From assembly GCF_015291745.1 (NCBI RefSeq), contig NZ_CP030059.1, forward strand, positions 5,421,501-5,485,500: DNA of 64,000 nt, read 5' to 3'. Positions 1 to 64,000 of the stretch are shown one piece after another (position 1 is the first letter of the stretch; each line of letters begins with the position of its first letter). The notes beneath the pieces were generated by a model. It was not told the origin of the DNA, did no database searches, and worked only from the letters and a program-made list of their open reading frames with translations. This DNA comes from Bradyrhizobium sp. CCBAU 53351 (GTDB lineage Bacteria; Pseudomonadota; Alphaproteobacteria; Rhizobiales; Xanthobacteraceae). The position numbers and the translations under genes were made by a program.

Positions 1-43
1 CAGGCTCTGGCATTCGGCCAAACCTGGCATGGATCTAAGCCTC

Positions 44-148
44 TCACCCTTGCCGCGATTTCGGCTTCGGCCGCTTCACCGGCTGGGTGTGGGTGCCGAA
101 CAGCGCCAGCAAGAACGCGACTTCTTCCTTCGAACCGATCTGGATCAT
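44..148 (-). CDS. Small hypothetical protein (34 aa)
   Basis: A 34-codon reading frame starts with ATG (complement of 146-148) preceded at good distance by the purine-rich ribosome site GGAGAGACA. The product begins MIQIGSKEEVAFLLALFGTH and ends in a basic, proline-containing tail (KRPKPKSRQG). The first 20 residues could form one short amphipathic helix; no known domain is recognised. The longer frame reaching to 286 has no better start and its extra residues look non-coding. Function unknown; the call rests on the ribosome site and the biased composition. Confidence 0.45.
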   Translation of the reverse strand: MIQIGSKEEVAFLLALFGTHTQPVKRPKPKSRQG

Positions 149-387
149 GATTGTCTCTCCTGTTCGCTCCGTTGGTCGGGCCGCGGGCGCCCGCAGTTCA
201 GGACAATCGGGTTTCAGCACTGTTTCAGGCGTGTTTCGTCGCGGGCTGACGGCGTGGCCGGCCTGCTTGTGTCCACAATTGAACATGGGAAACGCCCTTG
301 ACGCCGCCCTCGTCGCGCTTCGCTATTCCTTAACGCCCGCGCCATAAATTCCCACGCAGGTGATGGGCCTGCGGGGAGTTTTGAGAG

Positions 388-1158
388 ATGGCCGTGAAGT
401 GCGCCGGATGTGCCGACGGGACGGAGTTGCCGTTCGAATTCAAGATGGCGTTCCAGCCGATCGTGGACGTCAGCGAGAACAGGATCTGGGGCTATGAGGC
501 GCTGGTGCGCGGCCCGAACGGCGAGAGCGCGCACAGCGTGCTCAGCCAGCTCACCGACAACCAGCTCTACCGCTTCGACCAGGCCGCTCGCGTCATGGCG
601 ATCGAAACCGCCGGCCGGCTGTTTGCCGATCCGCATACGCGGCTCTCGATCAACTTCATGCCGAACGCCGTGTACGAGCCGCGCGCCTGCATCCAGAAAT
701 CGCTGGAAGCCGCGCGCCGCGCGAATTTTCCGGCCTCCAATCTGATGTTCGAGTTCACCGAGAACGAGCGGATGAGCGATCCGGCGCATGTCGAGAACAT
801 CGTGCGCGCCTACAAGGCGCTCGGCTTCTGGACCGCGCTGGACGATTTCGGCGCCGGCTATGCCGGCCTCGGCCTGCTCGCCCGCCTGCAGCCGAACCTG
901 ATCAAGATCGACATGGAGCTGCTCCGCGACATCCATCTCAGCCGGCCCAAGCAGGTCATCGTCGCAGGCCTCGCGCAGATCGCGCGCGAGCTCGACATCA
1001 CGGTCCTGGCCGAGGGCGTCGAGAACGAGGCCGAGCTCACCATCCTGCGCGCCGCCGGCATCGCGCTGTTTCAAGGCTATCATTTCGCGAGGCCCGGCCT
1101 CATGTCACTGCCGACGGTGCGCGGCTTCGAGCGGATCGACGTGTCGCTCGCGGGGTGA
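388..1158 (+). CDS. EAL-domain cyclic-di-GMP phosphodiesterase (stand-alone)
   Basis: The 256-residue protein is almost entirely one EAL domain, which hydrolyses cyclic di-GMP to pGpG in the cytoplasm. Visible catalytic signatures in order are YEALVRG (the EAL motif), SINFMPN (metal Asn), FEFTENE (metal Glu), DDFGAGY, LIKIDMEL (Lys), LAEGVENE and FQGYHFARP (Gln), so all metal and catalytic positions look present and the enzyme is probably active. A short N-terminal CAGCADG cluster precedes the domain and might bind metal or be redox sensitive; that is inference. There is no GGDEF, PAS or membrane segment. It stands alone and is followed by a strong terminator. Confidence 0.9.
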   Translation: MAVKCAGCADGTELPFEFKMAFQPIVDVSENRIWGYEALVRGPNGESAHSVLSQLTDNQLYRFDQAARVMAIETAGRLFADPHTRLSINFMPNAVYEPRACIQKSLEAARRANFPASNLMFEFTENERMSDPAHVENIVRAYKALGFWTALDDFGAGYAGLGLLARLQPNLIKIDMELLRDIHLSRPKQVIVAGLAQIARELDITVLAEGVENEAELTILRAAGIALFQGYHFARPGLMSLPTVRGFERIDVSLAG

Positions 1159-1206
1159 GCTGGATCCGGCTTTTCCGGATTGTCCCGGTCAGCGACACAA
1201 GACGTC

Positions 1207-1240
1207 AAAAGCCCGCGCGGATCGCTCCACGCGGGCTTTT
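1207..1240. terminator. Bidirectional intrinsic terminator
   Basis: Perfect 11-bp inverted repeat AAAAGCCCGCG / CGCGGGCTTTT with a 12-base loop, ending in T on both strands. It lies between the end of the EAL gene (+) and the end of a tiny membrane protein gene (-), so it can serve both. Confidence 0.85.
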
Positions 1241-1268
1241 GCTTGCTGCTTGCGCAGCAGGTTTCGTC

Positions 1269-1349
1269 TCAGTGCATGTGGCCGATCAGATAGACGCCGC
1301 CGCCCAGAACGATGACGGCCGGCACGGCCCAAAGCAGAAGTACGGGCAT
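1269..1349 (-). CDS. Tiny single-pass membrane protein (26 aa)
   Basis: A 26-codon frame, ATG at the complement of 1347-1349 and TGA at 1269-1271, preceded by the ribosome site AAGGAGAC about 5 bases upstream. The product starts MPVLLLWAVPAVIVLGGGVY and ends LIGHMH, that is one hydrophobic helix with a histidine-containing end. Strong ribosome site, clean hydrophobic pattern and a shared terminator downstream support it as a real gene. It lies just downstream of the 75-residue exported protein on the same strand and may be co-transcribed with it. Function unknown; small membrane peptides of this kind often modulate larger membrane proteins, but nothing here names a partner. Confidence 0.6.
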   Translation of the reverse strand: MPVLLLWAVPAVIVLGGGVYLIGHMH

Positions 1350-1360
1350 CGCTTGTCTCC

Positions 1361-1588
1361 TTAGTTCGACGTGCAGACCTTGACGGTCTTCATGCCGGCC
1401 TCGGCTTCAGACCTGGTCTTGTACACGGTATCGCCGCTGACAACCGTCGTCTCGGTGGTGGTCGGCTTCGACTCCGTGATCGTGCACTTCTTGGTCTTGA
1501 CGTCCTGCACCACGTAGAACGATTGCGCGAACGCAGGCGCGGCAAATGACGTCAGCACGGCAGCGGCAATGATGGTCTTGATGTTCAT
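1361..1588 (-). CDS. Small exported hypothetical protein (75 aa)
   Basis: Start chosen at the ATG (1586-1588) because GAGGAGGACACG sits right before it and a typical signal peptide follows (MNIKTIIAAAVLTSFAAPAFA, cleavage after AFA). The longer upstream frame lacks these. The mature part of about 54 residues has two cysteines (KKCTITES and VKVCTSN), possibly a disulfide, and a Thr-rich middle (KPTTTETTVVSGDTVYKT). Probably periplasmic. No enzyme signature is visible; the pattern of a short secreted protein with a repeated hydrophilic motif is common in Bradyrhizobium. Likely transcribed with the 26-aa membrane peptide 11 bases downstream. Confidence 0.75.
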   Translation of the reverse strand: MNIKTIIAAAVLTSFAAPAFAQSFYVVQDVKTKKCTITESKPTTTETTVVSGDTVYKTRSEAEAGMKTVKVCTSN

Positions 1589-1719
1589 CGTGTCCTCCTC
1601 CAGTGGCCCGGTGATCCGGGATCCGTCTTCTTCAAACTTCAAATATTGCCACTTGTTCCCGGTTATCGTTCGAACCAACGGCCGGGGCTCGCGTTGACGC
1701 GGCGACCCTGGAGGCTGCG

Positions 1720-1911
1720 ATGCTGGATCTGAGACTTGTGACGACGGCGCTGGCGATGCTGATGGCCCTGATGACCGTGGCGCTGGCCGAGCCCGCCAAG
1801 GACCAGGTGCGGCCTGTGGCTCAAGCCGCCGAGGCGCGTCCGATCCGCGTCATCCTTCCCGCCCCCTGGGAGCCCGCCACGACGCAAGCCGAGGCAACAC
1901 CTGCGAAGTGA
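1720..1911 (+). CDS. Small exported hypothetical protein (63 aa)
   Basis: ATG start preceded by CTGGAGGCTGCG. A signal peptide of about 23 residues (MLDLRLVTTALAMLMALMTV then ALA) is followed by a 40-residue Pro/Ala/Glu-rich mature segment (IRVILPAPWEP) without domain features. Divergent from the exported 75-aa gene. Function unknown. Confidence 0.6.
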   Translation: MLDLRLVTTALAMLMALMTVALAEPAKDQVRPVAQAAEARPIRVILPAPWEPATTQAEATPAK

Positions 1912-1923
1912 GTACGGCGCAGC

Positions 1924-2139
1924 TCATGTGCCGCGCTTCGCGGTGATTGTGCGCAGCGCGATGCCGTGCTGCCAGGCCCGCACCCGCACAGCCGCTTCGC
2001 TCCGGTTCAGCGCGAGGGCGATCTCGTCGGGCCGCCTTCCCGCTTCAGCCATGGCTTTCAACCGCTCATGCTCTTCCGCTGTCCACCTCTTCAACAATGG
2101 ATAGCGTGATTGCATGGTTGGAGCTGCCTCGCGCGTCAT
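1924..2139 (-). CDS. Small helix-turn-helix-like protein (about 71 aa)
   Basis: The C-terminal 55 residues form a compact basic domain: RWTAEEHERLKAMAEAGRR, DEIALALNRSEAAVRVRAW. This is the SANT/Myb-like or GcrA-like pattern of a tryptophan followed by a helix-turn-helix, as in small alphaproteobacterial DNA-binding proteins with the form W(T/S)xxEhexLxxhaxxGxxxxEIAxxLxRs. Start is uncertain: ATG at 2139 (used) or at 2115; neither has a clear ribosome site. Probably a DNA-binding protein; target unknown. Confidence 0.6.
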   Translation of the reverse strand: MTREAAPTMQSRYPLLKRWTAEEHERLKAMAEAGRRPDEIALALNRSEAAVRVRAWQHGIALRTITAKRGT

Positions 2140-2375
2140 GAAAGCGAGACAATCGGCCGCCAAAGGCGAAGTTCCTACGCGGTGCGCCGGCTGACGGCCT
2201 GCCGGCCGAAGGCCGAGCGCGCAAACGGGATATCGCGGCAATCGTTCCTCGCGTCCTCATCGGGCGCGCGCGATCGCAGCAAGATCATGCTGCGGCACTC
2301 GGCAAGCTTTTATCGCAGCAACCAATTCGAATCTCATGTGTTGTCGCCGGCACATTCACCGCCGGAGAATAAAAA

Positions 2376-2696
2376 ATGAGACGTCTTACCTTACTAGCCG
2401 CAACCCTGCTGATGCTCGGAGCCGTGCCCGCAGGCGCGCAATCCCAACCCGCGCAAAGCGGGCCGGGCAACAACGCCGTCAACAGCTCGGACCACAACAA
2501 CTCGAACAAGCCGGTCGAGGGCCGCAACAGCTTCACTGAGGGACAGGCGAAGTCGCGGATCGAGGGCGCCGGATATTCCAACGTGTCCGGACTGCACAAG
2601 GACGACCAGGGCGTCTGGCGCGGCAAGGCCGACAAGGCCGGCAGCAAGACCGACGTCAGCCTGGACTTCCAGGGCAACGTGAACCCCGCCAAGTAA
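2376..2696 (+). CDS. Exported PepSY-like small protein
   Basis: Signal peptide (MRRLTLLAATLLMLGAVPAG, cleavage near GAQA/S) followed by an Asn/Ser-rich linker and a 55-residue C-terminal module: EGQAKSRIEGAGYSNVSGLH, then DDQGVWRGKA and VSLDFQGNV. A helix followed by a strand pair with a G-Y...V-x-L-x-x-D-x-x-G-x-W pattern is that of PepSY-type domains in small periplasmic proteins of rhizobia. Likely periplasmic; function unknown. It lies 26 bases before the stress-type glycine-rich protein and may share a transcript with it. Confidence 0.75.
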   Translation: MRRLTLLAATLLMLGAVPAGAQSQPAQSGPGNNAVNSSDHNNSNKPVEGRNSFTEGQAKSRIEGAGYSNVSGLHKDDQGVWRGKADKAGSKTDVSLDFQGNVNPAK

Positions 2697-2722
2697 GGAC
2701 GACCAAGTAAGGAATCATGCAC

Positions 2723-3349
2723 ATGACAACCACCATTTCCCGCCTTTACGACACCTATGCCGACGCCGAGCGCGCCGTGACCCGGCTCGAGGGAGCCGGC
2801 GTGCCGCACTCCGACATCAGCATCGTCGCCAACAATTCCGACAATTGGTACGGCTCACGCTCCGGCAAGGTCGATCGTGACCGCGACGGCGTGGACGATC
2901 GCGCCGAAGGCGCCGGCACGGGTGCCGGCATCGGCGCCGGCCTCGGCGGCGCGGCAGGCCTGCTCGCCGGCCTCGGCCTGCTCGCCATTCCCGGCCTCGG
3001 TCCGGTCGTGGCCGCAGGATGGCTCGCCGCGACTGCAGCCGGCGCAGCCGCCGGTGCGGCAACGGGTGGAATCGTCGGCGCCCTGACGGAGGCCGGCGTC
3101 TCCAAGGAAGACGCCTCGCGCTATGCCGAGGGCGTTCGCCGCGGCGGCACGCTGGTGTCCGCGCGCGTGCCCGACCAGGACCGCGCCCGCCTCGATGCAC
3201 TGCTCCACGAGAGGTCCGTGAACCTGCAGGACCGCAGCGCGGCCTGGCAGAAGTCCGGCTGGACCGACTTCGACGCGGCGAGCCCGCCGCTCTCTCCGGA
3301 GGACGTCGGCCGGGAGCGCGAGCTCTACGGCACGGGCGTGCGGCGATAA
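2723..3349 (+). CDS. General-stress-protein-like, glycine-zipper protein
   Basis: 208 residues. The second of two ATGs (2723) is preferred, because the AAGGA site is about 9 bases before it and only 3 before the first (2717). The N-terminal part (TTTISRLYDTYADAERAVTR, then LEGAGVPHSDISIVA) matches the YflT/GS17M-type heat-induced stress domain: a strand, a helix and an Asp-Ile-Ser-Ile strand. The middle, about residues 65-130, is a long Gly/Ala stretch with GxxxG spacing that can insert in a membrane. The C-terminal part again has a helix-strand unit (GTLVSARVPDQDRARLDALL). Likely membrane-associated stress protein; function inferred from family only. A strong terminator follows. Confidence 0.75.
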   Translation: MTTTISRLYDTYADAERAVTRLEGAGVPHSDISIVANNSDNWYGSRSGKVDRDRDGVDDRAEGAGTGAGIGAGLGGAAGLLAGLGLLAIPGLGPVVAAGWLAATAAGAAAGAATGGIVGALTEAGVSKEDASRYAEGVRRGGTLVSARVPDQDRARLDALLHERSVNLQDRSAAWQKSGWTDFDAASPPLSPEDVGRERELYGTGVRR

Positions 3350-3373
3350 GCTCCCGTCAAATCCTTCGACGAC

Positions 3374-3401
3374 AAAGGCCCCGCGGTGCGGGGCCTTTTT
3401 T
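3374..3401 (+). terminator. Intrinsic terminator
   Basis: AAAGGCCCCGC / GCGGGGCCTTT stem of 11 bp with a 3-base loop, followed by a T-run. Ends the transcript of the glycine-zipper stress gene. Confidence 0.9.
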
Positions 3402-3574
3402 CGCGCGAGCACGATGCACCCTGTCGCGTCGGGGAAAAACAGGCATTTAGTGCCAAATTTAACAAAATCCGGCGCATCGGATTTGGCGGAATGAAAGCTG
3501 TTCGCGCCATGCTGGAGCAGGTCGCTTGCTCTCCTTGCACGGACCCGACCGGGAGAGCTTCGGAGAGATCGCCC

Positions 3575-3760
3575 ATGTACTTCGTCGCCGCTGCATTGCT
3601 GGTGCTGTCGGGACTGTTCTATTCGGCGAGCCATCACGAGCTCGGACAATTCGGCTCCGACGTTTGCAGATATGGCGGCGCCTTCTGCGACAATCCCGTG
3701 CTGCTCTTCACCGGCGCCGCGCTGGCCGCCGCCTGGGGGATGTTCGTCAGCATCAAGTAG
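3575..3760 (+). CDS. Small membrane protein (61 aa)
   Basis: ATG at 3575 is preceded by GGAGAGATCG. The protein has an N-terminal membrane segment (MYFVAAALLVLSGLFYS), a loop with two cysteines (DVCRYGGAFCD) and a C-terminal segment (LLFTGAALAAAWGMFV), giving a two-pass protein. The longer upstream frame crosses the preceding terminator and is not used. Conserved hypothetical type; function unknown. Confidence 0.65.
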   Translation: MYFVAAALLVLSGLFYSASHHELGQFGSDVCRYGGAFCDNPVLLFTGAALAAAWGMFVSIK

Positions 3761-3866
3761 GCGGGCTCGCGCGATCCGGCGCAGCTGCGGCGGGGGAGCC
3801 GTCGCGGCCTCTGGCGATCATCGACTTATACCATTGTGTCGCCCGACGGTCAACCGGTTTTCGACC

Positions 3867-3892
3867 AATCCGAATATGGATTCGGATTTTTC
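3867..3892 (+). terminator. Intrinsic terminator
   Basis: Perfect 9-bp stem AATCCGAAT / ATTCGGATT with a 4-base loop and TTT tail on the + strand. Follows the small membrane protein and abuts the stop codon of the convergent histidine kinase. Confidence 0.75.
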
Positions 3893-5345
3893 ACACGGGG
3901 TCGCCGGCCTCCCATTGCGGCGGACCGGATCCCTCGCCGCTCGTCGCGAGGGCAGCCGAGATCAGGCAGCGAACGCCGGCGGGCTCGAACTCCAGGCGGA
4001 AGCGTCCGGCGAGATCCCGGCTCGCCAGCGCGATGAGGCGGCTGCCGAATCCCCGGCGGCTCGGCGGACCCACGGGCGGGCCGCCGCTCTCACGCCAGCT
4101 CAGATCGACCTGGCCGTCCCGCGCGTCCCAGCTGATATCGACCCGGCCTTCGGGACGGGACAGCGCGCCGTATTTCGCGGCGTTGGTCGCGAGCTCGTGC
4201 AACGCCAGCGAGAGCGCCAGGGCCTGGGCCGGCAAAACCACCAGCGAGGGACCATCGCGGACGATCTGACCCGACGGGAACGGCGCGACGGCGCGGGCCA
4301 CGAGATCGGTGAGATCGGCGCCCGACCAGGCGCGCGCGGTCAGCAGATCATGGGCGCCCGACAGCGCGAGCAAACGCGCATTGACGATGCTGCGCGCCGC
4401 CTCGACGTCGCCCGCACTGCGCAGCGTCTGATTGACGATCGACTGCACCGTGGCCAGCGTGTTCTTGACGCGGTGATTGAGCTCGTTGGTGAGCAGCCGC
4501 TGCAGCTCTTCGGCCTGCTTCAGCTCATTGAGATCGCGGCTCGCGCCGGCGATCGCAACCGGCTTGCGCGCGGCGCCCTCGCCTTCGAACTCGACCAGGC
4601 CCCAGGCGCTCAGCCAGCGCCAGCTGCCGTCGCACTGCTTCACCCGGTACTCGACGTCGTAGCGGCCGTCGCCCGCGGGATCGAGCGCCTTGGCGACGCG
4701 CGCCCACATCAGCTCCATGTCGTCAGGATGGAATTTGGCCTCGACGCCGTCCTTGTCGTGCAGAAACCGCGCCTCGGTCAGCCCGTAGAGCGCCTGGGCA
4801 TTGGCATCATAGATGCAGATGTTGTCCGCCAGCGTGTAGCGCCACGTTCCCATTCTGGAGGCGATCATGGCGAGGTCGAAAGTGCGCTGCTGCCGCTCGA
4901 GCGCAAGCCGCATGTCGTGCTCGTGGGTGACGTCCAGGAAACAATTGATGCCGCCGACGATCTCGCCGTCCTCGTCGCGCAGAGGCGCGACGTTGACGCG
5001 CGCCACCCACCGCCTGCCATCGGGATTGAGAACGACCGCCTCGACGCCTTCGAAGCTTTGGCCGGTCCGCACGGCCTGCGCCATCGGCGTCTCCTCGGGC
5101 GGGACGAAATCGCCGTCCAGGGTCTCGACGCGGAATGAACCGCAAAACTTCTGCGCGACGTCGCCGAGCTTGGGCGCCCGGCCCCAAAGCTGGACGGCGC
5201 GGTGATTGACGCGAACGATCCGTCCCTCGACGTCGCAGGCATAGACGCCGATCGGGAGCGCATCGAGAATCGCCTGGTCCAGTGTCAGGAACGAAGCGAA
5301 CAGCGTCGGTGTCGGTGCCGGGAGCTGAAAGTTCAGGAGGGACAT
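3891..5345 (-). CDS. PAS-PAS HWE-family sensor histidine kinase
   Basis: 484 residues, cytoplasmic, no membrane segment. PAS 1 spans about 22-140 (ALPIGVYACDVEGRIVRVNH), PAS 2 about 155-275 with a PAC-like end (VEYRVKQCDGSWRWLSAWG). The kinase part has the H-box ELNHRVKNTLATVQ (phospho-His at about 291), the N-box ALHELATNAAKYGALS (381-396) and the WRE motif (LSWRESGGPPV) that defines HWE kinases, then a degenerate G-box GFGSRLI. HWE kinases are frequent in rhizobia and include light, redox or general-stress sensors; the ligand here is unknown. No response regulator is adjacent. Start set at ATG 5345; a TTG 13 codons upstream is possible and neither has a good ribosome site. Confidence 0.9.
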   Translation of the reverse strand: MSLLNFQLPAPTPTLFASFLTLDQAILDALPIGVYACDVEGRIVRVNHRAVQLWGRAPKLGDVAQKFCGSFRVETLDGDFVPPEETPMAQAVRTGQSFEGVEAVVLNPDGRRWVARVNVAPLRDEDGEIVGGINCFLDVTHEHDMRLALERQQRTFDLAMIASRMGTWRYTLADNICIYDANAQALYGLTEARFLHDKDGVEAKFHPDDMELMWARVAKALDPAGDGRYDVEYRVKQCDGSWRWLSAWGLVEFEGEGAARKPVAIAGASRDLNELKQAEELQRLLTNELNHRVKNTLATVQSIVNQTLRSAGDVEAARSIVNARLLALSGAHDLLTARAWSGADLTDLVARAVAPFPSGQIVRDGPSLVVLPAQALALSLALHELATNAAKYGALSRPEGRVDISWDARDGQVDLSWRESGGPPVGPPSRRGFGSRLIALASRDLAGRFRLEFEPAGVRCLISAALATSGEGSGPPQWEAGDPV

Positions 5346-5589
5346 AAGGCAAGGTAACGGGAAACCGCACAGGCGGCAACGCAATCGGCCGCCGCTTTAT
5401 TTCGATTGGAGCGCGGAACCTTCGCGCGCTTGCGGCGTTGCGCGCGCCTTCCAAGCCCTGAGCGCGACGTCACCACGTCTTGGATGAGCGGTTAGCTTTA
5501 TCAGAAGTCCCACCCTACGGGCGCGCTTGGAACCATCGTTCCGTCCCTTGCATTTGCTGAAGGTGCCCCCGATCGAGGTCTCCCCTTCC

Positions 5590-6876
5590 ATGAGCGACGA
5601 CGCCCTCACCCCGACGAAATCCGCGCCGACGCTGCTGCAACGGCTGGGACCGGGCCTGGTCACGGGAGCCGCCGACGACGATCCGTCGGGCATCGCCACC
5701 TATTCGCAGGCCGGCGCGCAATTCGGCTACGGGCTGCTGTGGACCGTGTTTCTCACCACGCCGTTCATGATCGCGATCCAGCTCGTCAGCGCGCAGATCG
5801 GCCGCGTCACCGGCAAGGGTCTCGCCGCCAACGTCATGAAGGTCGCGCCGCGCTGGGCGGTGCTGGGCCTCGTCGCCATGCTGGTTGCCGCCAACACCTT
5901 CAACATCGCCGCCGACATCGCCGCGATGGCCGAAGCGCTCTCGCTCGTCATCGGCGGGCTCAACCACGAGCACGCGCTGATCTTCGCGGCGGGCTCCACC
6001 ATTCTGCAGGTCTTCCTGCCCTATCGCCGCTATTCGCCGGTGCTGAAGTTCCTCACCTTGGCGCTGTTCGCCTACGTCGCGACCGCCTTCACCGTGAAGA
6101 TCCCGTGGAGCACGGCGCTGCTCGCCGCGGTGTGGCCCAAGGCCAATGTCAGTGCCGATTATCTGATGATGGTGGTGGCCGTGCTCGGCACCACGATCAG
6201 CCCGTATCTGTTCTTCTGGCAGGCCTCGCAGGAGGTCGAGGAGATGAACCAGGGCAAGCGCGACAAGCCGCTCCGCGAGCTCAAGCGCGGCGGCACGCAC
6301 GAGCTCGACCGCATCAAGACCGACACCTTGTCCGGCATGCTGCTGTCCAACGGCATCGCTTTCTTCATCATCCTGACCACGGCCTCCGTGCTGCATGCCA
6401 ACGGCGTCACCAAGATCAGTTCGGCAACCGAGGCGGCCGAAGCGCTGCGGCCGCTCGCCGGGGACTTCACCTTCGCGCTGTTCGCGACCGGCATCATCGG
6501 CACGGGACTGCTCGCGATCCCGGTGCTGGCGGGCTCGGCGGCTTATGGCGTCGCGGAGATCTTCGGCTGGCGCGCCACGCTGGAGGCCAAGCCGGACGAG
6601 GCGGCCGGCTTCTACACCATCATCGCCGCGGCAACCATCATCGGCTTCGGCCTCGGCTTCACAGGAATAGACTCCATCCACATGCTGGTGTGGAGCGCGG
6701 TGCTCAACGGCATCGTCGCCGTCCCCATCATGGCGATGATGATGCTGATCGTCTCGAGCCGCTCGATTATGGGCCGCTTCCGCGCCCGGTCGTGGCTGAT
6801 CTGGCTGGGTTGGCTCGGCACCGCGCTGATGGCGCTGGCCGTCCTCGCCTTGCTCGGCTCGTCGGTGATGGAGTGA
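5590..6876 (+). CDS. Nramp-related metal transporter
   Basis: 428-residue inner-membrane protein with about 11 membrane segments. TM1 carries AADDDPSGIATYSQAGAQFG, the Nramp signature region, where classical Mn/Fe transporters have D-P-G-N. TM6 carries TGLLAIPVLAG, lacking the metal-coordinating methionine of the usual A-x-x-M-P motif. The Asp-Pro is kept but Asn and Met are replaced, which resembles the Nramp-related Mg-type branch rather than MntH. Substrate is therefore inference: a divalent cation, possibly Mg. Start placed at MSDDALTP (5590), with 21 extra upstream codons possible from 5527. It stands alone. Confidence 0.8.
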   Translation: MSDDALTPTKSAPTLLQRLGPGLVTGAADDDPSGIATYSQAGAQFGYGLLWTVFLTTPFMIAIQLVSAQIGRVTGKGLAANVMKVAPRWAVLGLVAMLVAANTFNIAADIAAMAEALSLVIGGLNHEHALIFAAGSTILQVFLPYRRYSPVLKFLTLALFAYVATAFTVKIPWSTALLAAVWPKANVSADYLMMVVAVLGTTISPYLFFWQASQEVEEMNQGKRDKPLRELKRGGTHELDRIKTDTLSGMLLSNGIAFFIILTTASVLHANGVTKISSATEAAEALRPLAGDFTFALFATGIIGTGLLAIPVLAGSAAYGVAEIFGWRATLEAKPDEAAGFYTIIAAATIIGFGLGFTGIDSIHMLVWSAVLNGIVAVPIMAMMMLIVSSRSIMGRFRARSWLIWLGWLGTALMALAVLALLGSSVME

Positions 6877-6877
6877 G

Positions 6878-6979
6878 CTAGACCGGCGACAGCGCCGCCG
6901 AGATCTGCGAGGCGATGATGAGGGCCGCGAACACGGCCGGCACGCTCATGAGCCGCAAGAACTGATCGATCGAAAGCAT
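6878..6979 (-). CDS. Tiny membrane protein (33 aa)
   Basis: ATG at the complement of 6977-6979, preceded by GGGGGACAGCG. Product starts MLSIDQFLRLMSVPAVFAAL and ends IIASQISAALSPV, a single hydrophobic segment. It converges tail to tail with the transporter gene, stopping one base from it. Function unknown; supported by ribosome site and hydrophobic pattern only. Confidence 0.4.
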   Translation of the reverse strand: MLSIDQFLRLMSVPAVFAALIIASQISAALSPV

Positions 6980-7047
6980 CGCTGTCCCCCAAGGACGAGA
7001 AACGTCTTCGCCCGCCGCGCTAGCGCTCCCCTTGCGCGACGTGCTGA

Positions 7048-7737
7048 TCGGCCGGCTGGCGTCCCGGCTTCGGCTCACCCTTCACGCCCGAGATCAACGT
7101 CGACCGCAAGATCCTGCGCGACCTGCATATGCATCTGGAAGCGATCCGCGACGGCGCGGGCCCCGACGTCGAGATCCTCTTGGATTGCAATTTCAACGCC
7201 AAGACCGAAGGCTACCTGAAGATCCTGCGCACCATTGCCGATATCGACATGTTCTGGGTCGAGATCGACAGCTTCAATCCCGAAGCCCTCGGCTATATCC
7301 GCAGGCAGAGCCCGCATCCGATCTCATCCTGCGAGACGCTGCTGTCCTTGCGCGAATTCCTGCCCTATTTCCACGCCCAGGCCATGGACGTCGCGATCAT
7401 CGACACGCCCTGGAACGGCGTCTGGCAATCGATGAAGATCGCGGGCGCCGCGGAAGCCTTCGAGGTCAACGTCGCCCCGCACAATTTCTACGGCCATCTC
7501 TGCTCGATGACGAACGCGCATTTCTGCGCCGCCGTGCCGAACCTGCGCATCATGGAGATCGACATCGATCGTCTCGCCTGGGACCGCGAGCTCTTCACCC
7601 ATGAGCCGGAGATCGAGAACGGCTATCTCGTGGTGCCTGATAGGCACGGCTGGGGCACCGAACCGAACGAGGAGGCCTTGCGCGCTCACCCGCCGAAGAC
7701 CAGCGGCGGGCTTTTGAATTACGGTCGCAAGAGCTGA
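7048..7737 (+). pseudogene. Enolase-superfamily (mandelate racemase/muconate lactonizing) enzyme, 5' truncated
   Basis: The open frame after a TGA at 7045-7047 encodes the C-terminal barrel half of an MR/MLE enzyme: metal-ligand motifs LLDCNFN (Asp), FWVEID (Glu) and SSCETL (Glu), then the general-base region VNVAPHNFYGHL (His). The C terminus is intact. Recognisable family sequence (GFGSPFTPEINVDRKILRDL) extends upstream of the first ATG (7129), so the gene has lost about half its length, including the N-terminal capping domain and a start. Whole enzymes are about 380-400 residues; here 230 codons remain. A 202-residue product from 7129 would lack the cap and probably be inactive. Best read as a deletion remnant. 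Confidence 0.75.
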
Positions 7738-7765
7738 CAGGAGCTGAGGAGACGCGCCGACGGGA

Positions 7766-8050
7766 TTACGGCGTCACGGGATTGACGACCGGGGAGGTCT
7801 TGGGCCCCGGCCGCGCCGGCTCGATGGGCGATTTCGGAGTGGTCGGGAGCACCTTGGCGCCCGCCGCCCGCGCTGCTTCGCCCGTGGTCGCATACATCGC
7901 AACATGGGCCGGCTGGGTCTTGGCGCGATTCCAGGGACCGTGGTCGACAATCAGCATGGCCGCAATCGTCACGCCTGCCACGATCAGCGCGATCACACCG
8001 GGATGGCGGAGGGCGTGGGACATGGAGTAGGCGAAACGACGGCTTTTCAT
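7766..8050 (-). CDS. Single-pass membrane hypothetical protein (94 aa)
   Basis: Start at ATG 8050 (MKSRRFAYSMSHALRHPGVI). A basic N terminus is followed by one membrane segment (GVIALIVAGVTIAAMLIV, about 19-36). The outer part of about 55 residues begins DHGPWNRAKTQPAHVAMYAT and ends Pro-rich (PIEPARPGPKTSPVVNPVTP). The 48 upstream codons of the frame look non-coding. Membrane-anchored periplasmic protein of unknown function. Confidence 0.65.
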   Translation of the reverse strand: MKSRRFAYSMSHALRHPGVIALIVAGVTIAAMLIVDHGPWNRAKTQPAHVAMYATTGEAARAAGAKVLPTTPKSPIEPARPGPKTSPVVNPVTP

Positions 8051-8190
8051 CACAAGATCCGCTGTTGTTCTCTCGCAGGTTAATTCAAAGGCGCCCCTCC
8101 GGGTTCCAGCTTCCATCAGGCAGGTTCCAACCGGATTGCGTGAATGCGGTCCGCATCGCGCTCCTGCCCGGGCAATGAGAGCGCCCCGTT

Positions 8191-11100
8191 TCAAATCAGC
8201 CAGTCGTGGGCCGTTTGTCCAATGCCGTGATGCGGACCATTCGCGCCGTGATCGGCCGCGTGCTCGTCCAGCGCGACGGGGACGATTTCGGCGAGCATCT
8301 GGGGCGCGTCTGTCTCGCCGGGCATCGCTTGCGCAGCGCTAGGGTCTTTGAATTCGACGGCCGGGGCGAGCGCGGAAGGAGCTGCCCCGCTATCGAAGCG
8401 AAACACGTGATCAGCGCCGCCGAACCCGGACGCCGCTTTTGCCGGCGGACCCGCTTCTGATGCATTTGCCCCGGAATGGGCAGCGTGCTGCGACGTGTCG
8501 TGGCCCGCGTTGCCGTGACTTGCGGCGCTGTCATTCGAAGTTGAATGGCCCGAATTGCCGTGGTCGGCGGCGCCCGGCTCTACCGCTGCCGGCGAACTGT
8601 GCGAAGCCCCGGAAGGATGCTCCTTGTCATGGCCGACGCCGTGGTCCGGCTTGGGCTTGGCTTCGGCCATCTCGGCCTCCGCCGCCTTGGCAGGCCCGGG
8701 CTTCCCATCGTGCTGCGCGTGACCATGCTCGGTGTCGCCGGCCTTTGGCTGGCTCTCGCCTGCTTCCACTGCTTTGGCCGAGTGGCCCGAATTGCCGTGG
8801 TCGGCGCCGCCGGCGTCTGGCTTTTTCGCTGCTTCGGGCGGACTCTCCGCAGCCTGGGAAGGATGCGCCTTGTCGTGGCCGACGCCGTGGTCCGGCTTCG
8901 GCTTGGCCTCGGCCATTTCCGTGTTCGCGGCCTTGGCAGGCCCGGGCTTCCCCTCGTGCGGCGCGTGACCATGCTCGGTGTTGCCGGCATTTAGGCCACT
9001 CTCGCCTGCTTCCGCTGCTTTGGCCGAGTGGCCCGAATTGCCGTGGTCGGCGCCGCCGGGGTCTGCCTTTTTCGCTTGCCCTGGCGGACTGTCCGGAGCC
9101 TGGGAATGGTGCTCACTGTTGTGGTCAGCGTCGTTACCGGGTTTGGACTCCGTCTCGGCCTCGCCCGCTCCCTGTCCTTGGTTTGAAGCGTGCTCGGAAT
9201 TGCCATGGCTGACGCCATCAGCCGTCGAGAGGCCAGGCGGGCCAATCTCGTTCTGCGCGATCCATGAAGCGCCATTGTTCGGACTGGCCGGACCGCTCTT
9301 TGAGCCAAGATTCTCGGTTGCCGGAGATGTCGCGCCATGATCGGGCGGGGCTGATGACCCGTAGGCCGACATACCGGACGCACCGGCACCCTCCTCCGTC
9401 GTATCCGCCGAATCGCGCGCGAAGGTGCCCGACTTTGCCGACGTCCCGGAGCCAGTCCGAATGTTTGCGAACTGGAAGCTCAAGCCATCATCGGCCGAAG
9501 CGCTCCAAACGCCGGCGGTCCCCGGCGAACTCTCGCTCGCGCGGCCGCTGCTCGCACTCACATCAGTCTCATCGATTGCGGCCACCGATATCAGCGCGTG
9601 TTCGAGCTGCTCCAGGGTCACCGCGACAGCTGCGCCATCCGAGTTGTGAACGGCATCCGCATGCGCGACGGATACAATTCCCTGCAGATGGACTTCCAGC
9701 AGGCCGCGATCCCCGACATCGAGCACCCGATCGGTCGGATTCACATAGACGATCGTTTGATTGGTTGCGGGATCGTAGATCCACGCAAGGGTATGTGGCG
9801 GGATCGATTTGACCGCGGCCGTCAGATGCAGACAAGCGAGCGCCCCGAAGGCCGCAAGATTGATCCTGTTCGGCCCTGACGCGGAATCCAGGACGGGATC
9901 GGAAGAGCCGGATTTGGAATCGATCGCGCTGCGATGAACGACGTTCTCGACATTGCCACCCGTCAATTGGTCGAGGTCATCTCCGCGGGGACCGGAAACG
10001 GGACCAGGATCCAGCGCGCCGTCAATTTTCGGGCCGCTGTCGCTCGCGGCGTTCGGGCCAACCTGCCCGCGAACGTCTTGTTGCGGGACGTCTCCGGTCG
10101 CAAAGCCGGCAGCCCGGCCCAAATCATGCGGAAGGATATCCGATGCCGAGTTCGCTGCGTGCAAGTTCGCTGCGTGATTGGCGCCGCCATGCGTTATCGC
10201 GGCGAGCTTGGTCGTCGCAGTCTCGCCGATGCCGGCCAGCAAGCTGTCGATCGAAGCCGGATCCAGCTCACGCGCCTGCGCTCCGTGCTGAGAATCGCTC
10301 AGTTCGTAGATCAATGCCGCGGCGAGAGCCGCGAAGGTGCCATAGCCTGCGGGCATCGACGCCGGATGGAAGGCAGACCGCGGAAGATGATCTTCTGCGT
10401 CGGGATCACTTCCGGCTGGCGTGCTGTTCGCTCCCCGTGGCAAAAGCGCAGCAAGGCCTGGCGTGCCCGATCCGACAGAACCGCCCTCTTTCCACACCTT
10501 CGAGCCCAAGAGTTGTTCAACGGCGCGCAGCGCTTCCACTGCCACCGTCGGCGTCGCGGCCTGGCTTGCCTTGGCCAGCAAGTCCCTCTCGGTGAGAGCA
10601 GGCGCATCCCCGGATTTCGAGATGACGAGATGCGCAAGGATGGCTTTTTTCCAGACCTCATGGCCGGCGTGTTCGTCGCTCTGACCGTGGCCCTCGTCAT
10701 GCGCAAAATCGTCGTTCGCTTCGGAGGCCTTGAGCTCGTCCAAAATGGCGAACGCCAGAAAGGCCAGAGCGAGCGCGGCGAAGCCGGAGGTGCGTTGCAA
10801 CCAAGAGATGGTCGCAAGCACCGTTCGGTTGGTGATCTCGAGCTTCTGGAAGATGTTGTGCAGATGGACTTTGACCGTTCCCTGGGACACGTCGAGCCGG
10901 CGCGCGATCTCCTTGTTCGACATCCCTTCCGAGACCAGCCGGACGATCTGACGTTCCCGGGGCGTCAATAGCTCCAGCATCTTCTCGATTCTGCCGGGGC
11001 CATCAGCCTCCGTGCCGGTGGGCGCGAGATCAGCCTGCTCGAGCGACAATCCGCTCCTGGCCATCAGCCGCAGCGACCGCAGCATGGCGCCGGGAGCGGC

Positions 11101-11487
11101 ATATTTCGAAATTGCGCTGCAGGCGCCGGCGGCGATCGCTGCGGTCAGATCTTGATTGTCGGATTCGGTAAAGAACACCAGGCGGGTAGAAAACTTCTCG
11201 GCTTTCGCGATCGCGAGGATGTCGGCTGCTGTCAGGTCCGGCAGGGTATCGGCGATCAGGGCCACGTCGGGCGACAAGTTCCTGATGGCTTCGAGGCAGC
11301 TTGCCCCGTCGCCGATCGACGCGACGACATCGAAATCCCTCTGTGTCCCGAGGACCGACTTCAGTCCCTGCAGAACGATCGGTTGCCTATCGACGAGCAC
11401 AAGCCGGATCGGCTTAGAGATCCCTTGCCTTGCGGACGCGTCCAACATCGACTTCGCCTCGGCCCGGTCCTCTATGTCCTTCGGCAT
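8191..11487 (-). CDS. Response regulator (REC-LuxR) fused to membrane segment and histidine-rich repeat tail
   Basis: 1,098 residues. Residues 27-140 form a receiver domain (IRLVLVDRQPIVLQGLKSVL); the phospho-acceptor position is altered (PDVALIADTLPDL, Ala where Asp is usual, with an Asp one place later) and the acidic pair is reduced, while the FFTES Thr and SKYAAP Lys remain. Residues 174-229 are a NarL/FixJ LuxR helix-turn-helix (LTPRERQIVRLVSEGMSNKE). A membrane segment follows at 234-250 (GFAALALAFLAFAIL). About 540-640 is a globular insert (IPPHTLAWIYDPATNQTIVY). From about 760 to the end is a low-complexity His/Gly/Ser/Ala/Lys/Pro region with two 82-residue tandem repeats. The frame is open throughout with no frameshift. 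Function unknown; a membrane-tethered DNA-binding protein is the plain reading. Confidence 0.85.
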   Translation of the reverse strand: MPKDIEDRAEAKSMLDASARQGISKPIRLVLVDRQPIVLQGLKSVLGTQRDFDVVASIGDGASCLEAIRNLSPDVALIADTLPDLTAADILAIAKAEKFSTRLVFFTESDNQDLTAAIAAGACSAISKYAAPGAMLRSLRLMARSGLSLEQADLAPTGTEADGPGRIEKMLELLTPRERQIVRLVSEGMSNKEIARRLDVSQGTVKVHLHNIFQKLEITNRTVLATISWLQRTSGFAALALAFLAFAILDELKASEANDDFAHDEGHGQSDEHAGHEVWKKAILAHLVISKSGDAPALTERDLLAKASQAATPTVAVEALRAVEQLLGSKVWKEGGSVGSGTPGLAALLPRGANSTPAGSDPDAEDHLPRSAFHPASMPAGYGTFAALAAALIYELSDSQHGAQARELDPASIDSLLAGIGETATTKLAAITHGGANHAANLHAANSASDILPHDLGRAAGFATGDVPQQDVRGQVGPNAASDSGPKIDGALDPGPVSGPRGDDLDQLTGGNVENVVHRSAIDSKSGSSDPVLDSASGPNRINLAAFGALACLHLTAAVKSIPPHTLAWIYDPATNQTIVYVNPTDRVLDVGDRGLLEVHLQGIVSVAHADAVHNSDGAAVAVTLEQLEHALISVAAIDETDVSASSGRASESSPGTAGVWSASADDGLSFQFANIRTGSGTSAKSGTFARDSADTTEEGAGASGMSAYGSSAPPDHGATSPATENLGSKSGPASPNNGASWIAQNEIGPPGLSTADGVSHGNSEHASNQGQGAGEAETESKPGNDADHNSEHHSQAPDSPPGQAKKADPGGADHGNSGHSAKAAEAGESGLNAGNTEHGHAPHEGKPGPAKAANTEMAEAKPKPDHGVGHDKAHPSQAAESPPEAAKKPDAGGADHGNSGHSAKAVEAGESQPKAGDTEHGHAQHDGKPGPAKAAEAEMAEAKPKPDHGVGHDKEHPSGASHSSPAAVEPGAADHGNSGHSTSNDSAASHGNAGHDTSQHAAHSGANASEAGPPAKAASGFGGADHVFRFDSGAAPSALAPAVEFKDPSAAQAMPGETDAPQMLAEIVPVALDEHAADHGANGPHHGIGQTAHDWLI
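8566..9057 (-). repeat. Two tandem 246-bp coding repeats (82 aa each)
   Basis: Two nearly identical 246-bp units (9057-8812 and 8811-8566) encode the pattern GGADHGNSGHSAKA, EAGES, TEHGHA, GKPGPAKAA, MAEAKPKPDHGVGHDK, HPS. Part-copies flank them on both sides (PDSPPGQAKKADP before, GAADHGNSGHS after). The period is a whole number of codons, so copy-number change would keep the frame. Confidence 0.85.
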
Positions 11488-11552
11488 ATGGCCGTGGCCG
11501 GGTCGGATAATAAAATAAGTTCAATCGATTTAGTTCCCAAGACAAATTTTGG

Positions 11553-11897
11553 ATGGCAGCAGTGACCCCTTACTCCTTTGACCCCATGGCCGTTGCGGTG
11601 GACTGGCTAGACGCCTATCGCGCCGGCGATGTCGATGCGATCCTGGACCTTCATGCCGACGATGCCGTGGTGCATTGCGGCTGCAGCGGCGTCCAGACGG
11701 TTACCGGCCGCGCAGCCCTTCGCGCCTATTGGACCGATCATCTCCGAAAATATCCGGCGGGCACGCTGGACGACCTCAATCCTTCGGACGAGAGAACCGT
11801 GATCTCCTACGCCACCAGCGCGGGTGTGATGAGCACAGCCTTGGCGTTTGACACCTCCGGCAGGATCAAGGTCGTGGACTGTCGTCCCTTGCCCTAG
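11553..11897 (+). CDS. NTF2-like / SnoaL-like protein
   Basis: 114 residues with the cone-shaped NTF2-like pattern: an N-terminal helix (VAVDWLDAYRAGDVDAILDL), then HADDAVVHCG, a helix TGRAALRAYWTDHL and C-terminal strands ending GRIKVVDCRPLP. Proteins of this size bind small hydrophobic ligands or act as isomerases or hydrolases; the specific role cannot be read. It is divergent from the giant response-regulator chimera with 65 bases between, so the two may share a control region. Confidence 0.8.
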   Translation: MAAVTPYSFDPMAVAVDWLDAYRAGDVDAILDLHADDAVVHCGCSGVQTVTGRAALRAYWTDHLRKYPAGTLDDLNPSDERTVISYATSAGVMSTALAFDTSGRIKVVDCRPLP

Positions 11898-11936
11898 CGT
11901 GGGGCGCAATCGGACCGGCAATCTGTGCTGCGTCCA

Positions 11937-12059
11937 CTAATTCTCGAAGATGACGCGCAAGGCGCTCACGATCACCGCCGCGATGAGGCAGGAGATCGCG
12001 AGCAGCGTCCAGATCGGCCTTGTGCTTCCACCGGCCAGGCGCGCGACGAGCAGTTTCAT
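11937..12059 (-). CDS. Small membrane protein (40 aa)
   Basis: MKLLVARLAGGSTRPIWTLL then AISCLIAAVIVSALRVIFEN: one clear membrane helix. GAGGAA lies about 13 bases upstream of this ATG; an alternative ATG at 12071 would add MLTS and overlap the stop of the preceding gene, suggesting translational coupling. Function unknown. Confidence 0.5.
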   Translation of the reverse strand: MKLLVARLAGGSTRPIWTLLAISCLIAAVIVSALRVIFEN

Positions 12060-12064
12060 GCTCG

Positions 12065-12301
12065 TCAACATTCCTCGCCCGGAAGCCGGTTGAGGTAGGC
12101 TATGCCAAGGCTGGCGAGTTCTTCGGCATCGCTCTCGCACTCTTCCTTTCTCCTGAGCAAATGGCGTTCCAGCAGGCATCGTCGGTTGTCGAACAAATCG
12201 ACATCGGGATGCCGTGCCCGGTACACCGTCCAGGCGGTCTCGGTAGCGTTCTTCAAGACGGCGTCGTCCACGGTGCTTGCTCTCCAGGGCAACTGATCCA
12301 T
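12065..12301 (-). CDS. Hypothetical protein (78 aa)
   Basis: Frame from ATG 12301 (a TTG at 12310 is possible). Product MDQLPWRASTVDDAVLKNAT followed by ETAWTVYRARHPDVDLFDNR and a charged helix (LLERHLLRRKEECESDAEEL), ending LNRLPGEEC. Soluble, alpha-helical and acidic; this helical form is common among uncharacterised rhizobial proteins. It precedes the 40-aa membrane protein with touching or overlapping ends, indicating a two-gene operon. Function unknown. Confidence 0.6.
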   Translation of the reverse strand: MDQLPWRASTVDDAVLKNATETAWTVYRARHPDVDLFDNRRCLLERHLLRRKEECESDAEELASLGIAYLNRLPGEEC

Positions 12302-12451
12302 CGCTGCCAACTCAAGGCGTCCCGGAAGTTTCCAGTTTTTCCCGGTTGTCTTTAGTCGAACGGATTGACATCACCACAGGTCAGCGCTTCGCATCCCGGA
12401 TGCAGCCGCGCTCCATGAGCGCGGCCTTGTTCGATGAAGCGCGGCGTTTCG

Positions 12452-12790
12452 CTAAGGTCGCGGTGCCGGCTGCGATGGCGCGGCAGGTTGCTGCGACGGC
12501 GCGGCGGGCGGCTTGGGCGGCTCCGCCGGCGCAACGGAATCGCCCCCGCCGTGCGGCACACAGGTGCCGACGTTGCTCAGCAATCTCTTCGCCTCGAGGT
12601 CGCGGGCCTTCTTATAGTCGCTACGCCGGTCTATTCTCGCCGCGGCTAAACGGTCCCAGGCATCGAACGCATCAGAGTAATGCTGTCGCATCTGCGCTTC
12701 GGCCGACAGGCAATCGGCGAACTTGTCGAAGACGAGATCGGTATTGACCGGCGCGACGCCGCCCACCAGGACCACAAGCATCCATTTCAT
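12452..12790 (-). CDS. Exported or membrane-anchored hypothetical protein (112 aa)
   Basis: Weak N-terminal hydrophobic segment (MKWMLVVLVGGVAPVNTD), then a helical core with two cysteines (DCLSAEAQMRQHYSDAFDAW; LSNVGTCVPHGGG) and a Pro/Ala/Gln-rich tail (PPKPPAAPSQQPAAPSQPAP). The core pattern FADCLSAEAQMR...DAFDAWDRLAA resembles short periplasmic proteins of Bradyrhizobium. Overlapping frames on the + strand lack such structure. Function unknown. Confidence 0.6.
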   Translation of the reverse strand: MKWMLVVLVGGVAPVNTDLVFDKFADCLSAEAQMRQHYSDAFDAWDRLAAARIDRRSDYKKARDLEAKRLLSNVGTCVPHGGGDSVAPAEPPKPPAAPSQQPAAPSQPAPRP

Positions 12791-13045
12791 GGTGTCCGCC
12801 TATATCGCGCCTGCGCTCCGGAACGATGACGCGTCGGCAAGGTCCGGCCGCGTCGCCGCCCGGTCTCGGGAAAAAGAGGCCCCAGCTCGCTGGAATGTGG
12901 GGGCATCGGAGCTGGGGCCATTCGGGGTCGCCCTTGGGGAAGGGCACCGGGAAAACTTGGCAATTGCAGGAAGGTTCCACTCCGATTTTGGGCGCGAGAA
13001 CTCACTGCTCCATCTAAGGCACACAGAGGGGTGGGAACACTTATC

Positions 13046-13363
13046 TCAAGCCACCAAGGTTTCGCCGCGTCGTGCGCGCTTTGCTGCCCGCCCTCTATTG
13101 ATGAATTGGACGCCGACAAACTCGCCGTTAACCCAGGAGAGTTCGCAGTGTCGATAGGCGAGCCCGGTTGCTGACAGCACCAGGAAGAATTCTTTTTGAC
13201 CGATGTCCGTAATCGAGCCGTCGATCACGAGCTTCGCGCTGGTTTCGGATACGTCGTGGATCTTGCAGGGACGTTGCCACGTGCCGTCGATGGCCATGAG
13301 GCGCGCCTCTATGGGGCGCTCGAAGGTAACGCGCTTCCCGTCCTGTTCTTGTGCTTCACTCAT
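13046..13363 (-). CDS. PilZ-domain protein
   Basis: 105 residues from ATG 13363. The sequence KRVTFERPIEARLMAIDGTW, followed by CKIHDVSETSAKLVID and a C-terminal basic stretch, follows the PilZ layout: R-x-x-x-R near the N terminus, then D/N-x-S-x-x-G/S-x. Canonical PilZ cyclic-di-GMP receptors have RxxxR and DxSxxG; here the first is KRVTFER and the second DVSETSA, with Ser-Ala in place of Gly, so ligand binding is uncertain. Small one-domain PilZ proteins are common in Bradyrhizobium. The window also encodes an EAL and a GGDEF-EAL protein, but no direct link is shown. Confidence 0.75.
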   Translation of the reverse strand: MSEAQEQDGKRVTFERPIEARLMAIDGTWQRPCKIHDVSETSAKLVIDGSITDIGQKEFFLVLSATGLAYRHCELSWVNGEFVGVQFINRGRAAKRARRGETLVA

Positions 13364-13551
13364 AAACGACCTGTAGACCGCAGGAGCAAACCAGAAGCTA
13401 AGCGCAGGACCTTGACGGTTGGTGAAAGGGCCAAGCTGATGCTGCAAATCAGAAGTTGCTGTGCAGCGCACACTGCACCTTCAAGCTGACGGAATGGGAT
13501 CGTTGGGTTCGATCGTGGGCTGGTCCGCCAGAAACACCTCACCTCGGCGCA

Positions 13552-13946
13552 TTACTCTTGGGGCGGAGGCACCTGGTTGAGCAGGTTCGATATGGCCGTA
13601 ACAACCTGCGCCGGCGCAAATGGCTTGTTCAGGAGAATGCTGTTCGGCACGCCGTGAGAGGGCCACTCGTTGGCTGCGGCGCCTGTCATGTAGACCACGG
13701 GCATCTCCGGATTGAGCTCTCGGGAGATCTTTGCGACGTCCCAGCCCGTCAGCTTGCCCTTCAAATGGATGTCGGTCAGCAGCGCTCGGTATTTTGCAGG
13801 GTCCTCTTTGAGGAGCGTGATTGCTTCCTCACCTGAGGCGACAACCTCGGCCTCAAATCCACCTTCCTCAAGGGCACCGGCAACCAGGTCCTGGATCAGG
13901 AGATCGTCCTCGACCACCAGAGTAAGCAATGAAGCGTTCTGCACTT
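13552..13946 (-). CDS. Single-domain response regulator
   Basis: A lone receiver domain of about 131 residues: LTLVVEDDLLIQDLVAGALE (acidic pocket), LLTDIHLKG (phospho-Asp), VVYMTGA (Thr) and ILLNKPF (Lys-Pro). All catalytic residues are kept, so it should be phosphorylated. There is no output domain, as in CheY/CpdR/Sma-type stand-alone receivers. Start uncertain: GTG 13946 is used because GGAGTGGAGAAA lies upstream; a TTG at 13998 would add 17 residues. Neighbouring genes give no cognate kinase. Confidence 0.85.
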
Positions 13947-14031
13947 TCTCCACTCCGGCTGCATCATTGCAGCGAGTGCTAAGTTCACAAGTGAACAAAA
14001 GTTCCGCTGGAAGAAGATGCGTCGTGCCCTG

Positions 14032-14214
14032 TCATTGGCGTGGAGGAGGATCAAACCGATCAATCTTACGGTCGCGGTGCCACAGCTCCACGCTGTGACC
14101 ATCAACAAGTTGCTGGGCACGATGACGAGCAGTCTCCTCGTCTTCGCAAACCAGGTCGATACGGCCAGTCACGTGGCCCTCTTCATCGATGATGTAAGCT
14201 CGGAATTCCAACAT
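14032..14214 (-). CDS. Small conserved hypothetical protein (60 aa)
   Basis: From ATG 14214: MLEFRAYIIDEEGHVTGRID, LVCEDEETARHRAQQLVDGH, then SVELWHRDRKIDRF. This Y-R-A-Y-x-x-D-x-x-G-x-x...R-A-x-x-L-x-D-G-x-x-V-E-L-W pattern is a very common short soluble family in Bradyrhizobium, often adjacent to two-component genes. Strand-helix-strand fold likely. Function unknown. Confidence 0.75.
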   Translation of the reverse strand: MLEFRAYIIDEEGHVTGRIDLVCEDEETARHRAQQLVDGHSVELWHRDRKIDRFDPPPRQ

Positions 14215-14372
14215 CCGCCGGAACGGCCTTGCCACTTTTTCCCGACATATTGTAGGGCGGTTCAAAGTTGCGAGTCCAGTCTCCCGGTCTGACAGCCAGT
14301 GCCGAGGGAACTAAACGCCGTACTCATTCAGTCCGACGGCCTTGCGTTCTTCTAACGCTGCCACCCACCGCT

Positions 14373-15350
14373 TCACTCGCCCGGCGCGATCGCGTTGCTC
14401 GGCGTCGTTCGGTCGACGATCTGCTGGCCGAACAGACTGCCGATCAGCTCGACGGCCGTGCGCGCCGTCCGGCCGCGCTCATCCAGGAAGGGATTGAGCT
14501 CGACGATGTCGACCGACCCGACTACGCCGGAATCGTGCAGCAGCTCCATGATCAGGTGGGCCTCGCGATAGGTCGCGCCACCCGGTACCGTGGTGCCGAC
14601 ACCCGGCGCCACGCACGGATCGAGGAAGTCGACGTCGAAGCTGACGTGCAGCACGCCGTTGCTGGCCTTGACCCGTTCGATGACGCGCCGGATCAACACG
14701 GCGACGCCGAACTCGTCGATCTGGCGCATGTCGACCACCCTGATCCGGCGCGCGCGCATCAGCTCCTTTTCGAGCTTGTCGATCGAACGTGCGCCGAACA
14801 GATCGAGCCTGTCCGGCTGGATCGAGGCGCGCGGATCGTCGCCGAGCAGGCCGTCGAGGCCGGGTTCGCCGCACAGGAACGCGGCCGACATGCCGTGCAT
14901 GTTCGCGGTAACAGTCGTCTCCGGCGTGTTGTAATCGGCATGGGCATCGAGCCAGAGCACGAACAGCTCCCTTCCACGTTCCTGCCAATGACGCGCCATG
15001 GCGTTGACCGATCCCATGGACAGCGTGTGATCGCCGCCGAGAAAGATCGGAAGCGCGCCCGTCTTCGCGATCTCATGGCCCTTGCGACTGAGGGCGCGTG
15101 TCCAGCGCTGGATCTCGCGGTAGTGATTGGCTCTTTCCGGAGGCCTGTCGGCGAGGTCCCGGATCTCGCCTGCAGAAACATCGCCGTAGTCGACGACCTC
15201 GAAATCCAGGCTTTCGAGCAGTGTCGCAAGGCCTGCGGTTCGCAGCGCCGCGGGGCCCATCAAGGTGCCACGCTGCGATGCCCCCATGTCGATGGGGGCG
15301 CCCAGCAAAGCGATGCGCCTGGCTCGATCCGTCATGGTCCGATCGGTCAC
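14373..15350 (-). CDS. rocF: Arginase
   Basis: 325 residues, ureohydrolase family, hydrolyses L-arginine to ornithine and urea in the cytoplasm with a binuclear Mn centre. The four ligand motifs are present: LGGDHTLSMG (His108), WLDAHADYNTPET (Asp135, His137, Asp139), SFDVDFLDP (two Asp) and DIVELNPFLD (Glu). PGVGTTVPGGATYREA is the usual arginase loop. Length fits the family (300-330). Start at 15350, or the second ATG at 15335. It stands alone between small genes; an ornithine enzyme is not in the window. Agmatinase is a less likely alternative. Confidence 0.93.
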   Translation of the reverse strand: MTDRTMTDRARRIALLGAPIDMGASQRGTLMGPAALRTAGLATLLESLDFEVVDYGDVSAGEIRDLADRPPERANHYREIQRWTRALSRKGHEIAKTGALPIFLGGDHTLSMGSVNAMARHWQERGRELFVLWLDAHADYNTPETTVTANMHGMSAAFLCGEPGLDGLLGDDPRASIQPDRLDLFGARSIDKLEKELMRARRIRVVDMRQIDEFGVAVLIRRVIERVKASNGVLHVSFDVDFLDPCVAPGVGTTVPGGATYREAHLIMELLHDSGVVGSVDIVELNPFLDERGRTARTAVELIGSLFGQQIVDRTTPSNAIAPGE

Positions 15351-15501
15351 GGCGGCCTCCTCAAGTCACAAGATGAAGCGAGCCTAACAGAGATTCGCAC
15401 CCGTCGTTTCACGGGGGCGCTTCGCTTCGGGGAGGAACAAAAGCCCCCGCGCTGCATTGCTCATCCAAGGCCGGCACCCGCCGTTACATGACGGCGCCTG
15501 T

Positions 15502-15566
15502 CGCGGATAGCCAAAGGTCGCCAGACCCGCTGTTCAAAACAAGCGCTCGCGCGGATAGCCAAAGGT
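15502..15566. repeat. 17-bp direct repeat, two copies
   Basis: CGCGGATAGCCAAAGGT occurs at 15502-15518 and again at 15550-15566, exactly 48 bases apart, upstream of the small TM gene. Could be a regulator-binding pair or a duplication scar. Confidence 0.6.
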
Positions 15567-15602
15567 GCCGGCCTCCGCCATCAAGGTTTGGAGGTCGCGC
15601 AG

Positions 15603-15863
15603 GTGAGCACGGAGATACCGCAGTCCACGTCCCAACCCGGCATGGCCGAGCGCGCCATCGATACGGCGGCGGACGTCTCCCGCACGATCGGTGAAGTCGC
15701 GGGAGGCCTGCATGCGACCGTCGATCGCCTCACCTCTACGATCGAGGAATCGCGCAAGCCGGGCGGAGCGCTTGCGACGGTCGCAGCGGTCACGCGCGAG
15801 GCGCCGCTCGCCAGCCTGTTCGTCGCATTTCTCTTTGGCGTCGCGGTCGCGCGGCGGCGATAG
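15603..15863 (+). CDS. Small membrane-anchored protein, ElaB/DUF883-like
   Basis: 86 residues from GTG 15603, chosen because TTTGGAGGTCGCGCAG precedes it. An amphipathic helix region (AIDTAADVSRTIGEVAGGLH; TVDRLTSTIEESRKPGG) leads to a C-terminal membrane segment (PLASLFVAFLFGVAVA) ending ARRR. This layout, long helix plus C-terminal anchor plus basic end, resembles ElaB/YgaM/DUF883 proteins, which bind ribosomes or membranes in stress. Function inferred by shape only. Confidence 0.65.
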   Translation: MSTEIPQSTSQPGMAERAIDTAADVSRTIGEVAGGLHATVDRLTSTIEESRKPGGALATVAAVTREAPLASLFVAFLFGVAVARRR

Positions 15864-15916
15864 CTGTTCCCGCGAACGCACCCTCGGCGAGCGTCCAAAC
15901 GCCTCATTAATACGGA

Positions 15917-15941
15917 AGCCCGCGGCATCCCCGCGGGCTTT
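15917..15941. terminator. Bidirectional intrinsic terminator
   Basis: Stem AAGCCCGCGG / CCGCGGGCTT of 10 bp with a 5-base loop, between two convergent genes. Weak T-run on the + side. Confidence 0.75.
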
Positions 15942-15947
15942 CCCAGT

Positions 15948-16148
15948 TCAAGTGTTGGATACCCGACGTAGTATCCGGATGTTGCGTCGCTCATCGCTTT
16001 CCGGTGAGACCGCTTTAAGCGGCGGGTCCAGCACCGCCGGGGGTCTCTCCGGCTTGTACGCAAGCGCCTCCATGATCCATTTCGGCCATTCCGGTTCTGG
16101 GTTCGGCGCAACACGCGGTTGAAGCAGCTTCTGAAGGATGTCGCTCAT
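15948..16148 (-). CDS. Small hypothetical protein (66 aa)
   Basis: Start at ATG 16148 with the ribosome site ACAGGAGCAGGC. MSDILQKLLQPRVAPNPEPE, WPKWIMEALAYKPERPP and a charged tail (ESDERRNIRILRRV). Its ATG overlaps the TGA of the preceding gene (ATGA), so translation is coupled. Function unknown. Confidence 0.6.
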   Translation of the reverse strand: MSDILQKLLQPRVAPNPEPEWPKWIMEALAYKPERPPAVLDPPLKAVSPESDERRNIRILRRVSNT

Positions 16149-16588
16149 GCCTGCTCCTGTGAATTCAGCCAACTCTCTTCATAGGCCGCTTCGGAATCGC
16201 ATATCCCGCCAAGGCTCCCGAGAACGCTGATCGGCACGCGCTGCCCGGTCTCCTCGATCTGCGCTTCCATGATCACGTTGTCGCGGGGACGAACGATAAC
16301 CCGCTCGATGCGGTGAACAAACTCGACGGGCTTCCCGTCTTCGCCGGACACCGGCTGCAGCGCCTTGCCCCAGCCGCGATCGAAAATGAGGCTCGCCGCG
16401 GCGACGCGGGCATGGGCCGGCGCTTCCTTGTCACGCATGACCTGCACGAGAGTTCGCATGGCAAGGGCGGTATGCGTCCGTGCCAAGGACTTGATTTCGG
16501 TCAGCGTGCGTTGCTTTACCGCTCGCCGAGCGGCGGCCCTCGCGAGCGCGTTCTGGGACAAAAGGTTGATATTCACTGGGTCAGTCAT
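16145..16588 (-). CDS. Hypothetical protein, terminase-small-subunit-like pattern
   Basis: 147 residues from ATG 16588, with AAAGGAATTTTCC upstream. A helical N-terminal half (AVKQRTLTEIKSLARTHTAL, then MRTLVQVMRDKEAPAHARVA and AASLIFDRGWGKALQPV) is followed by a strand region (FVHRIERVIVRPRDN). The helix plus DRGWGKA pattern occurs in small phage packaging or DUF5681-type proteins and in rhizobial hypotheticals. No other phage gene is adjacent, so a prophage origin is not supported. First gene of a coupled pair. Confidence 0.6.
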   Translation of the reverse strand: MTDPVNINLLSQNALARAAARRAVKQRTLTEIKSLARTHTALAMRTLVQVMRDKEAPAHARVAAASLIFDRGWGKALQPVSGEDGKPVEFVHRIERVIVRPRDNVIMEAQIEETGQRVPISVLGSLGGICDSEAAYEESWLNSQEQA

Positions 16589-16636
16589 CTGGAAAATTCC
16601 TTTCAAAACACTTATGTCGTTTTGGGATCGAGACGC

Positions 16637-16668
16637 AAAAAACCCGCGGCGGAATTTCCGGCGCGGGC
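16637..16668 (-). terminator. Intrinsic terminator (minus strand)
   Basis: Imperfect stem from CCCGCGCCGG / CCGCCGCGGG read on the minus strand, followed by TTTTTT. Placed after the response regulator at 16749-17093 and before the next minus-strand gene. Confidence 0.65.
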
Positions 16669-16748
16669 TCAAAACAAAACTCGTCTCGATGATGCTATTC
16701 TGTCGGTGTTTTGCCCGACGTGTCAATCACAAGAATGACGAATCGGTG

Positions 16749-17093
16749 TCAGCCCAAGAGCAATTTCAAACAGCGCTCAAGCTCTTCAAGCGGAAATGGC
16801 TTTCGTAGAACAAGACTGTTTTTGAAATTCTCAGGCAAACCCTTCGATCCATACCCGGTAGCGAATGCGAATGGAACGCCTCTGCTTTGCAGAGCTTCTG
16901 CAATCGGTCCGGAGCTATCGGCGCCAAGCTGCACGTCCAGGATGGCGGCGTGGATGTCTGGTGCACCCGCGAGCTGCAAACCGCCTGCCAGATCGCCGGC
17001 CTCCCCAACTAAAGAATGGCCAAGCTCGGCTAGCATGTCCGCAATCATCATGCGGATGAGCGTTTCGTCTTCAATTAGGAGCACCGAAGCCAC
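16749..17093 (-). CDS. Single-domain response regulator
   Basis: 114 residues, one receiver domain: ASVLLIEDETLIRMMIADML (acidic pair ED), AAILDVQLGA (phospho-Asp), FAFATGYGS (Thr) and LVLRKPFPLEEL (Lys-Pro-Phe). The ATG is preceded by GAGGAGTCG. Catalytic residues are intact. This RxxMxAxxL...ILDVxLG...TGYG...KPF type is the small stand-alone receiver group often paired with HWE kinases in rhizobia; the HWE kinase of this window is 11 kb away, so pairing is only a guess. Confidence 0.88.
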   Translation of the reverse strand: MASVLLIEDETLIRMMIADMLAELGHSLVGEAGDLAGGLQLAGAPDIHAAILDVQLGADSSGPIAEALQSRGVPFAFATGYGSKGLPENFKNSLVLRKPFPLEELERCLKLLLG

Positions 17094-17383
17094 ATCGACT
17101 CCTCATTTGCGTCCCTCCTTGTCAGAACTGCCACGACTGCGCACCGCAGCGTTCGCAACGAAACATGTGGATTGTTTCGCCGGTCGTTCAATTTAGCATC
17201 GGAGTCAAAAGCTTGGGAAGGTACCGCATCGCCGGCGCTGCGACACAACTCAGAGATTTCTTATCCATTGTCTCCCGCCGCATCCCGGGAGCCTGCACGA
17301 CGTTTCAATTGTGGAACAAATGATTTTGACCTGAGTTCTCGTCAAGCTTGGTCATAGAAAATTGTGCAATGCAGAGAGGACGA

Positions 17384-17734
17384 ATGTGCGCAGTTCGTCG
17401 TCGCGTAAAGCAAGTTAAGTCCTTTAGAGAACGTCTTATCGAGGAGGCCGCGAAGTTCAGGGCAGCGGCTGAGGAGCTGCCGCCTGGCACCCAACGCGAG
17501 CTTCTCATGAGGCGCGTTCATCAATCGGAAAGAGCGTTGGAAATTTCTGATTTGCTGGCCAAGCCGAAAAGCTCGCCTCCAGTACTTGACCATGCCCGCG
17601 GGGCAACTAACGCAGCTTCGCATCTTACGCCGTCAGTCCCAGTATTTAAGCCGCGCCGAGTAGAGGAAGGGCTAGCTGAAGTCCAAATGACCGCGTCGCG
17701 TTTGCTTCGACGAACGCCTGCAAAGCCGGAGTGA
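17384..17734 (+). CDS. Small conserved helical protein (116 aa)
   Basis: Start at ATG 17384, after GAGAGGACGA. The first 70 residues (RRVKQVKSFRERLIEEAAKF, RAAAEELPPGTQRELLMRRV, HQSERALEISDLLAKP) match a common Bradyrhizobium family of about 60-70 residues: F-x-x-R-L-x-x-E-A-x-x-F-x-x-A-A-x-x-x-P-P-G...L-L-R-R-x-x-x-x-E-x-A. The C-terminal 45 residues are unlike it and overlap the end of the gene on the other strand, so the original stop may have been lost. Function unknown. Confidence 0.6.
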   Translation: MCAVRRRVKQVKSFRERLIEEAAKFRAAAEELPPGTQRELLMRRVHQSERALEISDLLAKPKSSPPVLDHARGATNAASHLTPSVPVFKPRRVEEGLAEVQMTASRLLRRTPAKPE

Positions 17735-18005
17735 TCTCGGCGTTTCGGGCGAGAGCCTCTGCCAGCTCGTCTGCAATCTCGCTGGTCGCGTCGCGCGCGT
17801 GGCCCTCGATCGCATTGAAAATCACGATCCGCACCGGATAGGCGTACTGGCCGGAAAGCAGATCGCGAATGATGGTCTCGCGGTCGGTGTCCTGTTCATC
17901 GGTCTCGCGCCAGGAGCAGCCGGCACGTGCGCCAAAATCTTCGAGCACCAAATAGATGTCGCGGTCGAGGCGATTGGTTGGGACGATCGAGGGCGATGAA
18001 CGCAT
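17646..18005 (-). CDS. Conserved hypothetical protein (119 aa)
   Basis: ATG at 18005 preceded by GGAGTAAGCGT. Product MRSSPSIVPTNRLDRDIYLV, LEDFGARAGCSWRETDEQDT, DRETIIRDLLSGQYAYPVRI, VIFNAIEGHARDATSEIADE, then LAEALARNAEITPALQAFVE. A strand followed by helices; soluble. The form DIYLVLEDFG...WRETDE...TIIxDLLxGQYxxPxRVVAFNTxEGW is a family often seen in Bradyrhizobium without known function. The 3' end overlaps the opposite gene by about 90 bases. Confidence 0.75.
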   Translation of the reverse strand: MRSSPSIVPTNRLDRDIYLVLEDFGARAGCSWRETDEQDTDRETIIRDLLSGQYAYPVRIVIFNAIEGHARDATSEIADELAEALARNAEITPALQAFVEANATRSFGLQLALPLLGAA

Positions 18006-18169
18006 ACGCTTACTCCGAAACTGCGCGTTGGCGGAGAGACGGCCCCGGCGTCGCAGGGGATGGGGGGTATGGCCGGGGCCGCTCCGCCAACTCGGCGGCG
18101 AGCCGGCAGCAACTCAATTCCGCTGCAAATGCTACAGTTCCTGAGTTGCGGAGATTCTTGTTGGCGCAA

Positions 18170-18394
18170 TCAGACCAATCTGAACCTGTCTAAAGGAGCT
18201 TCGTGGACACGCTCGCCATCCGCATCGGTGACTAGCACCTTGTAGCCTTTGCCTCTCAGCTCGGGCCGCACTACTGATAACTCCTGCGCAAGGCGGTCCG
18301 CGACTTCAATGGCCATCGACTCGTCTTCGAGCAATTGTCCGCCCTGATCAGCAACGGTTGTGCTATCGATCAAATCGAAATGGTAGCGAGGCAT
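18170..18394 (-). CDS. DUF6894 family small protein (74 aa)
   Basis: Start at ATG 18394. MPRYHFDLIDSTTVADQGGQ, LLEDESMAIEVADRLAQELS, GKGYKVLVTDADGERVHEAP: the typical short M-P-x-Y-x-F-D...D-x-x-G-x-x-L-x-D...A-x-x-x-A...V-x-V-x-D-x-x-G layout of this rhizobial family. A strand-helix-strand fold is likely; function unknown. Divergent from the 38-aa membrane protein, with 87 bases between them. Confidence 0.85.
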   Translation of the reverse strand: MPRYHFDLIDSTTVADQGGQLLEDESMAIEVADRLAQELSVVRPELRGKGYKVLVTDADGERVHEAPLDRFRLV

Positions 18395-18481
18395 AGGACC
18401 GGCCTGAGGCTTCAATCGTTCATAGAAAGATAAGCTAGGAATCTGGTACTTAGGAATCTCGCAACAAGGCGAGGTGATTCG

Positions 18482-18598
18482 ATGCTGGGAATGATCTTGA
18501 TCATGGCCCTCGTCGGGACGGTGTTGATCGGAGGCACCGTGATTATCTTCGAGTGGCGAGCACTGGTCGGATATTGGCACCTCAAGGCCAAACGCTGA
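18482..18598 (+). CDS. Tiny single-pass membrane protein (38 aa)
   Basis: ATG 18482 with GAGGTGATTCG before it. MLGMILIMALVGTVLIGGTV then IIFEWRALVGYWHLKAKR: one long membrane helix, then an aromatic and basic tail (inside-positive). The stop is at 18596-18598. Good ribosome site and strong hydrophobic bias support it. Function unknown. Confidence 0.6.
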   Translation: MLGMILIMALVGTVLIGGTVIIFEWRALVGYWHLKAKR

Positions 18599-18649
18599 CA
18601 CTCCGCTCGGTCAGCGTCCGCCTGCAAACCTTCAGCCTAAAGGCGAAGC

Positions 18650-18838
18650 TCAGCGCCCCTTCAGCTTCCGCTCTACTTTCTTCCGGCTGCCGCCGACCTT
18701 CTTAACCGCCTTCTTCACGGCGGATGCCGAGCGGCCCGTCTTCTTTGCCTCGTAGCTGACTTCATACTTCTGTCCGCCCGCGACGCGCGCGCGGTCCTGC
18801 TTGCGACCGCGAGCGGTCTGCTTCTTTGCTTTAGCCAT
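18650..18838 (-). CDS. DUF3606-like small basic protein (62 aa)
   Basis: A strong ribosome site GGAGGTGCACT precedes ATG 18838. The very basic sequence MAKAKKQTARGRKQDRARVA, GGQKYEVSYEAKKTGRSASA, VKKAVKKVGGSRKKVERKLK fits the DUF3606 pattern (RARVAGGQxYEVxYEAKKTG...VKKAVKKVG.SRKKVE). A nucleic-acid-binding role is plausible from charge, not shown. It lies divergently 134 bases from the DNA ligase gene. Confidence 0.85.
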   Translation of the reverse strand: MAKAKKQTARGRKQDRARVAGGQKYEVSYEAKKTGRSASAVKKAVKKVGGSRKKVERKLKGR

Positions 18839-18972
18839 AGTGCACCTCCATGCACTGCGAAAACGACAGAGGATTCAGTTGGTTCCTAAAACCTCTCCGC
18901 AGCGGCGACGCGCCCGGAACGAATCGGCGCAGAAAGATTCGAATCAAAGAGTTTGTTGCGTGGAGTTGTTAG

Positions 18973-19896
18973 GTGGCGTCTCAGCGTCAGCGGAAGTCCC
19001 CGGCGATCGGCGTCAAGGCGCCGTTGCCGCGCTTTATCGAACCGGCCTTGGCTTCCTCCGTCGAGAGGGTGCCGTCCGGGGAGCGGTGGATTCACGAAAT
19101 CAAGTTCGACGGTTATCGCGTCCAGCTTCACTTGGCCAACGAGGCGGTCACCATCTACACCCGGCGCGGCCACGATTGGACCAAGCGTTTCAAGAAAGTC
19201 GCCGATGACGCTTGGCACATCAAGGCGGGCTCGGCTGTCATCGACGGCGAAGTCGTCGTCCCCGCCGCCGACGGCACGACCGATTTCTCGGTCCTGCAAA
19301 ACGAGCTCAAGGGCAGGTCGACCAAGATCGTGTTGGTCGCGTTCGACCTGCTGTACCTGAACGGTCGCGACATCCGCAGCCTGCCATTGGTTCAGCGCAA
19401 GGCCGAGCTGAAGAAGATCATTTCAGGCACCGACGTACAATTCAGCGAAAGCTTCGAGCTGGACGGGCGCGAGATGTTCGCCCATGCCTGCAAGGTCGGG
19501 CTTGAAGGCGTGGTCTCCAAGGTTCGTGACAGTGCTTACAACAGCAGCCGCGGCAACAATTGGGTCAAGACGACCTGCCGGCAGCGCGAGACCCTGACCA
19601 TCGCGGGCTTCGCGCTCGACGAAGGCAAATGGGACGGCATCTATCTCGGCCGCCGCAAGGGCGATGACCTCGTCTACGCGGGCAAGGTTGACCACGGGTT
19701 CGACAAGACGTCAGCCGCCGAATTGCAGAAGCGCCTGGAGCCGCTGCGCCGCAGAACGCAGCCTTACGCAAAGCGTATCGCGCACAAGGGCATCTGGGTC
19801 GAACCGAAGCTGTTGGCCGAGGTCGAGTACCGCGCCAAGTCCGCCGAGGGTAAGGTGCGGCATCCATTCTTCAAGGGATTGCGGGAGGACCTTTGA
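18973..19896 (+). CDS. ATP-dependent DNA ligase, LigD/LigC type
   Basis: 307 residues from GTG 18973. The nucleotidyltransferase motif I is WIHEIKFDGYRV (adenylated Lys at about 44), then VIDGEVVVPAADG (motif III region), FDLLYLNG, EGVVSKVRD (motif IV) and NNWVKTTC (motif V). A C-terminal OB-fold follows (LTIAGFALDEGKWDGIYLGR; VYAGKVDHGF), ending GKVRHPFFKGLREDL. This is the catalytic core only, without the polymerase and nuclease domains of full LigD. Such ligases work with Ku in end joining; no ku is in the window. It is followed, with a TGATG junction, by small cysteine-rich genes. Confidence 0.92.
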   Translation: MASQRQRKSPAIGVKAPLPRFIEPALASSVERVPSGERWIHEIKFDGYRVQLHLANEAVTIYTRRGHDWTKRFKKVADDAWHIKAGSAVIDGEVVVPAADGTTDFSVLQNELKGRSTKIVLVAFDLLYLNGRDIRSLPLVQRKAELKKIISGTDVQFSESFELDGREMFAHACKVGLEGVVSKVRDSAYNSSRGNNWVKTTCRQRETLTIAGFALDEGKWDGIYLGRRKGDDLVYAGKVDHGFDKTSAAELQKRLEPLRRRTQPYAKRIAHKGIWVEPKLLAEVEYRAKSAEGKVRHPFFKGLREDL

Positions 19897-20096
19897 TGCA
19901 GCATTGCGCGCAATGCGACGATCAGCGCTGGGTTTGCGAGAATCATCCGGACAGGCCCGCGTTCGGGCCGCGCGCCTGCGAGTGCGGGGCAGGAATGCCT
20001 TGCCTCGTCTGCAATCGAGCGGACGCGTCCAACCCGCCAGCCATGCCGCCTGGCTATCGACCCGATCCTTTGGATGAGGACCTTGGAGATGACTGA
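19896..20096 (+). CDS. Cysteine-rich small protein (66 aa)
   Basis: The ATG (19896-19898) shares its A with the ligase stop (TGATG), indicating coupling. MQHCAQCDDQRWVCENHPDR, PAFGPRACECGAGMPCLVCN followed by an acidic tail (DPLDEDLGDD). CxxC...C...CxC...CxxC make one or two likely zinc sites. The form CxxCxDxxWVCExHxxxP.....CxCGxAGxPCxxCN is a widespread rhizobial zinc-ribbon-like protein. Function unknown; context suggests DNA repair. Confidence 0.75.
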   Translation: MQHCAQCDDQRWVCENHPDRPAFGPRACECGAGMPCLVCNRADASNPPAMPPGYRPDPLDEDLGDD

Positions 20097-20319
20097 GAGG
20101 CACGCCGCCCTAGTCGCGGGGATGCGGGTTTTCTGCGCCAGTAATTGCGACACCAATGTCGCAACGGACGTCTGGGATCTCGGATGCGGGGCCGGCGAAA
20201 TCCGCTGCCTCGAATGCGGGGGCGACGGCAACTGGGGAAAGTTCGCACCAGAGATTGTCGGACCAGATTGCGCTTGCGCTGATTGCAAAGGGACAGGTCG
20301 ACAGTTGGTGAGCATCTGA
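20074..20319 (+). CDS. Cysteine-rich protein, DnaJ-type zinc-finger pattern
   Basis: 81 residues; start at 20074 or ATG 20089, overlapping the previous gene by up to 23 bases. The N-terminal half is VFCASNCDTNVATDVWDLG, the C-terminal half has C-L-E-C-G-G-D-G and C-x-C-A-D-C-K-G-T-G, the CxxCxGxG repeats seen in DnaJ central zinc fingers. A small metal-binding protein. Third gene of the ligase cluster by spacing. Confidence 0.65.
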   Translation: MRTLEMTERHAALVAGMRVFCASNCDTNVATDVWDLGCGAGEIRCLECGGDGNWGKFAPEIVGPDCACADCKGTGRQLVSI

Positions 20320-20469
20320 CGATCTTCTTTTCCACAGCCACGATGGGCAGTGGCTGGCCGCCCTGCCCGCCTACTAGGAATCGATAATTTGCCAACGCAG
20401 TTGGCTCATGGCCTTGATGATCGGATGTCCACGAAGTCGCGCCAATACCTCTTCGGCACTCAGATCAAG

Positions 20470-20838
20470 ATGTCGGCCGAGCGGGCGAGGGACGCGCGCA
20501 AAGAGGCCGATAAGCTGGCCTGCGAGGCGTGGAATTACCGCATGCTCGGCTACAAAGGTCCAGCGCAACCATCGCCGACGATTGGCGATGCGATCAATGG
20601 AGGATATCCCTACCTTGAGGTCCGCTGCCTTGGCTGCGACACCAATCAGACTGTCGCGCTGGACATCATTCGACGTGTGAAGACGACCCCGATCCATGAA
20701 CTCGAACGCTACATGCGCTGCAAGGACTGTACGCAATTGCGAGGTTACGCGTACAAGCGCAGTACGCTTGTAGCGCTGAGGCCGACAAAGATTTCGGCCA
20801 GTGACCCGCCCTCGATCTGGTGGCCGGGCGAGCGATAA
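20470..20838 (+). CDS. Zinc-ribbon hypothetical protein (122 aa)
   Basis: Start set at ATG 20470 (MSAERARDARKEADKLACEA); upstream starts at 20425 and 20350 are possible. IGDAINGGYPYLEVRCLGCD, TNQTVALDIIRR, then YMRCKDCTQLRGYAYKRSTL and a Trp-rich end WWPGER. CLGC and CKDC are 4-Cys zinc-ribbon ligands. The pattern (I/L)GxA(I/L)xxGYxxLxVxCxxCxT...VxLxxIxRPxxTPxxxLExxLxCxxC is a common uncharacterised rhizobial zinc-ribbon family. Precedes the SRAP gene by 15 bases. Confidence 0.75.
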   Translation: MSAERARDARKEADKLACEAWNYRMLGYKGPAQPSPTIGDAINGGYPYLEVRCLGCDTNQTVALDIIRRVKTTPIHELERYMRCKDCTQLRGYAYKRSTLVALRPTKISASDPPSIWWPGER

Positions 20839-20853
20839 GGCAAAATCTGCTTC

Positions 20854-21519
20854 ATGTGCAATCTCTATTCGATCACGACAAATCAGGCCGCCATTGCCGA
20901 CCTCTTCCGCATCGTCCGGCGCTACGAAGGCAACCTGCCGCCAATGCCGGGCGTGTTTCCGGATTACCCTGCCCCGGTCATTCGCGACGCGGGTGGCGAG
21001 CGCGAGCTGGTCATGATGCGCTGGGGCATGCCGCCGCCCCCGCGAACCGGCGGCCCGCCGGTGACGAACATCCGCAACACCGCCTCGCCGCACTGGCGTG
21101 CCTGGCTCAAGCCGGAGCACCGGTGCCTCGTGCCCGTCAACAGCTTTGCCGAGTACGCGCCCGAGCCGAACCCGGAGACGAAGAAGAAGGACGTGGTGTG
21201 GTTCGCGCTTGCGGAGGCACGCCCGCTGTTTGCATTCGCCGGCATCTGGACGACGTTCAACGGCGATCGCGGCACGAAGTCGAAGCCTGTGCCGGGGCCG
21301 CATCAGGTGTATGGGTTTCTCACAACAAGCCCAAACTCTATCGTCGAGCCAATTCATCCGAAAGCGATGCCGGTGATCCTGACTTCGCCCGAGGAGTGGG
21401 ACCTGTGGTTGCGTGCGCCGTGGGACGAAGCAAAATCCTTGCAGCGTCCGCTCCCTGATAACGAACTAAAGATTGTCGTCCGTGGGAGTAACAAGGAAGA
21501 CACCCGAGGGCAATCCTAG
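20854..21519 (+). CDS. SRAP (SOS-response-associated peptidase, HMCES/YedK-like) protein
   Basis: 221 residues. Starts MCNLYS, placing the catalytic Cys at position 2 after Met removal, as in HMCES/YedK, which crosslinks to abasic sites in single-stranded [17 protein letters not shown] (Asn), [11 protein letters not shown] (Glu), [10 protein letters not shown] and [13 protein letters not shown] (His) are the family signatures. Length is typical (220-240). In the same direction, close to a ligase and zinc proteins, it fits a small DNA-repair island. Transcript end may be the inverted repeat at 21535. Confidence 0.93.
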
Positions 21520-21534
21520 ACTCATAAATCCGCT

Positions 21535-21574
21535 ATGTCCGCTGATCTCTCGGTAGCGGCGCGAAAGCGGACAT
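21535..21574. repeat. Inverted repeat ATGTCCGCT...AGCGGACAT
   Basis: Nine-base perfect arms (21535-21543, 21566-21574) 15 bases after the SRAP stop. It resembles the small dispersed palindromes frequent in Bradyrhizobium intergenic DNA. It may also stop transcription, although no T-run follows. Confidence 0.55.
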
Positions 21575-21697
21575 TTGCGTGTGGTCTGGGAAGGGCCAAC
21601 AGCAGACCTTCCTGTCAGTGGGTCGATCATGGTTTCTTAACCTAAACGAGTCTTCCGCTGGCCATAAGAAGGTATCAATCTCCGCGTGCGATAGCAT

Positions 21698-22915
21698 TTG
21701 CTGGCCCCCAAATTTGTCCCATCGGAACCTCATCTTTTGCGCAAATTCATAACAGTAATTGCTGGTCTCCTGATACTCGCCGCTGGGATGACTACGGCGC
21801 TGCCTAAGGTGCTATCGGTCCTGCGAAAGCCGTTGTCGCAGACCTACGTCAAGGACAACGGCTACTTCTACCGGCTGAAGGCAAACTTCGAGATAAAGGA
21901 AACCGGAGAACGGCTTACATTCGACTACGTCGTGGCTTGCAATCTCAGGATAACGCGATCCCGATCTGCAGGATTGTCAGACGACTCCAGCATCCACCCG
22001 AGGGCGATGGTCATGGCAACACGCGATGGCCACGCTGTAATGATCCGGACCTTGCACCTTTGCAGCGGCTCAACCACCGAAAACGGAATGGTTCCGCCGG
22101 ATGTACTACCGCTGGCGGTCTGGTTCGATGATGTCGGCGATCTATCTGCGGGAGTGGGTTATCTCTCGGAGGATGCGTATGACAATCCGCTCAGCCGGCT
22201 AAAATTTTTCGGGGCGCGGATCGAGCAGGCGACCCGGGAAGACTGGGAAACGTGGCGAGAGAAATCAGCGACGCAGTATGTGCAGAGGGGAGTATTGCCT
22301 GGCCCTTGGGGCTATGACTTTCCTAATCAAGCGCCGCCAGAACTCGGCCAATATATTTCGAGCTGCTGGACTTACGTTCGGCTCAAACTGCCCGAAGAAC
22401 TGCGCGTCAAGCTTCGCGAACTGTGGCCGCAAGACAGACCACGGTACTGGACGATGCCAACGGAAACGGAGCGGTCAACGCTAGGCGAGATTGTTTGGAC
22501 ATACAGCCGTGAGCGCTCGTCAAGCGGCGATGTCCACAGCGGACAGCCACTGCGCAGCGGACAGATCGTGCAGATCCCACCGCACGTTCCTAGTTCTTGG
22601 CCATCTGAGATGTATCCACTAATGTGGCGCGGCCTCACATCAGTCTTTCCAATGAGGAAATCCGCACTCGGCAACGATAGCGATTTCATTCTTAATCTCG
22701 AATATCGGGATGGAGCTACGAACGGTTTCGGCGCCTGCCAGGATGCACGTGCCGATCTGGAATACAGGATCCCGGCATCATCAGCCGCACCGGTCTTTGA
22801 AGTCGACGGCATGGTCGTCAAGCAACTCGATCGGAAAATACCTGTACTATCTATTCCCCAATATGTTGCGGAGCGCGACGAAGCTGTGTTCTTCTGGAGA
22901 TGGCAGAATTTCTAG
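21698..22915 (+). CDS. Membrane-anchored orphan protein (about 405 aa)
   Basis: An N-terminal segment (FITVIAGLLILAAGMTTALP) is followed by a large soluble region with many aromatic and Trp residues: YVKDNGYFYRLKANFEIKE, GPWGYDFPNQAPPELGQYI, SSCWTYVRLKLPEELRVKL and FEVDGMVVKQLDRKIPVLSI. No domain is recognised. The first 12 codons are uncertain: TTG 21698 or a later TTG start with no strong ribosome site. The base composition is clearly richer in A/T than the neighbours and codon choice is less GC-biased, suggesting recent transfer. Likely periplasmic with an inner-membrane anchor. Function unknown. Confidence 0.7.
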   Translation: MLAPKFVPSEPHLLRKFITVIAGLLILAAGMTTALPKVLSVLRKPLSQTYVKDNGYFYRLKANFEIKETGERLTFDYVVACNLRITRSRSAGLSDDSSIHPRAMVMATRDGHAVMIRTLHLCSGSTTENGMVPPDVLPLAVWFDDVGDLSAGVGYLSEDAYDNPLSRLKFFGARIEQATREDWETWREKSATQYVQRGVLPGPWGYDFPNQAPPELGQYISSCWTYVRLKLPEELRVKLRELWPQDRPRYWTMPTETERSTLGEIVWTYSRERSSSGDVHSGQPLRSGQIVQIPPHVPSSWPSEMYPLMWRGLTSVFPMRKSALGNDSDFILNLEYRDGATNGFGACQDARADLEYRIPASSAAPVFEVDGMVVKQLDRKIPVLSIPQYVAERDEAVFFWRWQNF

Positions 22916-23048
22916 AACGTTCAATCAGACTTTGTCCGCTACGGGTCAAAAGCAGCGGTACGGAAGGCGCAGTGCAGCGTCCGGCTCTCCGCCAACAACC
23001 GACATTGTGACGACCTCAGCGATGCTCGGTTAACGCCCAAGCAGCCGC

Positions 23049-25835
23049 TCAGGCCGCGCTGACAGAATCGAGCTCCGCCGCCAGCAGGAACTGCTTTTCG
23101 AACGCCCCAGCAGGCATCGGGCGTCCGAAGAAATAGCCCTGCCCTTCCTCACATCCCATGCTGACCAGGAAGTCGGCGGTTGCGCGGTCTTCGATGCCTT
23201 CAGCCACGACCGTGAGGCCGAGCTGCTTGCTGAGCCCGATGGTCGAGCCGACGATCGCGGCATCGTCGGAATTGGCGAGCAGGCCGAACACGAACGACCG
23301 GTCGATCTTGAGGCCGTCGAGCGGAAACTTCTTCAGATAGCTCAGGCTCGCATAACCGGTGCCGAAATCGTCGAACAGGACGCGGACACCCAATTGCTGG
23401 ATCCGCTTGAACATGTCGAGCACGCGACTTTCGTCATTGAGCAGAATGTCTTCGGTGACCTCGATCTCGAGCAATGACGGCGTCAGCCCCGTGGCCTCGA
23501 GCAATGCCTGAACCGAATGGGCGAGATCGCCGGAATGAAGCTGCGAGGGCGAGAGGTTGATCGCGACACGCACGCCGTTACCCGACAGCTCCCAGTCACG
23601 CGCCTGACGGCACGCGGTCACCATCACCCAGTTCGCGATCCGCTCCGAGAGTGCCGAGGTGTTGACCACTGGCATGAACTCTCCAGGAGAGACATAGCCG
23701 CGCACCGGATGCCGCCAACGGATGAGCGCTTCGGCGCCGACAAGGCTGCCGTCGATCAGGCGAACCTGGGGCTGGTAGAACAGCTCGAACTCACCGCGAT
23801 CCGCGGCGAGCGCCAGCTCGCTCTCCAGCGTCAGCCGGTTCTCCAGCTCCTGCCTGATCGCAGCCTCGAACAGCACATGGCCGCCCCGCCGCGTCGCCTT
23901 GGCACGGCTGAGCGCGAGATGGCCATTGCTCAGGAGATCGTCGGCCTTGTGTCCGCCTTCAGGATAGACGGCAACTCCGATGCTGATCCTGACGCGGTGC
24001 TGCCGCGTGCCCGTCGCAAGCGGCGTTTCGAACGCGTGTGCAATCCGCTCGGCGAACGCCGCGATCGGTTCACCAGCCTCCGCGCAATCGAGCGCGATGG
24101 CGAATTCGTCGCCGCCGAGCCGGGCAACGACCGCCTTGCCATCGACTTCGATCCGGAGACGCTCGGCGACGGCCCGCAACACGAGGTCACCGGCCGAATG
24201 CCCAAGCATGTCGTTGATTCGCTGGAAGCCGTCGAGCCCGATCACGAGCAAGGCAACCTCATGAGGCTCTCGCTCCGCATCCGCAATCATGCCGGCCAAT
24301 CCGGCATGCAGCGTGTTGCGGTTGGCAAGACCGGTCAGCGCGTCATATTCGGCGAAATATTTGACGCGTTCGGCCTCGCGCTTGCGGACCGAGATATCGC
24401 GCAGGATCGCACCGTATTGAAAGCCATCCGTTCCCTGCCAACCCGAGAAGCTCGCCTCGACGGGAAAGGTTTCACCAGACTTGCGCCGGCCCTCGAACTC
24501 GACGACGACCGCTCCGCCCGGAACGAGCAGCGCCTGGCGCGCGGCGTCGTGCATGGAGGGTCCCGTGTTGCCGTCCGCCGGCACGGCGCAAAGCGTTTCG
24601 AACGGGCGGCCGATCATCTCGGCCGGCGTGTAGCCAAAGATCGCGCTCGCGCCGGGATTCCAGACGGTGATCCGGTGATCCTCGTCGGTGCAGACGAGAC
24701 CGTCGCCGAGCGACATCGCGATGCGGTGAAAGCGGCTCTCGGCAATGCGGCCGAGCAGACCGCGGAAATCGATTTCGTCCAGCGCAATTGCAGTCAGGTA
24801 GGCGACGATCGCGATGTGGAACAGCGACGTGTCGATGACGAGGGGCCATCTCGCCTGGACGAGAACTGCGGCCGATCCCATGGCTGCCCCGGAAGCGACG
24901 AGCGCTGCAACGCGAATTCCCGGCCCGAAGCGGCGCCACGAATACATCATCAGCAGGGAGATCAATCCCAGCGCGATTATCATCCCGATATCGGACGTCC
25001 AGCGCAACATCCGGCCCTGCAGGATCGATTCCGCGGCCAGCGCCTGGAGCACCGGCCCCGAGACGATCTTGCCGTTGGGAACGCTGAAGCGGTCACCGAG
25101 CTCGAGCGCGGTGGCGCCGACGATGACCTTCTTGCCTTTCAGCTTATCGAGAGCCACGGGATCGCCGCGCAGCACGTCGACGTAAGAGATGGTTGGAATG
25201 GAGGCTGCACGGATGCTGAAATCGATCAGGAAGGGCGGCCGCCGGTTGGCATCCTGCCCGGCCAGCACGACGGCCATCGAGGGCATCAGGGTATCGCCGA
25301 TCTTCTCGCCGACCGGATAGCGGCGCACCAGTCCGTCGGATTCGACTGCGACGTTCACCATCGCGGGCCAGGACTGGTTGCTGAACGGCTTCAGGGGGCG
25401 ATTGACGTGGGCCGGGCCACCGTTCGGCGTCGGCTGCTTGAAGGACGGCAGAATGGTCGAGCCGCCGGCATCGCGAAGCGCCTTGACGAAAGCCTCGTCG
25501 GACGCCGGGTCCGATGGCGAACTGAAGTCGACATCGAAGGCGATGTCGCTCGCGCCCGCAGCTTCGAGCCGGCGCAGCAGGTCTGCGTGAAGCCGGCGCG
25601 GCCAGGGCCACACGCCGATCTGATCGATGGAGGGTGCGTCGATGGCGACCACCACGACCTTGCCGCTGGCCTCACGTGATTGCCAGGCGAACCGTAGATC
25701 GGTCAGCGCGTTGCGAAGCGCACCATGCCATCCCGTGGACAGCACGATCGCAAGCGCGATCATGACGAGAATATGCGGCCGATAGCGTTTCACCCGATCC
25801 ACCCCACGCCCCGCTTCTGCAGGTGCGCCCCTCAT
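23049..25835 (-). CDS. CHASE2-PAS-GGDEF-EAL cyclic-di-GMP signalling protein
   Basis: 928 residues. N-terminal TM (HILVMIALAIVLSTG), extracytoplasmic CHASE2 sensor about 45-280 (VVVVAIDAPSIDQIGVWPW; DIAFDVDFSSPSDPASDEAF), three TM segments about 283-355, PAS about 375-490 (LVCTDEDHRITVWNPGASAI), GGDEF about 505-660 with intact RLGGDEFAIAL and EAL about 680-915 with GAEALIRWR, LEIEVTEDI, LFDDFGTGYASLSYLKKF, LKIDRSFV, VAEGIED and GQGYFFGRPM. Both catalytic halves look intact, so it could make or degrade cyclic di-GMP in response to a periplasmic signal. It is encoded 16 bases after the FecR gene on the same strand, a common CHASE2-FecR pairing. Confidence 0.95.
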   Translation of the reverse strand: MRGAPAEAGRGVDRVKRYRPHILVMIALAIVLSTGWHGALRNALTDLRFAWQSREASGKVVVVAIDAPSIDQIGVWPWPRRLHADLLRRLEAAGASDIAFDVDFSSPSDPASDEAFVKALRDAGGSTILPSFKQPTPNGGPAHVNRPLKPFSNQSWPAMVNVAVESDGLVRRYPVGEKIGDTLMPSMAVVLAGQDANRRPPFLIDFSIRAASIPTISYVDVLRGDPVALDKLKGKKVIVGATALELGDRFSVPNGKIVSGPVLQALAAESILQGRMLRWTSDIGMIIALGLISLLMMYSWRRFGPGIRVAALVASGAAMGSAAVLVQARWPLVIDTSLFHIAIVAYLTAIALDEIDFRGLLGRIAESRFHRIAMSLGDGLVCTDEDHRITVWNPGASAIFGYTPAEMIGRPFETLCAVPADGNTGPSMHDAARQALLVPGGAVVVEFEGRRKSGETFPVEASFSGWQGTDGFQYGAILRDISVRKREAERVKYFAEYDALTGLANRNTLHAGLAGMIADAEREPHEVALLVIGLDGFQRINDMLGHSAGDLVLRAVAERLRIEVDGKAVVARLGGDEFAIALDCAEAGEPIAAFAERIAHAFETPLATGTRQHRVRISIGVAVYPEGGHKADDLLSNGHLALSRAKATRRGGHVLFEAAIRQELENRLTLESELALAADRGEFELFYQPQVRLIDGSLVGAEALIRWRHPVRGYVSPGEFMPVVNTSALSERIANWVMVTACRQARDWELSGNGVRVAINLSPSQLHSGDLAHSVQALLEATGLTPSLLEIEVTEDILLNDESRVLDMFKRIQQLGVRVLFDDFGTGYASLSYLKKFPLDGLKIDRSFVFGLLANSDDAAIVGSTIGLSKQLGLTVVAEGIEDRATADFLVSMGCEEGQGYFFGRPMPAGAFEKQFLLAAELDSVSAA

Positions 25836-25851
25836 CCCCTAGTAAATGTCC

Positions 25852-27159
<1,308 letters not shown>

Positions 27160-27289
27160 GACGATCCTCAGTCCGCGTTACAGCCAGGCGTGAGGGGTAT
27201 CCGAAATCACTCAAGATAGAATTAGCGGGAAGCGACCAGCCAAGCGGCCGGATTAACCAATCATTGACCATAAAAAACTATGAAAAATC

Positions 27290-29086
27290 ATGCGCCTAAT
27301 GATCCCTTACCGTCGCAGGGCAACATCTCCGTCGAACTACGGGGAAAGCTTCGCTGGGTGCATTGGAAAGCGGCATCTGGCCACCGCGCTGACCCTGTTG
27401 GTGCCAATCCTCGCCGGAGTTTCGCCGGCGTTGGCACAACAGGCGAACCAGCCTGGCTTCGATCCGCGCCAGCCCGAGAAATACTTTGAAAACCAAACCG
27501 AACGGGAAACGCTGAACCGCCCGCCGGTCAGCCTGCCGACGGTTGGCCAGCCCAACACCGGCGGCGATACCAGGCCGCAATTCGTCCTGCGCGGCGTGCA
27601 CGTCGGCGGTGCCCACGCCGTCTCCCACGATCGCATTGCCGCAGTCTATCAACCCTATCTCGGCAAGAACGTCTCGCAGGCGGATCTCGCCGGGATCGCC
27701 GGCGCGATCAGCGATCTCTACCGCGCCGACGGCTTCCATCTGAGCCGGGCGATCGTGCCGCCGCAGGACATTGCCGACGGCCGGGTCCGGATCCAGGTGA
27801 TCGAAGGTGCCATCGTGCAGGTCGAGCTGAAAGGCGACGGCGCCGACCAGTTCGGCGTCAGGCCGATGCTCGGGCCGGTTCTCGCCGAGCAGCCGTCGCG
27901 CCTCCCGACACTCGAGCGCCAGCTCTTCCTCATCAATGGCAGGCCGGGCGTTCGGATCACCGACAGCGCGCTGGAAGAGATCGGCAGCGGGTCCGGCCGC
28001 TTCCGTCTCACCGTCTATTTGAAGACCTGGCACGTCTTCTCCTCGTTCGGCCTGGACAATCTCGGATCGTCCTCTGTGGGCCCCTGGCAGACCTACGCCA
28101 CTGGCGCGTTCAACTCCTACCTCACGCCCGGAGACACGCTGGCCGTCAACCTGTCGACGATTGCCAACGATCCTCGCGAGCTCGGCTTTGCGCGGCTGTC
28201 CTATGACGCGCCTGTCGGCGTCGACGGCATACGCCTCGGCGCTTCCGCTCTGTACAGCGCGGTCCGACCGGGCGATGCCCGTCGCCTCGACAGCGACATC
28301 ACGACGACCGAGGCCTTCGAGCTGCGGGCCAGCATCATTCCGCTGCAATCACAATCTTCTACGCTCACGCTGACTGCGGCGACGACCTTCAGCAATGTGT
28401 CCGAGCACGACCTCTACGGCTCCTGGTACAACGACCACATCAGGACCGCGAGCCTGACCGCCGACTACAGACTGCAGGATCACTTCGGCGGCACCAATTT
28501 CGCGACGCTGACCTACCGCCAGGGCCTCGACGTCTTCGGTGCCTCGCATTTCGGCGACGATCTGCTGTCGCGCGACGGCGCCTCCTCGAACTTCTCGGTG
28601 CTGAACCTCTGGTTCACGCGCTACCAGACACTCAACGACGCCTGGTCGCTCAAGCTGGCGGCGGCGAGCCAGACGGCATCGCGGCCGCTGTTCACCTCGC
28701 AGCAATTCTATCTCGGCGGCGCGGCCTTCGGCCGGGGTTATGGCGCAGCCGAGATCAGCGGCGACAACGGCCTTGCCGGCTCGCTCGAACTGCGCTTCGA
28801 CCAGAAGCTCAATTTCCGCTACTGGACCGGCTATCAGCTCTATGCCTTTGGCGACGCCGGGGCCGTCTGGAACGACGGCTACCGTTTGAGCGACGGCCTG
28901 TCGCTGACATCGGCCGGAGCCGGTGTACGCTTCTTCCTGCCAGACGATTTCCAGGCCGATCTCGGCGTGGCCGTGCCGTTGAGCTATCGGGCGCCGGACA
29001 ACGAGCGCCGCAGCCCCCGCTTCCTGTTCACGCTGTCGAGCGCATTCCGGCTCTGCCCCGAACGCGGCAGGTCGGGCTGTCTCTAG
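27290..29086 (+). CDS. TpsB (ShlB/FhaC/HecB) family outer-membrane secretion protein
   Basis: 598 residues. Extended N-terminal region with a signal segment (LATALTLLVPILAGVSPALA). A POTRA-2-like domain spans about 95-180 (PQFVLRGVHVGGAHAVSHDR; LYRADGFHLSRAIVPPQDIA; RVRIQVIEGAIVQVELKGD). A 16-strand barrel follows with the RGY motif near GGAAFGRGYGAAEISGDNGL and a C-terminal strand. TpsB proteins secrete a large TpsA partner; no TpsA with a haemagglutinin domain is in the window. Start is ATG 27290 (or 27299) with no clear ribosome site; the leader before the signal segment is long. Divergent from the FecR gene, 130 bases between. Confidence 0.9.
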   Translation: MRLMIPYRRRATSPSNYGESFAGCIGKRHLATALTLLVPILAGVSPALAQQANQPGFDPRQPEKYFENQTERETLNRPPVSLPTVGQPNTGGDTRPQFVLRGVHVGGAHAVSHDRIAAVYQPYLGKNVSQADLAGIAGAISDLYRADGFHLSRAIVPPQDIADGRVRIQVIEGAIVQVELKGDGADQFGVRPMLGPVLAEQPSRLPTLERQLFLINGRPGVRITDSALEEIGSGSGRFRLTVYLKTWHVFSSFGLDNLGSSSVGPWQTYATGAFNSYLTPGDTLAVNLSTIANDPRELGFARLSYDAPVGVDGIRLGASALYSAVRPGDARRLDSDITTTEAFELRASIIPLQSQSSTLTLTAATTFSNVSEHDLYGSWYNDHIRTASLTADYRLQDHFGGTNFATLTYRQGLDVFGASHFGDDLLSRDGASSNFSVLNLWFTRYQTLNDAWSLKLAAASQTASRPLFTSQQFYLGGAAFGRGYGAAEISGDNGLAGSLELRFDQKLNFRYWTGYQLYAFGDAGAVWNDGYRLSDGLSLTSAGAGVRFFLPDDFQADLGVAVPLSYRAPDNERRSPRFLFTLSSAFRLCPERGRSGCL

Positions 29087-29239
29087 CCACCCGGTCGTTT
29101 GCGCACGTCGCCCCGGCATACGGCTAGTGCAGCCTTGCTCACAGAGTTGCCTAAATTTAATCCCGTAACCTGATCACGGTCGCTCGATCCGGGAGTTCCC
29201 AATGACCATGTTCAGCGGAACGTGATTTGAGACCAAGCC

Positions 29240-30070
29240 ATGAAGAAGGTGTTTGCAATCCTGGCGTTTCTCTGCGTCCTCGGCGTCGGGGAATATCTCC
29301 TGGTCAGCCGGTTCGCGATCCGCCATGAGACGTTGGCGCTGTTCGACGCCTCGCGGCAGCGGCCGATTTCGGTCGACCTGGCGGTACGGCGCGATTACGA
29401 GACCAAGGCCAATCTCGGCCTCTGGAAACTCCCGCTCGCCGTCATCAGTAACGGCAATACCGTCAAGGCCACCGAATATTCCTTTCTCGCCAATGTGCTT
29501 GCCGCGCGCGGCTATCTGGTCGCCAGCATCCAGCAGGACCTGCCCAGCGACCCGCCGCTGACGACCCATGTCGGCCAGCAATATGTCGGCCGGCGCGACG
29601 TCTATATCCGCTGCGAGGCCAACATTCTCTTCGTGCTGGATAAACTGAAGAGGCAGCAGGAGAACGTCGATTACGACCACATTACCCTCGTCGGCCACTC
29701 CAACGGCGGCGATGTCTCCATGTATGTCGCCCATCAGCACCCGGAGCTGGTGTCGAAAGTGATCACGCTCGACAATCTCAGGGTTCCTTTCGTGGTCAGT
29801 GACGGCATGAAGATCCTGTCGTTCCGGTCGAAGGACCCGCATTTCGTGACCGATCCAGGCGTGCTGCCGACGCCGGAGGAGGCCAAGGCGCGCGGCATCG
29901 ACATCGTCCACACCGGCGCGCAGCACACGGAAATGAGCGATCGTGGCCCGAACTCGGTCAAGGAGAAGATCCAGGAGACGCTCGACCGCTTCCTGCGCGA
30001 CAGCGCCAGCAGCGCGCTCGCGCCGGCCGATACGAAAAGCCCGATGATCATGAATCCGGGCGACTATTAG
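29240..30070 (+). CDS. Alpha/beta hydrolase, membrane-anchored or exported
   Basis: 276 residues. N-terminal hydrophobic segment (MKKVFAILAFLCVLGVGEYL), then an alpha/beta-hydrolase core: LAVISNGNTVKATEYSFLAN (oxyanion and cap strand), the nucleophile elbow LVGHSNGGDVSM (Ser of GHSNG) and a late His in HTGAQHTEMS, with Asp in LSFRSKDPHF. GxSxG and the His fit a serine hydrolase, and a PET/dienelactone-type or platelet-factor-like lipase is possible. Substrate unknown. It stands alone. Confidence 0.85.
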   Translation: MKKVFAILAFLCVLGVGEYLLVSRFAIRHETLALFDASRQRPISVDLAVRRDYETKANLGLWKLPLAVISNGNTVKATEYSFLANVLAARGYLVASIQQDLPSDPPLTTHVGQQYVGRRDVYIRCEANILFVLDKLKRQQENVDYDHITLVGHSNGGDVSMYVAHQHPELVSKVITLDNLRVPFVVSDGMKILSFRSKDPHFVTDPGVLPTPEEAKARGIDIVHTGAQHTEMSDRGPNSVKEKIQETLDRFLRDSASSALAPADTKSPMIMNPGDY

Positions 30071-30128
30071 CCGGGAACGCTTTGCGGCAGATCAAGGCGG
30101 CTCCGAGGCGGCGGGATAGAAGACCCCC

Positions 30129-30323
30129 ATGGCCTCGGAGAGACACGTGTCGCATTCTATCGAAAGTCTTGAGACGAAAGGCCTCGATGCAAGAAGCCTA
30201 GGCCTGCCCGCGGCGAGAATGCCGGCATTCGTACGGCATCTCTATCGCTCGGTCCGCAAGCTGCTGCGGTCGATCATCGCCCGCATTGATCTCTCACAAT
30301 TTCCGGGATCGTGCTGCGGATAG
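30129..30323 (+). CDS. Doubtful small basic ORF (64 aa)
   Basis: MASERHVSHSIESLETKGLD then ARSLGLPAARMPAFVRHLYR, SVRKLLRSIIARIDLSQF. It could be a short basic helical protein but lacks a ribosome site (AGACCCCC precedes) and domain features. Kept only because the stretch 30071-30360 otherwise has no gene. Confidence 0.22.
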   Translation: MASERHVSHSIESLETKGLDARSLGLPAARMPAFVRHLYRSVRKLLRSIIARIDLSQFPGSCCG

Positions 30324-30360
30324 GCACGGCGGACGCCAACGAATGCATGAAGGTTACCCT

Positions 30361-30678
30361 ATGCACCAGCATTTGAGACGAATCTGCCTGCTGCTTGCCG
30401 TAACCTCCAGCGTCGGCACATCGTCTGCGCTCGCAGCCGATGCCAATCACGGTGCCGACCTCGCCAAGCGCTGGTGCGCAAGCTGCCATGTCGTCGCGAA
30501 CGGCCAAACCCAGGCGAGCGCCGACGTCCCCTCCTTTGTCTCTGTCGCGCGCAAGGCAGACTTCAGCCCGGAGAGGCTTGCCTTCTTCCTGCTCGATCCG
30601 CACCCGAAGATGCCGAATTTCCCCTTGAGCCGCACCGAAGCGGGCGACATCGCGGCCTACATCGCATCGCTGCGCTAG
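30361..30678 (+). CDS. c-type cytochrome (class I)
   Basis: 105 residues from ATG 30361, with GAAGGTTACCCT before it. Signal peptide (MHQHLRRICLLLAVTSSVG...SALAA), haem site WCASCHV (CxxCH), distal Met in HPKMPNFPLSRTEAGDIAAY, C-terminal helix AAYIASLR. A small periplasmic single-haem electron carrier, similar to cytochrome c-552/c6-type modules. No oxidase or reductase is adjacent, so its partner is unknown. Confidence 0.9.
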   Translation: MHQHLRRICLLLAVTSSVGTSSALAADANHGADLAKRWCASCHVVANGQTQASADVPSFVSVARKADFSPERLAFFLLDPHPKMPNFPLSRTEAGDIAAYIASLR

Positions 30679-30854
30679 CACGACATCGGCCACACATAGA
30701 AATCCCTGCCGGAGGACCGACAGGGACCAGTAGAAGGGACGCCGGACGGCAAACAAGGCCATCCGTAGTCCGCATGGACCTGCCCCAGCATCGCAAATGC
30801 GGATCGCGGCCACGCAAGTCCAATTTGCGGGTACGCCGTGGACAGGCGCGATAA

Positions 30855-31196
30855 TCAGGACTTGCCCTTGCCCGGTTGCATGAGACTGCCGGTCATCTGG
30901 CGCATGTGATCTCCAGCACTGGTGAACTGGCTGCGCAGGAAATCGGATTGGATTCGCATCGCCTCCTGAAGGTCGGTGGCATGAACCAGCTTGCGCGCAT
31001 GCTCAAACGCCGACTTCATGTTCTGCTCGGTGAAAACCAGGGCCTGCTTCGACACCTCCGTCCCCGCGCCTGGAACGGACGACATCGACTTGGTGGCCGC
31101 TTCGAAAAACATGCCGAATGCTTTTTCCGCCTGGTCAATCGTCTTCTCGGCCAGGTCGCGCAGTTCGGCCGGAACTTCGAGCTTCGGTTCGATCAT
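30855..31196 (-). CDS. Phasin family protein
   Basis: 113 residues from ATG 31196 with the strong site GGGAGGAGTGCGACC. MIEPKLEVPAELRDLAEKTI, DQAEKAFGMFFEAATKSMSS, ALVFTEQNMKSAFEHARKLV, HATDLQEAMRIQSDFLRSQF, then GDHMRQMTGSL: the amphipathic coiled-coil phasin-2 layout (polyhydroxyalkanoate-granule coat protein). C-terminal basic GKGKS. PHA synthesis genes are not adjacent. Confident family assignment; granule role inferred. Confidence 0.9.
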   Translation of the reverse strand: MIEPKLEVPAELRDLAEKTIDQAEKAFGMFFEAATKSMSSVPGAGTEVSKQALVFTEQNMKSAFEHARKLVHATDLQEAMRIQSDFLRSQFTSAGDHMRQMTGSLMQPGKGKS

Positions 31197-31337
31197 GGTC
31201 GCACTCCTCCCGCTTTCCCTACTGAATACCACACTTGCTGGACCGCCTTCCAGCGGTCAGCCGCGGGGAAAACCTCGCCGGCGGTCCGGCTACGGCGGGA
31301 GGCGAAGAGACAGCATCAGGCCGGCGCGCGGCCGGGC

Positions 31338-31523
31338 TCAGGACAAGGGGTGTTCGGGAAGGGCTTCTTCGGTGGCGAGATCTTCGACCAGCTTGATGAC
31401 CTCGAAACGCTGTCGCGGCGCGAGCTTCAGGAACGCGCGGAGCAGGCGCAGACTTTCGACCGTGCCGCTTGTGGGCGCGCCGAGCTTGAGCTGCAATTCA
31501 GCCGCGAAACCGAGGTTCTTCAT
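31338..31523 (-). CDS. Small hypothetical protein (61 aa)
   Basis: Start ATG 31523 after AGGTGCGAG. MKNLGFAAELQLKLGAPTSG, TVESLRLLRAFLKLAPRQRF, EVIKLVEDLATEEALPEHPL. Helical, about 61 residues, matching the short rhizobial layout L-R-x-F-x-x-L-x-P-x-x-R-x-E-V-I-x-L-V-E. Function unknown. Confidence 0.65.
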   Translation of the reverse strand: MKNLGFAAELQLKLGAPTSGTVESLRLLRAFLKLAPRQRFEVIKLVEDLATEEALPEHPLS

Positions 31524-32164
31524 CTCGCACCTATGACAAGCATCGGCTTTCGCAATCCGCCCAAGAACCGAACGCCGCAACAAGACGCCACAACAGGACC
31601 TATGGCGACGAACTCTCGGCCGGGTGGCCCCGGCCGGCTGGCACGCTGAACGACATGTCCAACAACCGGCTCAACCATTTGGTTGCAACTATGCCAAGGA
31701 ACAACCCGTCCGGCAAGTCCAACAATGGGTGTAGTGATGCTTCGTCTGCATCGCACCACGGCAATTCCGGATAACAGGAATATCGACCGCCGTCACCCAC
31801 CTGCGTCAAGAAGCTGCATAAATCACGCATACTGCCCGGACCGCTGTCAATTGGCACAACGTTTCTGCTTGTTTCCGACATGAACGGACATTGGTTGCGC
31901 ATGACTTCTTCTGGAGCATACACGCATTTGTTGAGTCCGGCCCCGGCGGTTGTAACAGCGACGAAATCAAGATCGATCTCGCAAGCTGATCTCCAGCGTC
32001 CCGATCTGTGCGCGGTCGTCGCTCGTCGGCCCGGATATGTGCTGCCCATGAACCATTGTCCATGAGCGAGCGACCAAGCCGTTGCGACACGGCCACGCAG
32101 ACACCGGGCGCCATGGCTGAAGACTCTTCGATTCGGGCGCGCGTCAGCACCAAAGGACGACGGC
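31524..32164. other. Gene-poor stretch
   Basis: No reading frame on either strand has a ribosome site plus protein-like composition. Frames such as the minus-strand run from 32463 have random-looking residues. Composition is slightly more A/T-rich than the flanks. Probably decayed or intergenic DNA; no RNA gene is recognised. Confidence 0.5.
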
Positions 32165-32521
32165 ATGCTTTCTCGCTGCGATCTCATCAAGGGCGCCGCG
32201 GTCGCGCTTTTCACCCTCTCGATACAAGGCGCATGGGCCCAGGAGACCAAGATGAACCTGTTCAAGATCATCACCATCAAGGACGAAATCGTCGTCGGAT
32301 TATCGGCGGAGGAACTTAAGGGGCTCGGCGGCAATGATGCGAGCGCGGTTGCGCACGCGCTCGCGCAGAAGGGCGATCTCACGGTCTGGCAATACAACGT
32401 GCATCGCGGCCCGAACGGCGAATTGCAGCAGGCGCCGACCGCCAAGATCGGGCTTCTGGCCAACGCCTCGCTCCGCGTCGAACCGTACGCGACGCCTTAC
32501 CAGATCGTGCCGCATCCATAA
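32165..32521 (+). CDS. Exported hypothetical protein (118 aa)
   Basis: Signal peptide (LIKGAAVALFTLSIQGAWAQ) then MNLFKIITIKDEIVVGLSAE, a small helix (ELKGLGGNDASAVAHALAQK), DLTVWQYNVHRGPNGELQQA, PTAKIGLLANASLRVEPYAT. The mature domain of about 90 residues is a plausible strand-helix-strand unit. Periplasmic; function unknown. Confidence 0.7.
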   Translation: MLSRCDLIKGAAVALFTLSIQGAWAQETKMNLFKIITIKDEIVVGLSAEELKGLGGNDASAVAHALAQKGDLTVWQYNVHRGPNGELQQAPTAKIGLLANASLRVEPYATPYQIVPHP

Positions 32522-32567
32522 GCAGCCGACTGGCACGCCGGCAGCCGAGGCCGCCGGCGTGACGTCT

Positions 32568-33143
32568 TCAACTGCGCCGCTGCGCCCGTTGTGCCCCCGT
32601 TTCCGTCGCAAAGCCGTAGATCAGCGCCAGCCGGTCCAGACATTCGCGAAAACGCCGCGAAAAATAATCGTTCCAGCGCTGGGTTCGGACGGCGCGACGC
32701 GCGCCGATCTGGTCCATGGTCAGGCCCAGCACCAGCACGTCATGCACCAGCGCGGCGCCGTCGGTGCCGAGTTCGCGCTCGATCCGGTTCAACCGCAGCA
32801 CCGCTTGGCGCTGGCTGTCGGTGACAGGCTCGCGCGTACGCGCGCCATCGACATATTCCCTCGTCGGATCCACCGCCTGAGGCCCCCGCTCCGCCCGCTC
32901 CCAATCGTTCTGGAAGGCTCGCCCACCGCGGTATTGCGCTTCGTCGATCTGATGATGTGCGTGCAGCCGCCCCAAGGGATCACCACGGATCGACCGGATG
33001 GCCAGGATCTTCTCGCCGGAATCGAGCGCCAACGGATTGTCGACCTCGACCTCCGCCACTTCGGCGTTGAACGGGACATCACGGGATCGCCGGTCGTAGA
33101 TCTGAGCCAATTTGTAGGACTTGTTGCGTTGGGCACGCGCCAC
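32568..33143 (-). CDS. Conserved hypothetical protein (191 aa), DUF6456-like pattern
   Basis: Residues: MARAQRNKSYKLAQIYDRRS, VPFNAEVAEVEVDNPLALDS, GEKILAIRSIRGDPLGRLHA, YRGGRAFQNDWERAERGPQA, VDPTREYVDGARTREPVTDS, QRQAVLRLNRIERELGTDGA. The segment with AG(x)RFxxDWxRAxxxP and a helical tail ending LIYGFATET recalls DUF6456/phage-integrated-protein relatives; I hold this as a pattern match only. Soluble. Lies between the repressor/GcrA pair and the exported gene. Function unknown. Confidence 0.65.
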   Translation of the reverse strand: MARAQRNKSYKLAQIYDRRSRDVPFNAEVAEVEVDNPLALDSGEKILAIRSIRGDPLGRLHAHHQIDEAQYRGGRAFQNDWERAERGPQAVDPTREYVDGARTREPVTDSQRQAVLRLNRIERELGTDGAALVHDVLVLGLTMDQIGARRAVRTQRWNDYFSRRFRECLDRLALIYGFATETGAQRAQRRS

Positions 33144-33191
33144 TCGGATACTCCTTTGCGAAATTGACGACTGAACTGGGTGGCACGAAGG

Positions 33192-33722
33192 TCAGGCCGC
33201 AGAGACCAGCCTCAGCACGACGGGACCGGGGGCATGGGCGGACGCGGCACCAGAGCGACGCGTCAGGCGCGCATGCGGCGCGCAATAGCTGGAGCCCGGC
33301 CGGCAGGGATGACCGCAAAAGGCGATCTCCTCCCCGTCCTTGTCGCCGCCATAGGGATAGCGGCAGTCAACGGGCTCGAGTTCGACCAGCTGGATCAGGC
33401 GCGGCTGAACGCCGACGCAGCGCAACTTGATAGGCGCCGCCGGCTTCATTGCGGACTTCGGCGGCAAATTCAGGTTCGGCAACACCGCGCGGCGCGGCGA
33501 AACCGGAGCCTCACCCGGCAAATACGGCGCGACCGAAGGACTAGAAATCCATTCCGGTACGACGAGCCCCAGCCGCTTGGCGCGGCCGATCACCGCATTG
33601 CGTGTGTAAGCCGTTCCAAACCTTGCGTTAATCTGTCTGCCGATCTCCGCATAAGACATGCCCATGCGAATATAGTCGCGAAGCGCGCCGGAATGCTCCG
33701 ACGGCCAATGGCCCGGTTCCAT
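33192..33722 (-). CDS. GcrA-family cell-cycle regulator paralogue
   Basis: 176 residues. N-terminal helix-turn-helix region: LRDYIRMGMSYAEIGRQINA, followed by YTRNAVIGRAKRLGLV (TRNAVIG-x-x-x-RLGL is the GcrA signature). Linker, then a C-terminal module with CRYPYGGDKDGEEIAFCGHP and GSSYCAPHARLTRR, matching the GcrA CRW/YPxGD...FCG...YCxxHxxxA metal-free sigma-interaction region. Classical GcrA binds methylated DNA and sigma-70; this divergent copy is one of several paralogues in Bradyrhizobium. Divergent from the S24 repressor (33889) with operators in the gap, so it may share its control. Confidence 0.9.
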   Translation of the reverse strand: MEPGHWPSEHSGALRDYIRMGMSYAEIGRQINARFGTAYTRNAVIGRAKRLGLVVPEWISSPSVAPYLPGEAPVSPRRAVLPNLNLPPKSAMKPAAPIKLRCVGVQPRLIQLVELEPVDCRYPYGGDKDGEEIAFCGHPCRPGSSYCAPHARLTRRSGAASAHAPGPVVLRLVSAA

Positions 33723-33778
33723 ATTGCTGTCCTGTGATCAGCCTCCTCTCATCGAACGACCAGGAGGCGAAACACACA

Positions 33779-33850
33779 TTCCGGTATTCCGAAGATCAAG
33801 TCAAGCAATAATTCTGATATTCATAATTGCATCAATTCCGAATTTCGGAT
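33779..33850. promoter_or_regulatory. Three operators for the S24 repressor (O1-O3)
   Basis: Three related 15-bp sites: O1 TTCCGGTATTCCGAA (33779-33793), O2 TTCTGATATTCATAA (33812-33826), O3 TTCCGAATTTCGGAT (33836-33850). Shared pattern TTCYGNWWTTCNNAW with partial dyad symmetry; O3 contains a perfect 13-bp palindrome TCCGAATTTCGGA. They lie between the divergent GcrA paralogue and the repressor. O3 occupies the spacer of a candidate promoter (see next), so binding there should block the repressor gene's own transcription. Confidence 0.75.
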
Positions 33851-33856
33851 TACAAG
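33827..33856 (+). promoter_or_regulatory. Candidate promoter of the S24 repressor gene
   Basis: TTGCAT (33827-33832) and TACAAG (33851-33856) with an 18-base spacer holding operator O3. O3 starts 9 bases from the first base of the -35 box, the same placing as O5 in the other promoter. Weak -10 box; the geometry is the main support. Confidence 0.55.
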
Positions 33857-33888
33857 AGGCAAGACGGTGCGCAATCGAGGGAATCATC

Positions 33889-34497
33889 ATGTTGGACGTT
33901 GCAATGATCGAGCGGGGCCTAGAGAAGACGGGCAAGAGCAAGGGCGGCCTGGCGGCGGCCATGGGCGTGCGGCCCGGCGCGGTCTCGGAGATCCTCGGCG
34001 GCGAACGTCTGGTGAAGGCTTCGGAGATCATTCCGATCATGGAATATCTCGAGCTCAATCTCGCGCCGATCATGGGCCGGGTCGGTGCCGGCGCCGTGAT
34101 CGAGCCGGATTACGAGCAGGTTCCGCCGGAGGGGCTTGGCGACATAGCGCTGCCCTTCCCGATCATGGAAGAGACCGTCGCATTCGAGATCGTCGGCGAT
34201 TCGATGCTGCCCAAATACGAGAGCGGTGACGTGATCGTGGTCTACAAGGACCAGCGTCACCCGCTGTCGAGCTTCTACGGCGAGGAGGCCGTGGTCCGCC
34301 TCAAGACCGGCGAGCGTTATTTGAAGACCATCGAGCGGGGAAAAAGTCCGTCAGTCGTCAATCTCACCAGCTTCAATGCCAAGCCGATCGTCGGCGTCAA
34401 GCTGGAGTGGGTGGGGGAGATCTGCCTGTCGATGCCCAAAGGGCAGCTCGAGCGGCTCCGCGCCAAGTCGGCACGCCCCCGCAAGAAGAGCAGGTGA
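33889..34497 (+). CDS. S24-type (LexA/CI-like) repressor
   Basis: 202 residues from ATG 33889 with GGGAATCATC before it. N-terminal Cro/CI helix-turn-helix (GGLAAAMGVRPGAVSEILGG, about 19-38) and a C-terminal S24 protease/dimerisation domain: cleavage-type site VGAGAV (about 65-70), FEIVGDSMLPKYESGDVI (Ser nucleophile about 105) and VVRLKTGERYLKTIER (catalytic Lys, probably 146). The residues for self-cleavage are present, so it may respond to RecA-type signals like phage repressors, or bind ligand. The frame upstream to 33724 crosses the operators and is not used. Basic tail KSARPRKKSR. Confidence 0.88.
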   Translation: MLDVAMIERGLEKTGKSKGGLAAAMGVRPGAVSEILGGERLVKASEIIPIMEYLELNLAPIMGRVGAGAVIEPDYEQVPPEGLGDIALPFPIMEETVAFEIVGDSMLPKYESGDVIVVYKDQRHPLSSFYGEEAVVRLKTGERYLKTIERGKSPSVVNLTSFNAKPIVGVKLEWVGEICLSMPKGQLERLRAKSARPRKKSR

Positions 34498-34504
34498 CGT
34501 CGAT

Positions 34505-34555
34505 TTCCGTTATTCGGAAATTCCTGTTGACTAGATTCCGGTTTTCAGAAATACT
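34505..34555 (+). promoter_or_regulatory. Promoter and two operators (O4, O5) of the downstream gene
   Basis: O4 TTCCGTTATTCGGAA (34505-34519, near-perfect dyad) and O5 TTCCGGTTTTCAGAA (34536-34550). A promoter TTGACT (34527-34532), 17-base spacer, AATACT (34550-34555) has O5 inside the spacer, 9 bases from the -35 start. Bound repressor would block RNA polymerase. It drives the gene at 34598. Confidence 0.78.
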
Positions 34556-34597
34556 CTGCCCGCGATCCCGGTGACGGGACGCGGCAGGGCCGTTTAC

Positions 34598-34873
34598 ATG
34601 CAGTATTTCGTCGTGATGATCGACTACGGACGACGCGGCCGCGAGGCCGTCGTCGATCCCGAGATCACCAGACGGGAGGTCGTCTCCCGCATCGCCTCGG
34701 GTGAATACCAGAACGTCTCGTTCATCCACGAGATCGCGGAAAATATCGTCGAAGACGTCACCGAGGCCATCCTGAGCGAGGCCGCCCTGCCCCAGATCCC
34801 GCCCGAAGATATCGACCTGCAGGCAACCCGCCTCGATCACATACGGGACCTGCGCAAGCACGAACGGACGTGA
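34598..34873 (+). CDS. Hypothetical protein under the S24 repressor (91 aa)
   Basis: Start at ATG 34598 (MQYFVVMIDYGRRGREAVVD), preceded by GCAGGGCCGTTTAC; a GTG at 34571 is possible. PEITRREVVSRIASGEYQNV, SFIHEIAENIVEDVTEAILS and an acidic-helical end. Soluble, mixed helix-strand. The form IDYGRRGREAVVDPE.TRR.V..RI..GEY.NVSFIHE is a conserved uncharacterised type in Bradyrhizobium. It is the only clear target of the adjacent repressor, so it may be the effector of the unit. Function unknown. Confidence 0.75.
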   Translation: MQYFVVMIDYGRRGREAVVDPEITRREVVSRIASGEYQNVSFIHEIAENIVEDVTEAILSEAALPQIPPEDIDLQATRLDHIRDLRKHERT

Positions 34874-34911
34874 CGCAGGGCGCGATCGCCTGCGCCACGT
34901 CCGGCCGGACA

Positions 34912-35886
34912 TTACACCGTCAGCACGGTCGATCCCGTGGTCTTGCGCGCGGCGAGATCGGCATGCGCCTTGGCGGCGTCCTTCAGCGGATAGGTCTGGT
35001 GCACCTCGATCTTGACCGCACCGGACTTGACGACGTCGAACAGCTCGCCTGCCATCGCAACGAGGTTTTCACGCTTGGCGGCGTAGGTGAACAGCGTCGG
35101 GCGGGTGACGTAGAGCGAGCCCTTCTGAGCCAGCAGGCCGAGATTGAGCGGCTCGACCGCGCCGGAGGACTGACCGAACAGAGCGGCGACTCCGAGTGGC
35201 GCGAGGCAGTCCAGCGATTTCAGGAACGTGTCCTTGCCGACGGAATCATAGACCACCGGGACCTTTTTGCCGCCCGTGATCTCGTCGACCCGCTTCACGA
35301 AATCCTCGCGGGTGTAGATGATGACGTGATCGCAGCCATGCGCCTTGGCAAGCTTGGCCTTCTCGTCGTTGCTGACGGTGCCGATCACGGTCGCGCCGAG
35401 GTGCTTGGCCCACTGGCTCAGGATCAGGCCGACGCCGCCGGCTGCCGCATGCAGCAGGATGGTGTCACCGGCCTTCACCCGATAGGTCTGCCGGATCAGA
35501 TATTGCGTGGTGAGCCCTTTGAGCATCATCGCCGCAGCGGTCTTGTCGTCGACGCCATCAGGCACCTTCAGCAAACGGTCCGCAGGGATCAGCCGCGCCT
35601 CGGAATAGGCCCCGAGCGGCGAGGCGCCGTAGGCGACGCGATCGCCGGGCTTCAGATCAGTGACACCGGGTCCGACCTCCTCGACGATTCCGGCCGCCTC
35701 GCTGCCGAGCCCGCTCGGCAGTTGCGCCGGGTACAGGCCCGATCGGTTGTAGATGTCGACGAAGTTGAGGCCGACCGCGGTGTGGCGGATGCGCGCCTCG
35801 CCCGGCCCCGGCTTGCCGACGCTGACCTCCTCCCAGACCAGGACTTCCGGACCGCCGGTCTCGTGAAAACGAATGGCATGCGTCAT
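34912..35886 (-). CDS. qor: Zinc-independent NADPH:quinone oxidoreductase (MDR family)
   Basis: 324 residues from ATG 35886 with GGGAGCAACGCCC. MDR-type two-domain enzyme: THAIRFHETGGPEVLVWEEV, GLNFVDIYNRSGLYP (QOR active region), GSEAAGIVEEVGPGV, NADPH-binding LHAAAGGVGLILSQWAKHLG (AxxGGVG), IIYTREDF, VYDSVGKDTFL. No zinc-binding cysteines of alcohol dehydrogenases. Reduces quinones, one or two electrons, cytoplasmic. Length typical. Monocistronic by spacing. Confidence 0.92.
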   Translation of the reverse strand: MTHAIRFHETGGPEVLVWEEVSVGKPGPGEARIRHTAVGLNFVDIYNRSGLYPAQLPSGLGSEAAGIVEEVGPGVTDLKPGDRVAYGASPLGAYSEARLIPADRLLKVPDGVDDKTAAAMMLKGLTTQYLIRQTYRVKAGDTILLHAAAGGVGLILSQWAKHLGATVIGTVSNDEKAKLAKAHGCDHVIIYTREDFVKRVDEITGGKKVPVVYDSVGKDTFLKSLDCLAPLGVAALFGQSSGAVEPLNLGLLAQKGSLYVTRPTLFTYAAKRENLVAMAGELFDVVKSGAVKIEVHQTYPLKDAAKAHADLAARKTTGSTVLTV

Positions 35887-36112
35887 GGGCGTTGCTCCCT
35901 TATCGTTGGGGTGAGGATCCGAAAAAACCGGATTGGCCGCAGAAATAGGCATTCGGTCTGCCCGTTACAGTACAGTGACGTAACAAGAATGTCACAGCGA
36001 GCGACAAACCTCCGCCGTTCCAGCTCCGTTCGAAAGAGTTGATGACGCGCCTGAGGCGACCGGCAGTAGCTTCTGCGCGGGTTTGGTGGGTCGCATGCGA
36101 AGGAAAGCCGAG

Positions 36113-36313
36113 ATGCCAGCTTATGTACAGCATCATCAGGACGTCGAAATCGCGCCCGTGAATTGTCCCACCTGCATGGGTTTCCTGCCGATGTATGTGC
36201 GCGAGGTCGAGCCGCATTGGAGCCTTGCCAAGATCGACTTTGTCTATGAATGCGCCGATTGCGGCGCCGAGGTCAGACAGACCATCCGCAAGCCGGAAGT
36301 GCTGCGGCACTGA
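36113..36313 (+). CDS. Small zinc-ribbon protein (66 aa)
   Basis: Start ATG 36113, ribosome site GAAGGAAAGCCGAG. MPAYVQHHQDVEIAPVNCPT then CMGFLPMYVREVEPHWSLAK, FVYECADCGAEVRQTIRKPE. CPTC and CADC form a 4-Cys zinc ribbon. Widely conserved short protein in rhizobia; role unknown. Precedes the MoxR gene by 145 bases with a hairpin between. Confidence 0.7.
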   Translation: MPAYVQHHQDVEIAPVNCPTCMGFLPMYVREVEPHWSLAKIDFVYECADCGAEVRQTIRKPEVLRH

Positions 36314-36392
36314 TCGCGAGCGGCGAACCGCTCAACTATTTGCGTTCAGCGGAAAAAACGCCGCTCATGCGGGTCTGATGTCTCCCAAACGA

Positions 36393-36429
36393 GGCTTGTT
36401 CTTTGCCGGGAACGCAGGCAGAACAAGCC
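36393..36429 (+). promoter_or_regulatory. Stem-loop in the leader of the MoxR gene
   Basis: GGCTTGTTCT (36393-36402) and AGAACAAGCC (36420-36429) are perfect 10-bp arms with 17 bases between, which can add a short inner GCC/GGC pairing. It lies 30 bases before the GTG start. It could be an RNA leader element or a protein-binding site; no T-run follows. Confidence 0.6.
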
Positions 36430-36458
36430 CCAAGCAAGACCTTTGGGAGCGCCCTTTC

Positions 36459-37406
36459 GTGGCTGATCAGAAGGCCTCGACCTCGATCGAGGCAGTGGAG
36501 AGCGGCCTCGCCGCGCAGGGCTATATCGCGAGCCGGCAGATCGCGACCGCCGTCTATTTGTCGCAGCAGATCGAGAAGCCGATCCTGGTCGAGGGCCCCG
36601 CGGGCGTCGGCAAGACCGAGCTCGCCAAGGCGATCGCCGCCTGGCGCGGCATGAAGATGATCCGCCTGCAATGCTACGAAGGCCTCGACGAGGCCAAGGC
36701 GCTGTACGAGTGGAAATACGCCAAGCAGCTTCTCTACACGCAGATCCTCAAGGACAAGCTCGGCGAAGTCCTGGGCGGTGCGCAGACGCTGCATGCCGCG
36801 CTCGACCAGCTCCACGATTTTGGCGACGTGTTCTTCTCCAAGGAATTCGTCGAGCCGCGTCCCCTGCTCCAGGCGCTGGAGCAGCCGGGCGGCTGCGTGC
36901 TCCTGATCGACGAGATCGACAAGTCGGACGCGGAATTCGAATCGCTGCTGCTGGAGATCCTGTCCGACTTCCAGGTCACGATCCCCGAGCTCGGCACCGT
37001 CTCGGCCATCACGCCGCCGACCGTCATCCTCACCTCCAACAGCGAGCGCGATCTCGGTGACGCCCTGAAGCGGCGCTGCCTGCATCTGCATATCGGCTTC
37101 CCCGAGCAACGGCTCGAGGAGCGCATCGTCGAAAGCCGCGTGCCCGGCATCTCGCAGGCCCTGCGCCGGCAGATGGTCGGCTTCATCCACGAGATCCGCT
37201 CGCTGGATCTGAAGAAGCTACCTTCTGTCAGCGAGACCATCGACTGGGCGCGCGTCCTGGTGCTGCTGCAGGCCACGGAGCTCGACACCGATATCGTCAA
37301 GGACACCCTCAACGTGCTCCTGAAATACGAAGCCGACATCGAGGCCGCATCGCCGCAGGTGACGACCTTCATCGCCAAGGCGGCACGGTCCAACGTCTTC
37401 GGTTGA
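36459..37406 (+). CDS. MoxR-type AAA+ ATPase
   Basis: 315 residues. GTG 36459 is preferred because TTTGGGAGCG lies 9 bases upstream and the protein then begins VADQKASTSIEAVESGLA, the usual place for the family. Walker A LVEGPAGVGKTELAKAI, Walker B VLLIDEIDKSDAEFE, sensor 1 VILTSNSERDLGDALKRRC, arginine finger region RRCLHLHIGFPE. Encoded 5 bases before the VWA gene, so one operon. MoxR-VWA pairs act as metal-insertion or complex-assembly chaperones (for example CoxD/CoxE with CO dehydrogenase); the client here is unknown. Confidence 0.9.
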   Translation: MADQKASTSIEAVESGLAAQGYIASRQIATAVYLSQQIEKPILVEGPAGVGKTELAKAIAAWRGMKMIRLQCYEGLDEAKALYEWKYAKQLLYTQILKDKLGEVLGGAQTLHAALDQLHDFGDVFFSKEFVEPRPLLQALEQPGGCVLLIDEIDKSDAEFESLLLEILSDFQVTIPELGTVSAITPPTVILTSNSERDLGDALKRRCLHLHIGFPEQRLEERIVESRVPGISQALRRQMVGFIHEIRSLDLKKLPSVSETIDWARVLVLLQATELDTDIVKDTLNVLLKYEADIEAASPQVTTFIAKAARSNVFG

Positions 37407-37411
37407 CGCCG

Positions 37412-38788
37412 ATGCGCGAGAACCTCCATCGTTTCTTTCGGGCGGCGCGGGGCGTCGGCGTCCACGTTTCGCCTGCCGAAAGCATCGATGCGATGCGCGC
37501 AGTCGCGCAAGTCGGCATCTCCGACCGTGCCGTGCTGCGCGACGCTCTGCTTCTGACGCTCGCCAAATCGCAGGACGAGAAGCTCGCGCTCGGCGACTGT
37601 TTTGACCTCTTCTTCAGCCAGCCTGAGCCGCGGCAGGATCAGCCCGAGACGCCCGACGACGGCGCGTCGCAGGACGCAGATCAGTCGCCCTCCTCCAGCT
37701 CGGCCAGCGAGCCGGGCGAAGGTCAATCTCCCGAGGATTTGGGTCCGCTTGCGCAGATGCTGCTGTCGCAGGACCGCAATGCGCTCGCAGCCGCCATCGC
37801 CAGCGCCTCCGGTACGGCCTCCCTGTCCGACATCCGCTACTCCACTCAGCGCGGCATCTTCTCCAGCCGCATCCTCGACGCCATGGGCCTGCAGCGCCTG
37901 CGCGACGATCTCGACGAGCTGACCGCGACCAATCCGGCGCTGGCCGAGCGACTGCGTACCGCCCTCGACGCCCTGCGCGAGGCGGTGCGCGATACGGTCT
38001 CGCAGGGGCTTGCGCTCTATGCCCGCGAGGAGGCCGAAAACCTCCGCAACGAGATCCTGCGCAACGCGCCGCTTGCCCGCATCGAGCGGCGCCAGATCGC
38101 CGAGATGCGCGCCCTCATCCGCCAGATCGCGCGCCGCCTGCGCGAGCGCTATTCCAAGCCGCGCAAGCGACAGCGCCGCGGCCATCTCGATGTCCGCCGC
38201 ACGTTGCGCCGTAACGCAGCCTGGGGCGGCGTGCCCTTCCTCACGGCGTGGAAGCGCAAGCACCGCGACCGGCCGAAGATCGTAGCGCTCTGCGACGTCT
38301 CCGGCTCGGTCGCGCAAGTGTCCGATTTCTTCCTGCTTCTGATCCACTCCTTGCACGAAGTGGTCGACGACGTCCGCTCCTTCGCCTTCTCCTCGCATCT
38401 GATCGAGGTCAGCGACATCCTGGAGGCGAAAGCGCCGGAAGAGGCGATGGCCGAGATCATGTCCAAGGTCGGCTTCGGCTCGTCGGACTACGGCTCGTCG
38501 CTGGTCGATTTCGAGAAGGATTTCATGAGCGCGCTGACGCCGCGCACGACGGTGATCGTGCTCGGCGACGCCCGCAGCAACAATCTCGATCCGCGCGCCG
38601 ACATCCTGCGCCGCATCTCAGAGCGCTCGAAGCGGCTGGTCTGGCTCAATCCCGAAGGACGGCTTGCCTGGGGCTTCGGCGATTCCGAGATGCCACGCTA
38701 TGCGACCTTCTGTACCGTCGTGCGCCAGTGCGCCACCGCGCAACAGCTCGAGCGCGCCGTGTCGGATATCGTGGCAACCTATCAGTAG
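37412..38788 (+). CDS. VWA-domain protein, CoxE-like partner of MoxR ATPase
   Basis: 458 residues from ATG 37412 (a TTG three codons before is possible). Helical N-terminal part (LHRFFRAARGVGVHVSPAES) with an acidic/Ser linker (TPDDGASQDADQSPSSSSAS), a middle helical region and a C-terminal VWA domain with the MIDAS motif ALCDVSGSVAQVSDFFLLLI (DxSxS) and LGDARSNNLDP. CoxE-like proteins act with MoxR ATPases in cofactor insertion. The gene follows the ATPase stop closely. Client unknown; the xanthine dehydrogenase of the window is 12 kb away and is an untested candidate. Confidence 0.88.
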   Translation: MRENLHRFFRAARGVGVHVSPAESIDAMRAVAQVGISDRAVLRDALLLTLAKSQDEKLALGDCFDLFFSQPEPRQDQPETPDDGASQDADQSPSSSSASEPGEGQSPEDLGPLAQMLLSQDRNALAAAIASASGTASLSDIRYSTQRGIFSSRILDAMGLQRLRDDLDELTATNPALAERLRTALDALREAVRDTVSQGLALYAREEAENLRNEILRNAPLARIERRQIAEMRALIRQIARRLRERYSKPRKRQRRGHLDVRRTLRRNAAWGGVPFLTAWKRKHRDRPKIVALCDVSGSVAQVSDFFLLLIHSLHEVVDDVRSFAFSSHLIEVSDILEAKAPEEAMAEIMSKVGFGSSDYGSSLVDFEKDFMSALTPRTTVIVLGDARSNNLDPRADILRRISERSKRLVWLNPEGRLAWGFGDSEMPRYATFCTVVRQCATAQQLERAVSDIVATYQ

Positions 38789-38807
38789 CTCTCGCTCGCG
38801 ACCAATC

Positions 38808-38990
38808 TCAGTTTCGCACAAGCTCCGCCTGGCCGACGTTGCACTCCCGGAAGTGATAAGCAATCTCGTCGAGCGCGCGCTGCTCCCATTCCTCGGCTTG
38901 CGCGAGCCAGAACAGCCGGCGATCAAGATCGAATGCCGCACGCTCCCGGCACAGGGTTTCCTGACTGCGAATTTCAACGAGCCTGTTCAT
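38808..38990 (-). CDS. Small hypothetical protein (60 aa)
   Basis: ATG 38990 after GCAGGAGTGGAGTGC. MNRLVEIRSQETLCRERAAF, DLDRRLFWLAQAEEWEQRAL, DEIAYHFRECN. Helical, two cysteines. Conserved short family type in Bradyrhizobium (REL..RE.LCR..A..D....FWLAEAEEW). Converges with the VWA gene. Function unknown. Confidence 0.7.
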   Translation of the reverse strand: MNRLVEIRSQETLCRERAAFDLDRRLFWLAQAEEWEQRALDEIAYHFRECNVGQAELVRN

Positions 38991-39014
38991 GCACTCCACT
39001 CCTGCCACGTGAAG

Positions 39015-39341
39015 TCATTCCCCGCGAATCAAAATAGCAGAATCCCGGATCGCCCGCTTCATGATTTCTGGGCATGTCCCGACACATAATGGGACAGCGA
39101 TACTTTCCGTGCACTGCGGTAGCTCGCAGCGCAACATCAACTGCGGATCATCAATTAGTGATCGAACCACGGGGACGATATTCGCGATCAGACGATCTAC
39201 TTCTCGTGTCGCAACGAAGTGCGGCAATTCGTGAAGAGACGTTCTAAACAGCCCACCGAATTCCCGACTCATTGTCGTCGCATGGTCTTCATGCAGCGCC
39301 GGTAACAGAGGCGCGAACGGCACGATCTCTTGAGGCAACAT
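39015..39341 (-). CDS. Possible hypothetical protein (108 aa)
   Basis: From ATG 39341: MLPQEIVPFAPLLPALHEDH, REFGGLFRTSLHELPHFVAT, REVDRLIANIVPVVRSLIDD, LPQCTESIAVPLCVGTCPEI. Composition is protein-like with helices, but no ribosome site is seen and its ATG overlaps that of the + gene. No homologue recognised. Confidence 0.4.
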   Translation of the reverse strand: MLPQEIVPFAPLLPALHEDHATTMSREFGGLFRTSLHELPHFVATREVDRLIANIVPVVRSLIDDPQLMLRCELPQCTESIAVPLCVGTCPEIMKRAIRDSAILIRGE

Positions 39342-39561
39342 GAGCAATGATTTCGATTTCGAACTTGCACCGGACCAGTGGGAAGCGCTGCGTACACTTC
39401 GTAACCCGCTGTCGAACCGTCGCCTCTCGAAGTCCTATCTCGTCGAAGGCCTCGTCGAGCTCGGCCTCGTCGCCATCAACGACGGCGTACCTGCGATAAC
39501 GCCGGCCGGGCGCAAAGTGCTCGTGCGCGGATCGTGCCGGTTGCTGGATCTCGTGGCGTGA
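39340..39561 (+). CDS. Small conserved hypothetical protein (73 aa)
   Basis: MSNDFDFELAPDQWEALRTL, RNPLSNRRLSKSYLVEGLVE, LGLVAINDGVPAITPAGRKV. Winged-helix-like pattern (helix, helix, then strand pair GVPAITPAGRKVL). Conserved rhizobial short protein: F-x-L-A-P-x-Q-W-E-x-L...V-E-G-L-x-x-L-G-L. A ribosome site TTGAGGCAAC is present. Possibly DNA-binding; not shown. Confidence 0.7.
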   Translation: MSNDFDFELAPDQWEALRTLRNPLSNRRLSKSYLVEGLVELGLVAINDGVPAITPAGRKVLVRGSCRLLDLVA

Positions 39562-39614
39562 GCCGTTCGCGCTGATCCTCAGCGACCTTCCCTGCCGGCA
39601 TATCGCCGCGCAGG

Positions 39615-40988
39615 TCAGTCGCTCCACTGCAGGAGCGGCGATCCATACGCCCTCCTCCAGACCGACAGGAAACGCGGAAACCAGGAGTGAGCCACCGCGC
39701 CCTTATAGGCCCAGGTGCGATACTTCAGACCTTGCTCGGAGATCAGCTCCTGATATCCGCCGTGCAGCTCGGTCGCGGTCCGAATGTCCTTCAATATTCC
39801 CTGAGCGCACGAACGATAGGTGTCGCTCCCCGAAAACTCACCATAGTCCAACATGCGATCCGCAAATTCGACGTTGAACGTCGGCCAGGAAGAACGTCCC
39901 TGGTAAGCAGGCGCCGCAATCTTGTGGATCATCTTGTTCCGCGGATTATCGGCAGACACCAGGAAGTGGAAGGTGCTGGGGATGCGAAAGCGCGGCTCGG
40001 CGATGATCAGATCCGCCGTAGCCGCGAACAGCTTTCGCTCGCTCGCATCGTTCAGATCCCAGAAGCCGCGATGCACGCTGACAAAATCCAGCGCGACCGA
40101 AGACGCCGGCGAACTCGCCGGACCGTCCAGAGAATGCCTGATGTATCCGTCTCTGCCGAACAGACGGAGCAGGTCCTTCTTGTACTGCGCGAGATCGCGC
40201 CCGAGCAGCCTCTTCAGCTCGTTCTCGTCGACGATGCCGAGCTGCACGCTCCACACGAAGGTCGTGTGGACGCAGGCATTGGTCACGAAGCGCCGGCGCT
40301 CGGCGCGGGTATCCGTTGCGGCGGAGCGAGGGCGATGGGTATCACACAGCAAAGAGGAGGTGCCGTCATGGCCGAACGGCTCGAGCTCGCTTGCGAGCTT
40401 GAGGATCGCGCGCTTGAGGTCACCGCCATATTCGGCCAGCAGCAGGCGGCCGGCATGCGCACATTGCGACATCGCCAAATAGGACGACGTCCTCTGATCG
40501 GCCGAGATCATCTGCTGCAGGCCGGCCAGAATGCCGAGCAGCGTATCCGACGGACGCGAGAAGTAATTCACACCGAGGTATCGACCGCGTCCGGCCGGGA
40601 CGATGGTCGTCGTGATGACGTCGGCGCGAACCGCCTCCAGCAACAAACGGATGCTCCTGTCGAGCAGCCGGGCTCGCCGCACGGCATCCTGCGCATCCAT
40701 GATGGTTTCGGGGTCGAGGACGTCAGGATAGAACCAGGCGAAGTCACGGGGATAGTAAGCGGATGCGTGTGGTGCGCCCGTGACGAGGAAGGCCTCGGTG
40801 ACCGAAAATGCGCTGTCCATCGAGTGCCGGTACAGGTCCTCGATGGCCGACAACGAATGAGGCGATTTTCTCAGGAATCGATCCCCCAAAAAATTGACCG
40901 CCTGGAGGGCATTGGCGACAAACGTCGCAGCCGTGCCTTGGTAAAATCGGTTTCTGCGTTCTGAGGGCAACGGGATATCGCTATTCAT
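39615..40988 (-). CDS. Large hypothetical protein with glycosidase-like features (457 aa)
   Basis: ATG 40988 (MNSDIPLPSERRNRFYQGTA); frame upstream is not protein-like. Mostly helical. FLVTGAPHASAYYPRDFAWF, then YPDVLDPETIMDAQDAVRRA, and a late ATELHGGYQELISEQGLKYR, AVAHSWFPRFLSVWRRA. YPRDFAWFYPD and the HGGYQE region look like the (alpha/alpha)6 barrel motifs of glucoamylase/GH-type enzymes, in which Asp-Phe-Ala and a Glu are catalytic. That is a pattern match, not a family assignment. No signal peptide, so cytoplasmic. Substrate unknown; divergent from the deaminase gene. Confidence 0.6.
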   Translation of the reverse strand: MNSDIPLPSERRNRFYQGTAATFVANALQAVNFLGDRFLRKSPHSLSAIEDLYRHSMDSAFSVTEAFLVTGAPHASAYYPRDFAWFYPDVLDPETIMDAQDAVRRARLLDRSIRLLLEAVRADVITTTIVPAGRGRYLGVNYFSRPSDTLLGILAGLQQMISADQRTSSYLAMSQCAHAGRLLLAEYGGDLKRAILKLASELEPFGHDGTSSLLCDTHRPRSAATDTRAERRRFVTNACVHTTFVWSVQLGIVDENELKRLLGRDLAQYKKDLLRLFGRDGYIRHSLDGPASSPASSVALDFVSVHRGFWDLNDASERKLFAATADLIIAEPRFRIPSTFHFLVSADNPRNKMIHKIAAPAYQGRSSWPTFNVEFADRMLDYGEFSGSDTYRSCAQGILKDIRTATELHGGYQELISEQGLKYRTWAYKGAVAHSWFPRFLSVWRRAYGSPLLQWSD

Positions 40989-41165
40989 ATGCGACCGGGG
41001 GTCACTCCGATGGTGCGGCCACCATCCAGAGCATGGCTGATTCGTATTTCGCCCAGATGACCGCCGGCCTCCGGTTCCACGGTGAATTGGTGTATGAAGC
41101 ACGACCAGCGACGCCGATTTTGCCGTGATCGGCGGGCACGGAGCGACACTCACCGAGGAGGTTCG

Positions 41166-41648
41166 ATGGCCGGTGTATCCGAACGCGACGAACACTTTCT
41201 GCGTCTCTCCTTCGCTGTCGCCCGCCGCGCTCTCACCCATGGCAATCATCCCTTCGGCTGTATCGTCGTCGCGGGCGGCAAGGTGCTGATCGAGGCCGAG
41301 AACGGCTACATGCCGGATCACGACGGCACCGCGCATGCCGAACGTCTCGCGGCCACCCAGGCCTGCCGCACGCTCAGCCGCGAGGTGCTGGCGACAGCGA
41401 CGCTCTATTCCTCGGCGGAGCCCTGCGCGATGTGCGCCGGCGCGATCTACTGGGCCGGCATCGGCCGCGTCGTCTATGGCCTCAGCGAGCATCGCCTGCG
41501 CGGCGTCACCGGCAACCATCCGGAGAATCCGACCCTCGATCTGCCGTGCCGCGAGGTCTTTGCCAGCGGCCAGCGGCCGACCGAGGTCGTAGGCCCGGCG
41601 CTCGAGGACGAAGCCGAAGCGCTGCACGACGGCGTGTGGACGAAGTAG
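41166..41648 (+). CDS. Nucleoside/guanine-deaminase-like zinc deaminase
   Basis: 160 residues from ATG 41166 with GAGGAGGTTCG. Cytidine-deaminase-fold enzyme: HPFGCIVVAGGKVLIEAENG, zinc and proton shuttle in GTAHAERLAA (His-Ala-Glu) and SSAEPCAMCAGAIYW (Pro-Cys-x-x-Cys). Closest shape is the short GuaD/TadA type, which hydrolyses guanine or adenosine. With the purine locus starting just after it, guanine to xanthine is a reasonable guess, but TadA-like or cytosine activity cannot be excluded. Followed by a dispersed repeat. Confidence 0.8.
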   Translation: MAGVSERDEHFLRLSFAVARRALTHGNHPFGCIVVAGGKVLIEAENGYMPDHDGTAHAERLAATQACRTLSREVLATATLYSSAEPCAMCAGAIYWAGIGRVVYGLSEHRLRGVTGNHPENPTLDLPCREVFASGQRPTEVVGPALEDEAEALHDGVWTK

Positions 41649-41666
41649 GCACGAGCTCAGATCTGT

Positions 41667-41779
41667 CGGGTGGGTTAGCAAAGCGACTGCGCGAAGCGCA
41701 GTCCGCTGGCGTAACCCGCCACGCTTCCACGTTCGCCGAACGAAGTTGGTGGATTACGCCTGCGGCTAATCCACCCTAC
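41667..41779. repeat. Dispersed palindromic repeat element
   Basis: Starts GGGTGGGTTAGC and ends GCTAATCCACCC, with inner near-repeats of GTAACCCGCC and GGTGGATTACGCC, a known style of short mobile repeat (RPE/REP) in Bradyrhizobium. Two hairpins can form. It may end both convergent transcripts. Confidence 0.7.
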
Positions 41780-41803
41780 TTTCTTTCCGCAAACCTCAAC
41801 CGA

Positions 41804-42907
41804 TCAGAACTTCACGGAGATCCCGGAATAGAGCGAGGATTCGGTGCAGGACCCGGTGCTCACGGTCCGGCCACCGACGGCCGTGGTACAGCCGACGGCA
41901 AGATTGTGATCGAGACCGAACTTGTTCTGCCAGTAGCGGTAAGCCACCCAGACGTCCACGAAGTGGGAGTACTTGTCGCCCCAGGCCGCCTTCGAGGCAT
42001 CGAAGGTCAAGCGGATCGGCTCCGAATTCAGCTCGACAGCCGTGTTGTAGACACCGTTCGCCGGGCTGTAGGGAAGCGGTTCGGTGTCGGTGCCTTTCTT
42101 GCCGTACCAGCCTGCGCGGCCGCTGATCGAGAAATATTGCATGTTCGGCGGCAGGAAGCCGAGATCCATGTAGTAGTTGATCTCGACGGCCCAGGTCGGC
42201 TTGAACGAGGTATTGCCGTCCGCGATGCAGGTCACGCCGGGAACGTCCGGACCGAACAGTCCGCACTGGCTGAACGCGTTGTGATTGGCGAACTCCCAAT
42301 ACACCAGCGGCGCGACGTTGAGGTACCCCTTGTAGGGCAGATCAAACGCAAACTGCAGACCGCCGACGACGTCGCGCTTGGCGGCGCCGAAATACCTGTT
42401 CTCGGTGTTGGCATCCATGCCGACCTCGAACGAGATATTGTGCAGCGGTCCCGCGGTGAAGGCTTTCGTGTTGAACAGCTCATTCCAGCCTAATGTCGAG
42501 CGGAACAGGCCGTAGATCTCGGTCGCACCGGCGCACGATGCCGGCGCGCCGAAGATCGTGCCCGCATTGGTGCAGGGCCCGGCCGGGTCATTGTGATCGG
42601 ACTTGTACATCGAGATGGTGAAGAAGTTCGTGCCGTACGCCCAGGCGTCAAAATGGGTGAACGAGTAGACCTGCTTGGTGGTCTTGCTGTCGATCGACCC
42701 ATCGGGCCGGAACGACCACGCACCGGGCTGAGAGGCATTGAAGATATACGAGAACGTGACGCGATTATCGATCACCAGGAAGAACGGAAGGTCCTGCGCT
42801 TTCTTGGCAGCCTTGACCGGCAAATCCGCTGCCCGAGCTAAGCCACCGGTGGCCAGCGTAGCAAGTGACAGCGCCGCTGCTGCCACTGCCTTGAAGCGAA
42901 ACGACAT
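41804..42907 (-). CDS. Outer-membrane beta-barrel, possibly Tsx-like channel
   Basis: 367 residues from ATG 42907 with GGGGGTATTCAGG. Signal peptide (MSFRFKAVAAAALSLATLAT...LARA), then amphipathic beta-strands with many aromatic residues (FFLVIDNRVTFSYIFNASQP; HFDAWAYGTNFFTISMYKSD; YFSISGRAGWYGKKG; YSHFVDVWVAYRYWQNKFG) and the terminal aromatic strand SLYSGISVKF. The C-terminal Phe is typical of outer-membrane proteins. The pattern WAYGTNFF and position next to the nucleoside transporter suggest a Tsx-like nucleoside channel; the link is inference. Divergent from the ABC genes. Confidence 0.75.
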   Translation of the reverse strand: MSFRFKAVAAAALSLATLATGGLARAADLPVKAAKKAQDLPFFLVIDNRVTFSYIFNASQPGAWSFRPDGSIDSKTTKQVYSFTHFDAWAYGTNFFTISMYKSDHNDPAGPCTNAGTIFGAPASCAGATEIYGLFRSTLGWNELFNTKAFTAGPLHNISFEVGMDANTENRYFGAAKRDVVGGLQFAFDLPYKGYLNVAPLVYWEFANHNAFSQCGLFGPDVPGVTCIADGNTSFKPTWAVEINYYMDLGFLPPNMQYFSISGRAGWYGKKGTDTEPLPYSPANGVYNTAVELNSEPIRLTFDASKAAWGDKYSHFVDVWVAYRYWQNKFGLDHNLAVGCTTAVGGRTVSTGSCTESSLYSGISVKF

Positions 42908-43436
42908 CCTGAATACCCCCAAGTTTGGACACGTCAATGAACGCCCTTGGGTGCGACACTTGCGCCGATCTCCCGGAGTGAGAAGCCTCAACTTTTTCCA
43001 AGGCATGCCGCTTGTTTCGGCAAGCGGCCGCGCTCCGTCCTGGAAATCAAAAAGGCTTTGCGCGGCATCTCGCCGAGGCATGCGGCCGGGCGAAGCCGGC
43101 TATTGCCGGACATTCCCGTTTGATTTCCCTCTTCTTTTATGTCGAGCGAATGTTGCGGTGCGCGATGGTCAGGGAGCCGATGCTGCATCGATCCGCAGGG
43201 CATGAGCGTAATGGCGCGATCTTGCTCACTGCGACGTCAAGTCTGCCTAGCCGGTTCCGATTTGGCTTGAACCGTCACAAATCTGCAACAGCGCGCGCGT
43301 GAGCCGCGCTCGCGGGGCGATGACAAGGGCGTTCGAGCACCGCCACCCGATCCCTGCCAAAGCGTTGAGCAAGGGATGACGCATTTTCACACCTTACGCC
43401 GGCGTTCAAACTGGCCCAGTATCGAGACACTTCACC
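42908..43436. other. Divergent control region between the OMP and the nucleoside ABC operon
   Basis: 529 bases without a credible gene. It holds the start regions of the two divergent transcripts and a strong hairpin GCCGCTTG (43008-43015) / CAAGCGGC (43022-43029) in the leader side of the outer-membrane gene. No purine-riboswitch core was recognised. No clear -35/-10 pair found. Confidence 0.6.
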
Positions 43437-45023
43437 ATGCAAGCGCATCAGCGAATGTTGGATTCGACACCTGACGGCCTGAATTCCGGCGAGTCCCCGC
43501 TGCTGCGGACGATCGGGCTCACCAAACGGTATGGCGATTTCCTTGCCAACGATTCCATCGACATCGATATCTGGCCCGGCGAAATCCACGCGCTCCTCGG
43601 TGAAAATGGAGCAGGCAAGTCGACGCTGGTCAAAGCGATCTACGGGCTGATCCAGCCGAGTGCCGGCCAGATTCTCTGGCAGGGCCAACGTATCGTGCTG
43701 TCCGGCCCCTCGGAAGCACGCGACCGAGGCATCGGCATGGTATTTCAGCACTTCTCGCTGTTCGACAATCTTACGGTCGCCGAGAACGTTGCGCTCGGCC
43801 TCGACGGACAAGAATCCTTCGGGGGCATGTCGGCGCGGCTGGAGCAGGTGTCGAAAACCTATGGTCTGCCGCTCGATCCCAAGCGCGAGGTCTGGCAATT
43901 GTCGGTCGGCGAGCGCCAGCGAATCGAGATCGTCCGCGCGCTGATGCAGGATCCGAAATTCCTGATCCTGGACGAGCCCACCGCAGTCCTGACGCCGCAG
44001 GAATCCGATCAGCTTTTCATCGTGCTGGAACGCCTCAGATCCGAAGGCCGCGCCATCCTCTACATCAGCCACAAGCTCGAGGAGGTGAAGCGGCTCTGCG
44101 ATACCGCAACGATCCTGCGCGGCGGCAGGAAGGTCGAGACCTGCGATCCCCGGCGCGAGACCGCAGCTTCGCTCGCCCGCATGATGGTCGGCGGCGAGAT
44201 CAAGGAAGTGAAGGCTCGCGCCGACCGACAGACGACGGTGCCGCGCCTGGTGGTCAACGATCTCTCGCTGGCGCCAACCGAGGCGCATGGCGTGCGTCTC
44301 GAGCACATCTCGTTCGAACTGAAGGGCGGCGAGATCCTTGGCATCGCCGGCGTCGCCGGCAACGGCCAGGACGAATTGTTCGCCGCGCTGTCTGGTGAGC
44401 GGCGGTCGAAGGATCCGGGCACCGTGGTGATCGAAGGCATTGCCGCCGGCCATCTCTCCATCACGGAGCGGCGCAAGCTGGGTGCGGCATTCGTCCCGGA
44501 AGAGCGGCTCGGCCATGGCACGGCGCCCCGCATGAAGCTCTCGGAGAACGCGCTGCTGACCGGTTACGCCGCAAGCGGCATGGTCCGTCGCGGCTTCATC
44601 AACGCGGCCGCCGCGCTGAGGATCGTCGACCGTACGACCGAAACCTTCGACGTACGCAAGGCCAAGCGCGACCCCGAAGCAGCGTCCCTCTCCGGCGGCA
44701 ATTTGCAAAAGTTCATCGTGGGACGCGAGATCCTGCGCAACCCCGCGGTGCTGGTCGTGAGCCAGCCGACCTGGGGCGTCGATGCCGGCGCCGCTGCCGT
44801 AATTCGCCAGGCGCTGCTCGATCTCGCAGGCGCGGGCGCCGCCGTGCTCGTGACCAGCCAGGATCTGGACGAACTCGGCGAGATCGCCGACCGTATCGCC
44901 GTGATGTTCCACGGCAGGTTATCGGCGCCGCTCGCCGCCAGCGAGGCGACGCGCGAAAAGCTCGGCCTTCTCATGGGCGGCAGCAGCCTGGAGCCGAAGG
45001 AGGCCGCGCATGTTGGTGCTTGA
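43437..45023 (+). CDS. BMP-type nucleoside ABC transporter, ATPase with two nucleotide-binding domains
   Basis: 528 residues. First ATPase half: LLGENGAGKSTLVKAIYG (Walker A), LSVGERQRIEIVRAL (signature), LILDEPTAVLTP (Walker B). Second half: LGIAGVAGNGQDELFAAL (altered Walker A), LSGGNLQKFIVGREI (signature), VLVVSQPTWGVDAGAA where Ser replaces the Walker-B Asp and Gln the catalytic Glu. This tandem layout with a degenerate second half is typical of YufO/NupB-type nucleoside importers. The stop overlaps the next gene by 14 bases. Energises uptake of nucleosides through the two permeases. Confidence 0.93.
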   Translation: MQAHQRMLDSTPDGLNSGESPLLRTIGLTKRYGDFLANDSIDIDIWPGEIHALLGENGAGKSTLVKAIYGLIQPSAGQILWQGQRIVLSGPSEARDRGIGMVFQHFSLFDNLTVAENVALGLDGQESFGGMSARLEQVSKTYGLPLDPKREVWQLSVGERQRIEIVRALMQDPKFLILDEPTAVLTPQESDQLFIVLERLRSEGRAILYISHKLEEVKRLCDTATILRGGRKVETCDPRRETAASLARMMVGGEIKEVKARADRQTTVPRLVVNDLSLAPTEAHGVRLEHISFELKGGEILGIAGVAGNGQDELFAALSGERRSKDPGTVVIEGIAAGHLSITERRKLGAAFVPEERLGHGTAPRMKLSENALLTGYAASGMVRRGFINAAAALRIVDRTTETFDVRKAKRDPEAASLSGGNLQKFIVGREILRNPAVLVVSQPTWGVDAGAAAVIRQALLDLAGAGAAVLVTSQDLDELGEIADRIAVMFHGRLSAPLAASEATREKLGLLMGGSSLEPKEAAHVGA

Positions 45024-46098
45024 GAAGCGCGCCGAGCGCTCCGGCACGATCGCGCTGGTCTCGCCGCTGATCGCGGTCGGCCTCACGATCGTGACCATGA
45101 TCATCCTGTTCGCGATCCTCGGCAAGAATCCGCTGCTCGCCTTGCACGCCTATTTCATCGCACCCCTCACCGACGGCTACTCGCTCCAGGAGATCGCGGT
45201 GAAGGCGACGCCACTGGTGATGATCGCGATCGGGCTGTCCCTCTGCTATCTCGCCAATGCCTGGAACATCGGCGCCGAAGGCCAATTCCTGATCGGCGCG
45301 GTCGCCGGAAGCTGGATCGCGGTGAGGACGCAAGGCACCGACGCCGGCGCCTGGGTGTTGCCGGCGATGCTCGTGCTTGCAGCTGCCGCGGGCGCGCTCT
45401 ATGCGCTGATCCCGGCCATCTGCAAGGTAGCGTTCGGTGCCAGCGAGATCCTGACCAGCCTGATGCTGGTCTATGTCGCCGACCTCTTTCTCGACTATCT
45501 CGTGCGCGGACCCTGGCGCGATCCGCACGGCTTCAATTTCCCGACCACGGCCGAGTTCGACCCGGTGGCGACCGTCCCGCTGCTGATCGAGGGTGGCCGG
45601 CTGCATCTCGGCTCCATCATCGCGCTTCTAGTCGTGACGGCAGCCGCAATCCTGCTCGGACGAACCATCAAGGGCTTTGAGATCCGTGTCGTCGGCGCAG
45701 CCCCCCGCGCGGCGCGGTTCGGCGGCTTCAAGGCCGATCGGCTGATCATCCTGACTTTCGCGGTATCAGGCGCGCTCGCGGGCCTCGCCGGCATCATCGA
45801 GGTTGCAGGTCCCGTCGGCCATCTCCAGCCCGGCATCTCCCCGGGCTACGGCTTTACGGCGATCATCGTTGCCTTCCTCGGCCGTCTGAATCCGCTTGGT
45901 ATATTGATTGCAGGCCTTTTCCTTGCGTTGACTTTTATCGGCGGCGAGCAGGCGCAGATCACGATGAAGATCCCATTGGACGTCACCAAGGTATTTCAAG
46001 GCATTCTGCTGTTCTACGTGCTCGCCTGCGATTCCTTGATCCTCTATCGCTTCAAACTGGTCTTGCCGAACCGTCAGGTGGCCCGTGGAACTCGTTGA
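45010..46098 (+). CDS. Nucleoside ABC transporter permease 1
   Basis: 362 residues, about 9 membrane segments, YufP/NupC-type. ATG 45010 lies inside the end of the ATPase gene. The motif CYLANAWNIGAEGQFLIGAV (NxGxEG) and VGAAPRAARFGGFK (EAA-like coupling loop) are diagnostic for BPD_transp_2 permeases. Forms the heterodimeric channel with the next permease. Stop overlaps GTG of the next gene. Confidence 0.93.
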   Translation: MLVLEKRAERSGTIALVSPLIAVGLTIVTMIILFAILGKNPLLALHAYFIAPLTDGYSLQEIAVKATPLVMIAIGLSLCYLANAWNIGAEGQFLIGAVAGSWIAVRTQGTDAGAWVLPAMLVLAAAAGALYALIPAICKVAFGASEILTSLMLVYVADLFLDYLVRGPWRDPHGFNFPTTAEFDPVATVPLLIEGGRLHLGSIIALLVVTAAAILLGRTIKGFEIRVVGAAPRAARFGGFKADRLIILTFAVSGALAGLAGIIEVAGPVGHLQPGISPGYGFTAIIVAFLGRLNPLGILIAGLFLALTFIGGEQAQITMKIPLDVTKVFQGILLFYVLACDSLILYRFKLVLPNRQVARGTR

Positions 46099-47002
46099 AG
46101 CCATCGTCCTGGCCGTGCTCGCCGCGTCGACGCCACTCCTGGTCGCCGCGACCGGAGAGCTCGTGACCGAGCGCGCCGGCGTGCTCAATCTCGGCGTCGA
46201 GGGCATGATGATCGTCGGCGCGGCCTGCGGCTTTGCGGGCGCCTGGCTCACGGGATCCATCTTCATTGGCGCGCTGCTCGGCATCGTCGCGGGCACGATG
46301 ATGTCGCTGATCTTCGCATTGATGGCGCTCGGGCTCGCCGTCAACCAGGTTGCGACGGGTCTCGCGCTGACTATCCTCGGTGTCGGGCTGTCCGGACTGA
46401 TCGGCGCCGGCTTTGTCGGCGAGCGCATCACGCCGGCAGCTCATCTCTCCATTCCGGGCCTCACCGATATCCCGCTGGTCGGCCGCGTGCTGTTCGGCGA
46501 GGACGCCTTCGTCTATGTCTCCATTGCACTCGTCGTCGGCGTCTGGTGGTTCCTGTACCGCACGCGCGCTGGACTGATCCTGCGCGCCTGCGGCGACAAT
46601 CACGTCTCCGCGCATGCGCTCGGTTATCCCGTGCTGCGCATCCGCACCTTCGCCGTGATGTTCGGCGGCGCCTGCGCCGGCCTTGCCGGCGCCTATCTGC
46701 CGCTCGCCTATACACCGTTCTTCATCCCGGGCATGACCGCGGGCCGCGGCTGGATCGCGCTGGCGCTGGTGGTGTTCTCGTCCTGGCGGCCGGGCCGGCT
46801 CGTGGTCGGCGCCTATCTGTTCGGCGCCGTGACGATCCTCCAGTTGCATGCGCAGGGCTGGGGCGTCGGCATTCCCTCGCAATTCATGTCGGCGCTGCCT
46901 TATCTCGCGACCATCATCGTTCTGATTCTGCTCTCCCGCGCGCGCAGCGGCGGCTCGACGGCACCGGCCGCGCTCGGGACAGTGTTCGTTCCTGACCGCT
47001 GA
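46085..47002 (+). CDS. Nucleoside ABC transporter permease 2
   Basis: 305 residues from GTG 46085, inside the end of permease 1. VLNLGVEGMMIVGAACGFAG (NLGxEGxM), LILRACGDNHVSAHALGYPV (coupling loop) and MFGGACAGLAGAYLPLAYTP are the YufQ-type signatures. About 8 membrane segments. Second half of the importer channel. Confidence 0.93.
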   Translation: MELVEAIVLAVLAASTPLLVAATGELVTERAGVLNLGVEGMMIVGAACGFAGAWLTGSIFIGALLGIVAGTMMSLIFALMALGLAVNQVATGLALTILGVGLSGLIGAGFVGERITPAAHLSIPGLTDIPLVGRVLFGEDAFVYVSIALVVGVWWFLYRTRAGLILRACGDNHVSAHALGYPVLRIRTFAVMFGGACAGLAGAYLPLAYTPFFIPGMTAGRGWIALALVVFSSWRPGRLVVGAYLFGAVTILQLHAQGWGVGIPSQFMSALPYLATIIVLILLSRARSGGSTAPAALGTVFVPDR

Positions 47003-47076
47003 ATTTCATTTTCGCGACGGGCGCGATTGGGCGCGCTCGCTTGCGGATCGTGGTTACCCCTGATGTTTGGAGATCG

Positions 47077-48156
47077 ATGATGAGGAAATCATGTCTTGCG
47101 CTGGCCGCTACGCTCCTGCTCGCCGGGAGCATCGGTGCAGCCTCCGCCGCCGACAAGCTGAAGGTCGGCTTCATCTATCTGGGCCCGATCGGAGATTTGG
47201 GGTGGACCTATCAGCACGATCTCGCGCGCCAGGCTCTGGTCAAGGAATTGGGCGACAAGATCGAGACCACCTATCTCGAGAATGTGCCCGAAGGTCCCGA
47301 CGCCGAGCGCTCCATCGAGCAACTGGTCCGCGCCGGCAACAAGCTGATCTTCACGACGTCGTTCGGCTACATGGATCCGACGCTGAAGGTTGCCAAGAAA
47401 TATCCGAACGTGCATTTCGAGCACGCCACCGGTTACAAGCGCAACCCGAACATGTCGACCTATTCGGCCAGATGGTATCAGGGCCGCTACATCCAGGGCC
47501 TGATCGCGGCCAAGATGTCGAAGTCGGGCGTGCTCGGCTATATCGGCTCGTTCCCGATTCCGGAGGTCGTCTCCGGCATCAACGCGACGATCCTGGCGGC
47601 GCAGACCATCAACCCGAACATCAAGGTCAAGATCATCTGGGCCAACACCTGGTTCGATCCCGGCAAGGAGGCCGACGCCGCAAAGGCATTGATCGACCAG
47701 GGCGCCGACATCATCATGCAGCACACGGATTCGCCCGCCGCCATGCAGATTGCCAGCGAACGCGGCAAGCTCGCCTTCGGTCAGGACTCCGAGATGATCA
47801 AGTTCGGGCCGAAGACCCAGCTCACCTCGATCCTCGACACCTGGGGCCCCTACTACATCGAGCGCGTCAAGGCCGAGCTTGCCGGCACCTGGAAGTCCGA
47901 GGACAGCTGGGGCGGCCTCGACAGCCACATGTTCGCGATGGCGCCCTACACCAACATGCCTGACGACGTGAAAAAAATGGCGGAGGATGCCCAGGCCGCG
48001 ATCACCGCGGGCAAATTGCATCCATTCAAGTGCCCGATCATTGGGCAGGACGGCAGGCCGCTGGAGTGCAAGGGCGGCGATCACCTCGACGACGGCCAGA
48101 TCCTCGGCATGAATTTCTACGTCAAGGGCATCGACGACAAGCTGCCGGGCAAGTAG
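47077..48156 (+). CDS. BMP family nucleoside-binding protein
   Basis: 359 residues. ATG 47077 (MMRKS) preceded by TTTGGAGATCG; ATG 47080 is equally possible. Signal peptide (CLALAATLLLAGSIGAASAA) then KVGFIYLGPIGDLGWTYQHD (BMP/Med N-terminal motif with GW-x-Y), YLENVPEGPDAERSIEQLVR, GYMDPTLKVAKKYPNVHFEH, ARWYQGRYIQGLIAAKMSKS. Two-lobed periplasmic binding protein, soluble rather than lipoprotein (no lipobox Cys). Delivers purine nucleosides or bases to the ABC permeases. Ends 106 bases before the convergent deaminase. Confidence 0.93.
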   Translation: MMRKSCLALAATLLLAGSIGAASAADKLKVGFIYLGPIGDLGWTYQHDLARQALVKELGDKIETTYLENVPEGPDAERSIEQLVRAGNKLIFTTSFGYMDPTLKVAKKYPNVHFEHATGYKRNPNMSTYSARWYQGRYIQGLIAAKMSKSGVLGYIGSFPIPEVVSGINATILAAQTINPNIKVKIIWANTWFDPGKEADAAKALIDQGADIIMQHTDSPAAMQIASERGKLAFGQDSEMIKFGPKTQLTSILDTWGPYYIERVKAELAGTWKSEDSWGGLDSHMFAMAPYTNMPDDVKKMAEDAQAAITAGKLHPFKCPIIGQDGRPLECKGGDHLDDGQILGMNFYVKGIDDKLPGK

Positions 48157-48262
48157 CACGCTTCTTGCTTTGACTAAAACACCTGCTCCTCCCGGAGGAG
48201 GTTCGGAGGGGGTGGCCAGAAGCACCCGGCACTTGTGGTCGCCCCCTCTTTCAATTCTGTCC

Positions 48263-49612
48263 CTATCCTGCCTGCATGGCCCGCGCCGCGGAACTGTGGC
48301 GACGGATGAGATCGGGGACATCGAGGCCCGGAATCGCGCCATCGATCACGGCCCATTGTCCGGCGACCATCACCCGATCAGCCCGATGGGCTCCGCACAG
48401 CACCAGCGCGGCCAGGGGATCGCCATGGCCGGAGAAGCGCAATTCGTCGAGCTTGAACAGCGCGAGATCGGCCGCCTTGCCGACGGCGATCTCACCGAGC
48501 TCGGGCCGGCCGACGCAGGCCGCCGAGCCCGTGGTGGCCCAGCGTAGCGCATCCTTGTGGCTGACTTTCGTTACGCCATAGCGGGCCCGTTGCAGCAGGA
48601 ACACGGCCCGCACCTCCTGCATCAGGTTCGATCCGTCGTTCGAGGCCGAGCCGTCCACGCCGATCCCGATCCCGACGCCGGCCTCCTCCATCTCGCAGAC
48701 CGGACAGCAGCCGGACGCCAGCAACTGGTTGCTGCACGCGCAATGGCTGATGGTCGTCTTCGCCTTGCCGAGGCGATTCATCTCGTCCGCGTTGAAGTGG
48801 ATGCCATGGGCGAGCCAGGTTCGAGCGTTGAGCCAGCCGCATTGTTCGAGATAGTCGAGCGGACGGCAGCCATACATCTGCTCGCAGAATTTGTTCTCGT
48901 CCTCGGTCTCGGCGAGATGGGTATGCAGGCGTACGTCGAGCTTACCCGCGAGATCGGCGGTGGCGCGCATCAAGGACGTCGTCACCGAGAACGGCGAGCA
49001 CGGCGCCAGCGCGATCTGCACCATCGCATCCGGACCGCGCTGGTGGTGTTTTGCGACCACGCGCGCGCTGTCGGCGAGGATCGTGTCCTCGTCCTGCACC
49101 ACGTTGTCGGGCGGCAGGCCGCCGTCGCGCTGCGACAGGTTCATCGAGCCGCGCGTCAGCAGGACGCGCACGCCGAGCCGCTTTGCCACAGCCACCTCGA
49201 TGTCGACGGCATCCTCGAGTCCTGCCGGGAAAACGTAGTGGTGATCGGTCGTGGTGGTGCAGCCGGACAGCAGCAATTCCGACATCGCCACGGTGACGCC
49301 GAGCTCGAGCGACTCCGGCGTCAACCGCGCCCACACCGGATAGAGCGCCTGGAGCCAGGGGAAGAGCTCGCGGTCCATCGCCGCCGGCAGCGCCCGCGTC
49401 AGGGTCTGGTAGAAATGATGATGGGTGTTGATCAGGCCCGGCAGCACGACGTGTTCGCTCGCATCGAACACCCCGACATCGGCGGTCGCGGGTGTGCCGC
49501 CGGCCGGCACGAGCTCGACGATCCGGCCGCCCGTCACCACAATCCCACGCTCGGCACCGTCGGCGAGGATGGCCAGGGGATCCCTGATCCAGATCGGCCT
49601 TGCATCGCTCAT
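48263..49612 (-). CDS. 8-oxoguanine deaminase
   Basis: 449 residues from ATG 49612, ribosome site GAGGAGAAGC. Amidohydrolase-fold metal deaminase: VLPGLINTHHHFYQTLTRAL (His ligands about 64-66), VRLHTHLAETEDENKFCEQM (His and Glu), LAHGIHFNADEMNRL (His) and IGIGVDGSASNDGSNLMQEV (Asp). NTHHHFYQTLTRA and GxGxDGSASND are characteristic of 8-oxoguanine deaminase, yielding uric acid derivative 8-oxoxanthine (urate). Atrazine chlorohydrolase (TrzN/AtzA) relatives share the fold. Divergent from the xanthine dehydrogenase genes. Confidence 0.87.
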   Translation of the reverse strand: MSDARPIWIRDPLAILADGAERGIVVTGGRIVELVPAGGTPATADVGVFDASEHVVLPGLINTHHHFYQTLTRALPAAMDRELFPWLQALYPVWARLTPESLELGVTVAMSELLLSGCTTTTDHHYVFPAGLEDAVDIEVAVAKRLGVRVLLTRGSMNLSQRDGGLPPDNVVQDEDTILADSARVVAKHHQRGPDAMVQIALAPCSPFSVTTSLMRATADLAGKLDVRLHTHLAETEDENKFCEQMYGCRPLDYLEQCGWLNARTWLAHGIHFNADEMNRLGKAKTTISHCACSNQLLASGCCPVCEMEEAGVGIGIGVDGSASNDGSNLMQEVRAVFLLQRARYGVTKVSHKDALRWATTGSAACVGRPELGEIAVGKAADLALFKLDELRFSGHGDPLAALVLCGAHRADRVMVAGQWAVIDGAIPGLDVPDLIRRHSSAARAMQAG

Positions 49613-49682
49613 GATCCCGCTTCTCCTCACATTCGCTGACGACGGGACCGCGAGGCGGAGGCGGGTCCAATCACGGTCTTGC

Positions 49683-49734
49683 TGCGACTTGGCATTACGA
49701 CTTCTTCCTGCGACTTCTTCTTGCGACTTGGCTC
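49683..49734. repeat. Four tandem 13-bp repeats in a divergent promoter region
   Basis: TGCGACTTGGCAT, TACGACTTCTTCC, TGCGACTTCTTCT, TGCGACTTGGCTC in direct series, exactly 13 bases apart. Octamer GGTCTTGC flanks both sides (49675-49682 and 49736-49743). Lies in the 178-bp gap between the 8-oxoguanine deaminase and xanthine-dehydrogenase FAD genes. Possible regulator array. Confidence 0.85.
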
Positions 49735-49790
49735 CGGTCTTGCAAGACTTTCCGTTGGACGATTCACCCGACGCAAGCGTGGGCGCAGCC

Positions 49791-50615
49791 ATGGATTTGA
49801 ATACCATCACAGCGGTCGCCCATCCGCAAACGCGCGCACAGCTGCCGGTTTGGACGGCAGGAGATGCTTGGCTCGCGGGCGGCACCTGGCTGTTCTCTGA
49901 ACCGCAAACCCACCTGACACGGCTGATCGATCTCACCGATCTGAAATGGCCGGCGCTGACGGTGACCGACAGCAATCTCAGCATCGCCGCGACCTGCACC
50001 GTCGCGCAGCTCGATGGTTTCGCCTGCCCGCCCGACTGGCTCGCAGCGCCGCTGATCGGCCAGTGCTGCCGGGCTTTTCTTGCCTCGTTCAAGATCTGGA
50101 AGACGGCGACCGTCGGCGGCAATCTCTGCATGTCGTTGCCGGCAGGGCCAATGATCTCGCTCACCGCGGCACTCGACGGCGTCTGCACCATCTGGAAGGC
50201 CGGTGGCGGTGAGCAGAAGATTCCGGTCGTCGGCTTTGTCACCGGCAACCAACGCAACCGCCTGACGCCTGGGGACCTGCTTCGCCAGATCGATATTCCG
50301 CTTGCCGCGTTGAAACGCCGCACGGCGTTTCGCCAGATCTCACTGGCGCCGGTCGGCCGCTCGGCCGCCCTCCTCATCGGCAGTCTCGATGCCGATGGCA
50401 CACTGCTGCTGACAATCACCGCCTCGACGGTGCGGCCGATCCAGCTGTCCTTTCGCGACGCCCCGGACGCGACTGAGCTGCATGATGCGATTTCACATCA
50501 GATCACCGATGATCTGTACCACACCGACATCCACGGACAGCCGCTCTGGCGCAAGCACATGACAGTGCGGCTTGCCGAGGAGATCCGCTGCGAGCTCTTG
50601 GGAGCGACACCGTGA
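49791..50615 (+). CDS. Xanthine dehydrogenase-type FAD-binding subunit
   Basis: 274 residues from ATG 49791. FAD_binding_5-like (PCMH fold): AGDAWLAGGTWLFSEPQTHL, LIDLTDLKWPALTVTDSNLS, CRAFLASFKIWKTATVGGNL (ATVGGN is the FAD-site signature), then FRQISLAPVGRSAALLIGSL. The CO-dehydrogenase-type C-terminal domain follows. It is the separate flavin subunit for the next gene, whose GTG overlaps its TGA by four bases. Shorter than a stand-alone XdhA, having no Fe-S domain. Confidence 0.88.
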   Translation: MDLNTITAVAHPQTRAQLPVWTAGDAWLAGGTWLFSEPQTHLTRLIDLTDLKWPALTVTDSNLSIAATCTVAQLDGFACPPDWLAAPLIGQCCRAFLASFKIWKTATVGGNLCMSLPAGPMISLTAALDGVCTIWKAGGGEQKIPVVGFVTGNQRNRLTPGDLLRQIDIPLAALKRRTAFRQISLAPVGRSAALLIGSLDADGTLLLTITASTVRPIQLSFRDAPDATELHDAISHQITDDLYHTDIHGQPLWRKHMTVRLAEEIRCELLGATP

Positions 50616-53335
50616 GCTTCGAGATCAACGGCAAGACATTTGCGCAGGCGCCGCGCGCCGGCCAATGCCTGCGCACGTTCCTGCGCGAGCTCGGCCATTT
50701 CGGCGTGAAAAAGGGCTGCGATGCCGGTGACTGCGGCGCCTGCACCGTGCTGCTCGACGGCGAGCCGGTGCACAGCTGCCTGATCCCGGCATTCCGCGCC
50801 GAGGGACGCCCCGTGACCACGATCGAAGGTCTTGGCGGCGACCACGGCCTGCATCCGATGCAGCAGGCCTTCCTCGATGCGCAGGGCTTTCAATGCGGCT
50901 TCTGCACCGCCGGTATGATCCTGACCTGCGCCTCGCTGAACCAGGCCCAGCGCACCGATCTCGGCGCGGCACTGAAGGGCAATATCTGCCGCTGCACCGG
51001 CTACCGCGCGATCGAGGATGCATTGCTTGGCAGGACCAATGTCGAGGCGAGCGTCGGGCCCGGCGCCGCCTTCAGCCGCAGCCTGCCGGCCCCGGCAGGC
51101 CCCGACATCGTCCGTGGTGCTGCGCGCTACACGTTCGACACAGCGATCGGCGGCCTGCTCCACGTCAAGCTGGTGCGGTCGCCTCATGCTCACGCCAGGA
51201 TCGTCGCGATCGACAAATCGGAGGCACTGAAGGTTCCGGGCGTGCACGCGGTGCTCACGCACGACGACGCGCCACCGGTGCTGATCTCGACCGCGCGGCA
51301 CGAGATGGATTGGATGGACCCCGAGGACACCCGCATCCTCGACGACGTCGTCCGCTTCATCGGACAGCGCGTTGCCGCAATCGTTGCCGAGACCGAAGCC
51401 GCCACCGAGGAGGCGTGCCGGCGACTGGAGGTCGACTACGAGATTCTGCCCGCGCTGATCGACCCCGAGCAGGCGATGGCGGCGGGCGCGCCGATCATTC
51501 ACCCTGACCGCACCACCGCGAACCGCATCGCCGATCCCCAGCGTAACCTTGCGGCAGAGATTCATGGCGAGTTCGGCGATGTTGCCTCTGCGCTCGCCAC
51601 ATCGGCCGTTACCTATGAGGCAACGTTCCACAGTCATCGCGTGCAGCATGCAGCGCTGGAAACCCATGGCGGGCTCGCGTGGCTGGACGACGCAGGCGTG
51701 CTCAATGTCCGCACCTCGACGCAGGTGCCATTCCTGACCCGCCGCGCGCTGTCGGACATCTTCCAGCTTCCCATGGACAAGGTCCGCGTGTTCTGCGAGC
51801 GCGTCGGCGGTGGCTTTGGCGGCAAGCAGGAGATGTTCGTCGAGGATATTCTGGCGCTCGCCGCGCTGAAAACCGGACGGCCCGTGAAGCTGGAGTTCAC
51901 CCGCGAGGAGCAGTTCATCGCGACCTCGACGCGGCACCCGATGCGGGTGCACATCAAGGCCGGCGCCGATGCCGACGGCAAGCTCACCGCGCTGCAGCTC
52001 GATTTGCTCTCCAACACCGGCGCTTACGGCAATCACGCCGGGCCCGTGATGTTCCACGCCCTGGCGGAGTCCATCGCCGTCTACAATTGTCCGAACAAGC
52101 GGGTCGATGGTTTTGCGGTCTACACCAATACGGTGCCGGCGGGAGCGTTTCGCGGCTATGGCCTGCCGCAATCGCAGATCGCGATCGAGGCTGCGATCGA
52201 CGAGCTGGCGAAGCAGCTCGGCATCAGCCCCTACGAGATGCGCCGACGCAACATCGTCAGGCCCGGCGATCCCATGGTGTCGCCGCCGCCGTCCGAGTTT
52301 CACGACGTCGTCTACGGCTCCTACGGGCTCGATCAGTGCCTCGATCTCGTCGAGCGCGCCATGCAGGCCGATGGCGCGCAGCCCGACCTATCGCCGGAAT
52401 GGCTGATCGGCAACGGTATCGCGCTGACCATGATCGACTCCGCGCCGCCGGCCGGCCATCTCGCCGACGCCATGATCACGCTCAACGAGTACGGCGGCTT
52501 CGACCTCACCGTCGGCACCGCCGAGTTTGGCAATGGCACCAGCACGGTGCATCGGCAGATCGCGGCGACCACGCTTGCGACCACCGTCGACAAAATCGGC
52601 CTACGCCAGTCCGACACCGCCCATGGCGGCCACGACACCGGCGCCTATGGCAGCGCGGGCACTTTCGTCGCCGGCAAGGCGACGCATGCGGCCTCCATGC
52701 AGCTCGCAACCGAGCTGAAGGCGGCCGCCGCCGGCGCCTGGCTGTGCGACGTCGGGACCTGTGTGCTCGAGAACAATGCCGTCGTCAGCGGCGTGAAGCG
52801 CATGTCCTTTGCGGAGCTGGCGGAGCTCGGCCGCGAGCGCGGACGCATGTTCGCGGGCAACGGCAATTCCGGCGGCACGCCGCGCTCGGTCGGCTTCAAC
52901 GTGCAGGGTTTTCGCGTCGCCGTGAACCGGGGCACCGGCGAGCTCAGGATTCTCAGGAGCGTGCACGCCGCCGACGCGGGGGTCGTCGCCAATCCCATGC
53001 AGTGCCGCGGCCAGGTCGAAGGCGGCGTCGCCCAAGCGCTCGGCGCCGCACTCTACGAGGAGATGGTGATCGACGCGAACGGCCGCGTCATCAACGCGAA
53101 ATTCCGCGACTACCATTTGCCCTCTTTCGCCGACGTGCCGCGCACCGAGGTGTTCTTCGCCGAGACATCCGACACCGTCGGTCCCTTGGGGGCGAAGTCG
53201 ATGAGCGAGAGTCCGTACAATCCGGTCGCCGCCGCGCTCGGCAACGCCATTGCCGATGCCACCGGCATCCGCTTCACCGCGCCGCCGTTCAAGCCGGACC
53301 GGCTGTTTCCGGCGCTGCTCGACAAGTTTGGTTAG
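50612..53335 (+). CDS. Xanthine dehydrogenase/aldehyde oxidoreductase, [2Fe-2S] and Mo domains fused
   Basis: 907 residues from GTG 50612. N-terminal 2Fe-2S domains: Cys36, 41, 44, 56 (GCDAGDCGACTVLLDGEPVH) and Cys95, 98, 126, 128 (QCGFCTAGM; NICRCTGYRA). Molybdopterin domain from about 165: RGAARYTFDTAIGG, ERVGGGFGGKQEMFVEDILA, FRGYGLPQSQIAIEAAIDEL and PLGAKSMSESPYNPV with the likely active-site Glu at 866. Fe-S and Mo in one chain with FAD separate differs from the usual XdhA/XdhB split and recalls the D. gigas aldehyde oxidoreductase layout. In this locus, xanthine to urate is the expected reaction; no xdhC is nearby. Confidence 0.9.
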   Translation: MSFEINGKTFAQAPRAGQCLRTFLRELGHFGVKKGCDAGDCGACTVLLDGEPVHSCLIPAFRAEGRPVTTIEGLGGDHGLHPMQQAFLDAQGFQCGFCTAGMILTCASLNQAQRTDLGAALKGNICRCTGYRAIEDALLGRTNVEASVGPGAAFSRSLPAPAGPDIVRGAARYTFDTAIGGLLHVKLVRSPHAHARIVAIDKSEALKVPGVHAVLTHDDAPPVLISTARHEMDWMDPEDTRILDDVVRFIGQRVAAIVAETEAATEEACRRLEVDYEILPALIDPEQAMAAGAPIIHPDRTTANRIADPQRNLAAEIHGEFGDVASALATSAVTYEATFHSHRVQHAALETHGGLAWLDDAGVLNVRTSTQVPFLTRRALSDIFQLPMDKVRVFCERVGGGFGGKQEMFVEDILALAALKTGRPVKLEFTREEQFIATSTRHPMRVHIKAGADADGKLTALQLDLLSNTGAYGNHAGPVMFHALAESIAVYNCPNKRVDGFAVYTNTVPAGAFRGYGLPQSQIAIEAAIDELAKQLGISPYEMRRRNIVRPGDPMVSPPPSEFHDVVYGSYGLDQCLDLVERAMQADGAQPDLSPEWLIGNGIALTMIDSAPPAGHLADAMITLNEYGGFDLTVGTAEFGNGTSTVHRQIAATTLATTVDKIGLRQSDTAHGGHDTGAYGSAGTFVAGKATHAASMQLATELKAAAAGAWLCDVGTCVLENNAVVSGVKRMSFAELAELGRERGRMFAGNGNSGGTPRSVGFNVQGFRVAVNRGTGELRILRSVHAADAGVVANPMQCRGQVEGGVAQALGAALYEEMVIDANGRVINAKFRDYHLPSFADVPRTEVFFAETSDTVGPLGAKSMSESPYNPVAAALGNAIADATGIRFTAPPFKPDRLFPALLDKFG

Positions 53336-53357
53336 GAATGTTTCGGGGGATTCATCC

Positions 53358-54756
53358 ATGACCAGCGAAGTCCATCCCGTCGACGAGGTCCTGCCGGTCC
53401 CACGCCTCTTGGCGCTCGGGCTCCAGCACGTGCTGGTGATGTATGCCGGTGCGATCGCGGTGCCGCTGATCGTCGGACGCGCCTTGAAGCTGCCGCCGGA
53501 GGATGTCGCCTTCCTGATCAGCGCCGATTTGTTCGCCTGCGGGCTCGCGACGCTGGTGCAATGCATCGGCTTCCCCGGCGTCGGCATTCGCCTGCCCGTG
53601 ATGATGGGCGTGACATTCGCTTCGGTCGGTCCGATGCTGTCGATGGCGGCAGCGCCCGACATCGGCCTGCTCGGCATCTACGGCTCCGTCATCGCCGCAG
53701 GCCTGTTCGGCATCATCGTCGCACCGTTCGTCAGCCGGCTGCTGCCGCTTTTTCCTCCTGTCGTCACCGGCAGCATCATCCTGATCATCGGCATTTCCCT
53801 GATGCGCGTCGGCATCAACTGGGCCGGTGGCGGTCTGCCGACGCTCACCAGGACGGTCGACGGCGTGGCCGGCAGCTTTCCCAATCCGGCCTATGGACAG
53901 TTGCAGGGCCTCGGCATCTCGCTGTTCGTGCTGCTGTTCATTCTCGGCCTGATCAAATGGGGGGGCCGGCTTCCTCGCCAATGTCTCGGTGCTGCTCGGC
54001 ATCATCGCCGGCACCGTGCTCGCGAGCATTCTGGGCGTGATGCATTTCGACAAGGTCACCGCCGCCCCATGGGGCGCGCTCATCGTCCCGTTCCGCTTCG
54101 GCATGCCGCAATTCCATCTGGTGCCCGTTATCACCATGTGCGTCGTCATGATCGTGGTGATGATCGAATCGCTCGGCATGTTCCTCGCGCTCGGCGACAT
54201 CACCGGCAAGGCCGTCGGCCGCGAGGCGCTGAGCCGCGGCCTGCGTGCCGACGGTGTCGGCACGCTGCTCGGCGGCATCTTCAACACGTTCCCCTACACC
54301 TCGTTCTCGCAGAATGTCGGCCTCGTCTCGGTCACCGCCGTGCGCTCGCGCTGGGTGACCATCACCGGCGGCTGCATCATGCTGGTGCTCGGGCTGCTGC
54401 CGAAGCTCGCCGCACTGGTCGAGGCGGTGCCGCTGGTCGTGCTCGGCGGCGCAGGCCTCGTGATGTTCGGCATGGTGGCGGCCACAGGCGCGCGCATCCT
54501 CACCTCGGTCGATTTCCGCAACAACCGCTACAATCTCTTCATCGTTGCGATCTCGATCGGCTTCGGCCTGATCCCGCTCGCCGCCCCCGGCTTGTTCCGG
54601 AATTTGCCGCACGATCTCCAGCCGCTGCTGGAGTCCGGCATCCTGCTCTGCGCGATCGTCTCGGTGTTGCTGAATGCCTTCTTCAACGGCCTGAGCGGCG
54701 GCGCGGCCGCGGAGACGGACGCCGCGGCGATCGCCTCATCCGCGCAGCATGTTTAG
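53358..54756 (+). pseudogene. Uracil-xanthine permease family (NCS2) gene with frameshift
   Basis: Read from ATG 53358 (GGGGGATTCATCC before it) the first 200 codons encode an NCS2 permease (LALGLQHVLVMYAGAIAVPL; MMGVTFASVGPMLSMAAAPD). After LIKWGG the frame changes at a run of seven G (53959-53965); codons then continue in another frame (FLANVSVLLGIIAGTV) through EALSRGLRADGVGTLLGGIF and NTFPYTSFSQNVGLVSVTAV (the NCS2 signature) to the stop at 54756. One base too many or two too few interrupts the gene. The two halves together are full length. It could be a true mutation, a phase-variable site or a sequencing error. Confidence 0.88.
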
Positions 54757-55640
54757 CTGCCGCGATAGGTCGAATAGCTCCACGGCGTCACCAATAGCGG
54801 CACGTGATAGTGGCCTTCCGGCTCGCTGATCGCGAAGCGCAGCGGGATTTCGTCGAGGAAAGGCGGATCGGTGACCTGCACGTTGCGCTCGGCGTAATAT
54901 CCGGCAATGCTGAATCTGAGCTCGTAGCGGCCGATCGGCAACGGGCGGCCGCCGATCAGCGGCCGATCGGTGCGGCCATCCGCATTGGTGACCGCGCGCG
55001 CGATGACGCGGCTCTCCCCCAGCGTTGCGAGTTCCACGAGCTCGACCGGAATGCCGGCCGCAGGCCTGCCGATGTGATTGTCCAGCACATGCGTCGACAA
55101 CCGGCCATGCACCTTCAACCTGTCGTCGGCAATGACGAGCTGATCGAGCCGCAGTGCCGAGATGCGGCCGATCTCCTCGATCGCACGGCGCGTCTCGGTC
55201 TTGACGATGTTGCGCAGCCTGATCTCGAAATCGCGCAGCACAGAGTCCTTGGTGTGCCGGCGCACGCAGACGATATAGGGGAAGCCGAACTTGTCGCGGT
55301 AGGCGTTGTTGACGCGCTCGAACGCGGCATATTCGGCATCCGACAGCCGGTCGAGGCCGGCGCTGTTCTGCTCGTCGGTCGATTCCGCCGTGAGCCCTGC
55401 CGCGCGCTGGGTCTTGCTGGCGAGATCGGGATGCGCGCGGATCAGGGCCAGTTGCACCTCGGGCTCGGCGCTTTGGATCGCCCCCATCAGCGCCGTGTGC
55501 AACTGATTGATGCCGGCGAATGGCCGCCTGTCGGCGAGCTGCTCAGCGATCCACGGCGAATATTCCACGACGTTGGCAAGCGCGGCGACAAAGTCGGCCT
55601 TGGTGGCGGCATTGAGATCGGACAGAGAGATTTGCGACAT
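54753..55640 (-). CDS. Bifunctional OHCU decarboxylase / 5-hydroxyisourate hydrolase
   Basis: 295 residues. N-terminal half is OHCU decarboxylase: LNAATKADFVAALANVVEYS, IRAHPDLASKTQRAAGLTAE (the His-Pro-Asp-Leu motif), NNAYRDKFGFPYIVCVRRHT. The C-terminal half, from about 175, is the transthyretin-like HIU hydrolase: LSTHVLDNHIGRPAAGIPVE (His and Arg), with the terminal YSTYRGS signature. The reactions are HIU to OHCU to S-allantoin, after urate oxidase. Both active sites look complete. Converges with the permease gene (4-base overlap). First gene at the 3' end of the minus-strand group 54753-56993. Confidence 0.92.
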   Translation of the reverse strand: MSQISLSDLNAATKADFVAALANVVEYSPWIAEQLADRRPFAGINQLHTALMGAIQSAEPEVQLALIRAHPDLASKTQRAAGLTAESTDEQNSAGLDRLSDAEYAAFERVNNAYRDKFGFPYIVCVRRHTKDSVLRDFEIRLRNIVKTETRRAIEEIGRISALRLDQLVIADDRLKVHGRLSTHVLDNHIGRPAAGIPVELVELATLGESRVIARAVTNADGRTDRPLIGGRPLPIGRYELRFSIAGYYAERNVQVTDPPFLDEIPLRFAISEPEGHYHVPLLVTPWSYSTYRGS

Positions 55641-55642
55641 GA

Positions 55643-56578
55643 TCAGCCGATCTCAAATGCGTCGGCGGCAAGATGCGCGTGCCTGGCGTGCCAGTGCTGC
55701 GCGATCTGTAATCGCGTCGGTACCCAGACACGCTCGTGCTTGCCGATATAGTCGAGGAAGCGGATCAAGCCCGCAGCGCGGCCGGGCCGGCCGGCGATGC
55801 GGCAGTGCAGGCCGACCGACATCATCTTCGGCGCGGTCTGCCCCTCGGCATAGAGCACGTCGAAGGCGTCCTTGAGGTAGGTAAAAAACTGCTCACCTTC
55901 GGCAAAGCCCTGCGGGTTGATGAACCGCATGTCGTTGGCGTCAAGCGTATAGGGAATGACGAGCTGCTTGCCGTTCGCGCCCTTGATCCAGTAGGGTAGA
56001 TCGTCGGCGTAGGAGTCGCAGAGATAGAGGAAACCGCCCTCCTCCATCAACAGGCGGTTGGTGTTGATCGAGGAACGTCCGGTGTACCAGCCGAGCGGTC
56101 GCGTGCCGGTGGCTTCGGTATGGACGCGGATCGCCTCCGCGATCTCGGCGCGCTCCTGCGCCTCGGTCATGTCCTTGTGCTCGATCCATTTCAGGCTGTG
56201 GCTGGCGATGTCCCAACCCGCCTCGTTCATCGCAGCAACGATCTCGGGGTTGCGCTTCAGAGCAGTGGCGACGCCGAACACCGTGGTCGGCCAGTTGCGC
56301 TCGCCGAACATCCGCCACAGCCGCCAGAAGCCGGCGCGCGAGCCGTATTCGAACATCGATTCGATATTGGCGTGGCGCTGGCCGGGCCACGGCTGGGCGC
56401 CGAGCACGTCGGACAGGAACGCTTCCGAGGCGCGGTCGCCATGCAGGATGTTGTTCTCGCCGCCCTCCTCGAAATTGACGACGAACTGCACCGCGATGCG
56501 GGCATCATCGGGCCATTCCGGGTGCGGCGGGTTGCGGCCGTAGCCGAGGAGATCGCGCGGGTAATTGGTATCGGTCAA
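55643..56578 (-). CDS. puuE: Allantoinase, PuuE (polysaccharide-deacetylase-like) type
   Basis: 311 residues from TTG 56578, chosen because GAGGAAGTCTGAC precedes it and the conserved start TDTNYPRDLLGYGRNPPHPE follows. Polysaccharide-deacetylase fold: IAVQFVVNFEEGGENNILHG, WDIASHSLKWIEHKDMTEAQ, and MMSVGLHCRIAGRPGRAAGL. The PuuE branch acts on (S)-allantoin, giving allantoate, without the metal-binding set of classical amidohydrolase allantoinases. Ends two bases before the bifunctional gene, so co-transcribed. Confidence 0.92.
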   Translation of the reverse strand: MTDTNYPRDLLGYGRNPPHPEWPDDARIAVQFVVNFEEGGENNILHGDRASEAFLSDVLGAQPWPGQRHANIESMFEYGSRAGFWRLWRMFGERNWPTTVFGVATALKRNPEIVAAMNEAGWDIASHSLKWIEHKDMTEAQERAEIAEAIRVHTEATGTRPLGWYTGRSSINTNRLLMEEGGFLYLCDSYADDLPYWIKGANGKQLVIPYTLDANDMRFINPQGFAEGEQFFTYLKDAFDVLYAEGQTAPKMMSVGLHCRIAGRPGRAAGLIRFLDYIGKHERVWVPTRLQIAQHWHARHAHLAADAFEIG

Positions 56579-56579
56579 G

Positions 56580-56993
56580 TCAGACTTCCTCGAAGCGGAT
56601 CGGCAGGGCGCCCTTCCACAGCACGCTCTTGCCCAGTGTTGCGAGATTCTCAAGGCCAGAGGTCAGCGTGATGAAATGGTTGCCGGCGAGCTGTCCCATC
56701 TTGCTCGCGAAACGCACGCCACCATAGGCCAGCAGGATCTCGGTCTCGCTGATGCCGCCGGGATAGAGGATGATATGGCCGGGCGCGGGATAGCTGGTGG
56801 GATTCTCGTAGCCGACGCCGAAATCGAGATCGCCGAGCGGCATCCACACGGCTTCGCCGCTCCAGCGCACGTGAATGATGTGGCTTTCGAACGGCAACGA
56901 CTTGCGAAAGGCGGCGACCGTCTTGGGTGCCAGCTGCTCCTCGAAGCGGGCGTCGAAGCTGAATTCGCCGGCGCGGATAACGAGTTTGCTCAT
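56580..56993 (-). CDS. DUF3830 family protein
   Basis: 137 residues from ATG 56993 with AGAGAGACGCG. MSKLVIRAGEFSFDARFEEQ, LAPKTVAAFRKSLPFESHII, HVRWSGEAVWMPLGDLDFGV, NPTSYPAPGHIILYPGGISE, AYGGVRFASKMGQLAGNHFI. Cyclophilin-like fold predicted for the family; role unknown. It is the first gene of the allantoin cluster and its stop precedes puuE by one base, so an accessory part in ureide metabolism is likely. Confidence 0.85.
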   Translation of the reverse strand: MSKLVIRAGEFSFDARFEEQLAPKTVAAFRKSLPFESHIIHVRWSGEAVWMPLGDLDFGVGYENPTSYPAPGHIILYPGGISETEILLAYGGVRFASKMGQLAGNHFITLTSGLENLATLGKSVLWKGALPIRFEEV

Positions 56994-57081
56994 CGCGTCT
57001 CTCTGGCTCGGGCCGGGTGGCCCCCGGGAAACGCTCAAGCAAGAGCACTCCCGCCCGCTTCGCGCAAGTGGCCCGGTCGCA

Positions 57082-57357
57082 TCACCTGCGGTCGTAGGAC
57101 CAGCCGAAAATGCCGCTCCGCCTGACCTCCGGCTCGGCCGCTGCCTGCGCCGGCGTCTCCTTCAGTTCCGCCTGCGGCGGCGGTGCGGGCGGTGTCGGCA
57201 GGGTCTCGCATTTCATCGAATACACCAGCTTGCCATCCGCGGTCCGCCCGATCGGGGCACAGGGATCGGGATGCGCCGCATTGGTCTTCGGCGTCATCTT
57301 GACTTGCGCCGCCACCGGCGAGGCCAGCAGCAGCAGGACCAGCAGATATCTCGACAT
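57082..57357 (-). CDS. Exported small hypothetical protein (91 aa)
   Basis: ATG 57357 with GGCGACAACG. Signal peptide (MSRYLLVLLLLASPVAAQ), then NAAHPDPCAPIGRTADGKLV, YSMKCETLPTPPAPPPQAEL and a basic end. Two cysteines may pair. Found in rhizobia as short periplasmic proteins; function unknown. Confidence 0.7.
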   Translation of the reverse strand: MSRYLLVLLLLASPVAAQVKMTPKTNAAHPDPCAPIGRTADGKLVYSMKCETLPTPPAPPPQAELKETPAQAAAEPEVRRSGIFGWSYDRR

Positions 57358-58619
57358 CGTTGTCGCCTGGAAGCTTAATTGATGCATTGAACCGGATTGC
57401 GGCCGGCAAGTCCATCGGCGCTAGTGGGCATGATTGCCGAATATTTGACCGGCGTGTGCCGGCGGGCTTCGCATCGGATGACAGGGGCGGAACGAAAGAG
57501 CAGGACGCAGCACGTCATCTCGTGTCCCGGCTCTGCAGCGCATCGCAAGGGCGCTGCGCTGCGTCCGGGGCACGCGAATGGAGTGTGAGGCACTCTCTCC
57601 ACGTCATTGCGAGAAGCTCGCGACAAGATTGCCGAGCAATTTTGCGCTGATGCGACGAAGCAATCCAGAATCCCTCCGCGGATGGATTTCCGGATGCTTC
57701 GCTCCGCTCGCGATGACGGAGGATGACGCGACGGCATCGCTCTCCCCGCCCTACGAAATCCCCGTGCGTGGCACGCAGTTCAGATTGCAGACACACCTTC
57801 GCAGCCTCGCGGCTGATTTCGCCCGAGCTTTGCTTCATCTTCGCACCCTCAAATCCAAGAGGGCACAGGGAAGGCCGGGTGCCGACAGACACCCGCGGTC
57901 CGCTGCGCGAATTGCACGCGCACGCAGAAAACCGCACAGCAGCATACAGGTGGTGCCGATCACTCGGCCTTCCCTGCGCGGTGGTCGGACGGCTTATGCC
58001 GTGCTCTCCCGGGAGCCGAACTTTCCTTTGGCCTCCCTCGCCGTTCGAATTGACGATGCCGTCCACCCGGTTGGGCTCGCGCGCATCTTCGATCCGGCTT
58101 GACCGTAGCAACGACGGCCAGGACCACACGGTTTTGCCGTACGCACGGCCCGCCATGTCGCCGCAGTATTTCCAACCCCGTCGACGGAGCTGCGAAACTT
58201 ACAGGCGAGACGAAGCCTAGCAGCGCCGTTCGTCTGCACGCGGCCGCGAGCTCACAGGGACTACCCGCCCTGCCCGCACCTCTCACGCCGACGCTGCCGC
58301 GTCCACCGCAAACCCGGCTCGCGATCAAGACGACCTCGAGATCGCCCCTCTTGGTGAGCCGGGATGGCCGACACATACGCCAAAACCGAATTTCGGTAAA
58401 GTGGAATGTTTTTAGCGAGACGGATTGACCGAGGGCGACACAGGCCAACCTCCCCCGCTCGGTCATCCCTCAAGGCCCGCCGAAGAGGCGAGCACATCCA
58501 GCGGCAGCGGCTCTGCCGTCACGCGGGGGTGACGGCGATGGAGTCGCTCATTGTCTCTCGGATTGCGCCGGGCGGCACTTCGCGCCGACCCGTTGGCTTC
58601 ATCCGGACGAAACGACCGT
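57358..58619. other. Long intergenic region of repeat-like DNA
   Basis: About 1.26 kb without a supported gene. It contains: a CGGCTCTGCAGCGC... motif (about 57528-57560); a palindromic element at about 57604-57720 with arms CGAAGCAATCCAGAAT and ATTTCCGGATGCTTCG (57656-57701); and a block from about 57730 to 58440 of a type I recall from many Bradyrhizobium intergenic regions. Long frames here have random-looking composition and no ribosome site. Confidence 0.6.
57730..58440. repeat. Large dispersed intergenic repeat-like block
   Basis: The block runs from GAAATCCCCGTGCGTGGC to AATTTCGGTAAAGTGGAATG. Its text, including the stretch CAGGACCACACGGTTTTGCC, resembles a family I remember as repeated across Bradyrhizobium and Rhodopseudomonas genomes. 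That recall was not checked against data. No coding function; origin unknown. Confidence 0.5.
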
Positions 58620-59027
58620 CTAATATGGCTGGTAGCCGTAGCCCGGGTCGTAATAGAGACCGCCACCGCCGCCGTAATAGCCTGGGCCGCCGTAGTAACG
58701 GCGCGGGCCGTAATAGCGGTTCTCGTAATACTCCTGGCGCCGGCTCTCGGCGATGGCGCCTCCGATCACCCCCGCAGCAAGGCCCATGAAGGCGAGACCG
58801 GCGGCGTTCGGCCCGCGTCGATAATAATGGTGACGCCGGGCTGCGCTGAAATCGGTGACGTCGGAGGAAGCTTGGGCTGCCGCTGCAGCCTTTGCGGACA
58901 CCGCCGGGGCCGACCCCTGGGACGCCGCGGCCGAGGGCGACGCAGAGGCTGCGAGCAGCGCCACGCCTGCGAGCGCGGCCAGGACCGTGTTGCGGCCGGC
59001 TGCGGATCTCTTCGGTCCATCACTCAT
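58620..59027 (-). CDS. Exported Gly/Tyr-rich protein (135 aa)
   Basis: ATG 59027 with GAGGAAGATCAAG. Signal-like segment (TVLAALAGVALLAASASPSA), Ala/Ser region, HHYYRRGPNAAGLAFMGLAA with a glycine-rich helix, then a Tyr/Gly/Arg tail (YYENRYYGPRRYYGGPGYYG, GYGYQPY). Similar short exported Gly/Tyr proteins are common in rhizobia, sometimes surface or stress related. Function unknown. Confidence 0.75.
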   Translation of the reverse strand: MSDGPKRSAAGRNTVLAALAGVALLAASASPSAAASQGSAPAVSAKAAAAAQASSDVTDFSAARRHHYYRRGPNAAGLAFMGLAAGVIGGAIAESRRQEYYENRYYGPRRYYGGPGYYGGGGGLYYDPGYGYQPY

Positions 59028-59318
59028 CTTGATCTTCCTCTGTTCTGGCTCAAAAAATAGATAAGCAAACAGTATGTAACGCACAAACCACTGAAATGGT
59101 TTCCTGATCGCGGCAATCCGCCACGCTTTGAACGATTGTAAATCGAACGGTCGCATCCCAGCTTGCGCCCTCCAACCTGAGCGGATAATGAACAGCCGCG
59201 CCGTTTTTCGGTCGCCGTAAGCGTTTCACGTGAACCAACGCATCAACCGACGCCGTCGGGATCGATGCCATTTTATGGGTTCAACGTGACTGACGCGTCC
59301 TTTTCCAAGAGAAATCAG

Positions 59319-59576
59319 ATGATTGTGGTTCGCAAACTGCCGGCGCGCTATGCGCCGATCGTGATGCCATTCGTGCTGTCCATCCTCATGACGGCCGTGG
59401 TGTCGGTCATTTCGACGCTTCGGAGCCTGGGAGCAACGCCGGCCTTCCTCGCGACCTGGCCGGGCGCCTGGGCGCTATCCTGGCTGGTCGCCTTTCCGAC
59501 GCTGCTCGTGGTGCTACCGATGGTCCGGCGGATCGTGACGCTCCTTGTCGCGTCTCCGCCCCAACCAGGGCGGTAA
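59319..59576 (+). CDS. DUF2798 family membrane protein (85 aa)
   Basis: ATG 59319 after AAGAGAAATCAG. VRKLPARYAPIVMPFVLSIL, VSVISTLRSLGATPAFLATW, WLVAFPTLLVVLPMVRRIVT: two membrane helices with the conserved P-x-x-x-S...W-x-x-x-x-x-x-x-F-P pattern of DUF2798. Inner-membrane; function unknown. Longer frame from 59265 has no support. Confidence 0.8.
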   Translation: MIVVRKLPARYAPIVMPFVLSILMTAVVSVISTLRSLGATPAFLATWPGAWALSWLVAFPTLLVVLPMVRRIVTLLVASPPQPGR

Positions 59577-59630
59577 TGGCGTGGACGGCGGCGCATGGAG
59601 CCGCCCTCCCGCACCCATGGTTCTGTGATC

Positions 59631-61418
59631 CTACGACAGCGCGCCCAGCACGCCGCGCGTCGCCTTGTCGATCTCCTCGACATAGCGGCGGCGGGCGAAG
59701 TTTTCGGTGAGGAAGCCGACCACCTTGCGGCTGTCGGTGGAATCGACCACCGCCAGCATCTCGGCTTCGGCCTCGTCGAACACCGCCATCGCCGACTTCA
59801 CGTTCATTTCCGGGATCAGCACGATGTCGATCAGACGGGCGAGCTCGATCACCTGGATCTCGTCGGCGATGGTGTCGAGGTCGTTGGAGAACAGATCGGG
59901 CAGCAGGACGAGACCGACATATTCGTCGGCATTGTTGACGATAACCACGCCCGGCCGCGAGCCCAGCACGAATTCGCGGCGGACGGCGGCGATCGTGGTC
60001 GTCGAGGGCACCTTGCCGACATCAGAGCGCATCAAGCGCTCCACGGTGAGATTGCGCAGCCAGCCGACGTCATTGGCGCTGCGGATGGTCTCGCCACGCA
60101 GATGCAGGCGCCAGGTCGAGAAGGAATGGCCGAACATGAAGCGGACGCAGATCGAGGTGACGATGCAGCCGGCCAGCACCACGGCGGTGACGTCGACGTT
60201 GCGGGTCATCTCGAGCACCAGGAACGACATGGTGAGCGGGCCGCCGACAATGGCGACGCCGAGCGTCGCCATGCCCGTCAGCATCGCGACCAGCGGATCG
60301 ATCGCAAAGTTCGGACTGATCAGGAGCAGCACCGCGGCGAAGAACTTGCCGATCAGGCTGCCGACGAACAGCGATGCGAAAAACAGACCGCCGCGGAAGC
60401 CCGAGGCGAGCGAGATCAGGCAGGCCGTCACCTTCAAGGCGATGATCAGCGCGATCATGCCGATCGCCATCTCGTGAAAGAGATCGAGCACCATGGCGCC
60501 GTGGCCGGCCGCCAGCACCTGCGGCGTGATGATCGCGAATCCGCCGACGATGAGACCGCCGGTCACCGGTCGCAACCAGACCGGCATCCATTTGAACAGC
60601 CGCTCGAACATCGGCGAGGAGCGCATCACGGCGATGCCGACGCCGCTGGTGACCAGCGCGAGCCCGATCAGGGCCAGGTATTGCTCGACGCCGACGGCGC
60701 TGACCTTTGGGATCTCCAGCGAGTACGGCGCGCCGCCGAGCCATTGCGCGGTCAGCGCGCCGGCGAGCGAGGCGGCCAGGATCGGCGCGGCGCTGCCGAC
60801 CGAATAGACGCCGACGATCAGCTCGCAGGCATAGAAGGCCCCGGTGATCGGCGCGCCGAACGCCGCCGCGATCGCCGCGGCAGCCCCGCAACCGACCATC
60901 AGGCGCAGATCGTTGCGGCGCAGATTAAAAAACTTGCCGAACAGCGAGGCGATCCCCGAGCCGATCTGGGTATAGCCCGCCTCGAGGCCGACCGAGGCGC
61001 CGCAGCCGTTGGAGATCAGCGTCTGGCTCGACACCACCACGCTGTCGCGCATCGACAGATTGCCGCCGCGCAGCGCATTCGCCTCGATCGGGTCGACCGC
61101 GCTCGAGATCTTCATGCGCCGCCGCGACCATTCCATGATGCCGAGCGCCAGCCCGCCAAGCGCAGGCGCGATCAGCGCCGCCCACGGACTCACATAGGCA
61201 TTGGAGGAGAGGCGCACGTCGATGGGGATGCCGTAGATCACCACATGCGCGATCTGCGCGATCTCGGCCATCAGCGTCACGATCGCCCCGGCCAGCGTGC
61301 CGATCACCAGCGCCAGCGGGATCAGGTAGAACTCGTTGCTACGCAAGAGGGCGCGCAGCCGAACCATGGTCCGGTTCGTTCCCTTGCGATCGACGAGATG
61401 CCTGAGCCGCACGAACAC
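59631..61418 (-). CDS. ClC-family chloride channel/transporter with CBS region
   Basis: 595 residues. ClC membrane domain of about 450 residues with about 16-18 helices; NGCGASVGLEAGYTQIGSGI carries the gating Glu region (GREGP position becomes GLEAG), AAAIAAAFGAPITGAFYACE and SGFRGGLFFASLFVGSLIGK replace the third GxFxP loop. C-terminal CBS pair about 460-590 (LMRSDVGKVPSTTTIAAVRR; GVVIVNNADEYVGLVLLPDL). The family moves chloride or other anions, some by exchange with protons. Loop variations leave ion specificity open. Start ATG 61418; MVRLRALL at 61367 is possible. Ends monocistronic. Confidence 0.9.
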   Translation of the reverse strand: MFVRLRHLVDRKGTNRTMVRLRALLRSNEFYLIPLALVIGTLAGAIVTLMAEIAQIAHVVIYGIPIDVRLSSNAYVSPWAALIAPALGGLALGIMEWSRRRMKISSAVDPIEANALRGGNLSMRDSVVVSSQTLISNGCGASVGLEAGYTQIGSGIASLFGKFFNLRRNDLRLMVGCGAAAAIAAAFGAPITGAFYACELIVGVYSVGSAAPILAASLAGALTAQWLGGAPYSLEIPKVSAVGVEQYLALIGLALVTSGVGIAVMRSSPMFERLFKWMPVWLRPVTGGLIVGGFAIITPQVLAAGHGAMVLDLFHEMAIGMIALIIALKVTACLISLASGFRGGLFFASLFVGSLIGKFFAAVLLLISPNFAIDPLVAMLTGMATLGVAIVGGPLTMSFLVLEMTRNVDVTAVVLAGCIVTSICVRFMFGHSFSTWRLHLRGETIRSANDVGWLRNLTVERLMRSDVGKVPSTTTIAAVRREFVLGSRPGVVIVNNADEYVGLVLLPDLFSNDLDTIADEIQVIELARLIDIVLIPEMNVKSAMAVFDEAEAEMLAVVDSTDSRKVVGFLTENFARRRYVEEIDKATRGVLGALS

Positions 61419-61430
61419 TTTCTGCCTGCC

Positions 61431-62084
61431 CTACCCTTCCGACAGGCCGTAGCCGGCCATGCGCTGGCGGACCCGCTCGATCTCCTCGCTGGGGAGCAAC
61501 GGCGGTTGCCCGACCTGGAGACAGCCGTGATATTGCCGCGCCAGCGTCTCGACCTCGACGGCGAGCCACATCGCCTTGTCCAATGTCTTGCCGATCGCGA
61601 TCATGCCGTGATGGTCGAGCAGGCAGGCCAGCCGGCCCTCCAGCGCCCGCACCGCATGTTCGGATAATTCCGCGGTTCCAAACGTCGCATAGGGCGCGCA
61701 GCGGATGCTGTCGCCGCCGGCCGCCGCGATCATGTAGTGCACCGGCGGAATCTCCATGCCCATGATCGCCAGGATGGTGCAATAGGTCGGATGGGCGTGC
61801 ACCACGGCGTTGACGTCGGGCCGCGACTTCAGGATGTCGCGGTGAAACCGCCATTCGCTCGACGGCTTCTGATCGGGCGCATGCGCGCCGTCCATGGTCA
61901 TGAAGACGATCTGCTCGGGCGTCATGGCCTCATAGGGCACGCTGGTCGGCGTGACCAAGAGCCCGTCCACATGCCGGACGGAGATATTGCCGGAGGTGCC
62001 CTGGTTGATGCCGAGCGCATTCATGCGCCGGCAAGCGTCGATGATGGCCTGTCTCTTGGCGACCCCGTCCGTTGTCATCGACAT
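61431..62084 (-). CDS. Class II aldolase/adducin-family protein (FucA-like)
   Basis: 217 residues. Zinc class II aldolase fold: GINQGTSGNISVRHVDGLLV (GTSGNIS), PSSEWRFHRDILKSRPDVNA (catalytic Glu), VVHAHPTYCTILAIM (His pair) and LDHHGMIAIGKTLDKAMW (third His). This matches L-fuculose-phosphate-aldolase type, cleaving sugar phosphates to dihydroxyacetone phosphate and an aldehyde. Substrate unknown. ClC gene ends 12 bases downstream but on the same strand, so it may share a transcript. Confidence 0.85.
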   Translation of the reverse strand: MSMTTDGVAKRQAIIDACRRMNALGINQGTSGNISVRHVDGLLVTPTSVPYEAMTPEQIVFMTMDGAHAPDQKPSSEWRFHRDILKSRPDVNAVVHAHPTYCTILAIMGMEIPPVHYMIAAAGGDSIRCAPYATFGTAELSEHAVRALEGRLACLLDHHGMIAIGKTLDKAMWLAVEVETLARQYHGCLQVGQPPLLPSEEIERVRQRMAGYGLSEG

Positions 62085-62240
62085 CCCGATTCCTGACGAT
62101 GGGCTTGTTAGACCGGAAGTACGTCAAAGCAACATGGCAGTGCAAGCGAAAGCGGCCCGGATCGGGTGCCGCCTCGGCGCCCTTCCGGCAAAATCACGAA
62201 ATGGGCGGCAAAATCAACGGATTCACCTGACGTCGCAGCC

Positions 62241-62867
62241 CTATGACAGGCTGGCCCGGACGGCCGCAATCCCGTTGATCACGAACTGCACGGAATAGGC
62301 CGCGAGCAGCATGCCGAGAACGCGCGAGAGCACGGCATTTCCGGTGCGTCCGAGGGTCTTCGCGATCAGGTGAGCCGAGACGAAGCACAGCATGCAAAGC
62401 AGGCAGACCGACAGGACGACGGCGATGATGATCGCGAGCCTTGCCCCATAATCGGCGCTACCGGAAAGGAGCAGCGTGGTCGCGATCGCCCCGGGGCCGG
62501 CCATCATGGGGATGGCCAGGGGAAACACTGCGACATCGGAGGCGTGCTCCGCGGTTGCCTTGTCGGCCTCGCGGGCCTCGCGATGCGGTCGATCGCCGAA
62601 GATCATCTGGTAGGACACGCCGAACAGCAGCAGCCCGCCGGCGATCTGGAAGGCGGGGATGCCGATCCCGAGCTGGCGCAGCAGCCAGTTTCCGACCAGC
62701 GCGATCATCACCAGGATCGAGGCCGCGATCAGCGGCGCGCGCAACGCGATCGTGCGTTTGGCCGTGTCGGGCATGCTCCCGGTGGCCGCGATGAAGGCCG
62801 GCGCGAGGCCAACCGGATCGACAACCAGCAGCAGCGTCACGAAGGCGGACAGGGCGAAGTCGAGCAT
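62241..62867 (-). CDS. marC: MarC family integral membrane protein
   Basis: 208 residues, six membrane segments. FVTLLLVVDPVGLAPAFIAA (N-terminal signature D-P-x-G), VAVFPLAIPMMAGPGAIATT (FPLAxPxxAGPG) and LSRVLGMLLAAYSVQFVING are MarC/YhgN motifs. Inner membrane; historically linked to antibiotic resistance but its transport role is unsettled. Start ATG 62867. Confidence 0.9.
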   Translation of the reverse strand: MLDFALSAFVTLLLVVDPVGLAPAFIAATGSMPDTAKRTIALRAPLIAASILVMIALVGNWLLRQLGIGIPAFQIAGGLLLFGVSYQMIFGDRPHREAREADKATAEHASDVAVFPLAIPMMAGPGAIATTLLLSGSADYGARLAIIIAVVLSVCLLCMLCFVSAHLIAKTLGRTGNAVLSRVLGMLLAAYSVQFVINGIAAVRASLS

Positions 62868-62954
62868 GGTCGGCGTGGTCCTTGGACGCAGGAACGATGG
62901 CGGCCGGGCTGACTTAGCCCAGCAAAGCCGCTTTGCAAATCACCGGAGACGACA

Positions 62955-63161
62955 ATGAGCGACAGTGGAATCGGAATGCTCCTCGGCCAGCTCTCGGCCA
63001 ACCTGCTTTGGCTCTGGTTCATCGGCGCGTTCGTGCTCGGCGGGGTCCTCGTCTATGGCGTGATGAAGGCCGGTCACCTCAAGCGCAGCGAGCGGGCGCA
63101 GCTCGATCGCAACACCGAGGCACGACAGCGCCAGGAAGATCCCTACAAGCGTCCGACCTGA
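62955..63161 (+). CDS. Small single-pass membrane protein (68 aa)
   Basis: MSDSGIGMLLGQLSANLLWL, WFIGAFVLGGVLVYGVMKAG, then a charged tail KRSERAQLDRNTEARQRQED. One clear membrane helix; typical short rhizobial protein with R-N-x-x-T-E tail. Function unknown. Confidence 0.75.
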   Translation: MSDSGIGMLLGQLSANLLWLWFIGAFVLGGVLVYGVMKAGHLKRSERAQLDRNTEARQRQEDPYKRPT

Positions 63162-63273
63162 GTGAGCGCCGCGCGCAATTCAGCCGTTTGGAACTTTCGT
63201 TCATGAAGCGGCTTTGATCGCCTGAGGATTGAGGAGGGCGAGGCCTTCCCGTGTCACCTCATGAGGAGGATGT

Positions 63274-63837
63274 ATGGCTAAAGCAAAGAAACGCACGACG
63301 AAGAAGACCGCGGCGCGCCGACCGCGTCAGGCGCCGAAGATGCTCAGCGACCTGTTTCTGGAGACGCTGAAGGACATCTATTTCGCGGAGAACAAGATCA
63401 TCAAGACGTTGCCGAAGATGGCCAAGGCCGCGCAATCGAAGGAGCTGGCCGCCGCATTCAACAAGCACCTGCGGGAGACCCAGGGCCAGGTCAAGCGGCT
63501 GGACCAGATCTTCAAGATGCTGGGCAAGCCGGCGCGCGGCAAGCCCTGCGAGGCCATCAACGGCATCACCGACGAGGGTGCCGAGATCATGAAGGACTTC
63601 AAGGGTGCCCCGGCGCTCGATGCGGGACTGCTCGCGGCCGCCCAGGCGGTCGAGCATTACGAGATCTCGCGCTATGGCACCTTGCGCACCTGGGCCGAGG
63701 AGCTCGGCATGCCGGACGCGGCAAGGCTGCTTCAGGCGACGCTGGACGAGGAAGAGGCGACCGATCACACGCTGACGGAGCTCGCCACGTCCGTGATCAA
63801 CCTCGAAGCGGAAGAAGAGTATCGCGCGGCGGCCTGA
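63274..63837 (+). CDS. YciF/YciE-type ferritin-like protein (DUF892)
   Basis: 187 residues. Lys/Arg-rich N-terminal tail (AKAKKRTTKKTAARRPRQAP) then a four-helix ferritin-like bundle: LFLETLKDIYFAENKIIKTL, FNKHLRETQGQVKRLDQIFK, AGLLAAAQAVEHYEISRYGT, ATLDEEEATDHTLTELATSV. Glu/His positions in AENK, EHYE and DEEE fit a di-iron site. DUF892 proteins are induced by stress; the basic tail suggests DNA binding, as in some Bradyrhizobium forms. A terminator follows. Confidence 0.9.
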   Translation: MAKAKKRTTKKTAARRPRQAPKMLSDLFLETLKDIYFAENKIIKTLPKMAKAAQSKELAAAFNKHLRETQGQVKRLDQIFKMLGKPARGKPCEAINGITDEGAEIMKDFKGAPALDAGLLAAAQAVEHYEISRYGTLRTWAEELGMPDAARLLQATLDEEEATDHTLTELATSVINLEAEEEYRAAA

Positions 63838-63858
63838 CGCGCGCCGCTGCCGATGACG

Positions 63859-63886
63859 AAACGCCGCGGCCTGTGCCGCGGCGTTT
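63859..63886 (+). terminator. Intrinsic terminator
   Basis: AAACGCCGCGGC (63859-63870) / GCCGCGGCGTTT (63875-63886), perfect 12-bp arms with a 4-base loop. Ends the ferritin-like gene's transcript. The last 110 bases of the window hold no supported gene. Confidence 0.9.
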
Positions 63887-64000
63887 GCTCGTTGGGCCAG
63901 GGCCGCGGCGTTTGTTTTTCAATCGCACGACAGCGCATGGCACGTCAGCGCCGCCGCACTGGATTTCCCGGGAACCGGCCCCATATGCAGGCTTTCCCAC

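Follow-up and report, generated by a model that had tools for sequence, protein, structure and literature searches.

What is an S24-type repressor gene with five matching operators doing in the chromosome of Bradyrhizobium sp. CCBAU 53351, and which genes does it control? The initial annotation of the window (the whole 64,000-nucleotide stretch analyzed, positions 5,421,501 to 5,485,500 of contig NZ_CP030059.1) had described a domesticated or stand-alone switch that governs itself and one small neighboring gene. A literature search, with most subscription papers outside its reach, found no paper on the S24 locus. From left to right, the locus consists of a DUF6456-type gene (minus strand), a GcrA-family gene (minus), operators O1 to O3, the S24 gene (plus), operators O4 and O5, a small gene referred to here as SM (plus), and a zinc-binding dehydrogenase gene (34912-35952, minus).

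The S24 gene (33889..34497, plus strand) encodes a CI-like S24/XRE repressor of 202 aa, which matches PF00717 with 43.2 bits (cut-off, 23.3) and a PHROG transcriptional repressor; its match to HTH_31, 24.1 bits, is under the cut-off of 27. Searched against PDB sequences, the protein had no match at 1e-5, and only weak HTH or irrelevant matches were obtained up to an E value of 1. Residues A67-G68, S105, and K146 are invariant in 11 aligned proteins; the cleavage site and the Ser align with those of the LexA protein of the same genome, and the Lys was placed by eye. From these conserved residues, control of S24 by DNA damage is possible. The gene was also considered as the lexA gene of the genome itself and rejected in this role, as the best S24-domain match, 112 bits, is the LexA-like sequence at C1:3460869. 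LexA-type boxes have the form GTTC-N7-GTTC; three are present in the window, against 1.66 expected, and none lies at the S24 locus.

The product of the GcrA-family gene (33192..33722, minus strand, 176 aa) passes the threshold of PF07750 with 159 bits and falls short of that of the NCBIfam GcrA equivalog (41.7 bits; cut-off, 280). The genome from which the window comes (G000) harbors three GcrA-family genes (C1:7071770, C1:3296127, and C1:5454737), of which the copy at the locus scores lowest. For the DUF6456-type gene (32568..33143, minus strand, 191 aa), the PF20057 score of 19.1 bits is under the cut-off of 26.3, and PF20057 searches of G000 gave no match; many of the 120 homologs listed for the protein are assigned to PF20057, a phage homolog reaches 25.9 bits with the same family, and in phage relatives the gene holds the position of the late regulator. 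The structural model of the protein (pLDDT, 70) had no match in the PDB at an E value of ≤0.001; sigma region 4 and Q21 chains were among the matches at ≥1.1, which we take as a hint and not as evidence. SM (34598..34873, plus strand, 91 aa) belongs to no named family in Pfam, NCBIfam, or PHROG, and its model (pLDDT, 77.5) had no structure match at an E value of ≤0.001. PADLOC gave no match for the four proteins, and a defense system was rejected. Elsewhere in the window, a gene on the minus strand (25852-27159) encodes a protein that is FecR-like by eye and whose tail is a Gly-Asn-rich repeat; a tandem repeat at this gene (25916-26101) has a period of 9 and 20 copies.

All five of the 15-bp sites that had been placed around the repressor gene, three before S24 and two before the next gene, are exact matches (starting at 33779, 33812, 33836, 34505, and 34536 of the plus strand). 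The window was expected to contain 0.06 such matches, and none of 100 shuffles contained five or more. The operators, to which no strand is assigned, have the form of an imperfect dyad, TTCYG-N5-CNGAA. O1 (OR1-like, 33779..33793) lies inside the spacer of the divergent promoter, O2 (OR2-like, 33812..33826) adjoins the -35 of the S24 promoter, and O3 (OR3-like, 33836..33850) lies inside the spacer of the latter, while O4 (OL-like, 34505..34519) is upstream of the SM promoter and O5 (OL-like, 34536..34550) is inside its spacer. A scan of the whole 8.34-Mb genome gave 11 matches, 5 of them at the S24 locus; a reversed control pattern gave 3, so that the six matches outside the locus are near background. 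When the dyad was relaxed (no A/T-rich center, one mismatch), the window held 11 sites against 7.9 expected, a number reached in 15 of 100 shuffles. The operator signal consists of the A/T-rich center, the position, and the clustering, not of the relaxed dyad over the window.

The initial annotation had named two promoters, in each of which an operator begins 9 nt after the start of the -35 box. Both were found as described: TTGCAT at 33827 is followed by O3 at 33836 in the probable, weak S24 promoter (33827..33855, plus strand; TTGCAT-17-TTACAA, from sequence and alignment), and TTGACT at 34527 by O5 at 34536 in the SM promoter (34527..34555, plus strand; TTGACT-17-AATACT, from alignment and a consensus scan). 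The account was incomplete, having overlooked the minus-strand TTGACT at 33804-33799, which would be the -35 of a probable divergent-operon promoter (33776..33804, minus strand) with a poor -10 and O1 in its spacer. A third, conserved candidate promoter/operator pair faces the GcrA-family/DUF6456 operon, which is probably the main target of the switch. The SM promoter is the only one of the three that a consensus promoter scan picks up.

The arrangement extends over the genus. We aligned 30 loci (L012-L041), the window's own and 29 relatives, representing the best 30 of 34 orthologs in 36 Bradyrhizobium genomes. In every one of them, three dyads precede S24 and two precede SM, no site deviating by more than two letters. 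One of the ten positions scored accepts any letter, which leaves nine informative letters per site, and dyads scoring at least 8/10 number 172 in the 8,708 bases inside the two promoter stretches (21.8 expected) and 252 in the 100,582 bases outside them; the score by itself is permissive, so the argument rests on position and spacing. The divergent TTGAC is invariant in all 30 loci; its distance from O1 is 11 nt in 29 loci and 12 nt in the other one. In 29 loci, the -35 of SM keeps a distance of 9 nt to its operator, and in 28, all but L028 and L029, O2 adjoins the [TC]TGC of the S24 promoter. The far clade has no evident S24-promoter -10, which is unclear there because the S24 leader is too short.

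A larger set of 80 named loci (all from Bradyrhizobium, retained from 159 confirmed ones, at least 9 also among the 30) gave the same picture. The operator triple before S24 (score of ≥26/30) is present in 79, L283 scoring 25, and the operator pair before SM (≥17/20) in 76 of the 79 loci that have SM. The commonest spacings are 33+24 nt for the triple (56/80) and 31 nt for the pair (57/79). The divergent -35 stands at 11 nt in 75 of the 80, at 12 nt in 1, and was not found in 4; the SM -35 stands at 9 nt in 71 of the 79, at 11 nt in 1, and was not found in 7. No triple appeared in 800 shuffles (maximum, 23) or in 1,424 other stretches (maximum, 24), and no pair in 790 shuffles (maximum, 16). 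The proposal that S24 regulates itself and controls its neighbor is well supported by conserved sites and spacing.

The 15-bp pattern also occurs in other genomes: there are 57 matches in G020, 18 in G012, 16 in G006, 13 in G001, and 11 in G019. Operator-like dyads, often TTCTGATTTTCAGAA, belong to an intergenic repeat that is dispersed in G020 and G006, as do some of those in G001 (stretches examined, L113-L132 and L139-L155), and in some copies of the repeat a dyad follows TTGAC by about 10 nt. These 15-mers are what could be said for regarding the five sites as chance occurrences or as a dispersed repeat instead of operators. We find this hardly credible, given that G000 has no excess of matches outside the locus and that site and spacing are conserved while the flanks diverge; a chance pattern is excluded by the window and genome counts, the conservation, and the controls at zero. 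The five operators are real, and they are probably functional.

Selection at the locus was estimated by the Nei-Gojobori method against the window, as medians, with loci whose lengths were off by more than 12 residues excluded. Median dN/dS for S24 was 0.034 in the near clade (17 loci) and 0.20 in the far clade (12 loci); the corresponding values were 0.125 (17) and 0.175 (11) for SM, 0.14 (17) and 0.21 (9) for the DUF6456-type gene, and 0.32 (16) and 0.43 (9) for the GcrA-family gene. Judged by these values, all below 0.45, the four genes are under purifying selection. The S24 reading frame is intact in 30/30 loci, the GcrA-family gene is split or partial in two (L024 and L025), L031 and L033 have a disturbed SM, and in L033, L034, and L036 the DUF6456-type gene lies beyond the examined flank. 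That S24 shows the strongest conservation among the four genes and is never broken, with a fast-evolving and occasionally split GcrA-family gene beside it, would also be expected if the repressor were a lock, kept mainly because the derepressed activator operon harms the cell and having no positive host function. We consider this rather unlikely, since purifying selection on SM and the DUF6456-type gene (0.125 to 0.21) would be unexpected for a pure lock, from which cells could, moreover, escape via loss of the activator.

Where, then, did the locus come from? S24 orthologs are found in 187 of 195 genomes of the genus, including 180 of 183 good ones. A search of 149 genomes of the family at an E value of ≤1e-25 gave 10 S24 matches, comprising 7 within the genus and 3 others, the best at 53%. 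Of the 18 near loci, 17 carry the dehydrogenase gene on the right; it was found in none of the 12 far loci, so the far clade has a different right flank.

Relatives of these genes occur in phages. The podophage ppBeUSDA76-2 (OP596614), which is reported to be spontaneously produced by B. elkanii USDA 76 (PMC10127595), resembles the Bradyrhizobium locus in having a DUF6456 homolog (48%) two small ORFs before the terminase gene and an SM homolog (48%) one small ORF from ERF, and its terminase is related to the Bradyrhizobium relics described below (68 to 78% in the longer matches). It differs in lacking an S24 homolog and operators beyond chance; control of this phage by S24 was rejected, as it has no more one-mismatch dyads than chance would give (5, against 6.26 expected). 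Among 15 IMG/VR loci with DUF6456 homologs, L200, L204, L209, and L210 have terminase or head-gene homologs just downstream, and DnaA-like genes are present in phage relatives of the locus.

Two relatives, L138 and L189, have an S24 gene opposite a small Cro-like gene with operator sequence between them, which argues for a phage control region. In L138 (G133:C14), which is probably a prophage of another genus, an exact dyad separates the S24 relative (53%) from the small gene, which is followed by a DnaA-like gene. L189 (IMG/VR 3300020015_000012) is close to the Bradyrhizobium loci in S24 (79%), SM (72%), and the GcrA-family gene (48%) and, by eye, has the operator triple and pair, but unlike them still has the Cro-like gene and DUF1376. 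L189 is filed as viral, but it may be chromosomal, as it seems, by eye, to end in an ABC-transporter gene. The small genes of L189 and L138, which are 61 to 65% identical, were called Cro-like from their size, position, and mutual similarity, and Pfam gave nothing for the L138 protein. Within their flanks, a Cro-like gene is present in none of the 30 loci and none of the 80 named loci; DUF1376 is retained in 3 and 2 of them, respectively.

A matching operator in a phage-like locus such as L138 raises the possibility that S24 is kept for silencing incoming phages with the same operators, the other genes being passengers. This seems quite improbable to us: the live Bradyrhizobium phage ppBeUSDA76-2 carries no such operators, only L189 of 10 viral loci with S24 relatives has a strict dyad beside S24, and the supposed passengers are under selection too.

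The initial annotation had stated that no phage structural genes are near, which holds inside the window but not beyond it. A 109-residue terminase match (G000:C1:5409761-5410087) is located 11.4 kb beyond the left end of the window, at a distance of 45 kb from S24. Terminase homologs were found in 105 of the 195 genomes of the genus and in none of the other 90, while S24 is nearly universal. The analysis comprised 108 entries, one for each of the 105 genomes and, for G417, G457, and G475, a second one, leaving out further matches, for example those in G001, G016, G020, G024, and G465 and those of G492, G506, G523, G526, and G531. For 25 of these entries no S24 position was available, some being from genomes without S24, and 15 lie on other contigs. 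In 66 of the remaining 68, the terminase is on the DUF6456 side of S24, in the same orientation, at 7.4 to 75.8 kb (median, 29.3 kb); the exceptions are G010, in which the match is a live prophage, and G545, with a 33-residue match 149 kb away. Of the 66 relics, 16 span the whole terminase and 50 span less, mostly near 277, 155, 108, or 38 residues. G000, G004, G020, and G022 all have a GNAT gene after the relic, which suggests one shared insertion. Few phage homologs lie between switch and relic in G000, and in six regions searched for operators at the relic, dyads are concentrated around S24, with one stray in G020. In G014, a long run of homologs of ppBeUSDA76-2 late genes (terminase, capsid, and tail fiber types) occupies the relic side (C318:96903-128797).

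A nearly universal, single-copy S24 gene beside host genes could also be an ordinary chromosomal LexA-like stress regulator of nonphage origin with its own small regulon. We regard this as very improbable, because the neighboring genes have phage homologs, the relatives carry Cro-like and DUF1376 genes, and the terminase relics lie on the side expected for a phage.

In the CI/Cro switch of phage lambda, OR1 to OR3 separate the repressor gene from the early-right operon, and OL lies before the early-left gene. The S24 locus shares with it a repressor of the predicted cleavable type (cleavage site and Ser/Lys pair), three operators between the repressor and a divergent operon in the early-right position, additional operators ahead of an early-left gene that is read in the same direction as the repressor, and an O2 that adjoins the -35 of the repressor promoter. 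Unlike lambda, the Bradyrhizobium loci lack Cro and most phage genes, two left operators are recognized instead of three, and the spacing is 33+24 nt. Our results make it quite likely, though not certain, that an ancient temperate phage left its lambda-type control region at the locus, where it has been retained, now Cro-less and vertically inherited in Bradyrhizobium. The earlier term "domesticated" fits such an origin; "stand-alone" does not, in view of the OR/OL-like region and the late-gene relics outside the window.

In the proposed mechanism, S24 as CI would bind the dyads and, from O1, shut the promoter of the GcrA-family/DUF6456 operon, the old PR. From O2 it may activate its own gene, as O2 adjoins the -35 of its weak promoter and would be centered near -43 of a transcript starting at about 33862, the position of OR2 in lambda. 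From O3 it would repress its own gene, and from O4 and O5 it would shut SM, the old PL. As S24 keeps a LexA-type cleavage site and the Ser/Lys pair, RecA-stimulated cleavage could release all three promoters. Against the control-region reading stand the failure of two of these promoters in the consensus scan, the sub-threshold Pfam score of the window's DUF6456-type protein, the split GcrA-family gene in 2/30 loci, a relic without operators, a live phage with neither operators nor S24, and the gap of 7 to 76 kb between switch and relic, which lies outside the proposed account.

After release, the DUF6456 protein may act on transcription as GafA and GafZ do. Homologs of GafA, an activator of gene transfer agents, are annotated as DUF6456 in two reports (PMC9638019 and PMC9765227), and in Caulobacter, according to PMC9632790, the LexA-like protein RogA represses gafYZ. 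As described there, RogA resembles S24 in being a LexA-like S24-type repressor on the promoter of a GafZ/DUF6456-type operon and in being widespread in alphaproteobacteria; it differs in lacking the catalytic residues kept in S24, in binding GGAA-N4-TTCC repeats, in having a gene not linked to gafYZ, and in controlling a partner that is the DnaA-like GafY instead of a GcrA-family protein. By analogy, then, the S24 unit would work like the RogA circuit yet departs from it in several features. An RcGTA-type agent was rejected, as GTA_TIM (PF13547) is absent in G000 and was found in a Caulobacter control.

The switch and its sites have been kept genus-wide while the phage genes beside them decayed, which suggests that the locus probably still serves the host. 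Tentatively, and as a less likely reading, the phage decision circuit, minus Cro, may now be a genus-wide host regulator in which a cleavable, damage- or stress-sensing CI releases a GcrA-family/DUF6456 activator pair that has been rewired and now acts on host promoters or a particle system. If so, the particle-system version would be that of species that keep late genes, and the dispersed operator-like repeat of some species would extend the reach of the switch to many places. The locus offers a natural experiment in domestication, with a lambda-like control region preserved throughout the genus, the phage genes it served decaying, and intermediate stages among relatives in which Cro or DUF1376 is kept and the terminase is whole or cut. 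It would join a lambda-type switch to the logic of gene transfer agents, in which a LexA-like repressor governs a DUF6456 activator, and the origin of repressor/DUF6456 circuits thereby becomes testable in laboratory Bradyrhizobium.
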